Source: a bacterium (GTDB lineage Bacteria; Patescibacteriota; Gracilibacteria; BD1-5; UBA6164). Taken from it: a DNA stretch of 64,000 nt. This document shows, piece after piece, positions 1 through 64,000 of this stretch. A program made the translations under genes and the position numbers. The notes under the pieces are model-generated. The model saw only the letters and a list, made by a program, of their open reading frames with translations, did not search any database and was not told the origin of the DNA. The stretch is taken from assembly GCA_024635475.1 (NCBI GenBank), contig JAGXIW010000001.1, forward strand, positions 1 to 64,000, written 5' to 3'. Numbering within the stretch: position 1 is the stretch's first letter; each line of letters begins with the position of its first letter.

Positions 1-304
1 AAAGTCATATTTTTATAAAATCATATATTTCAAGTAATCAAAAAATACTGGTAACTTTATCAAAATCAAGAAAGATTTCTCATCAAGTAAGACTTATAAA
101 AACTACTAAATTATCTCATTTATGTTTTTCTTTTAAAAATAACATATAATCAGAAATATTGTTTATCACAAGATCTAGTTTAAGTTTTTTTCATCACATT
201 TTAGCGTCTCTCCAACAATGAATACAACTAAGATTACAATCTTGCCACATTTGAATTGAAATTGTATAAGAAACAGTATTTTTTATATTTTCTTTTTTAC
301 TCAT
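1..304 (-). CDS. Radical SAM enzyme, N-terminal part (continues off the left edge)
   Basis: TGA=Gly translation MSKKENIKNTVSYTISIQMWQDCNLSCIHCWRDAKMGG...VVFISLTGGEIFLDFDKV: CxxxCxxC cluster motif plus TGGE motif. Confidence 0.88.
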
Positions 305-873
305 AAAGTTCTTTTTTTACATTCAGCTACAATAATTTCATTTAAAAAATATATCGAACATTTACTAGTATCTTTAGAATCTATAACTTCTTTATATTGT
401 TTGACTTTAGTTTTACATAATGTTTTATGTACAGATACATTTAAAGAGTCACATAAAGTAATATCTCATTTTAATACTGAATCTATAATGATATTAAAAC
501 CTTTAGCTATATCAAAACACTTATCCTTAACTTCTATATTATCTATAGTATTACAATGACCAGAACTTCAAGTAATAGCAACTTTTGTAAAAACATGTGA
601 ATTTTTAGCAAGAGCAATACACCTTGTTTTTTCATTTCATTCAATTAATTTACTACATTTAGATGAATTTCAAGTTCTAGCTTCATTAAATGCTTCTGTA
701 GCAATATTTCATGTATTATTTACAACGTTTCATGTATTATTTACAACATTTCATGTATTATTTATAACATTTTTTGTAATGTTATCTTCTTTGTTTTTAT
801 TAAAAAAAGAACAAGAAGTTAATAATAGTCATCATACAATAAACAGTATAAAAATAATGATTTTTTTATTCAT
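283..873 (-). CDS. Cys-rich lipoprotein with a 7-aa tandem repeat (NVVNNTG) and paired cysteines
   Basis: MNKKIIIFILFIVGGLLLTSCSFFNKNED... lipobox LTSC; 196 aa ending ECKKRTLGVKKKI; overlaps the radical SAM start by 22 bp. Confidence 0.82.
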
Positions 874-905
874 AAAAATTAAAGTAAATTAATAAAAATA
901 ATATC

Positions 906-1097
906 TTAACATGCTGAACATGAACATGAAGAATAAACACATTGAGTATATCAATTTACATCAGCTACTCATGCTACCAATAAGGCAGCACTTGCTATTT
1001 TTAGTGCATCTACTTTTGTAATTTCTCAACTTTCATCAATGATAAAATCTGATAAATTATCCTTAATTTTAGTTAAAGAGTTAATATCTTTTTTCAT
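906..1097 (-). CDS. Candidate RiPP-type precursor peptide, 63 aa, Cys-rich C-terminus
   Basis: MKKDINSLTKIKDNLSDFIIDESGEITKVDALKIASAALLVAGVADVNGYTQCVYSSCSCSAC*; same strand as the adjacent radical SAM gene. Confidence 0.7.
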
Positions 1098-1124
1098 AAT
1101 TAAATAGTTAAATAATAAATAAGT

Positions 1125-2822
1125 TTATTGGGGAGTATAACCAGCATTACAACTATAAACTTCACAAATTCACCGAGCTGTACCATTCCATGTTTGCATT
1201 CATGTTCAATAAGCAATATAACATCAGTATAATGTATTTGATACACAAGATACTCATCAATCTACTGTATGAAAACCAGTGGCACAAGTATATCTACAAG
1301 AAGTAGTACTTGCAGTTGTATTATTATAGACTGTTGATGTATTTGCTGGAGACCAAGCAGAACCATTCCAAGTTTGAATATAACTAGCTACAGTATTCCA
1401 TGCAGTTCAAGTTGCAGGTTTAGCAGCACAAGTATATGTTTGCGTATTGGCTACACAAGAAGTTCAGTTCCATGTATAATTTGTAGCACATTTATAATTA
1501 CAAGAAGTAGTACTTGCAGTTGTATTATTATAGACTGTTGATGTATTTGCTGGAGACCAAGCAGAACCATTCCAAGTTTGAGTATAACTAGTTACAGTAT
1601 TCCATACAGTTCAAGTTGCAGGTTTAGCAGCACAAGTATATGTTTGTGTATCGGCTACACAAATACTTCAATACCATGTATAATTTGGAGCACAAATAAA
1701 CCTACAATCACTAGGACTTGGAGTTTCATTATAAACAGCTGTAGTTGTCGGTGACCAAACTCAATACCATGTTTGTGTTATAGTAGTTGCTGTATTTCTT
1801 ATTGAATTTGCTGGTATTGGTCAACATATTCATACTTGTACATTGATTATACAAGAAGTTCAGTTCCATATATAATTTGAATCACATTCTATACTTTCTT
1901 CTCCATATGACAATGATCAATTTATACAAGTTGCTGTTATACTAGATAATCATGAAGTTATAGCTTTAGTTATAACTCGTTGCTCTGTGTAAGGTATTAT
2001 AGGAATTATATAATCATTATATGTTGTTGCACTACAAGGAACTGTACAAATATCAGATATATAAGTATTATCTCAACTTAAAAATCAATTATTACAGGTC
2101 CTAGTAATTGCTCAACAGGTATCATTATATGCTGTTTCAGATTGTCAATTTGCTATTGTTGTATTTCAAAGTACACATGAATTTTGAGCTTCTATTACAC
2201 TAGCCAATAGATTTTCACCTGAACCAGATATAGGTAAATTATCATTTGAACATACTGCTAAATAATTTCAAGAATCTGTATTTAAATCTAGACTTCAAGT
2301 AATTAAGTAATTTATTGGAATTTTTGAATCATAATCCAATAATACACATACTTCATCTCATACAAAATATGTTACTCTTTCTGTATAATCTTCTAATATT
2401 GCATAAGTTTTTTCTATTAAATAATTTTGAGATAGTATCTCAGAATTATTATTTTCTAAAAATGCTAATAGTTGTATATTTTTTCATGAATAATCTATAC
2501 TATATATATAATTTGTATCATCCTTTGGATCATTAAATCATGTTCATTTTATTATGGTTGAAACTGTTTCTCATACGAATCATTGTTTTAAAAGTCATAT
2601 AACATCTAAATAATTATCAGGAACTGGATATACTTGGCGAATTTCGTGTGAAAGAGCTAATCATTTAGATATATCTCTTAAATGTGTTACCCTCAAACTA
2701 TCTCTAGCATCTGAAGCATATAATTGATATGATAAAAATCAGATTATTGTTAATATAGCTAGTATAACAATAGTTATTAATAGTTCTACTAAAGTAAATG
2801 CCTTTTTATTTTTAACTAACAT
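1125..2822 (-). CDS. Type IV prepilin-like protein with long Cys/Trp-rich repeat C-terminus
   Basis: N-terminus MLVKNKKAFTLVELLITIVILAILTIIGF (prepilin signal); C-terminal YTC/TWNGSAWSPANTSTVYNNTTASTTSC repeats; 566 codons in frame. Confidence 0.83.
1296..1650. repeat. Two near-identical direct repeats, period about 204 bp, inside the prepilin-like gene
   Basis: acaagaagtagtacttgcagttgtattattatagactgttgatgtatttgctggagaccaagcagaacc... at about 1296 and 1500. Confidence 0.85.
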
Positions 2823-2973
2823 AAATTTTTAAAAAATTAAAATTAAACTAGGTTATTTATCTTCATAGATAATAATAAACATATAAATTATGTCAAATAA
2901 TAATTTTTAACTATATTGACTTACTGTACAAAATATTTTAATATTTTATATTTTAATATTTTATATTTTAATA

Positions 2974-3210
2974 TTAAATAACTGATTCGATAGGTTCAGT
3001 GGTTTCAGCTTGTTTAATAGGTTCTATTACTTCTGTATTTTCAGTGACAGTAGAAGTAACTTCTGAAGTAATTTCTGGAATAACTTCTTCAGTTGCTGTA
3101 TTAGTAAGAGTAGGTTCAATTGTAGTTATTTCCTCAGTTGTTATTGTTTCTGTAGTATCACAATTTTCACAAGCATTGTTTCAGAATAGTTTTTTAAAGA
3201 AATCAAACAT
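2974..3210 (-). CDS. Small Thr/Glu-rich hypothetical protein
   Basis: MFDFFKKLFGNNACENCDTTETITTEEITT...; 78 aa. Confidence 0.5.
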
Positions 3211-3277
3211 AGATTTTGTTTTATAAAATAAAATGTATATTTATTATATGATATAATTTATTTTTTAGCAATATTTT

Positions 3278-4501
3278 TTAATAAGAAATCGTTACTTTTG
3301 CTAATGCTTCTTTTAATCTAGTTATATTTTCTGTATTTAAAGAATCATAACAAGCTGAATATCTTATAAATTGTTCATTTTTTCAACCTATTTCACTTCA
3401 TACAAAAGGTACTCAAACAAGTCAAATAGCACTAATCATCTTATTATTGAATTCTTCACCTGTCATAATTTTTTCTCAGTTTATATATGATGGACATGTA
3501 AATAACATAAAAAATCATGCATCACTTGGACAAGCTAATATTAATCATGCATCTTCAAAAATAGGAATTAATACATCCATTCTTTTTTTATACATTTCTT
3601 GTATTTTTTTATTATCTTCTCTACTTTCTTTTGTATCAAGATATCTATTTAATCAAACTGCTGCAGGTCAAAATATTCAGGAATCTGTATTTCACTTTAT
3701 TTTTATTATTTCATTTATAAAATCAGGAGTTCCTACAATTGTTCATATTCTCCATCCACAAGCTGAAAAAGTTTTTGAAATAGAAAATAACTCAGCCCAT
3801 TCAAGTTCTGGATAATCTATTGCTACCGAAGTTAAACTTACATGATTTTTGTGAACTACAGCAGTATATGCTCAATCATTTACTAATCTTATTTTATTTA
3901 TTATACAAAAGTTAATTATCTCTTCCCATTCTTCCCTACTAGCTCAAACAGGACATGGATTACCAGGTTTTACAGTTAAAATCATTCTAGGTAATTTTCC
4001 GATAGGCATATTTGAAACTTTTAATTTAAAGTTTTCAAAACTATAAATAGGCCAAATATATGATTCTTCTCATAGATATTCACACCAAGTAGCCATTACA
4101 TCGTATGCTGGTGCATTTTTCATATATCATTTATTTTCTACTGGTGAATCAGTTCTATTTGCTCAACATGCTATTGGAAGTAATCATAAAATAGGTTTTT
4201 CTCAAGGTATTAACAAAGTTGATAAATGAGGGAAATTATCTACATTTATTCAAGTATTTAATTCAATTATTTTTTTATTTAATCATTCTGGGCTTCAATT
4301 ATCCCAATAATTATGATTTTTATTTACATCTCTCATAACTTCTTCAGCCACTAGTTGTCTAAGTAATTCTGGAGGATTAGTGTCAGGTTCTCAAACTGCT
4401 ATATTGATACTAGATCAAGCTCAATTTACAAGTTCATATTCTCTAATCATTTTTTTTATTCTTTGAAAAAGATTTTCTCAAGATTCTGGTAAATATCTCA
4501 T
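3278..4501 (-). CDS. Class I/II PLP-dependent aminotransferase
   Basis: NHNYWDNGSPEG, LTVKPGNPCPVG, SISKTFSACGWRIG motifs; 407 aa. Confidence 0.82.
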
Positions 4502-4548
4502 AGTTTTTATTGTTAAAAAATAATTTAATTAATAAAATATATAAATAC

Positions 4549-4632
4549 TGTCATTATCGGGCTTGACCCGATAATCTAGTAAAGTAAACATTGTTTGTAC
4601 ACTGGTTTATCGGGTCAAGCCCGATAATGACA
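4549..4632. repeat. Perfect 26-bp inverted repeat (tgtcattatcgggcttgacccgataa ... ttatcgggtcaagcccgataatgaca)
   Basis: Arms 4549-4574 and 4607-4632 are exact reverse complements; each arm holds its own TATCGGG/CCCGATA palindrome. Confidence 0.92.
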
Positions 4633-4650
4633 AAAACAATAAAAATAACT

Positions 4651-5655
4651 TTATTTTTTCTTATTAATCATATATTTTAATATCTCAACAGCATTTAAAG
4701 CTGCTCATCTAAGAAGTTGATCGCCTGATACAAATAACTCTACTCAATAATCTCAAAAAACAAGATTTTTTCTAATTCTTCAAACTTCAATATTGTATTT
4801 TCATGTAGCAGTTAATGGCATAGGATAGATTTTGTTTACTGGGTCATCTCTCAAATCTACTCATGGAGAATTTGAAAGTAATTGTTTTATATCTTCTATA
4901 TCGACTTTTTTTTCAGTTTCTAGTACTATACTTTCACTATGAGCTCTCAGAGTTGGAATTCTCACAGCAGTACAACTAACTTGTAGGTTTTTATTTCAAA
5001 GTATTTTATGGGTTTCCCGAGTTACTTTCATTTCTTCTTTTGTGTATCAGTTATCTTCAAATTTATCTATGTGTGGGATTAGGTTAAAAGCTATATCGTG
5101 TGCAAATACTTTATTTACTCTTTTTTCTCAAACAAGGTATTTTTTTGTATTTTCTATAAGTTCTTCCATTCATTTGGCTCATGCTCAACTTGTTGCTTGA
5201 TAAGTTGAAACTATCATTTTTTTGATTCAGTATTTTTTATAAATTGGATTTACTGCCATCAAAGCAATTGCTGTTGTACAATTTGGATTTGCAATTATTT
5301 TAGCATCTCAAATAGAATCTGCATTGATTTCAGGTATAACTAGAGGTATATTGTCATCGTATCTAAAAACTGATGAATTATCAATAACGACTACTCATTT
5401 CTTATTTGCTATTGGAGCAAAAGCTTTTGAATTATCTCACCCTGCTGAAAATAATGCATAGTCCAATCATTCAAAGAAATCTTCATCTACTTTTTTTAAT
5501 GTGATCTCTCAAAAAGGAGTATTTATTATATTTCAAGTAGATTCAGGAGATGCTCAAAGTCTAAGTTCTTTAATTGGTATTTTTAAATCATACAGACATT
5601 TAATCATTTCAACTCAAACAGCTCAAGTAGCTCAAACTATTCATACATTGTGCAT
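4651..5655 (-). CDS. asd: Aspartate-semialdehyde dehydrogenase
   Basis: MHNVGIVGATGAVGVEMIKCL..., ANPNCTTAIALMAV, STYQATSGAGAKGMEEL. Confidence 0.92.
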
Positions 5656-5677
5656 AGAGTAAGGGTTATGGAATAAA

Positions 5678-7021
<1,344 letters not shown>

Positions 7022-7095
7022 AATTTTTATTTTATGTATAAATTATTTTTAGTATATTAGAAAAAAGAAAAAATCAAGTTTTGTAGTTATAAAAT

Positions 7096-7130
7096 AAAAA
7101 AAAGTATAAAATTTAATTTTATACTTTTTT
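7096..7130 (-). terminator. Hairpin terminator after the WG-repeat gene
   Basis: aaaaaaaagtataaaatttaattttatactttttt inverted repeat. Confidence 0.65.
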
Positions 7131-7142
7131 TATAATTAACAT

Positions 7143-8582
7143 TTATATTTTCAATTTTCTTTTAGAGCCTATTAATCAATGGTTTTTATAAAAAATATCA
7201 TCTCATTCAAAAAATATTTCTTTTTTTCAAGATAATAAAATATCGTGTTCAAGTATATTATTTTTATCCATACATAGTAATCATTCTCAATTTTTATTTG
7301 AATATTTCACAAATAATTTTCAATTAATCTCTTGAATGTCATCTATATATTTTTCTCAACATAATAATGTTAAATTTCTATTTATATTTAGTAAACATTG
7401 TCAATTTAGTAATCATATTCATTTTTTATCTCAATATTTTACAAAAAATTCTCAATCACAATTTTGAATTTCACTTATAAATTCTTTTCAAGATAATAAC
7501 ACATTTTTACTTTTTACATCATATAATCATTCTCAATCTTTAAGTATATCTATAAAATCTACAAATGATTTTCAATCAATATGCCTAAATTTACTTATTG
7601 ATTTTTTTCAAGATAATAGAATTGTTTTACTTTCTACATCATATAATCCTAATCATTTTTTATCTTCAAATTTAACAACGATATTTCAGTTAAGTAAATG
7701 TGGGTAATATAATTCTCTTTTTCAAGATAATAGAATTGTTTTACTTTCTACATCAAATAATCAATTTCATTCTTTATCTTCAAAGACTATAAATAATTTA
7801 TTTCAAATACTTTGATATCATATATATTTTTTTCATGATAATATTATACTTTTACTTTCTACATCAAATAATCAATTTCAATCCTTATTTTCAAAATTTA
7901 CAAATACTTTAGATCAAAAAGTTTTTATAGTAGGAATATTTACTATTCATGACAATATTATATCTCTTTTGATATATTTTATATTTAAAGAAATACTATA
8001 TATTCAATCATTATTTTGTAAAATTGATATATTTCAAACTGTTTGTATAACCTTATAATTTTCATTTCAAATTTTTTGATATAAATCTCATCAATGTTCT
8101 ATAATAGGATTTTTTGAATTATCTAATAAATGTGTTAATTTTGAATTAATTATAAGAGAATTAAGTTTTGTTTTTAATTCTCATATATGAAATAAAGGAT
8201 TATTTTTTCTTTCAATTTTTGATGCATTAAAAGCATTTATATGTCAATTATATTCGATTTGTTTAATTGTATTTATGTATGATTTTTTAAATCATTTAGA
8301 ATTAATTAATTCTAAAAATATTTTAGAATCTGGTTCAGAAATTCAATGTCATGATAAAATATTTTCAAAAATAAAAATTAATGATTTTGTATCACTTTTT
8401 TCTTCTTTTTCTGTCATATCCTCAAGTATTTTTGAAAATATTTTCACAGGAGTACTTTCTTCCTTGGTAAAATTATTTTCTTGTGTTAAATTATTATATG
8501 ATTCTTCAACGAGAGTTCTTTTTATTTCTTTTTCTGGTAAGATATCATCAAGTTCATTTATATCTAAAGATAAGTTTCACAT
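7143..8582 (-). CDS. WG-repeat-like protein
   Basis: About 40-aa repeats such as DGWNGLFDVESKTILLSGKKELYYPHLLNGNIVVKFEDKK; 479 aa in one TGA=Gly frame. Confidence 0.72.
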
Positions 8583-8625
8583 AAAAAAGTTTATAAATAA
8601 TATTTCTACATTTATAAACTTTTTT
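8583..8625 (-). terminator. Hairpin terminator
   Basis: aaaaaagtttataaa...tttataaactttttt. Confidence 0.65.
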
Positions 8626-8674
8626 ATTTATTTGTCAATTTTATTTTATATAAAACCTCTAAATTATCATTATA

Positions 8675-9037
8675 CTAAGCATATTTCAATAATTTATAAT
8701 CATCAGCTACTCAATTTTTATGTAATAATAATCCAGCTTGAGATAACATCTTTGATACTTGATTATTTTCTCTGTCACTGGTAATCATTTCCCATAATTT
8801 TTTATTAGAAATTCATAACATCTGTCATAAGTTGATACTTGTTTCTTCATCTTTTGTTGTATCTTTCATATCAAGTACACCAAGTGCTTTATCCCCATAT
8901 TCAGCTAATGGATTTTCTAACAATCTTAATCATCTTTTATTAAATTCACCTAGTGTGTTTTTAGTATCTTTACTCAATGTTTTTTGTTGTTGTACTTCAA
9001 CTGAAGGACTTAAAGTTTGTATTTCTCTTGTTCTCAT
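8675..9037 (-). CDS. Hypothetical protein, 120 aa
   Basis: MRTREIQTLSPSVEVQQQKTLSKDTKNTLGEFNKRGLRLLENPLAEYGDKALGVLDMKD... Confidence 0.6.
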
Positions 9038-9088
9038 ATTTTTTTATTATTATAAAATTAAATTTGTTTTTGTTTTTTGTTATATGTA

Positions 9089-11482
9089 TTATTTTCATAA
9101 AGTTAAAGTAGAATTTTTGGTTTTATCTATTGCTAGAGATATTACATAGGCTCATTCTCATCTGGTTATATGTTGATAAGGTTGATAATAATTTTCTCAA
9201 AACTTATCTTTCCATGTATTACTTTTATCAAAAATTGTATTAGCTTTTTTATTATCCTCTTTTTCTAAATCTCTATAGGTTATTGATACTTGAGGAGATT
9301 TATTAAAGACTAGGTATTTATATGCTTTATCCAAGAAATCTTTTCTTGTAATAGGATTAAAAGAACTTACATTTTCTTTACTTAATATTTCTAAATTTGA
9401 ATCAATTATAACTATAATATTTTTATCAATTGTATCTTTTTTTATTGTTAATAAAGTATTTTTGATCCAAATTATAGTTTCTTTTTCTGTCATAGCTCTT
9501 TTCTCTAGAAAATATCATTGCTTAAGCTCTGAAGTCGCTATATTATTTTCAAGTATTTTTATAACATCATCATAATAAGCATAAGATTCTGTTAATCATT
9601 TTGGAGCATCTGCTTTTAAATTAAGTATTATTAAATCTTTTTTTTCATTAAAAGAATATAATTTAATTTTAGCTTGGTCATCAAAAACTTTATAATCAAA
9701 TATTACAAGTCATCAAACAGTATCTTTATATGATATTACCTTACTTTTTATATACTCATTTTCTTTACATTCTTTTTTCATTATATTTTTGATATTTTTT
9801 ACATCTCAAGTTTTTATACATATTTTTGCATTTCATTCTGCTTTTAGATCAAAATCTCAAGTATATCTTAGATTTAAAAGTCTAGCTCATTTTTCATCTT
9901 TTAACATTACTGCTCATGAGTTTTTATCTCATAAAATAACTTTTGATTTTGCTAATACTATTGCAGATTTTGGACTAATAGCTTTCCCATCATCAAATAC
10001 TTTTAATTTTATTGTTTCAATAGTCTTGTTTCACATTTTTATGTAAAGAGTTGTATCTCCTACTTTTTTACCAGTCAAAGTAATTTCTCTTTTTCAATCT
10101 GTAAAATTGTAAAATTTATTTGGAAATACATCTATTATATTTTGATCAATTATAAAACTTATTGGATATGGAGTATTTCATTTAAATCAATTTCATCTTT
10201 TATCTGTTATTTTTAAATTTATTTTTTTATTTATTCAAAGTCATACATTATCTCAAATTTCATTTGATTTAATATCTATATCATATTTTCTTTGAAATTC
10301 TTTAATTTCTCTTTCTTCAATTTCTTCTCTAGTCAACATTCATTCCCTACTAATTTTTTTAATTTCTTTTCATGATACTACTTCTTTAGTAACAATTTCA
10401 TTTGAATTATTATTGTTACTTGCTAAGTATTTATCAAAATCTTTTTTTGTTTGAGCTCTTGTCTTAGGTCAGAAATATCAAGCTCAATCATCAGAAGTTG
10501 ATAATATAACTCATTTATCTAATTGGTATCTTATTATATCTTGCAATAAAGAGTTATAATTTCAATCTATAGATCATTTATAATACCCCAATTTTCTATA
10601 TATTTTCTGTACTTCAATTATATCATCGAATTCTGAATCTATATAAACTGGTTTATCAAAAATTCAATTAAAATTTCAACTTGTATTATTATTTGTTTTT
10701 ATACTTGTTATAGTATTTTTTGGTTTTTTTATACTTACTTCTTTTATTACCATATTATTTAAAATCGTTCCTGAAGTTTCTAAAAAAGCAAGAGGGTCAA
10801 CTGTTAAATTTTGTAAATCTTGAAAACATTTTCAATTATTTACTATATCATTATATGAGTAAGGACAAGTATCATAACTATAATATGCTGGAGAGCTTTT
10901 TGTAGTAACATCAATTTGAAAATGTAGGTGGTTTCAAGTAGAATTTCAAGTACTTCACACTTCTCATATTTTATCTCAAGCTTTTATTTCTTCTCATACT
11001 TTTACATCTATTTTTGATAAATGTGCATAGTTTGAAACTACTTTTTTTCAATTTATTTCATGTTTTATAGATATTAGATTTCAAAATTCTAATTTATTCT
11101 GTGCAATTATAATTTCTCAATCAGCCATTGCATAAACTGGAGTTCATTCTGAAGTAGCTATATCTACTCACATATGTCATCAATTTCACAGATCCCATCA
11201 ATATGTATATGATGATCACCGTAAAACAGTATATCTTCTAGTATATTCATTATATCATTCATTTAAATCAGCATATTTTTGATAATCATCTGTTTTAAGA
11301 ATTTTTAAATTTTCTTTACATTTACTATCAAGATCTGCAAATTTTTCATATCTACATTCAAGTTTTGCAACTTGTTGTAATGGATACATTATTTCTTGGC
11401 TAGCTGACCTAGTAATATCTGGTGGGATAATTACTAGTCATATCAGAAGTGCTGATATGGTTTTCTTTATTTTTGTTTCCAT
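9089..11482 (-). CDS. Large secreted protein with M23 (LytM) peptidase domain
   Basis: GGHMGVDIATSEGTPVYAMADGEIIIAQ...NYAHLSKIDVKVGEEIKAGDKIGEVGSTGNSTGNHLHFQID; 797 aa. Confidence 0.85.
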
Positions 11483-11751
11483 AATAATTTTTTAGAAATA
11501 ATTTTTATTTAAATTGTTTTTGTATATAATTAGTTTTAAGTACCAATTTATATATTTTGACATTTAAATTATTTTGTGTGTAATTAATTATCTCATATAA
11601 ATTATGCAATATATTTTAGATATTGTCAAATATTTTAATTACTTTTTTTATAAAAAAGTAATTTGTCAAGAAAAATAAGATACAAGAACAAAGACAAAAG
11701 CTGAAAAACAAAGGAAAATAATAACATATTTAAAATTAATTAATTTTTATT

Positions 11752-12552
11752 ATGTATATCTTTAAATTACAATTATTTTGATTAACTATTGCTCCCACAT
11801 ACTATTGACTTATGTATGTGCTTTGATTTGTGTATTGATATATAACCGTAAAAAGGTGATTAAAATTGAGTCATAAAAAAATGGATGACTTGCTTTTATA
11901 TATATTTATATGAGTAATTTTATGATGAAGAATAGGTTATATATTGTTTTATGATCTGAGTTATTACATAGGTAATCCATCAAATTTAATTAAAATTTGG
12001 GAATGATGAATGAGTTTTCATGGTTGAGTGATTTGAGTTGTTTTAGCTATGTATTTTTTTGCTAAAAAATACAAGAAATCTATATTGAATAATAAACTTG
12101 ATTTAAATCCACAAACTTCTAAAGCATTTTTAAAACTTACTGACGAAGTCTGTAGAAGTCTACCTGTATGATTGTGACTAGGAAGATTGTGAAATTACCT
12201 CAATAAAGAACTACTTTGATATAGTCCTTATGATTGACCTTTTGCTGTTTATATAAATTCCGTTTGATACTTTCCTTCTCCTTTACTTGAAGCTATTTTA
12301 GAATGACTTGTATTATTTTTAATACTCGCTTATTTTTATAAAAAGAAAAATACAGAATGAAAAATACAGGATTGACAAGTAGCTTCATTATTCTTAATAT
12401 TTTATGCTATTTTCAGGATTTTTGTAGAAATATTTTTTAGGACTCCTGATCCTCAGATTGGATATATCTTTTGATTTTTAACTATGTGAGAGATTCTTAC
12501 ATTTCCTATGCTTATTGTCTGAATTTATTATTTTGTTAAGTTAAGTAAATAA
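11752..12552 (+). CDS. lgt: Prolipoprotein diacylglyceryl transferase
   Basis: GGRIGYILFYD, WEGGMSFHGGVIGVVLAM, VGLGLGRLGNYLNKELLG, PSPLLEAILEG, GQVASLFLIFYAIFRIFVEIFFRTPDPQIGY. Confidence 0.93.
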
Positions 12553-12553
12553 T

Positions 12554-13078
12554 ATGACTATTTCAAATATATTTATAATAATTTCAGCTATAATAACAGC
12601 TTTAACTTTTTTTATTAAGGGGTTAACTAATTTTGGTATAAACCATGCTTTTTTGTCAGAATCTACATATCACATAGTTTTAGTACAATTTTTATTGTAC
12701 CAGTTTTTACATTGAGGTGTAACTCATCTTATTTTTAATTCATTATTTATTTATATATTTTGAAATTGACTTGAAAATCTAATTTGAAAAAGAAAATTTA
12801 TTATATTTTTTATATTTAATACTATTTTTGTTTGAATATCTTTACTTTTATTTACTTCGGGAAATACCATATGAATAAGTGGTTTTTGTATGGCTATTTT
12901 AACCTATTTTACTCTAGAATTATATAGTAAAAATAATCCAGAATATAAGTGATGAATAACAGCTATAGTAATAAACCTAGCTATATGATTTACCCCATGA
13001 ATAAGTCTTGTTTGACATCTTTTTTGAAGTATAGCATGAGGGATATTTTATTTGTATAATAAAGAAAAAAAGAGTTAA
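12554..13078 (+). CDS. Rhomboid-family intramembrane serine protease-like protein
   Basis: HGGVTHLIFNSLFIYIFGNGLE, GISGFCMAIL (GxSG), GHLFGSIAGG. Confidence 0.78.
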
Positions 13079-13096
13079 TTTAATAACTCTTTTTTT
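13067..13096. terminator. Bidirectional hairpin terminator between rhomboid and topA
   Basis: aaaaagagttaatttaataactcttttttt. Confidence 0.72.
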
Positions 13097-13107
13097 ATAA
13101 TATATTC

Positions 13108-15387
13108 TTAAATTATATCATTTTCTTCCTCATTTTTCATCATCCTTGTTTTTAATTCATCCCAAACTTCTTTTGGAATTGGTTTAGCTATCTTTACTTC
13201 TGGGTATTTTTTAGCTGCTAGAAAAGGTCATCTTTTGCTATTTTTGATAACTAGTTCTTCCCCACTTTCTTGGTCTATCAAAAGTCATTTTTCTTTTACT
13301 ATTTCTTCTAGTATTTCATCTTTTTCTGATTTAATCTTACCTATCCGTTTTACTTCTGGATAATCTGAACTTGCGAGAAATGGACCAAATCTACCGAATT
13401 TAACAACTATTGTACCTCATTCTGGACATGGTTTTCATTCGTATTTTTCTTTTATAGCTTCAAGTCATGGATTATCATTTTCTGTTCTTTCTATATATTT
13501 ACATTCAGGATATCAAGTACAACCGATAAATTTACCTGTTTTACTATATTTATAAACTAGATCTTTTCCACACTCAGGACATTCTTTTCCTACCATTTCT
13601 ATTACCTTTTCCGCATTTTCACCTGCATTTTCAAGATCTTTTTTTAGAGTTTGCTCCCAAAAATTTGAAAGCATAGTTTGGTATTTTTCCTTTCAAGTAG
13701 CTACTTTATCGAAATCTTCTTCTACAAGTGAAGTAAATTTATAATCCATCATTTTTTCAAAATATTTAGTTAGAAAATCTGTAACAGTAAAAGCAACATC
13801 AGTTGGTTTTAAATATTTTCTTTCAAATTTTTCTATATATCATCTGTCTATTATTGTTCAAATAGTTGGAGCATAAGTTGAAGGTCTACCAATTCATTCT
13901 CATTCCATTTTTTTAACTAGAGATGCTTCTGTATAACGAGCAGGTGGACGAGAAAAAGTTTGAAGCGAATTAATTTCTTTACTATTTACCAAAGTTCATA
14001 CATCAAGCTTTGGTAATTTAGAATTGTCTTCTTCATCAAGCTCATCATCATTTCATTCTATATAAAGCTTCATAAATCAATCAAATTTAATAACTTCTCA
14101 TTTTGTTATCCAATTTGAGTTTTTGTTTATAATTGGTGAAAAATCCATAGTTGTAATTTCAATTAAAGCATCAGTCATCTGACTTGCTATAGTTCTTTTC
14201 CAAATTAATTCATATAATCTCTGTTCTTGAGGTTCTAAAGTTCATTTTAAACTATCTGGTGTTTTTGATAAATCAACTGGTCTAATAGCTTCATGAGCTT
14301 CTTGTGCTGAAGCTTGTTTTGTTTTGTATTGTCTTTCTTTATGATAATCTTTTCAAAATAGTTTTTCTATTACTTCTTTTGAACTATCTAAAGCAAATTT
14401 AGATAGATTTACACTATCAGTTCTCATATATGTAATAAGTCATTGTCTTTCTCATCATCATAAATCGATTCATTCATAAAGTTTTTGAGCTATCATCATC
14501 GTTTGTTTAACACCGTATCAAAATTTACGACTAGCTTCTTGTTGTAAAGTTGATGTTGTAAAAGGAGCCCCAGGAGTTCTCTTACTATCTTTTTTAATTG
14601 TATCATTTAATACAAATTCTAGATTTATTTTTTGGCTCAATAAAGTATATCAGTTTTTATCTTTAGTTGATTCTAATGATTCTAAATTTGGAAGTAATGT
14701 TAAAAGGAACTTATCTACATCTTCACGAGAATTAAAATTTTTTCATTTTCATCATATTTTTTCTAAAATTGACTTAAATTGAAAATTATTATGTTCTAAG
14801 TTTGCAAGTACTTTCCAACTTTCTTTTGGTTTAAATTCTTGTATTTCTCTTTCTCTTTCTACTATCATCTTAACAGCTACTGATTGTACCCTTCAAGCTG
14901 ATAATCATTTTCTTATTTTTTTCCATAAAACAGGACTAACTTTGTATCATACAAGTCTATCTAATATCCTTCTTGCTTGTTGAGCATCTACTAGATTGAT
15001 ATCTATATTTCTAGGAGTTTTTATACTTTCTTCTATTGCTTTTTTTGTAATCTCATGAAAAACTATTCTTTTTACTTTTGTAGGATCAATATCAAGCACA
15101 TTGCAAAGATGCCAACCAATAGCCTCTCATTCCCTATCCTCATCGGTTGCTATCCAAACTTCTTGTGATTTTGAAGCTAAGCTTTTTAATGATTCAACTG
15201 TTTTTATTTTTTCTTTTGAGATTTGATATTTTGGTAAAAAATTATTATCTATATCAACTCATAATTCTTTTTCCGGTAAATCTCTTATATGTCACATAGA
15301 TGCAACTACTTTATAATCTGCTCATAAAAATTTTTCTATGGTTTTTCACTTTGCTGGAGATTCCACTATTACTAAGTTTTTTGACAT
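13108..15387 (-). CDS. topA: DNA topoisomerase I
   Basis: [70 protein letters not shown]-terminal zinc-ribbon repeats. Confidence 0.95.
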
Positions 15388-15569
15388 AAAAGAATGTATT
15401 AAAAGTAAAATTTGAACTTATTTTTTCCTATAATATTCAGATATTTAAAATAAAGTGTATTTTTTTATTGTTTTTAGTCAAAAAAAAATTAGAAAAACTT
15501 GTTTTTCTAATTTTAAAATTTAATTATTATTATTTTTTTAAACTCTTTTTAATTCTGTCTTTGTTCTTT

Positions 15570-15658
15570 GTAATCCTGAGAATAGCGAAGGATCCCTTTA
15601 GCATTGTAAAATTAGTTAAATCATGTTTAAGAGATTCTTCATTTCATTCAGAATTACA
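15570..15658. repeat. Degenerate copy of the palindromic dispersed repeat
   Basis: gtaatcctgagaatagcgaaggatccctttagc...tttaagagattcttcatttcattcagaattac. Confidence 0.7.
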
Positions 15659-15670
15659 ACTTTCTTTATT

Positions 15671-16180
15671 TTAATAATAAATATCAATAACATTTTTAAC
15701 AAGATTTCTATTATCATATGGAAATTTATGGTTTTCTATATATCTTATAATAGCATAAAAGATACTCCAAACATTGTCTTCATTGTAGAAAAAAGCATTT
15801 CATTCACTTTTTACTGGATTAAACTCATTTAATATATTGTTTAGATAATTATCTTTTGATACTATTGGAACAATTCCTTTTTTTAAATAATCTCATAATC
15901 TTCACATACAATTATCACATACTATAAAATCAATTCAAAATAATAAATTATCATTTACTTCATTTAAGTAAATCATAGAATCATACTTTCAAAATTCCTC
16001 TTTTGATAAAACAATTAAATCAATAGGTAAAACTGATAATCATTTTAATAAATCTCAAAGCAACTCTTTATTGTCCATTACAATAATTCATAAGATTTTA
16101 TTTTTCTTAAGTAATTTAAATTTATTTTTTATACTTTCCGTTTGCCTTTTTTTCTCAATAAGTATTTCTGTTAATCCCAT
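15671..16180 (-). CDS. Hypothetical protein resembling the C-terminal part of a glycogen/starch-synthase-like glycosyltransferase
   Basis: MGLTEILIEKKRQTES...KKGIVPIVSKDNYLNNILNEFNPVKSEGNAFFYNEDNVWSIFYAIIRYIE; 169 aa. Confidence 0.5.
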
Positions 16181-16394
16181 ATTTAATAAATCAAAAATAA
16201 AAGATAATAAGTAATAGACAGTTTTATTTGTAAATGTTTATCTATTTGTCTAACTAAAATAATTTTATCACAATTAGAATAAATAAACAAAAAAAATGAT
16301 TTGACAAAACTTATATATATAATTAAATAAAAAACTTGTGTTTTTACAGGATTTTATTATTGTTATTGCATAATTTAAAATTATTATTTTTTCT

Positions 16395-17684
16395 ATGAAA
16401 TCCATTATACTTAAAATAGTTATCTTCATTTTTGCTTTATTTATAATTCACTCTATTTTTTCAGCTTTTGTTCCTGTGGATACGGTCTTTAATGATATAA
16501 ATAAAGATTATAAATATTTTAATGAACTTCAAGAATTATACAATAAACAAGTTTTTTATCCTGATGAAAATGATAAATTTAATCCAAATAATTTACTCCG
16601 TAGAGAGGAATTTATAAGTGTTATCATGGAAACTAGTTGTAATAAATGTACAAAACCTAACACTTCAACTTGAATTATAGATAAATATAAAGATCTTATT
16701 CCATTTTTTGATGTACCAAGCTCTAATAGTTACTTTTATTGTATATCCTTAGCAAATGATAAAAATTATATTGATTCATATCCAGTATGATATAAATGTG
16801 ATGACGAAACAATTAATGCTGATAAAACACCTTTTTGTCCCAATAATTATGTAAGTTTAGAAGAAGCAGTATCCTTAATACTTAGAAATTCAAATTTGTT
16901 TTCAGTTGAAGAAAATAATGCCGTATTAGCAGATATAGCTAATTGAAAGATTACAACAGAATTGGCAGATGACATAGCACCAAAAAATATAGATTGAAGT
17001 ACTTATATGTATTATGGATACATAAAAAAAGCATTAGATTACTCTATCGAAGAATATGATGCTTTATGAAATAAGAAAGTCTATAAGTTAATTGATTTAA
17101 GTAATTGAAAAGTCTATCCACAAAAATTAATTACAAAAGAAGAATTTTTGAAAATGGCCTATATAGCATTAAAAACAAATAGTTGTCAAAATGTTATTGA
17201 TCCTACTTTATTAAGTTTAGATTGACAAACTTGAACTTCATCTGTATCTCCAGCAGAAACTACTATCTTAAATTGTGAGGATAGAGATAGTGATGATGAT
17301 TGAATTAATGATTGTGTTGATTTATGTCCAGATATATATTGAAAAACAATAAATAAATGATGTCCTATATATGATTTATGTAATAGTGATTGTACTTGTT
17401 CTAATTGAAGAGTTTGTACTTTGAGTAATAAATCTCTTTGTGGTATTAAATGAGTTTGTGTAGATGATAATAGTAAAGTTAATGATGACAATAAAACAAA
17501 TGAGTGTCTAGAAAAATATAATTCAAGCAAGATTTATGGTAATGTAGTTTGTAATTCTTGTCCCTGTGATAATTTTGTTGATTTTGCAAGTAATATAAGA
17601 AAATGTGATTATCTATTCCCTGCGATCACCTCTACTGGTAGTACACAGATTTATTCAGCTTGAAAATTCTTTGAGGTAAAATAA
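16395..17684 (+). CDS. Secreted SLH-like protein with a thrombospondin type 3-like Ca-binding repeat
   Basis: Signal peptide; LRREEFISVIMETSCNKC; CEDRDSDDDGINDCVDLCPDIYGKTINKGCP; 429 aa. Confidence 0.7.
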
Positions 17685-20600
17685 TTAACAATGCTTTTTA
17701 TCTATATCACATTCCCAATTATCTTTCTGGCTATCAAAATAAAATATAGGGATAGCAATTAGAGTAAGTATAGCTGAGGCTCAAAGTCACCAAACTATAC
17801 TCCAAGCAAGTCAGCTCCAAACTGGGTCTGAAGTTATCTTAATTGCTCAGAAAATTGCTGAAATAGAAGTAAGCATAATTGGCATAAATCTGATATATCA
17901 AGCCTCTATTATTGCCATTTCTAAAGTCCATCATCTCGATTTAAGTATTTCAATGTAATCAATTAGAAGTATTGCATTTCATACTACTATTCAAGCAAGA
18001 CTTATAACTCATATCATTCCCGTTGCATTAAAGTATTCATTTTTTAATAGATACAATATACTAAATCAAGGAAATATTCCAAAAAATCAAAGTAAGAAAG
18101 GAAGCATAACAATTCAAGCAATCCTAAAGCTTTTAAATTGTCAAACAATTAGAAAATATATTGCAATTAGAGCTAAGATCATAGCAGTTCAAAGATCTCT
18201 AAATGTATCCATTGTAAGTTTCCATTCTCAATCCCATTCTATTTTGTATGTTTTTCAATCTTTTATTCATTCAAAAGTCAGATCATAAAATGAAGAGTCA
18301 ATAAGACGATAATCTTTTCATAAAAATTCGTCACTTTTAAAAATAGAAAAAAGTTTAAGTATTGGATAAACTACAGAATTATCTCCCATTTCAGCATATA
18401 TATAGTTTGTTTCTTTTCTATTATCTGTATTTATTTCATGATTTAAAAATGTCAATTTTTTTCTAGATATACTACTTAGTGGAATTTGTTGTCAATTATT
18501 ATTTGTAAAAGTAATATTATCGAATAATTTTATAGTATCAGATTGACTTTGTTTTACTCATAAAAGTATATTTGTTGATTCTAAGGATGTAGAATCCTTT
18601 ATCAAACTAATAGGAATAGAATTTGTTGCTATCCTTATACTATTTGCAACTTGTTCAATTGTTAATTCAGATTTTTTCAGAGAATAATTATCTATATTGA
18701 GTTCTACTTTTTTATAAGTTGTAGATAGAGAATTTCATAAATCTACTATGTCATATTTCTTACTAATTCACTCTACAGTTGTATATACTTTTTTAGTAAA
18801 GTTATCTATATTTTCTTGTTCCAAATCAGTTCATGATAATTTCATTAAAAATGTCGCTCTAACAGGTGGTCATGGAGGATCTTCAAGTAATCTCAATTTT
18901 ATATCATTATATTTTGATTTTAGATATTTTTCTAAAATTGGTCTAAGTTGAATAGCATAAGCTTCAGATTTAATTCTATCTGTATTTTCGTGTTTTGATA
19001 CTAGATTTATCCTTGTAGATAATTGATATGATTCCATTCTATTGCTCCCTCATCTAAAAAGATTTGCAAAATCAGGAGGTAGGGCTAGTCAAATAGTTGA
19101 TGATATATTATCAACTACATTTAGATTTGTTGGAATAGTACAGTTTTGTTTTGTATCACATCATAATAAAAACTTTTCTATATCTTTTTCTATTTCTAAC
19201 ATCTTTTCTACACTTGTTCATCTAGGTCAATCAACCCAAAGGTATACTTGATCCTGATTTGATTTAGGAAGCATACGAGCTTTAAATACACCAAAATAGA
19301 TTGGTAAAATTGTTATTAAAATAAGCGATACCCAAAATGTTATTTTAAATATTTTTCTTTTTTTATTTGAGTTTATATCTTTATTAATAAAGTATTGCAT
19401 TGTTTTTACATAGATTTTTCTTACATCATATTTTCCTACTTTTTTAATTTTATGATGATCTTCTCATTCCTTTAAATCTTTAGTTGTCAAATAACTTACA
19501 AAAGGATTTATTGAAAAAGCTATAACTATTGATAGAAGTAGTGAAACAATTCAGTATTTTGGAATAGGTCACATATATTCTCCCATCATTCAAGTTACAG
19601 CAAACATCCCAGCAAATGACAATACTTTAGTAATTGTAGAAAGTATAACACCAGGTCAAACTTCATTTACTGCAGTTAATATAGCTTGTAATTTTGTATG
19701 TCATGTTTCCCTCCTTTCTTCTAAATGTCTATGCATATTTTCTACTACTACTATACTATCATCAACAAGCATTCATATAATCAAAATTAAAGCAAAAAGA
19801 GTTATTCTATTTATATTATCTCCTGACAGGTAAGCAAAAAGAAAAACTAAAGATAAGATCAAAGGTATAGAAGTTGCTGTATTTAATGCATTTTTAGCTC
19901 ATAAAAATATAATTAATATTACAATTACTATAACTATAGATAAAATCAAATCTCTTATTAGTTCACTTGTAGCTAGACTTGCTTTCTCTCATTCATTTTG
20001 TATTATTTTTATTTCTATATTTTTAGGTAATTTTTCTTTGATTTCTTCTAATTTTTTTTCTATGTTTCCAGTTACAAAAACAGCATTTGTTCAGATTTGT
20101 TTTCATACTCATAAAAAAACTACTTCATTTCATAGATTATTTTTCTCACTGTAGATTGAGTATTTATCTATTTTTTTAGTACCAAACTTTATATTAGCAA
20201 CATCTTCAAGAAATATATCACTTCAATTAAAACTTGCAATTAATAGTTTTTGTAATTTATCCAAATTGTTTAGGTTTGAAGTAAGTTCTATAAAAGTTTT
20301 TTCTTCTTTTGAATTATCTATACTTCAAATTGGAAATGAAACATCATTTTTCTTTAATACATCATAAACTTGCAATATATCTATATTTTTTGCTTGTAAT
20401 TTATCTAAATCAAGTTCAATAAATATGTTATTATTTAATCATCAAATAATATCAAGAGTCGTAACATTTGGAATGACTTTAAATTCATTTTTTATTATAT
20501 TTGCAACTTGTCTCAGATAAATATACTTTTCTTGAGTTGTAAGTTGTAAACTACTTTGTCATTGCGAAGATTGATTTTCTGATTTTTTTAAAGTTATTGC

Positions 20601-21029
20601 ATAAGTAATTTGAGGTAATTCATCTGGATCTATAGCTTTTATAACTGGGATAGAAACTCATATAGGTTTTATATCTAGATTTTGAGATAGTTTTTGAAGT
20701 AATCTAATCTTAGCATTTTCTTTATCAATTCAAACTTTAAATTTTACCATAACTCAAACAAAATTTTCTCTAGAAGTAGAAAAAACTTCATCAATTCATT
20801 CTATTTCCATGATTTTATTTTCAAGTTCTGAAGTTACCAATGTCTTAACATCTTGCGAATTAAGCCCAGGAGACTCTACATAAACCTGAAAAGCTGGCAC
20901 TATAATTGTAGGATTATATTGTTTTGGTATAATTATGTAACTTCAAATTCAAGTTATTAATATAACTAAAATTAACACAAAAGTTAATTTAGTATTTTTT
21001 ATAAAGAATTCTGCAATTTTTGAAAACAT
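17685..21029 (-). CDS. RND-family efflux transporter (AcrB/MdtB-like)
   Basis: MFSKIAEFFIKNTKLTFVLILVILITGIGSYIIIPKQYNP..., ALILIIGMLVDDSIVVVENMHRHL, SLAGIVVGNAILLIDYIE; 1114 aa. Confidence 0.92.
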
Positions 21030-21077
21030 AGTTTTTTAATTAGTAATTAGCAATGATTAAGGAATAATTAAGGATTT

Positions 21078-22991
21078 TTATTTTTCTAATACTTCCCCAT
21101 CAAATAAATTTTCTTTTCAATCTGTTATTATTTCTTCTCAAGTTTTTAATCATTCAATCAGCGAAAATTCATCATTTTGTTTTAGTATTTTAATTTGTCT
21201 AAATTCTATTGTTTTTCAAAGTTTTTTATTAGTTTTAATAACATAAACTCAAGGAATCATATATTTTTCTATTATAGTTTTATTTTGTATAAAAATTCAA
21301 TTTTTACTTTTATCATTTATATAAAGTTTTGCAATACTTCAAATTATTATATCTTTAGGATTAAATAAAGAGATTTCTATTTTTGTTTTTTTTGTTATTT
21401 CATTTTTTATTGGAAAAATTGTTTTTATTATTCATTCTCTAAATCAATCATTTCACTCTATGGATATATTTACTTTATCTCATAATTTTATTTTAGATAA
21501 TGTATTATCTGGTATTTCAAAAACTATTTTTATATCTCTATTATCTGATATCTCAACTATAGGCATACTAGGAACAATAACCTGTCACATTTCAACAAAC
21601 TTTTTTGTTACTACTCAAGATATAGGTGACCTTATTATAGAATTACTTATGCTTACTAAAGTTAAATCTTTTCATATTTCAATTTTAGTAGTTTCTAAGT
21701 TTAATTCACTTAATTTAGCATTTTTATTTGTTTCTATACTTGCTCTATTTTTATTAATTTCATTCAATTTTTCACCAGCATCTTTTGTTTTTGTTTCTAC
21801 ATCTGATATTTTTAAATTATTTCATTCTATTGCTTGTTCATAATTTTTTGAAATTGTGTCTAAATTATTATTAGCTAAATCAACTTTTTTTTGTAATAAA
21901 GTTAATGCTTTTTCTTTTTCACTATTAAAATCATCAATACTTTCTTTGATTCATTTAAGTCAAAGAACATAATTTCAACTTACAGTTACTAAAATACTTT
22001 CTATATTACTTCAAAAATTTGAAATAGTTTGTTTATGATTATTAATTACATTTGTTCAAAAATTTGGTTCACTTGATACTGAATTATCAACAGTTTCATA
22101 TAAATCTTTTAAAAAATTTCTTAATTCATTATTGAAATCAATTCAAATAGTAAGAGTATTTTTTATTTCTTCATTACTAGGCTCTTTATTTAAAATAGTT
22201 GTTTCATAGATATTTTTATAATTTAGATAACTTCTATTAACAGTTTTAAATTGTTCTATTACTTGAGTTTTTTGATTCGTATCTTTTGCTCATAAAAAGT
22301 CTTCAAAAACATCATTATTATCATCATTTGTAGGATTTATAACTCATAAAAGTTCATCAGCATATTTTATAGTATTTGTATCTATTATCATTGAAGAGGT
22401 AATTGCATTTTTACCATTTGAATATAGATTTTTTTCTTTTGTATTAAAAACCAATTTAGTTTGTTCTAACTCTATTTTTGTTGTTTCTAGTGCATTTTTT
22501 GTTGTTTCAATTTGGGAATTTATTGAAGCTAATTCTTTATCTTTTATATTTTTTGTTAAAGATAATATATTATTTGCTCAATTTAAATTTATATTTATTT
22601 GATTTTCAAGTGACCTAGTTATATCTATTTGGCTATCATAACTTTTAGAAATAGAATCTTTTAATTCTTGCATTTGCAAAATCATTTTTTCTTGGTTTAC
22701 AAGAGATGTACTACTTTCAGCATTATCAAATCTAGCTATTATATCTCAAGCATTTACTATATCACCCTCTTTCACATAAATATCTCTTATTAATCATCAT
22801 TGTTTTGTTCAAAGTTGTGTTTTTAAATTACTTTCTACATATCATACAAAATCATCTTCTAGATTTATACTACCTGAAGCAACTTTTGTTGTTTTATAAT
22901 ACTTTACTAATTTTTCTTCTTGTTTATCACATGAAACCAATGAAAAAGTAAAAATAATCAATGTAAGAGTTGTAATAATTTTTTTTATCAT
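21078..22991 (-). CDS. HlyD/RND periplasmic adaptor lipoprotein
   Basis: MIKKIITTLTLIIFTFSLVSCDKQEE..., GLIRDIYVKEGDIVNAGDIIARFD; long coiled-coil; 637 aa. Confidence 0.82.
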
Positions 22992-23018
22992 AATTTGTGT
23001 TATTAAAGTTATTAAAAA

Positions 23019-23537
23019 TTAATTTTTAAATAATTCATCTATTTCTAAAATAATTTTATCTAAATCAAAAGGACAATTTCAAAAAATACATTTTTTCTTT
23101 GATATATTTTCTAATATAGAAAGTAATATAAATACTTTTTCTTGATTCAGTTTATATTTAGTACGAAAAGCTTCATATATTATAACAAAAATTGTATTTT
23201 GCATATCTGAAACCAATTCTTTCAATTTTTGATTTTCACAGTATCAATTTTGGTTTATTAAAGAAAATATATTTTTACTTTTTGATGGATAATAAATAAA
23301 TTCCTTAATAAAATTTTTTAAGTCATTGTTATTTGTTATTTTTTTTATAAAATCTAGATAAATCTCAAATGAATAACTTATAAGTTCTTCTTGCAATTTA
23401 TCTTTTGAAGGAAAATAATAATACAAAGAAGATTTTTTTATTTTCAAAGTATTTGCTAATTCTTGCATACTTACTTCTTTAAAAGTCTTATCATAAAAGA
23501 TAGGTTCAATTATCTTTAGTACTTCTTTTTTTTCCAT
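23019..23537 (-). CDS. TetR-family transcriptional regulator
   Basis: MEKKEVLKIIEPIFYDKTFKEVSMQELANTLKIKKSSLYYYFPSKDKLQEELI; 172 aa with TGA=Gly. Confidence 0.87.
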
Positions 23538-23562
23538 AATTTATATTTTTATATAAAATAAT

Positions 23563-23580
23563 ACCTAACGGTTGGTAGGT
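23563..23580. promoter_or_regulatory. Candidate TetR operator
   Basis: Imperfect palindrome acctaacggttggtaggt immediately upstream of the TetR/HlyD/RND cluster. Confidence 0.55.
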
Positions 23581-23705
23581 TGATAATATTTTTTTTTTTT
23601 ATATTGTCAAATCTTTTTCTATAAACAAAAATAATTTGCAAAAAATAAAAAAAGAGTAAAATCAAAACCGTTAAATCCACAAATATAATTAATTATAAAT
23701 AGAAT

Positions 23706-24845
23706 ATGAAAAGACTTGAAGTAAAGCAAATCTCTAAGATGTTTTTAACTAATAAATTTTTTAAGAAAATAGTAGCTTATTTGGGGCTTGTATTATTCTT
23801 CTATATATTTTCTGATTTTTTGTCTATATTTTTTCTTACTTTTATTTTTGCTTATTTATTTTCATCAATTTGAAAGTATTTAAAAATAAAAATTGATAAA
23901 TTAATTGATAAATCAGTATCTAAAAATAAATTAAAAAAGTTTTTAAAAAAAATTATTTCTCTAAATGCTTTAATACTTTTTGAATATCTTGTTTTTATAT
24001 TTTTGATAATTTTTACTTTATCAAATATGCTTCCTAAGATAGTTGATGAACTTATAAGTCTGCCTGAAAAAGTACCATTTATAAAAAATGAAGTTGATAA
24101 TATTGTTACTAAATTACAAGATTTGATAGCTTTTAACAGTGAATTATGATGAAGTATTACAGAAGTAGTAAATACTCAAGACATCAATATATTTTTTGAT
24201 ATTTTTAATAAATTAAAATCAGCTTGACTTATTTTCTTCAAAATATTTTTATCTCTTGTTTTAAGTTATATTTTTATAATAGATCAATCAAAATTAAAGA
24301 AGTACTTTTTATGAATAAAAAAATCTAATTTTGCATTTTTTTATCATGAATATGCTGATTTTTTTGAAAGAATTGTTAAAAGTTTTGGTCTTATATTTAA
24401 AGCTCAATCATTAATAGCATTAACCAATACTATTTTAACAGCTATTTGATTATATACTATTTGACTTATATATAATGGAGCTTTATTTCCATATTTTCTT
24501 ACATTAATAATTATTGTCTTTATTTGTTGATTTATCCCTGTTTTATGAACTTTTATATCATCAATACCAATATTATTTATTGGTTACAATGTATGATGAT
24601 TAAGTATTATATTGTCATTACTTGTATTAATTACTCTTGTACACTTTATTGAAGCATATTATTTAAATCCTAAAATAGTTTCGAGTTTTTTAAATTTACC
24701 TGTTTCTTTAACATTTGTCATACTTATAGTTTCTGAACATTTATTTTGAATTGCATGACTTTTAATTTGAGTAAGTTTATTTTACTTTTTAGAATCACTT
24801 CTAAAAGATGCAGATAAATGAATAAATGAAATAAACTGAAAATAA
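23706..24845 (+). CDS. AI-2E family transporter (UPF0118)
   Basis: FERIVKSFGLIFKAQSLIALTNTILTAIGL, ICGFIPVLGTFISSIPILFIGY, HFIEAYYLNPKIV; 379 aa. Confidence 0.82.
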
Positions 24846-25038
24846 ATATATAATATTATATTAATAGTATAGGAATTGCATTATTGGTTGAAAAATTAAG
24901 AAAAATGAAAAGTAATAAATTTGATAATTTAAAAAAATTAAATACTATATATAAATAAATGCTATATAAAAATAGAAATTAAAAATATAGTATTTTTTTT
25001 AAAATTAAACACTATTTATTTTATAATTGTAATTATTT

Positions 25039-26607
25039 ATGTACTCTAACGAATCTCTTGATAGAATCGCAAAAATAAAAAAACTAAAAGATGCCTGAAT
25101 AATTGTTTATGCTAACCATTATCATTGAAAAATTGATATTTCTGATATTTTAAATAAAAAATCAGAAATAAAAGAAGTTGAAGATTTACAAGATAACAAA
25201 GCAAAGTGAGATTTTCAAATAGCTTGAAGGATGATTAGTTATAAAAGTCATTGAAAATTGGCTTTTGCTAAAATAATGGATCACTCATGAATTATACAAG
25301 TTTGTTTTATGAAAGATAAAATCAAATTTAATACTTGAAAAAATATTGTTGAAAATGTAGATATATGATGAGAAAATAAATCTGCATATAAAATAAGTGA
25401 AAAATTTACTGATACTTGAGATTATATTTGAGTTATTTGAGATTTATTTTTGACTAAACATTGAGAATTAACTTTATTTGTTAAAGAATTTCAAATCCTT
25501 GCTAAATCTATAAGACCATTACCTGAAAAATTTCATTGATTAACAGATGAAGAAACTATTTATAGACAAAGATATCTTGATTTAATAATGAATGAAGACT
25601 CATATAATAGATTAAGATTAAGAAGTAAGTATATAAAGACCCTTAGAGATTTTTATAATATGCATAATTTTATAGAGATCGAAACTCCAGTACTTTGAAA
25701 TGCTGCTTCTTGAGCTGCAGCAGCACCATTTATAACTCATCATAATGATTTTTGAGAAGATTTTTATTTAAGAATAAGTCCAGAAACTAGCTTAAAGAAA
25801 GCAACTGTTTGAAGATTTGAAAGGGTTGTAGAATTTGCTCGTGACTTTAGAAATGAATGAAGTGATCCTTCACATTTACAAGAATTTACTATGATTGAAC
25901 ATTATGCTGCATGGTGGGATTTTAAAGATAATATTGAGTTTACTGAAAAAATGTTTGATTATATATTTGATAATATATCAGAATTCAAAAGAGAAGTAAA
26001 AGTTAAAGATAAGCTTTGAGTTGAAAAAATAGTTAATTTTAAAACTCCTTTTGAAAGAATTGATTATATAAAATGAATTAAAAATGCATGTTGAATTGAT
26101 GTTTCTATTTATAAAATATGAGATGAATCTAAACTTATCAATGATATAAAAAAAGCTTGAGTAGAATTTGACTGAATGGATAAAATGTTAACTCCTACAT
26201 TAATCGATTATCTATTTAAAAAAGTACTTAGACCTAGTATAGTATGACCTGCATTTGTTTATAATTACCCTAGGACTATTCAACCTCTAGCTAGACAAAG
26301 TGATGAAAATCATGAGATAGTTGAACAATTTCAACTTTTAGTAAATGGTTGGGAAATATTAAAATCTTATAGTGAGCTTGTTGATCCAGAAATACAAAGA
26401 TTAAATTTCTATGAACAAGCTAAAGCAAAGGAAATGTGAGATGAAGAAGCAACGAGTGTAGATGAAGACTTTGTATATGCCATGGAATATGGTATGCCAC
26501 CACAATCTGGATGGTGAATGTGAGTAGAGAGGTCTTTTTCTATACTAACTTGACAAGATAATTTAAGGGATGTTATTCTCTTCCCTTTGTTAAAATCTCA
26601 AAAATAA
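25039..26607 (+). CDS. lysS: Lysyl-tRNA synthetase (class II)
   Basis: [99 protein letters not shown]. Confidence 0.93.
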
Positions 26608-26619
26608 TTTGTTTATATA

Positions 26620-26656
26620 AAAAAAATCAAAGCAGAAAATTGCTTTGATTTTTTTT
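26620..26656 (+). terminator. Hairpin terminator of lysS
   Basis: aaaaaaatcaaagcagaaaattgctttgatttttttt. Confidence 0.78.
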
Positions 26657-26673
26657 ATGAAATTTAAATTAAA

Positions 26674-27672
26674 TTAGATAGCTCTTCTCTTCCTAAAATA
26701 AAATAATGATCCTAATATAAGTGATGCCAAAAATATAAATATACTTTCAGGTCAAGTTTGAGGTAATTTATTACTTTCTGAAGCTATAATATCTCAAGTA
26801 GATAAAACTCCTGTCATAATCTTTCAAGAAGGTCAATAAGATACTTCATTTTCAGGTGATCAAGCTTCTAAATCTGCTTCATTTTCTTCATCACTAATGA
26901 CAAGATCATCATTATCATTATCATTATCATTGTCATTATCATTATCATTGTCATTGTCATTATCATTGTCATTATCATTATCATTATCAACTGTGCTAGT
27001 ATCATCTGTAATAGGGAAACTAGAAACCATAAATTTCAATTCTCAATTTATTCATTCTTCTATATTTACTCATTCTTCATCTATTATATTTATTACAACT
27101 ATTTTATATTCTCAAATATCAATGGGATTTGATAGTACTAGATTTAATTTAGTTTTATCATCTGTAACTAATTCTGTTACTACTACTTTGGTTACTTCTT
27201 TATTATCTTTTGTAATTTTAAATTCTCTTAGTCCATTTTCAGACTGGTCTATAGATTTATTAAAAGTTAATTCAAGTTCTTTTGGACTTTTCGTAACTAC
27301 TTCTTCTAATGCAAATTTTATTTCATTCATTGATTTAGTAGTAAAAGCTCATTCTGGAGAAAATAAACTTTCATCTTCAGTTTCTATATCAATAGATGTT
27401 ACAACTACATAATATGTAGTATTTTCTTTTAATCATGTTAATGTTGTTTTGTTTTCTTCCATTACATCTCAAAAGCTTTTATAATCATTTCAAGGTTTTT
27501 CAGAATAGTATACAAAATATCAAGTAGCTGAATCCAGTTTTTCCCATGTAATTTCTAAAGAAGTTGATTGAGCTTTTATAAGAGTAGGAGCCTTAGTAAA
27601 ACTAGAATTAGCAACTAATGTATTTATTCAAATTATTAAAAAACTTAGTAAATAAATAATAATTCTTTTCAT
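26674..27672 (-). CDS. LPXTG surface protein with fibronectin type III-like domain and Asp-Asn repeat
   Basis: Signal peptide; STSLEITWEKLDSATGYFVYYSE...LKENTTYYVVV; (DN)n; C-term LPQTGPESIFIFLASLILGSLFYFRKRRAI*. Confidence 0.83.
26906..26988. repeat. 6-bp simple sequence repeat (atcatt/gtcatt), encodes Asp-Asn
   Basis: tcatcattatcattatcattatcattgtcattatcattatcattgtcattg... Confidence 0.92.
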
Positions 27673-27783
27673 ATTTATAGATTTTATAAAATAAAATTTG
27701 TTTTTAAAGTTAATTTACTTAAAATAAATTTAAGGTACATGTGTATAATACTATATTATTTATTTTATATCAAATTTTTGTAT

Positions 27784-28332
27784 ATGAATTATAAAAAAAA
27801 TGCTTTTACTTTAATAGAATTAATAGTTTGAATCGCTATAATTGGAATACTTTCACTTTGAATTAAAAATTTATATTGAAATAGTATACCAGATAAACAA
27901 AAACTAAATTTATTTACAACTAAGCTTGTTTGAATTATTAATACTGTAAAAAATTATTCATTGGTATGAAAATGAATCTGAACAACATTAGAGACTCCTA
28001 TATATTTTAAAATGAAGATATCAAAATCTTGATCTGGTTCATTAGAAACTTATTATAATACTTGAGCTACAGACTTCTTATATGAGCCATTAAGTATAAC
28101 AAATTTTGATCAATATTATAGTATACAATCAATTCAATGTAAAAGTTTAGACTTAATTGCTTCTTGATCTATAAGTAATGTAGATATTTCGTTTGAATGA
28201 TCAAATATTACATTAAGCTGATGTATTGATAATTATCATAAAATTATAGATATAAACCTTTTATATAAAGGGTTTAAAAAAATAATTAGATTAAATGGAA
28301 TTAGTTGAGTAGTTGAAGAAATTACAAATTAG
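27784..28332 (+). CDS. Type IV prepilin-like protein
   Basis: MNYKKNAFTLIELIVGIAIIGILSLGIKNLYGNS...; 182 aa. Confidence 0.8.
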
Positions 28333-29800
28333 TATTTTTTCTATACAAGAAATAAAAAAATAATAAATATAACATTCCAAATAATCATCAATATATAAAA
28401 ATATCTAAATAAAATGATAAACTATAATTTGAAATTAAATTGCTTCAAATTATATAAATAAAAATAGAAAAAAGTATATTTATCAAAATAAATTTAATTG
28501 GAAATTTAATTTTTATTATTCTATTTGTTTCTATATATCAAATCATAAATAATAAAATCTGACTTAGTACAGTTATAATTCAGCTTCACATAAATGAATA
28601 TTTTGGTATAACTATAATATTTCAAATTATATTAAATAAAGCAACTACAATATTAATTTTTAATAATTTTGATTCATTATTTGATGATATCAATATATAA
28701 ATAAATAAATTTGATATAAAATAAAAAACTAATACTAGTAAAACTATAAAAAATACACTGGATGATGAAAATATATGTCAGGGTGCATTTATATAATCTT
28801 TGTTTGCTACTAATTCTATAATATAATCTCTGAATATAGTTCAAGATACAAGCAAAAATAAAGAAAAGGAAAATAATATTTTAAATGAAATATTTGTTAA
28901 TTTTTTGATTGCATCAAAATTTTTATTTTCAAAATCTTTTGATAATTCAGATAAAATAGAATTTAAATAAAATCATCCTACAATCATCAATACCTCAACT
29001 ATTTTCATAGGTAGACTATATAATGCTATGGAAATATCAGATATATTTTTAGGTTCTAGTAATGAAATAAGAATTATATCTACTTTAAAATAAACAACTG
29101 ATAAAAATAAAGCTAATCAATATGGAAGAGAAATTTTAAATATATGTTTAATATATTTCCAATCAAAATCAAATCATATTTGAGTTATTTTTTTAGCATA
29201 AAAGTAATTTAATCATGTATTTAAAGCAATTCAGACTAATCAAGATATCATAACATAATAAAAAGGTAATGAGTAATCCAAAAATGTAGATTTTTTAAAA
29301 AATACAAAAACAACCAAACAAATTCATAAAAAAGTAACTAGTTTTCATAAAATTGTTGAAAATAAAGAAAATTCCATTTTGAGATTTGCTTGCATCAATG
29401 CTAAAATAGATGAATTTAATAATGAAATTAAAGTAAAAATTGATATTATAAAAATTGAAACAATTGTAATTTTATCATTGTATCAAGGTAAAAAATATGC
29501 AATTCATACAGATAAAAAAATTATTATAATTCATAATAAAGTTCTTAGAGTCATAACATTTGAAACTATTTTTTTTGAATCTTCTTTGTTTTTTGTTATC
29601 TCTCTAATTGTAATAGTATACAGTCATAGATCAGCTAAAAAAGCAAATATTCAAAGATAATTATAGACTTTTGAATAAAGTCAAAATAATTCTTGTGACA
29701 GATAATTTGTTAAAATCGATAATAAAAGTATAGAAATTATAGCAGTTCAGGCTTTTGATAAAATCTGAGCAATTGTATTTATAAAAATTTTTTTAAACAA
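28322..29800 (-). CDS. Polysaccharide flippase / oligosaccharide transporter-like membrane protein (TTG start)
   Basis: (M)FKKIFINTIAQILSKAGTAIISILLLSILTNYLSQELFGLYSKVYNYLGIFAFLADLGLYTITIREI...; multi-TM; 492 aa. Confidence 0.75.
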
Positions 29801-29929
29801 GATAAATTAAAATTAGAAAATAAAATATGAAAAAGTCCTTTTGTATTTACTATATTACACTTGTTATTTTAAATTATTTTAATAATATGTAATCATTAGA
29901 AAAAATCAATTTATAAATTTTAAAAAAAT

Positions 29930-31390
29930 ATGAAAAATAAAAAATCTATTTATATATATATTATTTTAGTTGTAATAATTTTATTACTAATTTTAGTGTG
30001 AATTTTTTTATATTGAAACAATAGTAAAAAAATTAATGCAATTAATGAATTTGAAACTGATTCTGCAACTGTTGAAAAATGAGATAATAATAATGAAATA
30101 AGTAAAGAATATTTAAAAAGTAAGTTAAATATTATTAAAAATAGAACAAAAATAAAAGATATAATATCAAAATGAGATAATTACTTTCAAAATGAACAGT
30201 TATGACTTGCTATTATACAATATAAAATTGCATTAAATAAAAATCCAAATGATTATAAACTTATAGAAAAAATTTGAGATATATTTTTTACAATGAAAAA
30301 TTTTTCAGAAGCTAAAAAATATTATTTAAAATTACTCAAAAATGATAACTTTGATAATAATAAGTATATATTATCTATTATTTCTTCAATTGATTTAAAC
30401 AAAAAATCAAATTTAAGTATTTTAAAGAAAGAAATAGAACAAAATATTCAAGATAAAGAAAAAGTATTTTTTTATGTGAATGCTATTTATTGTTTAGAAG
30501 ATTTCCATCAATGTAAGAAAAATTTTGATGAGAAAATAATTATGGAAAAAGATGCTTTAAAAACTGAAGAATTAATAGAGATAAAAAATATATTGAAAAC
30601 ATACCAAGATTTTGGGTTGGTAGATTTATATTATAAAAATACATTGATTATATGAACTTTTATGAAATTAAAACTTTATCCTATAGCTATAAGTCTTTCT
30701 AAAGAGTTATTAAAAGAAAAAGATGATTATAAAGCTATTATTCAGATTATTGCACAAAGCTACTTCGAATTATGAGATTATAAAAACTCTTATTTTTATC
30801 TGAAAAAATATTTTGAACTAGCTCCAACTGATTCAAATGCAGCATATATGTTATGAATATTAAATTTAGAATTACAAGAATATATTTTAAGCAATATTTT
30901 TTTTAACAAAGCATCATATTTATGATATGATAATTCTTTAAATATAAAAAGAAAAATAGCATACAATTATTATATGTTAAATGAAAATGATAAGATGTAT
31001 AAAGTATTTGATGATATAATTAAAACTGAAAAACAAGTTACAAAAGATGATTTAAATATAATGATAAATTATACAATTGAAAACCAAAAATGAGACAAAA
31101 CATATGAATGGACAAAAATATGAATAAAGCTTTTCCCTAAAGAACCTCTATTCTATGCTTATATGTGAAAATTGGAATTTGATATATGAAAAAATAGTTT
31201 AGCATTACTTTATGTAAAAAAATGACTTAATTTGGATGATGATAATCAATTATTGAATTACCTACTTGCATTAATTAATAAAAAAGAAAATAAAATAGAT
31301 GATGCTAAAATATATTTTCAAAAAGCTTACGATGCTAATAAAACCAGTAGTTTAGCAAAACAAATCGAAAAAGAATTAGAAAATTTATAG
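29930..31390 (+). CDS. Membrane-anchored TPR-like repeat protein
   Basis: N-terminal TM; GDNYFQNEQLGLAIIQYKIALNKNPNDYKLIEKIGDIFFTMKNFSEAKKYYLKLLK. Confidence 0.72.
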
Positions 31391-31422
31391 AATTTATCGT
31401 CTTTAGTTTTTAATCTATATTT

Positions 31423-32067
31423 ATGTCAAACATAGAAATCAATGAAAATAATGAAGAAAATGAATTAGATTCAAGAAAAAAACTTGATTTACTTAAAAAA
31501 GAAGTCTATCAAAGCATTGCAAAAGAATTTAATATATCTGATAAAACTACAAAAGAATTATCTTCACTAAAAAAAGAAACCTTATTAAATGTAGATAATC
31601 TAAAACAAGAAATTGAAAAAAGTAAAAGCATAGACTCAAATGATAAAGATAATATACTATCTTTGACTTCTGATAGATTAAATGATCTGTATAATGCTAT
31701 TTCTTGAGCTAAAAAAATAACTGAAAATGAATTTTTAGATGAATTAGAAGTAGTAACAATATGAGATAAATCATCTTTATCGCAAAAACTTTTTCCAAAT
31801 TTATACACAAAATCTATAAATCCAGAAAATACTTGAGATCAAATTATGTGATTTTGTCTTGGTTGACTTGATACTTGTAGCACCACTATCAAATTTTTAT
31901 TTGATGTATGAACTTGAGTAGTAAAAACACCTAACCATACATATTTAATTATTTCGTGAAAGTGACAATATAAAAAGCTAGATAAAAAAACTTTTATACT
32001 AGCTTTGGTTATAAGTATATTAGGATTAGGATATTTGCTTTATTACACTATTTTTTATATAATCTAA
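31423..32067 (+). CDS. Hypothetical protein with C-terminal TM segment
   Basis: MSNIEINENNEENELDSRKKLDLLKKEVYQS...; in-frame continuation through TGA to TAA at 32065. Confidence 0.65.
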
Positions 32068-32074
32068 TAATTAT

Positions 32075-32578
32075 TTATACACTTTTTCTTCTTAAAAAGA
32101 AAATTAATGGAACTAATAAAATTGAAATCAAAAATATAAGTATACTTCATGGTCAAGTTTTAGGTAATGTACTATTTTTAGCTACAACATCTTCAATATC
32201 TACTAAAACTGTATTTGTAGATTTTCATGATATTTGATTATCAGAAGAATTTACAGATGCTGAATTAAAATCAATCTCTTCGTCTTCTATTTTTTTTGTA
32301 GTTATTGTTGATTCAGTATTAGAAGTAGTAACTTTAGTGGTTTGAACAGGGGGAGTAGTAACTTCAGTAGTTGGAGCAGTAGCTCCAGTAATTGGAGCAG
32401 GGGGAGTAGTTGATTTTGTGGTTGTAGAAATATTAAGTGAACCAAATATTTCAGCTAAAATAGCATCTTCATCTGTACTATCTGAAGCAGAAGTATCAGT
32501 TACTTCTGATGCAGCATAAGAAACATAATTTACTCATATTAACGTAAAACATAATAGACATACTAAGAAATTTCTCAT
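32075..32578 (-). CDS. LPXTG surface protein, Thr/Pro-rich
   Basis: Signal peptide; TTTKSTTPPAPITGATAPTTEVTTPPVQTTK; C-term LPKTGPGSILIFLISILLVPLIFFLRRKSV*. Confidence 0.78.
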
Positions 32579-32715
32579 ATATATAATTTATAATAAATAA
32601 AATTTATTTTTAAATATGTAATATTAAACTTTTATAATTATTAAGTTTAATATTAAACATATTATATATAATATGTTTAATATTTCAATATTATTTATTT
32701 TTTTAAATATCTTTT

Positions 32716-33585
32716 TTACATATCCAATCATTTAATAAAACTTTTCAATTCATCTTTTAAATCATCTCTTTTAAGTCAAAAAGAAATACAAGCTTTTAAA
32801 AAACCTATTTTACTTCAAGTATCATACCGTGTTCATTTTACTTTAACTCAATGAATTGATTTTTCTTGTCTTAATAATTCAAAAGCATCTATTAATCTTG
32901 TTTCTCCATCTCATCAGATAGGAGTAGACATCTCTAGATATTCAAAAATATCAGGAGTTAAAACATATTTTCAGATATTTCCATTTCTAGATTTGGTCTC
33001 ACTTGCTTTTGGTTTTTCTAAGAATTTTTTTACTTTAAATATTTCGTCATTTGGAGTATCAGTTTCAAGTATTCAATAATTTGAAACTCTGTCTTCTGGA
33101 ACTTGAAAAGAACAAATTACTGGAGTTCAAGTTTTTTCATATGCATCTACTAATTGTTTTGCTGCTGAAACTTCATTATCAATTATATCATCTCAAAATA
33201 AAACTAAAAATGGTTCATCTCATATGAGGTTTTTAGTTCTAAGTATAGCCTCTCAATCCCCTTTTGGATATGGTTGTCTTACATAAACTATATTTGCCAT
33301 ACTATTTAATCATTTTACTGTTTTCAGGTAATCAAATTTTCAGCTTTTATCCAATCTTTCTTCAAGTTCAAAATTTGAATCAAAGTGATCTTCTATAGCT
33401 CTTTTACTTCTTCAAGTTACAATTATTATATCAGTACATCATGCTGAAATAGCTTCCTCAACAAGCATCTGCATTACAGGTTTATCAATAATAGGAAACA
33501 TCTCTTTTGGAAGTGCTTTTGTTGCTGGAAGAAATCTAGTTCACATTCAAGCTGCTGGAATTACACATTTTGTCACTTTTTTCAT
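32716..33585 (-). CDS. galU: UTP-glucose-1-phosphate uridylyltransferase
   Basis: [50 protein letters not shown]-term [28 protein letters not shown]. Confidence 0.92.
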
Positions 33586-33626
33586 AAATAAATTTTGTTA
33601 AATAATAAATTTAGTTTTATTTTTTT

Positions 33627-33712
33627 GTCATCCTGAATGTAATGAAGGATCCCTTAATCATTGTTTTACCATATTTCAAGTTCAAGGGATTCTTCGTTTT
33701 ACTCAGAATGAC
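33627..33712. repeat. Intergenic copy of the palindromic dispersed repeat
   Basis: gtcatcctgaatgtaatgaaggatcccttaatcattg...caagttcaagggattcttcgttttactcagaatgac. Confidence 0.88.
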
Positions 33713-33720
33713 AGTGTTTA

Positions 33721-34530
33721 TTAATATTTCTCATCTAAAAATACAATCTCTAAATCAAATTTATCTCTTAAATGGTAAGCAAGTAGTTTTTGTCATATTT
33801 TTTCTGTTTCCCGATGTCAACAAAACATGATAGATTGCCATAATTCTTTTGCTCATGTTATTTCACTATGTTTTCATTCTCATGTTATATATAAATCAAA
33901 TCATTTATTTTTAGCTTCTTTATAATAACCTCATGCTCATCAACTTACAAAAGCTACACTATTTATAAAATCTAAATTTCCAAAATTGTATAGTTTTTTT
34001 TGTAATTGTAATGTATCTGCAAAAAGTGTCTGTAAACTAGATATATGAATTTTATTACCAAATCTAAGTCAAAATCAAATTGTATTTCAATTATATTCTC
34101 AAAAAGTTTCAATAGTATAATTTTCATATATTCACACATTTGCTTGAATTGTAGGAGAAGAAGATATTCAAAATATATTCATAAAACCTTTTAATAATCA
34201 TATATTATTCCCTACTTCTTCATGAGCATCAAGTGGTAGATGACAAGCATATAAAGCTATATCATTAGTTATAAGTTTTTTAGCTCTTTCATATGGTATT
34301 CATACAAGTACATCATCAAATCACCAATACATACCATGATGACATAAAATCATATCAACATTTTCTTGTTTTGCTTTTTCAAATATGTAAGTGGAAGCAT
34401 CTACACTATACCCTATTTTTTTTATTTCACCTTTAGTATTATCAACTTGTAAGCCATTTTTTGAACTATCTTTGAAATCGTTTATTTTCAGATATTCATT
34501 TAAATAAGTTATTAAATCTTGTTTTTTCAT
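33721..34530 (-). CDS. Nif3-like dinuclear metal center protein
   Basis: SSKNGLQVDNTKGEIKKIGYSVDASTYIFEKAKQENVDMILCHHGMYWG, ISLYACHLPLDAHEEVGNN-like segment, LYITGEGKHSE; 269 aa. Confidence 0.85.
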
Positions 34531-34641
34531 AAACGGAGTTTTATTAAAAAAATTATTAAATTTATTGTAATAAAATATAAACTAAATTCAAATAATTTTA
34601 TAAATTCTATAAATAAAAAAATTTCATTTATTTTTCACACA

Positions 34642-34690
34642 TAGAAATAAGGTTATTATTTAGTTAATTCTAAATAATAACCTTATTTCT
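34642..34690 (-). terminator. Long perfect hairpin (about 21-bp stem)
   Basis: agaaataaggttattatttag-ttaatt-ctaaataataaccttatttct. Confidence 0.78.
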
Positions 34691-34733
34691 TTATTTTCTA
34701 TCTTTTTTTTACACAGATTATTTTATATTTTAA

Positions 34734-36281
34734 CTATCTGAAATATTTAACATTCATATATAATCTATTATGTATCATATATTTACTTCAATTTAAATAT
34801 ACAATAAGTTGATCAAAATCTTTTTCTATTGCTCTATTTAAATTTACCATAATAGTATTATTAATTAAATTTCATAATTCCCATGTCTTAATTAAATTAA
34901 TTAATTCACTTAATTTCTTTATATCTGTAGTATTAATTAATTCACTTAATTTTTTTATATCTGTAAAATTAATTAATCCACTTAATTTTTTTATATCTGC
35001 AGTATTAATCAAATTACTTAATTTTTTTATATCTGCAGTATTAATCAAATTACTTAAATCTTCTATATCTGCAGTATTAATTAAAATACTTAATTTTTTT
35101 GTATCTGAAGTATTAATTAAAATACTTAATTTTTCTGAATCTGCATTATTAATTAAAATACTTAATTTTTCTGAATCTGTATTATTAATTAATATAATTA
35201 ATTTTTCTGTATCTACATTATTAATTAATCAAATTAATTTTTTTGTATATGCATAATTAATTAATATAATTAATTTTTCTGTATGTACATTATTAATTAA
35301 TTCGATTAATTTTTCTATATCTGCATTATTAATTAATTTAATTAATATTTTTTCAAATGTTTTATTAATTAATTCAATTAATTTACTTTCATTTATTTTA
35401 CTAGAAGTTAATTTATTAATTATTCAATTTTTACATAAATAATATAAATTTATTATATTAACTTTCAATTTATTATTTAATAGATTTATTATAAATTGAA
35501 ATGTTTTTATATCAATTTTTCATTCTTGAACAAGTATATTAAAATCATTTAATCACAATCATTTATTTGATTTTTCATCTGGTTGATTTTCTTGTCATTC
35601 ATCTAATTCTTGCTTTGGGATTTCTTTTTTTCATTTATCTCAGTCATTAGATAATCTTTTTTTATGAATTTCACTTAGATTTCTGTCATAAACTTTATTA
35701 ACTAAACTATCAACTCTTTCAGAAGTTTCTTCTTGATATATTTCTCTAAGTTCTTGATATATATTTTTACCTAATTTAATATTTATATATTCTATAAATT
35801 TTTTAATAATTTCATCATTATCATTTGTGAATCATTCTATATCTGTATTAATTTCTAATTCACTTAGATTTTTTCTAACTATTCCTTTTCTAGAAATGAT
35901 AATTCTTCTTAGTTTTGTTAAACTATCTATATATAAAATTTTAAATTCTTCTCACCGAGTTCAACTATAAAATTGTTCCATTTCATTTTTATCACTTTTT
36001 CTTCATGATGGATTTTTTCAAAAAACTACTTGTAATTTATCGCTATTATAATTTTTTATACTATCTATATCTTCTCTTTTTAATATTTCGCTTTCAACAA
36101 ATGCTCTGTGTTTACTTGTATCTTTTTCATCATCTGATGAAAGTAAATCTGCTACACTCTTATTTAGATCTTGTTTTGTTACATCTTGAATACATGGAAG
36201 TACATTACCAACCATTGGTCTATTATGATATCCTTGATCCATATCTAATCATTTACAAAATTTACTAATTCTATCTGACAT
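34734..36281 (-). CDS. 12-residue tandem-repeat protein, paralog 1
   Basis: C-terminal (LINTADIKKLSN)n, about 14 units of 36 bp; 515 aa. Confidence 0.75.
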
Positions 36282-36392
36282 TTTTTTAAGTTAAAAATAT
36301 AATTTAACCTTAAATATAGGTAATATTTACATATTGTCAACTTTATTTTGTAATAGCATAAAAATTCTATCTATAAAAATATTTTTTTGAAC

Positions 36393-36436
36393 AAAAAAAA
36401 GTCATTACCTGTATTAACTTGATAATGACTTTTAAA
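36393..36436 (-). terminator. Hairpin terminator
   Basis: aaaaaaaagtcattacctgtattaacttgataatgactttt. Confidence 0.68.
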
Positions 36437-36449
36437 AATACCAAAAATT

Positions 36450-37628
36450 TTATTTTCCCTTAATTTTTAGATCATATTTAAATCTCATAGATAAAGTAGC
36501 CATTACTGATGAATCGTCTAAAAAACTTATAAGTTTTTTAGAATTATTATTTATTGCATTATTTAAATTTTCTTGATTTGTGTATATTATTAAATTACTT
36601 AATTTTTCTTTGTTTACTTTACTAATAAGATTACTTAATTTTTCTTTATCAGTATTTTTAATTAAATAATCTAAATTATTTATATCTGTGTTACTAATTA
36701 AATAACTTAAATTTTCTATATTTGTATTATCAATTAAATAACATAAATTTTCTATATTCGTATTTCTAATTAAGAATCTTAAATTTTCTTGGTTTGCATT
36801 ATAGATTAAATAACTTGAATTTTCTATATTTGCATCATTAATTAATCTAATTAAATATTTTATACCTGTATTATTAATTAGATTAATTAAATTTTTTTTA
36901 TCTGTAATATTAATCAAATTAATTAATTTTTCTATATCTATATCATTAATTAATTCTATTAATATATTTTCATCTATTTCAATCTGAATTATAGTATCAA
37001 TTACTCAATTTATACATAAATTATATAAATTATCTCTATCAACTTTCAATGTATTAATTAAAAGATTTGTTATAAAATCAAGTGCTTTTGTGTCAATTTT
37101 TCATTCCTGAACAAGGATATTAAAATCTTCTAATCACAGTCATTTATCTAATTCTTCTACTGGTAGTTCTACTTTTCATTTATCTCAATCATCACAAACT
37201 TTATTAACTCTTCGAGCAGTATCTTCTTTATTTATTTGTATAAGTTCTTGATATATATTTTTACCTAATATAAAATTTAAACTTTCTATAATACTTCTAA
37301 TAATTTCATTATTATCATTAAGATGTGTTACTTTATTATTTAGCTCTAATTTTATTAAATTATTTTTAATTATTTCTTTTCTAGAAATAATAGTTGTTCT
37401 AAGATCTGTTAAATTATCAATGTAAATAATGTTTATATTTTCTCTATCTCTATTTTCTTCTTGATTTGATTCAGTAGTAGCCTCCTCCTTATTTATTAGT
37501 TCTGGTTTTCTTCAAATAATTACTTGTATCTTATCATCTTCTGAAGAAAGTAAATCAGATATAATATGATTTAAATTTTGTTCACCAATATTTTGGGATT
37601 CCAAAAATTGATTGATTATATTAGACAT
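36450..37628 (-). CDS. 12-residue tandem-repeat protein, paralog 2
   Basis: C-terminal LIRNTNIENLCYLIDNTNIENLSYLISNTDINNLDY...; shares central NIYQEL and LxDFNILVQEGKIDxK with paralog 1; 392 aa. Confidence 0.75.
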
Positions 37629-37802
37629 TTTTTATAAAGTTAAATATGTAATTCACATTTTAGTATAAGTTATATTTACATATTGTCAAACTTATTTTAT
37701 AATAATTTTATAAATCATTTAAACAAAGGTTTTCATAATTAAATTTTGATTTTTAATATAAACAATTATATTGTATATAATTATTTTATTTTACATTTTT
37801 TT

Positions 37803-38825
37803 ATGGCAAAAACTTATTTTTTACATCAAGATCTTGATAACTGATATACAAACAAAAATTTATATTATTTACTTTGATTTAATCCTACACTTTGAACAAT
37901 AATTTTTGATGATGAAAAAATAAATTTAATTTTTGATGCCAGATATTTCCCTAAAATCCAAAAAATACCTAAATCAAGATTTAGAAAAATTTTATGAAAT
38001 AAAATAGAAGTCAAAAATATACTTCTCAATATAGATTTGGAAATAAAAATAGATAAATTAATTAGATGAAAAGAAATAATCATAGAAAAAAATTTACCAA
38101 CTTTTATGTATAAAAAATTAAAAGAAATAAAACCTGAAAATATAGAAATTATAAGTAATATCTTTGCTAAAGAAAGAATTATAAAAAAAGACTGTGAAAT
38201 AAGAAGAATAAAAAAAGCTATAAATATAATAAATAAAGTTTATAAAGATATTTTTAAAATAAAAGAAACATTGATTTGAAAAACTGAAAAAGAAGTAAGA
38301 AAAATAATTATAGAGATGATTATAACAAATTGATGAGATGAAGAAAGTTTTCCTACAATTGTCGCATTTTGAAAAAATAGTGCAATTCCTCATCATGAAG
38401 CTTGAAATACTAAAATATGAAATTGACCGCTTCTAATTGATATGGGAGCTGTTTATCAGTGATATCTAAGTGATTTTACTAGAACTTTTTGGGTTTGAGA
38501 AAATACAAAAGGTTATATTGAATTTGAAAAAATCAAAAAGATTGTTATAAATGCTCATAATTTATGAAAAAATAGTGTAAAAGAATGATTAAATTGAAAA
38601 GAAATTGATAAAATTGTTAGAGATTATATTGATAGTTTTTGATATGCTAAATATTTTAGTCATTCTACATGACATTGAATCTGACTTCAAAATCATGAAG
38701 AACCATGGATTTCTGAAAGAAAATGAGATAAAAAACTTGAAAAATGAATGGTTTTTACAATAGAACCAGGAATTTATTTACCAAATAAATTCTGAGTTAG
38801 ATGGGAAAATATAGTAATAGTTTAA
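37803..38825 (+). CDS. Xaa-Pro aminopeptidase/M24 family peptidase
   Basis: DMGAVYQGYLSDFTRTFWVG, SHSTGHGIGLQNHEEP, KGMVFTIEPGIYLPNKFGVRWEN. Confidence 0.88.
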
Positions 38826-38855
38826 TTTTAAAAATACAATATTTATTAGATTTGT

Positions 38856-39590
38856 TTAATAAGGATTATATTTTCAAAATTTCAATACAGTCATTACATG
38901 CCCTTTTCAACTATACTTAACAACTTTCAAAGAATTATTTTTTTTCTTAATTTCTTCTATTAACATATTTCAATAAAAAGTAGGAATAAATAAATCATTT
39001 GAAGCAATATGAATTTCAATATCAGAAGTTAAATTATCCAAATTTTCTATTGGGTTAGTTCACTTAATTATAGAATCATATTTTTTTCAATTCTCTATTC
39101 AATAAGCTATGGATTGTTTTTTTACATGCTTTGTTGCAATTCAATCAAAAATTGAACCTCAAAGGTAAGATCAAGGTACAACAGATACAAATTTATTAAC
39201 ATTAAAATTATTAGCAATAAAAAAACCAGGATAATTTCAAATACTTAATGCTAATACATTGAAACTTTGTAAGTTTAATGATTTTATATCACTTACCAAT
39301 GATAATAATAATTGTTTTGATATATTAGGATCTAAATTTGCTAATCAAATTGGTCATGTATAACAAATAATTCTTCAGTTTTTTGGAATTAATCATAATT
39401 TTTTTGCCTCTTCAAAATGCATTCTCCATGGTAAGAAACAAACCCATACTACTTGATTATCTCAATTTTGAATTTCTGTTCTTTTATATGAGATAAGATC
39501 CATTGTTTTCTCTCTTTTGGGTTGATTTATTTTATTTACAATTATGTCAAATACTCAAAAATCTTTAATTTTATATATAAAATCAAACAT
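38856..39590 (-). CDS. Alpha/beta-hydrolase-like protein
   Basis: VLALSIGNYPGFFIAN, HIASNDLFIPTFYGNMLIEEIKK, VKYSGKGHVMTVL; 244 aa. Confidence 0.55.
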
Positions 39591-39607
39591 AAAATATTTT
39601 AAAATTG

Positions 39608-40966
39608 TTAAATTACTTTTATTTTATACCTCAAATCATCTACATTTCATGCTCAAAGAAGCAATATAATAGAAGAATCTGGATTTTTTCCATCATAATC
39701 AAGTATCAAATTTAAAGTATTTTCTAATCATTCTCAATCAAATTTGTTTGGATGATTTATTAGTTCTATTAGTTTTTTTGAATTGATTTTATCTTGATCT
39801 TCTTTTGTATCTCTCGATTCATAAATATCTGGAATAATCAATGTATCAGCACTAGAAAAGCAATCTTTAAATCATTCTATTAGATTCAAAGTTCTATTAT
39901 ATTGATGTGGTTGAAATATTACTAAAAGTTTTTTATCAGAATGTTTCTGTTTTAAAGCATCAAGTGTAAACTTTATTTCAGTTGGATGATGACCATAATC
40001 ACTCATAAGTATATTTCAATTTTCTGTAATTCATACGATTTCTCATCTTCTCCAAACTCAAGTATAATTTTCTAAAGAATTCAATATATCTTTGTCATCT
40101 AAATTCAATATCTTTCAAACAGCAAAAGCTATTTTCGCATCAAATTCAATATGATTACCTGGAACTTGTAAGACAATTTTTGGAAAATCAATTGTTTCTT
40201 TTTTTCAATCTATATGAGAAATTAAAAAATCTTCATTATTAATTATTATATAATTTATGTCTTTTCTTAAGTTAAAAAGCTTCATACTTGAAGTACAATT
40301 TGCATTAAGTATAGCATATCAATTTGGTTTTATATTTGCCAAAAAATCACTGAATGCACTCTCATAATCAGCTAAATCATGATAATAATCCAAGTGATCT
40401 AAATCTATATTTGTAATTATTCAGATAAATGGAGTATATTTTAGAAATGATCTTTTATATTCACATGCTTCAATAACGAAATAGTTATTATTTATCTGTT
40501 TTCAGTTATCATTATTACTTGTATAAAAATTTTTATTTCCAAATTCTTTTAAAAGTGTTCAGACAATACTTGTAAAATTTAGGTCTGTATTTTTAAGCAT
40601 AATTGAAATCATTGAAGATGTAGTTGATTTTCCATGACTTCCTGAAACAGCGACTAGTTTTTGAAAATTAGCAATTTCTGCCAATGCTTCTGGGTAAGAG
40701 ATAGTTTTAATTCATAAACCTCTTGATTGAATTATTTCAATTTGAATATTAGGAATTGCCTCAGTATAAATAACTAAATCAAATTCATTTGTGATTCTCG
40801 TTTCATCTTCTCATATAATTATATCCATTCATTCTTTTTTCAAAGTTCCTACTAATTCACTTCAAAATTTATCACTTCAAAATACCTGCCATCAGTTTTC
40901 ATTATAATACCTAGCAACTGCAGATACACCAATTCATCAAATTCATATAAAATATACTTTTTTCAT
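39608..40966 (-). CDS. murC: UDP-N-acetylmuramate-L-alanine ligase
   Basis: MKKVYFIGIGGIGVSAVARYYNENGWQVFGSD, VAVSGSHGKSTTSSMIS, LMSDYGHHPTEIKFTLDAL, FQPHQYNRT. Confidence 0.93.
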
Positions 40967-40994
40967 ATGTTAGTATTAATTATTAATTTATCTT

Positions 40995-42635
40995 CTAAAT
41001 TATATCTACAATATTTAATTGTAAATTTTTTCTACCTAGATAATTATCTAAATTAAGTTCAAAAATAATAGAAATATCATCAGATTTTTTTATTTTATCC
41101 ATAAATTGTCACATTCCAAAAGCAAGTATTTTAAAACCATGTTTTGTTTCAAATTTGATATGATCAATTCATTGTCATAGATATGAAGCTTTATTATAAT
41201 CAAGATTTTTTACCATAAAAACTGGTTTTAAGTTTCAAAGTCAAAAAGGTTTAAATACATTAACACTATCAAGAAAATTAAATCAAAGTTCTTCAATTTT
41301 TATTATCTTATCGACCCAAATAGTTTTTTTGTGTTCACTAAAATCAATTTCATTTACTTCTATTAAAATCTTCTCTTTAAATTCTTGAAAATTTTCTTTT
41401 AAAATACTAAATCAAGCAGCTTGTTTATGTCAACCAAATTTCAAAAAGTATTTTTCATATTTTTCCAATATTGAAACTATAGAAAAAAATTCAGGACTTC
41501 TACAACTAGCAACAAATTTATCATCTTCTTCTTTTAAAACAATAGATGGACGATAAAACTTTTCTGTCAGCCTTCAAGCCACAATTCATATAATTCAATG
41601 AGTTATCTCAGTAGAATGGTAAAATATAATATTATCTTTTTCATTTATATTCAAAAGTGACTCCTCAAAAAAATACTTTGTTAAATCTTTTCTTTTTTCA
41701 TTTAATAATTCTATTTCCTCTATAGTTTCTTCTACACTATCACTATTATTTAGAATCAAATTTATTGCTTTATATGGAGTATCCATTCTTCAAGCTGCAT
41801 TGAGTTTTGGTCATATTAAAAAACTAAATATATCACTATCCAAATCATCATGTATCTTTTGTTCTATAAGTTTTCTTAATCATCTTGATCTTGATTTTTT
41901 GATTTGTTTTAATCAAGCTTCAACTATAATTCTATTTTCTCAAATAAGTAGCATACAATCTGAAACTGTTCAAATAGCCGTTATATCAATAGTTTCTTCT
42001 ATGTATTTTTTTACTTCTTTTTTTTCTAAAAACTCTAAAGCTAAAGCTGAAATAAGTTTAAAAGCAACTCAAGCTCCTGATAAATGTTTAAAAGGATAAT
42101 TACAATCTCATCTTTTTGGGTTAATTAAAGCAATAGCTTCATCTGGAATTATATCAGGAACTGTATGATGGTCTGTTATAATTACATCAATTCATTTAGA
42201 TTTTGCATATTTTACTATTTCAGCATCTCTAGTTCAACAATCTACTGTTATAACCAAATCAACTCAAATAGATTCAAATTCATCTATAAAATATGCTTTT
42301 AGACCATATCAATCATTGATTCTATGAGGCAACCTATAACTTGCTAGGATTCACACTTTTTTAAAAAAATGCATTAAAATAGAAGCACTTGTTACTCAAT
42401 CGACATCATAATCACCAAAAATCATAACTTTTTGTCAAAGATCTTTTGCTTGTTTAATTCTTTCCACAGCTTCTTTCATCCCAGTTAGTAGATATGGATC
42501 ATGTAAATCATCCAAAGACGAATTGCTATTAAAATCTCAATTAAATCTTTTTAAAAGTATAGATTCTATATCTTCCAAACTCGAATTTTCATTGTATTTT
42601 ATTATATTTCATTTAAAACTTAAACTTTGTTGCAT
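40995..42635 (-). CDS. recJ: Single-stranded-DNA-specific exonuclease RecJ
   Basis: KVMIFGDYDVDGVTSASILM, VDLVITVDCGTRD, DVIITDHHTVPD, GAGVAFKLI, FKFGGHKQAAGF-like C-term. Confidence 0.92.
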
Positions 42636-42647
42636 TATTTTTATTTA

Positions 42648-44015
42648 TTACCCAACTATTTTTAACAATATTAAACCTATAATTCAAAACAGCATAGAAA
42701 CTAGAAATCATCCCATTACTATTTTTCAAAACTTTTTTTCACCAAATCTCCATGCTATGGTTCATTTAACTATATTATTTGATAATACGGCTATTATTAT
42801 AGTCATACTAGCTACTCAAGATGTCAATAATCATCAATCTTTTGCATTAACAGCCATTGTCTGACTAATTGCATCTACATCAGCAAGTCAAGAAATTATT
42901 CATAAAGCATAATAAAAGTAATCTCCCCAAATATCTTCATACTGAGCTCAAACTGCAGCAATAAATTTGATCAAAAGTACAAAAAGTGCGAATTTGATAG
43001 CAGGTCATACAGTAAATGGACTTTTGTAATCTCATCAAACTTCTAAATGACTATCAAGTTTTTCTTTTTTAGATTTTTTATAAAAATAATATATATATCA
43101 TCCCATTCATATTAGCATAAATAAAGATGGCACAGTAATGGCATTAATCATATTTATATTAAAAAATAAGACTATAAGAATTACTCTTATAAACATTATC
43201 GCAGAAGCTATAAGTGTAGCAACCACATATAAATCTATATTTTTCTTGTCAGTCTTTGATTTTTCTGTCATAGAAGCAGTAACTGCAGTTGAAGATATAA
43301 GTCATCCTATAGCTCCAGAAGCTACTATACTATTTTTTTCTCAAATGAGTTTTGAAAGTATATATCACACATAATTTATAGCTGACATCAAAACTACAAA
43401 ATACCAAATCCCATAAGGATTAAAAAACTTTATATTTATTATAGATAAATTAATTACATCTGAATTATAACCTATAAATTGTAAAACTTGAAGTATAGAA
43501 AATTTTTCATCGGGCAATAGGGGTAAGATTACAATAGAAATTACTGCAAATTTTAGAGTATTACTTAACTCTTCCCTACTTATTTTTTCTTTTACTTTAT
43601 TTAAAAAGTTTTTTAAAGATAATATAAATGTTATTATTATAGAAAGTATTATTGCAAATTTTCAATGACCTAAAACGACAAATGCTCATAAAAAATATGT
43701 TAAAAATACAGCAATTTCTGTTGTTAATCAAAGTTGTTCTTTTTTAAAAACTCCGTAAATATATGACACAAGTGTAAATAATCATATTATAATTATAGAA
43801 GTGATTAATATAGTATAATCCGTTCAAACTATATTATCCAAAGCAACACTTATTCATCAAAAAAGTGAAACTAGAGAAAATGTTCTAATTCAACCAAAAG
43901 ATACTTTTTGTTTTAAAACATTTTCTCATTTATCAAATATATCTCTTTCAGCTCAAACAATCGCTCAAAGCAAAACTGCAAGTAATAATTGTAATATAAG
44001 TGTTACTAAATCCAT
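42648..44015 (-). CDS. MgtC/SapB-DUF4010 family membrane protein
   Basis: LLLAVLLGAIVGAERD..., SFGGIRTFSLVSLFGGIS, GAIGGLISSTAVTASM; 455 aa. Confidence 0.78.
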
Positions 44016-44081
44016 AAAACAAAATTAAAGATATAAATTTATAAAAATCAGTCTAATAAAATCTTTAAGTAAATCAAATTT

Positions 44082-45248
44082 TTATTGTAAACTTTTTCCA
44101 ACAATATATCAGCTAGTCCATGCAAATTGCAAATTATATCATCAGGTTTTTCCCGTTATATCAAGTATTTCTCATGCAAAATAAAGATCTGGAACAAGTT
44201 TTGATTCTAAATTATTAGTTAATTCATCTATTTTAACTCATCATCAAGTAACTTTTGCTTCTTTCCAAGTTCTATAATCTTGTAATTCTAAATTCACTTT
44301 AATATTTTCTTCTTTTAAATTGAAAAAATTAATTATTCTCTTTGGAGTTTTTTCAAAATTAAAACTTAGTTTCAAAATAATATTTTCTTTTGTAAATTGC
44401 CTTGTAATATAATCATTTTTTTCATTTTCTGAAATCTTTGTAAAATCCAAATTATTAGTAAATTCAGTTAAATCAAGAGAATTAATATATTCTCAAATAG
44501 CTATTGAAGAATTGAAAATAATAGGTCCCGAAAGTCAGAAATGAGTAAAAAGTAATGGTCAATTTTCTGAATAAATAGTTTTTTTTGAAATATTTGAAAT
44601 AACTTCTAATTTCAAATCAGTACTAACTCATGAAATTGGAGTTAAATCTTTTTTAGTTACTAAAGCACAAAGTCATCTATGTGGAGTTATAATCGTATGC
44701 CCAAATTTTTTAGCCCAATGATATCAGTCTCATGTAGTTCAAACATGACTAAAACTTTTTCATCAAGTAGTTATTACTAATTTATCACAAGTATATTTAT
44801 CTCAATTTTCTACAAATATTTCAAATTTATCATTTTTCAATATATCAATAACTTTCGAGTTATAAATTATATCAGTTTTATTTTGTTTTGATTTTTTGAC
44901 AAGTAAATCAAGTAATTGTTTACTATTTCAACTTTCCAAGAGAAGTCTTCATCTGTCTTCTTCTATAATTTCTATTCAATTTTCAGCAAAATATGAAATA
45001 ATATCATAATTATTAAATTTCTTAAACATACTTATAAAAGCCTTTTTGTTTTGACCAAAATAATCTCTTTCTGGTTCAATATCCATATTTGAAACATTGG
45101 CTCTTTCTCATCAAGAAAGCAATATTTTAGCTCCGGGAGATTTGTTTTTTTCTAAAATTAATTTACTTAAATTATTTGGACTTTCTATTGAAGTAAAAAG
45201 TCAAGATGCTCATGCTCAAATAATTACAATATCATAGTGTTTTTGCAT
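44082..45248 (-). CDS. FAD-dependent oxidoreductase (HI0933/BaiN-like)
   Basis: MQKHYDIVIIGAGASGLFTSIES..., [59 protein letters not shown]. Confidence 0.88.
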
Positions 45249-45257
45249 AAATAATGT

Positions 45258-45851
45258 TTAATTTTCAATAATTGTTTTTTCAATATCCATTCATCAAATA
45301 TTTCTAGTTATTGTAAATTTTTTACTTGTTCAAGTTCACATAGTTTCTAAACTTGATTCAAAAACAAATGTAGAATATCATCATAAATTTTTTAGTGTTA
45401 ATTCTGCTCTATCATAAGAAGTATTTAAATATCAAGTAAAATTTTTTATAGTAGAATCTGATAAAATTCAAGTACTATAATCATTTGTTAAATTAGTAGA
45501 AGCTCAACTAAATGAAAATATCTCATAATACAAAGGTCATCAGCTTTTTAATTTTATACTTCAAGTAAAATCTGTCTTTCAAGAAAATGATAAAACTAAA
45601 TTTTCCTTATTATTAATAGTATATAAATTATCAATTTTAGTTAATGTCTCATTATCAGAAATATCTCATTCTAAAGTAGAGTTTACTAAATCATTTAATT
45701 TGTCATCCTTATTTAAAAATTCTTCCATAAAATTATTTAATCTTATATTTTGATTGACTTTTGCTGATATAATAACAAATGATAATGATACCATCAAACT
45801 CAAAAATATACTCCAAATCAAAATTGATGCTCTTAGATTAGTTTTTTGCAT
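45258..45851 (-). CDS. Hypothetical pilus-assembly-like (PilX-type) protein with N-terminal TM
   Basis: MQKTNLRASILIWSIFLSLMVSLSFVIISAKVNQNIRLNN...; divergent from PilB/GspE ATPase. Confidence 0.55.
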
Positions 45852-45916
45852 AAAAGTTAAAAGTATGATAAAATTAACTAGAAATAGGAAAATTAATAAT
45901 TAGTAGTAAATATTAT

Positions 45917-47251
45917 ATGCAAACTCAAATAAAAACAACAAAAAAAACAAAAATCGATGTAGAATCTACTAAAAAAGAAGATTTGAAAAAATGGGTTTTA
46001 GCATTGGAAAAGAAAACTGAATATAGTTCAGATAAGTTTACAAAAATCGAAGAGAAAATCAAAGATTCAATAGCTAGACAAGTTAGTGATGAAGCTTTAA
46101 GTGATATAACTATTTGAGCATTAGTTCTTTGAAGCTCTGATATTCATTTTGAATGTTTTGAAGGCAAGATTCAAGTAAGATTTAGAATAGATTGAGTTTT
46201 GGTTGATATTTTCACATTAAATACAAAAGAATATAAATTATTATTGGAAAGATTAAAATACTCTGCAAATTTGAAATTAAACATAATAAACCTGCCTCAA
46301 GATTGAAAATATAGTGTAAAAATAGAAGATAGAAAAGTAGACATAAGAGTATCTGTATTGCCAACAAAATATTGAGAAAATACAGTTTGTAGAATACTTG
46401 ATTCTAAAAAAAGCATAGTTAATTTCGAAGAATTATGATTTTTCTGGACAAGCAAAAGAATTATAGAAAAAACTCTAGATAAAAAAAATGGTATGATTTT
46501 GGTTACTTGACCTACTTGATCAGGTAAGACTACAACACTTTATACTATGCTTTCTAAATTAAATACCAGGGATAAAAAAATCATTACATTGGAAGACCCT
46601 ATAGAGTATGAAATGCCTTGAGTAGTACAAACTGAAGTTAATGAAAAAGTTTGATTTACTTTTGAAAGTTGATTAAAATCAATATTGAGACAAGATCCAG
46701 ATATAGTAATGGTATGAGAAATAAGAGATTCGGAAACTCTAACTACTGCGGTTAATGCTTCATTAACTGGGCATCTAGTATTATCAACACTACATACAAA
46801 AAGTGCAAGCGAGACAATAGATCGTATACTAAGTATGTGATTAAAAGCATATATTATGGCATCAGCACTTGATGTAATTATAGCTCAAAGACTTGTGAGA
46901 AAGATATGTCCATATTGCAAAGTAGAAAAAGAAAAAACATCTCAAGAAGTAGCATTGATAAAGGCTATGATGGAAGAAATAGATATGAAAAATATTTGAA
47001 CTGATAATATTAAACTATATGAATGAACTTGATGCGATAAATGTAACAATAGTGGTTTTAAATGAAGAATCTGAATTTATGAAATAATTCATATAAATGA
47101 AAGTATAAGAGATCTAATCAGATGATCTCAAAAAAGTGATGAAATAATTAAAGCTGCTAAAGATACTTGATTTATCTCAATGAAAGAAGATGGGATTCTA
47201 AAAGCTATAAAGTGATTTACTACAATAGAAGAAGTACTAAGAGTTATTTAA
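45917..47251 (+). CDS. Type II/IV secretion or pilus assembly ATPase (GspE/PilB)
   Basis: [78 protein letters not shown], CxxC zinc motif. Confidence 0.95.
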
Positions 47252-47295
47252 ATAAATAAAAAGGATGAATTATCATCCTTTTTATTTATTTAAAT
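47246..47295 (+). terminator. Hairpin terminator
   Basis: ataaataaaaaggatgaattatcatcctttttatttat. Confidence 0.82.
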
Positions 47296-47302
47296 ATTAA
47301 TT

Positions 47303-49456
47303 TTATTTGACTGCAAGTTTTACATAATCAGCCGAAATCCATCATTCATTTCATTGTTTTGTTTTTGTTTTTACAAATATATGATTATCTATAGTTTTAT
47401 ATTCATTTAAATAAGTCAATTTTTCTCATAGCTTTAATTTTCAAATAATTTTTTCATCTTGATTTCTAAATCTTAAATGTCCCCAATTATAAGCAATTAC
47501 TACTTCTAATTCAGAATCTTTTATTTTATCTAAATCAATATTTTGTTTAACTAGACTATCCTTTATTTTATCTACAGTAGAAAAATTATACTCTGTAATC
47601 TTTGTTTTCTTGTCAATATTATGACTATCTTTTATAACTTTGTTTTTTTCAGCTTTTATAATAGGAGTTGTAGTATCTTTAATAACCTTAGCTTTTTCAG
47701 CTTTAATTATAGTAGGAGTTTTTTTAATAACTTTAGTTTTTTCAGTTTTAATTATAGTAGGAGTTTTTTTAATAACTTTAGTTTTTTCAGTTTTAATTAT
47801 AGTAGGAGCTTTTTTAATAACTTTAGTTTTTTCAGTTTTAATTATAGTAGGAGCTTTTTTAATAACTTTAGTTTTTTCAGCTTTAATAATAATAGGAATT
47901 TTTTTAATAACTTCCGGTTTTTGAGTTTTATCAGTAGGAGGAACATCTTCTATAATTCCTGGTTTTTGTGTTTTACTAGCAGGAGGAACATCATCTATAA
48001 CTCCTGGTTTTTCTTTAGTAGTTATATTTCCATCTTTGTTCATGTAGTAAATTGTAGTTCAAATTAAAATACCAGCTCATACTGTAACTCATAAACTCCC
48101 CCAATTTTCTTTTAGCCATTTTTTTGTTGGTTGTTTTCCATTAAAATTTCCCATCTCTTTTGTTAAATCTTCTAGTGAAACTATAGGATTTGTAGGCTCA
48201 ATCTTTACATCATCTTTATGAAGTTTTTCATAATTTTTTCTAACTATTTCAAAATTATTGGCATCAAAAAGATTTTCTAATTCTGGTAGAGTTCATTCAT
48301 CTAGTTGTTTATAATAAGATTCTAAATCTTCCATACTTTTATCATCTAATTTTTGTGGTGTTAACATACCATCTTCTTTAATACCTATAGGAGTAGTTTC
48401 AATGTTAATTTTTCAAATAACTTTATTTGCTCATCCTGTAGAAATAGTGTCATCAACTTTATTAGCTACTTTACCTACTTTATCAGCAAGTATTACTAAC
48501 TCATTTGTAGGTTTTGTTGCATTTCAAATAGTTTTAATAATTCAAGCTCATCAAGCTACTAATCAAGCAATACTTACAAGATATGTAACAACATCTCAAT
48601 TTTTACCAGATTTCATTTTTTCCCAAAGTATTTTTAATATTTCAGGTCAATTTGTAGCAATCTCTATAATTCATAATGATGAATTATTTTTAAGTAAAAT
48701 ATCATTTTCTATTTTAGCTTTTGCTTCATCCTCTGTATCCAATTTTCAAGATATTTTTGTTTTATTATTTATATATATTGGTGATAAAATATACCCAGAT
48801 CATAAATTTAATATTAATTTTAACATATTTTGTAATCATTCACCTACTTCAATTCAAAGTAATAACCCAAAATTTCCCATTTTTTCAAAAGAAGTTATAT
48901 CAAATTTTTCTTCTCTCATTTTATACAATTCTTCCTCACTTATGTTTGTTAAATTAGATAATTGTCAATTTGCATAATCAAATATTTTATTTGTAGCATT
49001 TACATATCATACTCATCAAGGAATATGAATATTGTTAAAATCGTACCTCTGAGCTAAATTTTTAAAGTTATTTTTGATTAATAAAGAATTATCTCAGGCT
49101 GGATTAAACTGTTTTTCAAAGTCATTATATGATCATACAAGATTTAGTTCTAAAACAGCTTGATCTAATAATTTGATAAAATTGTCTTTTTCATATGTGT
49201 TAAGGCCTTTTTTGTTATCTTTTTTTGTAAACTCTTTTAGATTAAAAATACCTAATTCTCCTGATAATCTGTCACTGAAAACTAAATCAAGAAATTTTTT
49301 AATTTCAATTGCTTTATCCCTATATAAAGATATATATTTTTTTTCGATATCAGATTTTAATTCATTCAACTTTATTTTTGGTACATCCAATATAAGAGAC
49401 TCACCTAAAAAAGTATTACTATCTCAATAATTTATATCATAATTATTTTTTTCCAT
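47303..49456 (-). CDS. Large protein with TM segment, 15-residue Lys/Pro tandem repeats and C-terminal SH3-like domain
   Basis: MEKNNYDINYGDSNTFLGESLILDVPK...; (VIKKAPTIIKTEKTK)n; end GWISADYVKLAVK*; 717 aa. Confidence 0.75.
47680..47915. repeat. 45-bp tandem repeat inside the CDS
   Basis: ttttttaataactttagttttttcagttttaattatagtaggag repeated about 5 times. Confidence 0.92.
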
Positions 49457-49560
49457 AATTATTTTTTAATAAAAGTATAATGTATTTATATATATTAAAC
49501 CATACTTTTTAATTATTTACAAAAAAATGATACTAAATTATTAAAACTTTTTATATTTTT

Positions 49561-49983
49561 CTATTTTAATTTTTCAAAAAACATCTTACATGCATTAATT
49601 ACATTTTTAAATCTATCAGATTGTAATTTAATTCATCAAAAATATCTCGTAACTATTAAAAGCAAATCAATTGCATTTTCTCTTTGTAATTCTCTCAAAA
49701 CACACATTCAGGCTCAAGTTTCTCAATCATCATTTTTTCACTCTAGTACACTTCAATTATCAAGTTTTACTCTGTATGCATATGTATTATGAGTTGCTTT
49801 TCTATAGTAATCATCAGTTACAAGATTTTTTATAAATTTATCCACATCTTCTTTTGATTTAACTTTGGCTCAAACAACAGTATATTTTGATTTTCTATCT
49901 ATAATTACATCCTTATAAATAATTGGAGATTTATTTATAGTAAATTCATCAGATAAGCTTAGTGAGATTTGATTTGTTGACAT
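49561..49983 (-). CDS. IMPACT/YigZ family (UPF0029) protein
   Basis: RKSKYTVVGAKVKSKEDVDKFIKNL, ATHNTYAYRVKLDNG, NDDGETGAGM, LLLIVTRYFGGIKL. Confidence 0.82.
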
Positions 49984-49984
49984 A

Positions 49985-51406
49985 TTACTTTAATTTACCT
50001 CTAATAAACTCATTTAATTTACTTATTTCCACAAGTTCTTGTTCCATTGTATCTCTGTATCTGATTGTAACATTTCAAGCATCGTAGTTTTCACTGTCGA
50101 TTGTTATACAAAAAGGAGTACCAATCTCATCAAATCTCGCATATCTCTTCCCTACACTACCTACATCATCATATTCACAAACAAAATCTTCTGATAGTTG
50201 TTTAAATATTGGTTTTGCTATATCACTTATTTTTTTAACTACTGGTAAGATTCAAACTGTAATTGGAGCTATTTTTGGATCAAGTTTTAAGTAAGTTCTT
50301 GTATCTTCTCAATCTCATTCTATAGTATATGCATCAACTAAAGTAGCAAGGAATAATCTAGTTAATCAGACAGATGGTTCAATTACATAAGGAATAAATT
50401 TTCTATTATTTACTGGATCAAAATATGATAAATCAACTTTTGATTCTCTCATATGGGCTTTTAGGTCAAAATCTGTTCTATCAGCTATTCCCCGAAGTTC
50501 TCACCAACCAAATGGAAATTTGAATTCTACATCTGTAGTAGCATTGCTATAATGAGATAATTCATCTTTATCGTGATCTCTAAATCTAAGAGATTCTTCT
50601 TTTAATCACAAAGTTTCAATTAGAAATATTCTACAATTTTCTTTCCACTCTGCATGAGTTTCTAGATCCTTACCAGGTTCACAGAAATACTCTATTTCCA
50701 TTTGTTCAAACTCTCTAGTTCTAAAGATAAAGTTACCTGGAGTTATCTCATTTCTAAATGCTTTTCAAACCTGAGCAACTCAAAATGGGATTTTTCTTCT
50801 ACTTGTTCTTACTATATTTTGAAAGTTTACAAAGATTCATTGAGCTGTTTCAGGTCTCATAAAAATAGTTGCACTTGAATCATCAGTAACTCATTGGAAA
50901 GTCTTAAACATCAAGTTAAATTTCTTGATATCTGTCCAATTTCATTCTTTTCAATTATTTGGGTTTTTTACCTTTTCTCAAACCATAACTTCTTTTTGTT
51001 TTTCTACACTCCATGATTCAGGGATAAGGTTAGTTACACCATATTTTTCAATTAAAATATTAGCATTATCTCATAAATTATTAATCAAATCTTCTAAAAG
51101 TTTATCAGCTCTAAATCTCTCATTTGTATTTTTATCATCTATAAGTGGATCCGAAAAACCTCATACATGTCCACTTGCTACCCAAACTTGTGGGTTCATA
51201 AGTATAGCGGAATCAAGAAGCATCATATCATCTTTTTTTTGGACAAATTCTTTTATCCATAGATTTTTTATATTTTCTTTCATCCTTGCTCCATAAGGAC
51301 CATAATCCCAACTATTTGCAAGTCATCCATAAATCTCACTTCAAGCATATACAAATCATCTATTTTTAGCTAGATTAACTATATCGTTCATTTCTATTGG
51401 TTTCAT
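49985..51406 (-). CDS. glyQS: Glycyl-tRNA synthetase (homodimeric class II)
   Basis: [85 protein letters not shown]. Confidence 0.95.
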
Positions 51407-51433
51407 AGACTTAATATTAAAAAGTAAATTATA

Positions 51434-52297
51434 TTATTTTAATGGAATAGCATCAGATAAAAATATTTTTCAAATGTAATTTTCTCTTAAATCCTCAATA
51501 TCTTCATTCTTCATATACCATCATACAGCTCAAAGATTTTTATTTATGTGATTTATATCAGAAGACTTAAATATAGTAACTACATTATCTTGTGATATAA
51601 GCCAATTTATTGCAACTTGTTCATTTGATTTATTATATTTTTTAGCTATGTCTAATATTTTAGGACTTCAAGTATTTGCTAATTTTGCAAGTTCTAAAGG
51701 TCTCCATGCTATAAGAAATATATCATTTTCTTGGCAATATTTTAATAATCAATCGCTTTCAGGTTGTCTATATATCAAATTATAATGCACTTGATTTACA
51801 GATATTTTATATTTACAATAACTCTGTGCTTCTATGAGACTTGCTGTAGAAAAATTGCATACTCATATGTTTTTAATGAGTCAATCTTCTAATAAATTTT
51901 CCATTTCATTTATAATCTCTTTCAATGAAAAATCTTTATTTCTCCAATGTATATAATAAACATCAAAATAATTTACTCGTACTCTTTCAAGACTGTCTAT
52001 ACAACATTTTCTTATATCTTTTGGAGATCTAGATCCCATTACTTTTGAGTTTATAATTAATTTATTTCTATCATATTTTGATATAGCTTTTCATAATAAT
52101 TCTTCTGAATATCATCCAGCATACATTTCAGCTGTATCTATATGAGTTACTCATTTATCTATTGCATATCTAATAGCATTTATATCTCTTTCATCATCAT
52201 TATTAGTATTTCTTTCTCTATATCATCACATAGGCCAAGTTCAAATTCATAGTTCTGGCAAAGAAAATCAATTTTTTAAAGTTTTTATATTTATCAT
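51434..52297 (-). CDS. Aldo/keto reductase
   Basis: LPELGIGTWPMGG, THIDTAEMYAGGYSEELLGKAI, RVNYFDVYYIHW, IGVCNFS. Confidence 0.88.
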
Positions 52298-52312
52298 AAA
52301 AATAAAAATTAA

Positions 52313-52708
52313 TTATTTAATAGCAATTACATCAATCTCTATATCACATCCTTGTTTTACAGTATTAGAAATCTCAATCAGAGTAGAAACAGGCTTTGAG
52401 TTTGCAAAATATCTATTTCTGATTGGAGAAATTTTACTAAAATCATTTATATTTTTTACATATATTACTGCTTTAACAACATCATCTAAAGTCATTCATC
52501 ATTCTATTAGTATTGTTGAAATAGATTCAAAAATATACTCAGTTTGTTTTTCTATATTATCTGGAGCAACAGGAACCCCGTTTTTATCCATAGCTATTTG
52601 ACCTGTAACAAAAACCATTTTTTCAGATTTTTTCAAATCAATTTCTAATCAAGGAGAATATGCTCACATAACTTCTGCTCAGTTTTTTGGGATTAATTGT
52701 TTTTTCAT
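52313..52708 (-). CDS. RidA/YjgF family protein
   Basis: GAYSPGLEIDLKKSEKMVFVTGQIAMDKNG, MTLDDVVKAVIYVKNINDF; 131 aa. Confidence 0.88.
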
Positions 52709-52763
52709 ATGTTAAAATTAAAATGTAATAAATTGTATTCAATGCTAATAACAAATTTTTATT

Positions 52764-52789
52764 ATTCTGAATCAAGTTCAGAATGACAA
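52764..52789. repeat. Short copy of the repeat sub-element attctgaatcaagttcagaatgacaa
   Basis: Matches 63611-63637 and, inverted, 58363-58390. Confidence 0.65.
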
Positions 52790-52794
52790 AGTAA

Positions 52795-53082
52795 TTAACC
52801 TCGTTTATTTATATATCTTTCTATATATTTCCTTTTCAATAATCATACAGATAATGTAGAAAGTATATATCAACAAGTTGGAATTATAGCATTTAGAAAT
52901 GGTTTATCAAAACCAAGAAACAACATAACGAGACTTATTATCATATAAGTTAAAACTAAAATAGACATTTTTCTTTCAAGTGAAGTTTCCCATGCTTTTT
53001 CGGCTTCTACTTTTTTATTTCTTGATTTAATTTTATCTATTTCTTTCTCCAATTCTTCTATAGTTTTTTTTGACATAACCAT
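52795..53082 (-). CDS. Small two-TM protein, first gene downstream of the T-box leader
   Basis: MVMSKKTIEELEKEIDKIKSRNKKVEAEKAWETSLERKMSILVLTYMIISLVMLFLGFDKPFLNAIIPTCGYILSTLSVGLLKRKYIERYINKRG. Confidence 0.75.
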
Positions 53083-53094
53083 TTTTTAAAAATT

Positions 53095-53300
53095 AAAAAA
53101 AGCCCCTAAAAACTTATAAATTTATATAAGTCCTCGGGGTCCTAGCTTTTATTTTTAAGCTTAATTGGACGGTTCCACCCAAGTTCCTTGTGATACTCAC
53201 AAGACACTTTTATTTTAAAATCTTCTACTCAAGTTTCCAAAGCTTGTATCTACAAAAATTTTAAATCTCATTTACAATATATACTTAAACCTTTTTTTGT
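53095..53300 (-). ncRNA. T-box riboswitch leader with terminator/antiterminator (likely glycine class)
   Basis: Minus strand CUUGGG-UGGAACC-GUCC ... GGAC-CCCGAG: helices A1 and A2 with a 7-nt UGGNACC bulge; alternative terminator using the same CCCC with AGGGGCUUUUUUU; stem CUUGUGA/UCACAAG just 5'. Confidence 0.85.
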
Positions 53301-53306
53301 CAAAAT

Positions 53307-53885
53307 TTACTTTACATTTACTTCATCACTATAAAGTATAAAGTTTTTATCATTTAGATAATCAAAAGTCTTTGCAATAACTACAAATATAAATCATCTT
53401 TTAGCATCTATAGTTCATTCTACATCACCATTAATAAGTTTTAATTCATAGGCACTATTTACATAATCCTTAACCCAATCTCCAGTATTGAACTTTCTAT
53501 CTAAATTTCTTGCTTTAAATATAAGTTTTAAAACTTCAGATATAGTTATATTATCATTTGGTCTAAAAGTAGCATTTGCACTTATAAATCAAGCTTTTAA
53601 AGCTGCTTCTATATATTTACATCCCCAATCATCTTCTACATCACTAAATTTCTTTTCACAATTATTCTCAACTTTCAAAAATGCTACATTAGCAATTATT
53701 TTCATCGCTTCTTTTCTTGTTATATTATCATTTATTCTATATTCTTTAAGAGAACTAGAATAATCTTTGATAAAAAATTTAGAAGCAAGATAATTTGCAG
53801 AATTGTGTTGTTCAGCTTCAGTAAAAGCAAATACAGAAGTAAAGCTAAGTGATAACAAAGCTATTATTGATAGTAGTTTTTTCAT
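53307..53885 (-). CDS. SLH-domain-like secreted protein
   Basis: MKKLLSIIALLSLSFTSVFAFTEAEQ..., NITRKEAMKIIANVAF, FSDVEDDWGCKYIEAALKAGFISANATFRPNDNITISEVLKLI. Confidence 0.8.
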
Positions 53886-53905
53886 AGTTTATTTAGATTT
53901 AAAAA

Positions 53906-53936
53906 ATAACTCTTATATTTTATTTATAAGAGTTAT
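53906..53936 (-). terminator. Hairpin terminator (copy 1 of 3)
   Basis: ataactcttatattttatttataagagttat. Confidence 0.72.
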
Positions 53937-53958
53937 AATTGCAAATTTTATTATTTTT

Positions 53959-55659
53959 CTATTTTCATAGTTTTATTCAGATACTTGATTCTAGGTAATC
54001 AAGTAAATTAGCATATTTATTTTTAGTTTTTATATTCATTTTTAATTTAATAGTTCAAATATTTTTAAAAATTATTTCTAATTTTTCATTAGTTTGTTTA
54101 TTTATTAAACTATCTATTGCTTTGATTTGTGATTTTCAACTTGTTGTTTTGTTAAGTTTTGTTTTTGATATAATTAACTGTTTTGAGTAATTAGCTTTCA
54201 GGGGTGGATTTGTTTCAGTTATAGTTTCAGTTTCTCAAGAACAAATAGTTTTTACTATAAACCGTTTTCAATTTTTTCTGGCATCAAATGCAAAATTTTT
54301 TCAATCTGAAGAATATCCTATATTAAGTACACTATCATATTTACCAATTTCTATTCAGTCTTTTACTATTACCCATTTTCAATCTTTTTCTGCTACATAA
54401 TAATAACCTTGTCAATCTGAAGAATATACTAACTCATCTACTCCATTATATTTATTTCATTCAACTCAATTTTTTACTATAAAATATAAATTATCCTTTT
54501 TAGCTACATAAGCATACATCTTTCAATTTGGAGAATATGCTAAATCATCTACTCTATCATATTTATTTCATTCAACTCAATCTTTTACTATAAATGCTTT
54601 TCAATCTTTTTCTGCTACAAAAGCATAACCATGTCAATCTGGAGAATATTTAAAATTATATGTAATATTATCATATTTATTTATTTCAACTCAATCTTTT
54701 ACAATGATCCATTTTCAATCTTTTTCTGCTACATAAACATAACCATATCAATCTGGAGAATATTTAAAACCATCTACTAAATTATATTTATTTCATTCAA
54801 CTCAATCTTTTACTATAAAATCTTTTCAATCATTTTTTACTACATAAGCATATCCAAGTCAATCTGGAGAATATGCTAATTCATCTACTCCATTATATTT
54901 ATTTCACTCAACTCAATCTTTTACTATAAATGCTTTTCAATCTTTTCCTGCTACATAAGCAAAACCTTGTCAATCTGGAGAATATACTAACTCATCTACT
55001 CTATCATATTTATTTCATTCAACTCAATCTTTTACTATAAACCTTTTTCAATCTTTTCATGCTACATAAACATAACCATGTCAATCTGGAGAATATTTCA
55101 AATAAGAAATACTATCATATTTATTTAATTCAACACCATCTTTTACTATAAACACTTTTCAATCTTTTCCTGCTACATAAGCAAAATCTTTTCAATCTGG
55201 AGAATATGTTAATTGACCTACAATATCATATTTATTTATTTCAACTCAATCTTTTACTATAAAATCTTTTCAATCTTTATATACTTCATAATAATAACCT
55301 TGTCAATCTGGAGAATATTTTAAATCAAATACTAGAGTATATTTATTTCATTCAACTCCATTTTTTACTATAAACTGTTTATCATCATTGTAAACCATAA
55401 AACTAAAACTTTTTCAATCTGGAGAATATTTTAATTTATCTACACCACTATCATATTTATTTATTTCAACTCAATCTTTTACTATAATCCATTTTCAATT
55501 TTTTTCTTTTACATAAGCAAAGCTTTTTCAATCAGGAGAAAATGTATAATTTCATGCATTCTCAATTATCTCTTCTTTACAAGTTTCCTCAGCAGAAACA
55601 AAAGATAGATTTCACAATAAAAAAGTAAATACTAAAAACAAAGATAATAATTTTTTCAT
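53959..55659 (-). CDS. Secreted WD40/TolB-like beta-propeller repeat protein, paralog 1
   Basis: About 12 repeats of [31 protein letters not shown]; 566 aa. Confidence 0.83.
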
Positions 55660-55679
55660 AAAATTTTTAGATTAAAAAA

Positions 55680-55710
55680 ATAACTCTTAGATTTTATTCA
55701 TAAGAGTTAT
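55680..55710 (-). terminator. Hairpin terminator (copy 2 of 3)
   Basis: ataactcttagattttattcataagagttat. Confidence 0.72.
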
Positions 55711-55731
55711 AATTGCAAAGTTATTATTTTA

Positions 55732-57297
55732 TTATTTTCAAAGTTTGATTCAGATACTTGCTTCTAGATAATCAAGTAAATCTGCATATTTGTTTTTAGT
55801 TTTTTGATTCATTTTTGATTTAATAGTTCATATATTTTTAAATATAATTTCTAACTTTTTAGTAGTTTGTTTACTAATTAGATTATCAATTGCTTTAATT
55901 TGAGATTTTCAATTTGTTGTTTTATTAAGTTTTATTTTTGAGAGAATTAGTTGCTTTGTGTAGTTTTTTGAACTTATATCTGTTTTTGATATAGTTTCAG
56001 TTTCTCAAGAACAAGTAGTTTTTACTATAAACCATTTTCAATCATTTTTAGCCACAAATGCAAAAGTTTTTCAATCTGGTGAATATGTTAAAGAATATCT
56101 ATTTATACTATCATATAGATTACTTTCTATTCAATTTTTTACTATAATCCATTTATTATCTTTTGCAGCAATAAATGCAAAACTCTTTCAATCTGGTGAA
56201 TAAGTCATACTAGTTACATAACCATATTTATCATTTTCTACTCAATCTTTAACTATTATATATTTCCATCAATCTTTTGTAATAATAAGACTAAAACTTT
56301 TTCAATCTGGTGAATATATAAGATCTCTTATCCCAAAATTTATATTTGATTCAATTCAATCTTTAACTATATACTTTTTTCAATCTTTTTCAGCAACAAA
56401 TGAAAAATTTATTCAATCTGGAGAAAGTATCAAAGCACCAATATTATCATATTTTTTTCATTCAATATTATTGTTAACTATAAACCATTTTCAATCTTTT
56501 TCAGCTATATAAAAAAAATTTTTTCAAAAAATTCTAGTAGATGGATCATATACACGATCATACTTATCAATTTCAATTCAATCTTTGACTATAATCCATT
56601 TGTTATTTTTAAAAGCACTATAATAAAAAATATTTCAATCTAGTGAATATATTGGATATCCCACATTATCATATTTTTTTCATTCAACTCAATCTTTAAC
56701 GATAAAACTCTTTCAATCTTTTTTAGCAACAAATGCAAAACTTTTTCAGTCTTGTGAATAATTTAAATAATTTGTATAATCATAATTATTTAGCTCTACT
56801 CAATCCTTAACTATAAACATTTTTCAATCTTTTCAAGCCATAAAAGCAAAACTTTTTCAATTTGGTGAAAACATTGGATGATAAGCATAATCATACTTAT
56901 CAATTTCAACTCAATCATTTACTATCATATATTTTCAATCTTTTTGAACCCCAAATGCAAAACTTTTTCAATCTTGTGAATATACTGAATTATGTGCATA
57001 ATCAGATTCATCAGTTTCAAATCAATATCATCATGTAAAAGTAAGATTTCAATCTAATCACATAACTATATTATACATATATTTATCATCATACTTATTA
57101 CTTTCAACTCAATCTTTCACTATAAAAGATTTTCAGTTTTTTCTAGCTCTATAGGCAAAACTTTTTCAATCTGCTGAGAATGTCGGAGCATATGCATTCT
57201 CAATTATCTCTTCTTTACAAGTTTCCTCAGCAGAAACAAAAGATAAATTTCACAATAAAAAAGTAAATACTAAAAACAAAGATAATAATTTCTTCAT
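55732..57297 (-). CDS. Secreted WD40/TolB-like beta-propeller repeat protein, paralog 2
   Basis: Same signal peptide and C-terminal domain as paralog 1; degenerate YSPDGKSF repeats; 521 aa. Confidence 0.83.
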
Positions 57298-57316
57298 AAA
57301 ATTTTTAGATTAAAAA

Positions 57317-57347
57317 ATAACTCTTAGATTTTATTCATAAGAGTTAT
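57317..57347 (-). terminator. Hairpin terminator (copy 3 of 3)
   Basis: ataactcttagattttattcataagagttat. Confidence 0.72.
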
Positions 57348-57369
57348 AATTGCAAAGTTTATTATTTTT

Positions 57370-58278
57370 CTAATAATTATACTTTCTCAGATTTTCTATC
57401 CTCAAATCCAAATCAGGATGAGAAGAAAATAAAGCCATAAGTCATGATTTATTTTTTGTACTTATTTTCATTGTTGCGAGTTTTGAATCATCACTAGAAG
57501 CTAGATTAACCATCTTTTTAAGTGATTCAAGTCATGCTATCATATTTTCTTTTCATACAAGTCTTGCACTTCCCTCATCAGCTTTGTATTCTCTATGTCT
57601 TGAAAACCACATAACTATTATTGATGCAAGTAATCATAATACTAAATCAAGTACAATTGATGTAACATAATAAATCCAAGAAGGACCTGAAGATTCTTCT
57701 TTACTAAAATATCAATCAACTATATTGGCTATTACTCTTGATAAAAATATTACAAAAGTATTGATAACTCATTGGAGTAGTACCATTGTAATCATATCTC
57801 AATTAAATATATGAGACATCTCATGAGCTACAACTCATTTTATTTCATTTTCATTCATCTTATCAAGTAATCATGAAGAAACTGCAACTAAACTACTGTT
57901 TTTTGTAGCACCTGTTGCAAAAGCATTTGGTTCGCTTGATTCATAAATTCATACTTCTGGCATTTTTATTCCTTTTCTTTGTGATAAATCAAAAACTATA
58001 TCATAAACAAGAACCTCTTTTTTACTTAAATTATATAAATTATCTTGTTTTATTAAAACTATATTATATGCTCTTTTTGCTGACCATTTAGATAATAATA
58101 AACTTATAAAAGCTCAAGCAAATCATATAACTAAAGCATAAATAAAAATAGAAGTATAATTTTGACCATATCAAGAAATCTTGAATCAAAAAAAGTGTTC
58201 TAGTAGTGCTATAATAATTCAAATTAAGATTATTACAGCTAAGTTTGTAACTAAAAATAAAAATATTCTTTTAATCAT
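57370..58278 (-). CDS. htpX: HtpX-like M48 membrane metalloprotease
   Basis: [57 protein letters not shown]; 302 aa. Confidence 0.92.
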
Positions 58279-58318
58279 TGTTTATGTATTTAAATTATAA
58301 AATATTACTAAAGGTATT

Positions 58319-59665
58319 TTATACTCAAAGAGTCATTTGTCAAAATGAGTTTTGAGATTTTTGTCATTCTGATTCAGTTTCAGTATGAAAATTATTATCA
58401 GTTTTCTTCAAAAACAATTCAATTATTTCTAAATCGTATTTTATATTGTGTCCTATTATTGTAATATCTGAATTTAAGAGATTAGTAAGAAAGTTTTTCA
58501 ATTCATTTTTATTTACTTTAGGTCAATTATGAGCGACATTGATATAATAAATATTGTCTTCATCGAGTAATATAGAAACTCAAACTAGTTCTGCTTTCAT
58601 TATATCAAGAGATGTTGTCTCAGTATCTAACACTATTTTATTATATCCTTGTCATCCTGAATTTATTTTAGGATTTATTAAATTCTTCAATTTTTCAAGT
58701 CATTCACTATCACCTATTATTTGTACTTTTAAATCTAAATCATTCCATATTTTTTGTACATTTCTTTCATTATTTGGAAGTAAACTATTAAATTCATATT
58801 TTTTAAATAATTCTACTATTTTATCGTTTAATAAAGCTTCTTTATAAAATTTGTAATGTTCTAAATTGAATCAATTATTTACAGTAGACAGATTAACATC
58901 CTTTTTAATTGTAGCTAATTTTTTTGATAAAAATGCTATTTCACGGGCTTCATTTATTTTTTCAAGAGTTTTTCATGAAAGAATTTTATTTATTTCTTCA
59001 TCTTTATGTATAACTCAAGAATCTATAAAATCATATATTTCTTCTAAAGTTCATATTTTATTAATTAAAGGAACTGCCTTTTTAGGTCATATTCAACTTA
59101 TTCAAGGTATATTATCAGAACTATCTCCGATAATTGCAAGATAGTCTGTTATCCTTTCTGGTTTTACTCCAAATTTGAGAGTTGTTTTTTCTATATCAAA
59201 AGTATCTTTTTTTATAGTATCATAAACTTTAACATTATCAGAAACTAAGCTATATAAATCCTTGTCACCAGAAAGTATAAAAATCTCATTATTTTTATCT
59301 TTTGACAGGTTTGTAGCTAAAGTAGCGATTACATCATCAGCTTCAACCATAGGAACTTCAACCACATCCATATGAAAAAGTGAAACCATATCATTTATAT
59401 CATCAACTTGAGTCCTCAGATTATCTGGCATTCTATCTCTTGTAGCTTTATAGTCTGCATATAGTTGATGACGAAAATTTTCTCATCTTGCATCTCTTAT
59501 AAAAACAAGATAATCTGGATTATCTCTAATCAAATCTTGCATAAAAAACTTTGCCACACCAAAAATAGCATTTACTTGTTTTCAATCCTTTGTAGTAAAA
59601 TTTGGAATCGCAAAAAACATACGATAAATAAGTGCATTTCAGTCAATTAAGTAAATTTTTTTCAT
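58319..59665 (-). CDS. polA: DNA polymerase I 5'-nuclease plus start of 3'-5' exonuclease-like domain; polymerase domain absent
   Basis: MKKIYLIDGNALIYRMFFAIPNF..., EADDVIATLA, ILSGDKDLYSLVSDNVKVYDT, IGDSSDNIPGISGIGPKKA, KIVLDTETTSLD...IIGHNIKYDLEIIELF then stop. Confidence 0.85.
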
Positions 59666-59765
59666 ATAAATATTTCAATAATAATTTTTTATATGATACT
59701 TATTTTTATAATAAATCAATAAATATAATCAATTATCAATAATTTTTTTACATTTTCCAAAAAAA

Positions 59766-59811
59766 CATTAAAATCATTTAAATTAAATTTTAAATGATTT
59801 TTTAATGTTAA
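59766..59811. promoter_or_regulatory. Inverted repeat spanning the start codon of the FNR-like gene
   Basis: aacattaaaatcatttaaa-ttaaat-tttaaatgattttttaatgtt; right arm includes the ATG at 59805. Confidence 0.55.
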
Positions 59812-60476
59812 AAGATTTCACACTTTTAGAAAAGAAAAAACTAACTTATGATATATTTGAGATGTCTTTTGAATCAAGTAAACCATTTGATTTTATTCAT
59901 TGACAATTTATCACCTTTATATTGCCTTGAATTTGATGAAGAGCTTATAGTATATTAGAAATAAATTGAAATACAGTAAAACTTCTAATTAAAAGGCTTG
60001 AAAATGGTAGATGATGAAGTAAATTCATATGTGATTGCGAGATTTGAACTATATTAAAATGAGTTTGACCTGCATGACACTTTACACTAAAAGAAACTAA
60101 TATAAATAAGCTTTTTATATGAACCTGAACTTGATTTGTTCCTCTTTTTAATCAGATAAATTGATGTATAGAAAAATGAATTAAATCAAATTTAAAATTG
60201 ATTTTTTGACTTAAAAATCAGCTTGATATATTTTATGAAGATATCTTAAATAATATCAAAAATAATAATCCAAATTTTGATTTTGAGTATTATATAAGTC
60301 GTGAAAAAGTTTGAAATCATATCAATTGAAGAGTAACTGATTTTCTAACTGAAGAAAATATAAAAGATTTTGAAGAATTTTATTTATGCTGAATTCCTAG
60401 TATGATAGACAATAGTATAGAAATATTATTGAATTTATGAATCTCAAAAGATCAAATTTTTACTGAAAAGTATTAA
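59805..60476 (+). CDS. FNR-family flavin/NAD(P)-binding oxidoreductase
   Basis: GQFITFILPGIGGRAYSI, GPAGHFTL, KLFIGTGTGFVPLFNQI, GRVTDFLTEENIKDFEEFYLCGIPSMID. Confidence 0.8.
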
Positions 60477-61093
60477 ATCATCACATCAACTATATTTAAC
60501 AAATTATCTATAAAAAAATTATTTTTTTTATCTTCTTCGTTTTTTACACAAAGTCTTATTACTACAGTTTTTTCTAAATCTTCATTATCAAAGTTTTTTA
60601 ATAAATTGTAACTATCTATATCCATTATATCGCTTATAAAACACTCTTTGTTATCTTGTTGTATTATTTCATCATTTTGTATTATTTCTCATTCTCTAGA
60701 AACTCAATTCAAGATTAATCAAAATTTATTTAAATCATAATTTTCTCAGACTGCATATTCTACAAATATTGGGTTTTCTCAAGCCGAATCAATAAATGAA
60801 TTTGGTATCATTATATCTCAAGTATCCAAATCATTGTTTCTAATTATGTAAGAAGATCCTAAAATTAAATATTTAAAAATAATATAATGCTCTTTTACAT
60901 ATAAAACTGATTCTTTAAAATTATTATTATGACAAAAAACTAAAGCTAAATTATCTAATTCATTTTCAGTTTCTCTTTTTCAAGTATAAATTTCAATCTC
61001 AGTATTTTCTAATTTTTTTAAATCAAATTTAGAAATCAATGCTTTACTTATAAATTCATCGTTTGTAAAAATAATTTTTGTGTTTAGGTTCAT
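60473..61093 (-). CDS. Hypothetical protein, possibly nucleoside-phosphorylase-superfamily-like
   Basis: ALVFCHNNN..., LDTGDIMIPNSFIDSAGENPIFVEYA; 206 aa; weak similarity only. Confidence 0.45.
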
Positions 61094-61123
61094 AAAAAAG
61101 AAAGTTAGGGATTTAAGATTTTT

Positions 61124-61215
61124 GTTATTCTGAAGCAAATTTTCAGGAATTTTAATACTTTGTTTATATTCTAAATTATTAAGTTTAAGGGATTCTTCGT
61201 TTCTCTCAGAATGAC
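61124..61215. repeat. Partly degenerate copy of the palindromic dispersed repeat
   Basis: gttattctgaagcaa...aagtttaagggattcttcgtttctctcagaatgac. Confidence 0.72.
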
Positions 61216-61377
61216 AATATAAAAATCTATATTTTACATTCTACATTCTATTTTTCCTTATTTTATTAAATCTTTTGAAAAAACAAAATTAATTATTAAA
61301 ATAAATTAGATTTTTAGAACTTATAGATTGTTAGAATTTTAAAAGTGCTTTAATTTTAAATTAACATTACAAATATT

Positions 61378-62436
61378 ATGAACTCGTTTTTAATACAAAT
61401 TTTTACATTTTGAATTGCTACATTTTTGATTTGATATCTAATTACTCCATATTATATAGAGTTTTTAAAAAAAATGAAATTATGAAAACAAATTAGAGAA
61501 GATGCTATGATATGAAAAGCTATTGAATTTTTTCGTCTTCATAAAGACAAAGTTGGTACACCTACTATGTGATGAGCTATAATACTTTTTATAATATTTT
61601 TTATGGTTATTGTAAGTATCATATTTCAAAAAATGTGATATATCAATAATTCCCTACTAAATCAAAGAGAAACTTATCTTAGTTTATTTACACTTGCAAC
61701 AGTATGATTTCTAGGATTAATAGATGATTATATGAATATAAAATGAATCTGAAATAGATGATTATCAGCTAGTTTTAAGATGTTTTGGTTAATAATATTT
61801 GCACTAGCTTGAAGTTGGTGGTTTTATTATAAACTTTGATGGAATTTAACTGATATAAATTGAGATTACATAAAAAGTTTGAAAATACCTTTTGAACAAA
61901 CTCTTGAAGTTTGAATTTATTTCATTCCACTTTTTATATTTATAATTATAGCTTCAGCTAATAGTGTAAACCTAACTGATTGACTTGATTGACTAGCTTG
62001 ATGATTATTACTTTTTGCATATTCTGTTTATGCTTATATAACTTACGATCAGTGATTATTTTTATTATCTACTCTTTGTCTAGTTATAATCTGAGCATTG
62101 ATAGCTTTTTTATGGTACAATGTAAAACCAGCACAATTTTATATGTGAGATGTAGGAAGTCTAGCTCTCGGAGCAAATCTATGAATTATAGCAGTACTTA
62201 CAAATACAATAACTGTATTTTTAATAATCTCCTCAATATTTATATTTGAAACTATCAGTGTAATAATCCAATTAACAAGTAAAAAACTTAGAAACTGAAA
62301 AAAAGTATTTAGAATAGCTCCATTTCATCATCATCTTGAAGCTATTTGATGGAAAGAAGAAACTATAGTTTTTAGATTTTGGCTAGTTTGAATTATACTT
62401 TCAGTAGTTTGAATTATAGTTTATCAATTACAATAA
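61378..62436 (+). CDS. mraY: Phospho-N-acetylmuramoyl-pentapeptide transferase
   Basis: [80 protein letters not shown]. Confidence 0.95.
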
Positions 62437-62439
62437 GAT

Positions 62440-62760
62440 ATGTGATTTAAAATGCTAAATGAAACATTTGTTTGTGAAAATTGCTGAAAAGAAATATCAA
62501 AACATCCTGAAGGAAGTGCTAGAAATCATTGTCCTTATTGTCTTTATAGCAAACATCTAGATGATACATCTCCTTGAGATAGACTTTCTCAATGTCACGG
62601 ACTTATGAAACCAATTTGAATAGACAACAAAAAAAATAAATGATGGATGATAAAACATAAGTGTCAAAAATGTGAAAAAGAAATACTAAATAAACTTGCT
62701 CCTGATGATGAGTTTCTTGATTTTGTTAAACTTAATAATGATAAAATTATTTATGAATAA
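62440..62760 (+). CDS. RNHCP domain protein
   Basis: FVCENCGKEISKHPEGSARNHCPYCLYSKHLDD...GDRLSQCHGLMKPIGI; the RNHCP signature is present. Confidence 0.8.
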
Positions 62761-63856
62761 TCTACAATCCTTTCTAGAAAAATATTATTCTCCAGATGAT
62801 AAAATCCTACTAGCCTGTTCAACATGACCAGATAGTATGTATTTACTTTATGAGATACTAAAAACAACTTACAAAGACAATCTTGTAGCTTGTTATTTTA
62901 ATCATAAACTTCGTCCTGAGGCAGATGAAGAAGAAATATTTATTGAAGAATTATGAAAAAAACTATGATTTCAGGTTGAGATATGAACTGCTAATATCAA
63001 AGAAATTCATAAAAAAATCCCAAGTAAGAGTATAGAAGAAATTGCTCGCGAAAAAAGGTACCAGTTTTTAAATGCTGTTTTAAATATTCATAAGTCAAAA
63101 TATGTATTAACAGCACATCATCTTGATGATAAAATTGAAACATTCTTTTTTAATCTTGCAAGATGAAGTAAAATCACAGGACTCATCAATATGACAGAAC
63201 AAAATTGAGCTATACTAAGACCACTTTTAGATTTTGAAAAATCTAAAATACTAAACTACCTTGATGAAAATAAACTAGAATACCGTATAGATAAAACAAA
63301 TTTTGATAATGAAATCACAAGAAATCATCTAAGAAATGAAATTATTCCAAAGTTTTGAAAAATTAACTCAAATTTCAAAGAAAATATAAATAATTTTATG
63401 AGTTATCTTGAAAATGTAAAAGAGTTTATAGATGAAGAGGTTATAAAGTTTTTGGGAAATAGAATAGAGAATTCAGAATGTAAAATACAGGAATGAGGTT
63501 CCTTGTCATCCTGAGCCAATGCGAAGGATCCCTTAAACAATGCATTATCAAAAAAACTAAGTTCAAGGGATTCTTCGTTGCACTCAGAATGACAAATCTA
63601 TACACCTATAGATTCTGAAACAAGTTCAGAGTGACAAGCATATTTCTCACTCAAACAATTTAAAAATTTAACTTCATTTTTACAAAAAGAAATTATTAGG
63701 TATATTTTTTTTATTAGAAATTGAAAATCTACTATTTGATTATCTGAAAGTAATATAAATGAGATCCTTAGATTTATTAACTGAAAAAATAATAAAACAA
63801 TTAAGGAAATTAAGAATCTAAAAATGAAAAAAGATGTAGATAAGATATATTATTAA
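62753..63856 (+). CDS. tilS: tRNA(Ile)-lysidine synthetase carrying an in-frame palindromic repeat insertion
   Basis: ILLACSTGPDSMYLLYE (PP-loop), YFNHKLRPEADEE, AREKRYQFL, TAHHLDDKIETFFFNLARGS, LRPLLDFEKSKI, NHLRNEIIPKF. Confidence 0.87.
63505..63594. repeat. Palindromic dispersed repeat copy inside the tilS reading frame
   Basis: gtcatcctgagccaatgcgaaggatcccttaaacaatgc...aagttcaagggattcttcgttgcactcagaatgac; followed by sub-element gattctgaaacaagttcagagtgacaa at 63611-63637. Confidence 0.9.
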
Positions 63857-63865
63857 TTAATAATT

Positions 63866-64000
63866 ATGATTGAACAACACTCTTCCCTTGCTGAAAAATT
63901 TATCAAAAAATGATTTTGGTTATATCTATTTTCTTTTATTGTAGCTCCAATGTGATATATAATCAAGATTGTTTTATCAACTGATTTGGCTGTAGATGAG
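63866..64000 (+). CDS. Membrane protein, N-terminal fragment (continues off the right edge), possibly flippase-like
   Basis: MIEQHSSLAEKFIKKGFWLYLFSFIVAPMGYIIKIVLSTDLAVDE. Confidence 0.5.

Follow-up and report, generated by a model that had tools for sequence, protein, structure and literature searches.

T-box riboswitches have been described mainly from Gram-positive bacteria. The window analysed here, a stretch of 64,000 nucleotides from a bacterium of the Gracilibacteria (contig JAGXIW010000001.1, assembly GCA_024635475.1), carries on its minus strand a leader that was initially annotated as a T-box, probably responsive to glycine. The locus raises the question whether this leader is a T-box switch, which tRNA it senses and whether, in an organism that decodes UGA as glycine, it has a special tie to the recoding. 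The comparative and folding data indicate that the element is very probably a T-box riboswitch that attenuates transcription and has uncharged tRNA-Gly(UCC) as its ligand. This reading is based on the sequence anatomy, on two folds that exclude each other, on covariation, on the match of specifier and bulge to anticodon and discriminator, and on linkage to glycyl-tRNA synthetase (GlyRS); from these we infer tRNA binding and aminoacylation sensing by the leader.

The whole unit including its promoter runs from 53303 to 53095. The span first proposed (53095–53300) was slightly short, and all elements named in it are present. Its features, in the direction of transcription, are as follows.

53298–53303, minus strand: −35 hexamer TTGACA; together with the −10 hexamer it matches 11/12 consensus positions, with a spacer of 16 nt
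53276–53281, minus strand: −10 hexamer TATATT, completing a sigma-70-like promoter (53303–53276)
53214–53265, minus strand: ultrashort Stem I of 52 nt (minimum free energy (MFE) fold; homologous hairpins in relatives)
53236–53238, minus strand: specifier GGA (Gly) in the apical loop CUUUGGAAA of Stem I, in the register of the ACC loops of thrS leaders
53205–53210, minus strand: AAAGUG, the 5′ purine motif (RRRxG) beside Stem III (RF00230 alignment; motif as defined in PMC7583486)
53186–53204, minus strand: Stem III hairpin UCUUGUGA-gua-UCACAAGG (MFE fold)
53178–53183, minus strand: helix A1, 5′ strand CUUGGG (fold, and pairing in relatives)
53171–53177, minus strand: T-box bulge UGGAACC, of which UGGA is complementary to the tRNA-Gly 3′ end UCCA
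53167–53170, minus strand: helix A2, 5′ strand GUCC (fold, and pairing in relatives)
53139–53142, minus strand: helix A2, 3′ strand GGAC (fold, and pairing in relatives)
53133–53138, minus strand: helix A1, 3′ strand CCCGAG, common to antiterminator and terminator
53095–53142, minus strand: intrinsic terminator, consisting of a hairpin (53139–53103) and U7 (53101–53095), which excludes the antiterminator

The promoter predicts a transcript start at about 53268, immediately 5′ of Stem I. The MFE fold bears out the earlier remark that Stem I is short: an outer helix (53265–53254/53225–53214) and an inner hairpin (53246–53243/53233–53230) are separated by an asymmetric purine-rich internal loop, at best a candidate for the K-turn that T-boxes have at the base of Stem I. 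The purine motif is present in the form AAAGUG-Stem III-AA. Stem II with its S-turn and the Stem IIA/B pseudoknot are absent from the window leader, where the gap between Stem I and Stem III is only 9 nt. The leader also lacks the elbow-binding distal double T-loop, since Stem I (53265–53214), placed between promoter and Stem III, leaves no room for it.

Five genes follow the leader on the same strand.

52795–53082, minus strand: 95-aa protein with two transmembrane segments according to the initial annotation, and without a Pfam or NCBIfam family
52313–52708, minus strand: RidA family protein (PF01042)
51434–52297, minus strand: aldo/keto reductase (PF00248)
49985–51406, minus strand: dimeric glycyl-tRNA synthetase of 473 aa (genetic code 25; PRK04173, 632 bits; TIGR00389, 507 bits)
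49561–49983, minus strand: YigZ/IMPACT family protein (PF01205)

RidA, the aldo/keto reductase and YigZ had been named from the sequence, and the family matches agree. The synthetase, announced as glyQS, is indeed a GlyRS, but it is of the single-chain dimeric type (TIGR00389/PRK04173) and not GlyQ plus GlyS. Homologues of the 95-aa protein also lie between T-box and GlyRS in eight relatives (G003, G004, G012, G016, G030, G035, G039 and G119); a membrane protein with a link to glycine is a possible reading. A search for terminator-like sites from the leader to yigZ was negative, and the gene order points to probable read-through as far as GlyRS in the window's genome. Promoter-like sites within the operon were not more frequent than expected by regional chance. 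One of them, before ridA (52789, 10/12), is a candidate internal promoter, and GlyRS may therefore be only partly under control of the leader.

The antiterminator and the competing terminator were both located as initially proposed. On the minus strand, CUUGGG-UGGAACC-GUCC pairs with GGAC-CCCGAG (53183–53133) across a loop of 24 nt that separates GUCC (ending at 53167) from GGAC (starting at 53142), and the terminator uses the same CCC strand before its U7. RNA folding shows the two structures to be mutually exclusive. When the RNA was truncated after the 3′ strand of helix A1, the unconstrained MFE structure was the antiterminator; for the full-length leader it was the terminator (−43.3 kcal/mol, versus −37.8 kcal/mol with the antiterminator forced, a cost of 5.5 kcal/mol). 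Preference for the antiterminator in the shorter RNA and for the terminator in the full leader is the pattern expected of a default-off switch. In principle, the element could act on translation, as do the short-Stem-I ileS T-boxes of Actinobacteria, and an apical specifier on a short Stem I is known mainly from that class. However, the terminator hairpin is G+C-rich, the end of its U7 is 13 nt from the first ATG (53082), and terminator-like tails recur in the leaders of relatives, so that translational control is very unlikely and attenuation of transcription is the reading followed here.

The standard covariance model is a poor detector of this leader. RF00230 aligned from end to end (53264–53162), including AAAGUG, Stem III and UGGAACCG, with a score of 27.6 bits (E-value of 4e-4 in 801 nt); no Rfam family reached its gathering score in the window, the gathering score of RF00230 being 93. 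"No hit" is thus true at that threshold only, next to a full-length match below it. A clostridial GlyRS leader, taken as control, scored 90.7 and also missed the threshold, indicating that the cut-off is strict and that the model is limiting, although 27.6 is still far lower. When RF00230 was run against the whole genome the window was missed; the sole match (11.7 bits) overlapped a tRNA cluster and was taken as noise.

Relatives were sampled by a BLAST search and by scanning 353 genomes of the class for the motif. In the window's order the motif was present in 60 of 77 genomes, mostly once per genome, and a reversed-pattern control gave almost no matches there. Downstream of the motif, each of the 60 genomes encodes GlyRS on the same strand (located in G045, G050 and G053 by BLAST instead of ORF calling), about 45 of them directly after it; in the window, three genes lie in between. 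Matches in G038b/c, G112, G241, G244, G267 and G268 were discarded as chance; outside the order, most matches to the motif with any N in the bulge came without an antiterminator.

The antiterminator helices covary across the 62 leaders that were aligned. In a sequence-only alignment 97% of the helix positions were paired (599/617 cells), whereas 500 shuffles averaged 86% and never exceeded 88%. Several pairs show compensatory changes, with types such as GUCC/GGAC, GUUC/GAAC, GUCU/AGAC and GCUC/GAGU. Only the antiterminator entered this count, because MAFFT alignments misplaced Stem III. The variable position of the bulge is A in 59/60 leaders of the order. The Stem III hairpin has been lost in about twenty relatives, mainly of the window's own family (17/58 by a strict motif count, with a few more borderline), the purines being kept as AAAAGUAAAA. 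In such leaders (L103, L098, L111, L097 and others of family f1; L063 and L064 of family f3) the AAAAGUAAAA-like purines abut helix A1.

Two leaders of the order depart further. In L078 (genome G043) and L090 (G050), about 100 nt upstream of GlyRS, a promoter-like sequence is directly followed by the discriminator, apparently without a Stem I, and the bulge in G043 is UGGGACC, yet its tRNA-Gly has U73. These two are possibly decayed or specifier-free T-boxes. The window element itself could likewise be a decayed T-box, whose terminator acts as a constitutive attenuator to which tRNA is irrelevant; its minimal Stem I, the missing Stem II and the existence of the G043 and G050 leaders, one with a bulge that mismatches its tRNA, are in line with this. 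Decay would not, however, preserve the specifier, the bulge and both antiterminator helices, which are conserved or covarying in 58 leaders, nor would it let the third base of the specifier follow the tRNA-Gly set (see below); we regard it as quite unlikely and retain the functional switch.

Which tRNA is sensed follows from the specifier and the bulge. In the 58 leaders of the order with a Stem I, the loop reads UGGN followed by a purine, and the specifier is GGN in 58/58 (GGA, GGC, GGU or GGG, and nothing else). The third base is A in the majority; 5 leaders have U, 2 have G, and 9 or 10 have C, the difference being G055, where the automatically called GGA adjoins the −10 box and manual inspection gives GGC. 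In families f2 and f3 the third base tracks the tRNA-Gly set. GGC was found in 9/11 genomes with tRNA-Gly(GCC) (8/11 by the automatic call) and in 0/10 without it (Fisher p of 2e-4 by hand and 0.001 by the automatic call, values that are indicative as the lineages are not independent); tRNA-Gly(GCC) was present in none of the f1 genomes. The tRNAs of the window's genome were taken from RF00005 and pattern searches. The single GGN-reading tRNA is Gly(UCC), and U73 occurs only in tRNA-Gly, -Cys and -Thr. A bulge with N=A needs U73 on the cognate tRNA, and tRNA-Gly(UCC) has it. Among the relatives, all of the checked tRNA-Gly genes that encode their CCA end have U73 as well.

The same loop could be read one base earlier as UGG, with tRNA-Trp as the ligand. 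The U before GG is invariant in the leaders of the order, and UGG is accordingly conserved as well. Trp is nevertheless excluded by its discriminator, as the G73 of tRNA-Trp and the bulge A do not form a pair. The register argues in the same direction. A conserved purine 3′ of the specifier is known from T-boxes (PMC7583486); the GGN register puts the conserved purine directly after the codon, whereas in the UGG reading the next base is any of the four. In the thrS leaders of other families of the candidate phyla radiation (CPR) the loops include CU-ACC-AA and UC-ACC-AA, with the codon at the position that it has in the Gly loop CU-GGA-AA, and a shift of one base would give UAC, CAC or similar instead of the Thr codon ACC. 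Moreover, the downstream synthetase is always GlyRS and never TrpRS. A response to tRNA-Trp, which had been mentioned as possible in another pairing, is extremely improbable. Purine position, U73 pattern, co-occurrence of GGC with tRNA-Gly(GCC) and the thrS register together place the specifier at GGN (GGA at 53238–53236). The initial reading as a glycine-responsive T-box heading a GlyRS operon, with a bulge A facing the discriminator U of tRNA-Gly, is thus borne out by conservation, GGN variation, the U73 of tRNA-Gly and the constant presence of GlyRS downstream.

The window's genome also encodes a UGA-decoding tRNA-Gly(UCA) with U73 and an encoded CCA (G000:C3, about 80414–80492, minus strand; L399), the 3′ end of which would fit the bulge. 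The anticodon does not: GGA mispairs with UCA at the first codon position, while a UGG reading would pair with a wobble. Overlapping UGG and GGA specifiers might thus serve both tRNAs, Gly(UCC) via GGA and Gly(UCA) via UGG with a G-U wobble, a possibility to which the U73 of tRNA-Gly(UCA) and the invariant UGG in the order lend some substance. Against it, the U before GG is also kept in the Gly leaders of CPR genomes without a sign of recoding (G060, G145, G502 and G608), and thrS leaders retain a pyrimidine at this position, which fits a structural, U-turn-like role. In addition, family f5, another recoded family of the class (in-frame UGA in GlyRS), had no motif matches in 49 genomes. Dual sensing is therefore improbable. 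The special interest that had been attached to a glycine-tRNA sensor in a UGA=Gly organism finds no backing in these data: the GGA/UCA mispair, the lack of the motif in f5 and the same leader design in CPR genomes that show no sign of recoding indicate that the switch is best seen as independent of the recoding.

In the proposed mechanism, RNA polymerase would start immediately upstream of Stem I, and the apical loop of the latter, shaped like an anticodon loop (U-[GGA]-A), would present GGA to the UCC anticodon; this mode of presentation is a proposal. The UCCA end of an uncharged tRNA would pair with UGGA of the bulge and stabilise A1 and A2, which would sequester the CCC strand, block the terminator and let the polymerase go on into the five genes from the 95-aa protein to YigZ. 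On a charged tRNA, glycine would prevent the UCCA/UGGA contact and the default terminator would form.

With the glyQ/glyQS T-boxes of Firmicutes (Bacillus, Geobacillus, Oceanobacillus) the window leader shares glycine as the amino acid, transcription attenuation, the bulge UGGAACC matched to U73, the absence of Stem II and GlyRS as the target. Those T-boxes have a long Stem I, a side-bulge specifier, the elbow-binding double T-loop and GGC for tRNA-Gly(GCC), whereas here Stem I has 52 nt and an apical GGA for tRNA-Gly(UCC). The apical specifier in a short Stem I and the lack of an elbow module are features of the actinobacterial ileS T-box, but the latter is translational and needs Stem II and the IIA/B pseudoknot for tRNA binding; the window leader has neither and carries a terminator instead. 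Overall, the window element is a T-box by its discriminator features and specificity, and misses only the Rfam score and the subclass elements. Its novelty lies in how it is built: Stem I is extremely short and carries an apparently anticodon-loop-like specifier whose third base is not C, and both Stem II and the elbow module are missing; in a related subgroup Stem III is gone as well.

The family thereby departs from several rules set out for T-boxes. Short-Stem-I T-boxes with an apical specifier are described as translational and dependent on Stem II and a pseudoknot (PMC7583486; see also PMC10651847), and glycine T-boxes as lacking Stem II and having a long Stem I with a GGC specifier (PMC7583486). 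Further rules hold that the third base of the specifier is overwhelmingly C and does not vary with the supply of isoacceptors, that no T-box can do without Stem III, and that the main steric sensor is a G-U pair at the base of A2 (PMC7583486). The A2 pair at this position is G-C in the window and in 50/62 leaders, and G-U in 12/62.

A scan of 381 CPR genomes for the bulge motif turned up thrS leaders from several families, in at least 10 genomes, and in 4 other genomes GlyRS leaders. The thrS leaders (L352–L355, L363–L365, L349, L342, L344 and L362), in most of which the ACC apical loop is visible, share with the window leader the small design, an apical specifier loop of 7–8 nt (often N-Y-[codon]-A-A), the bulge with N=A and the antiterminator; they differ in their Thr specifier and in having ThrRS as the target. 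Leaders with U at the variable position of the bulge precede aspS, valS and ileS in six more CPR genomes (L370, L378, L379, L381, L388 and L389). None of the scanned thrS, GlyRS and N=U leaders reached the Rfam threshold. GlyRS in Gracilibacteria and ThrRS in other lineages of the CPR are probably under conserved T-box control, of a kind that escapes current models. In the open-access literature searched, we found no paper on a T-box in Gracilibacteria, CPR or Patescibacteria. In a GlyRS tree limited to the class and Bacillota, the enzymes of the order group with those of Bacillota and not with those of other members of the class (96/91); this is compatible with transfer of the T-box-GlyRS unit.

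The chances are about even that the CPR leaders form a distinct T-box class, in which the 7–8-nt loop mimics an anticodon loop and the tRNA is held by the loop-loop contact and its 3′ end; elbow contact and Stem II would be dispensed with, as would Stem III in some lineages. If so, it would be the smallest natural sensor of tRNA charging known. Leaders of this size lend themselves to synthesis and testing, and they point to a minimal sensor for use in RNA engineering.

Two further observations were made around these loci. In one relative a SAM riboswitch (RF00162) lies near the T-box-GlyRS locus (L100:6687–6795). In the window, a tandem pair of paralogous, propeller-like secreted proteins is encoded at 53959–57297; they have a signal peptide in common and contain numerous 'YSPDGKSFAYVA..KDGK..IVKDGVE..KY' repeats.
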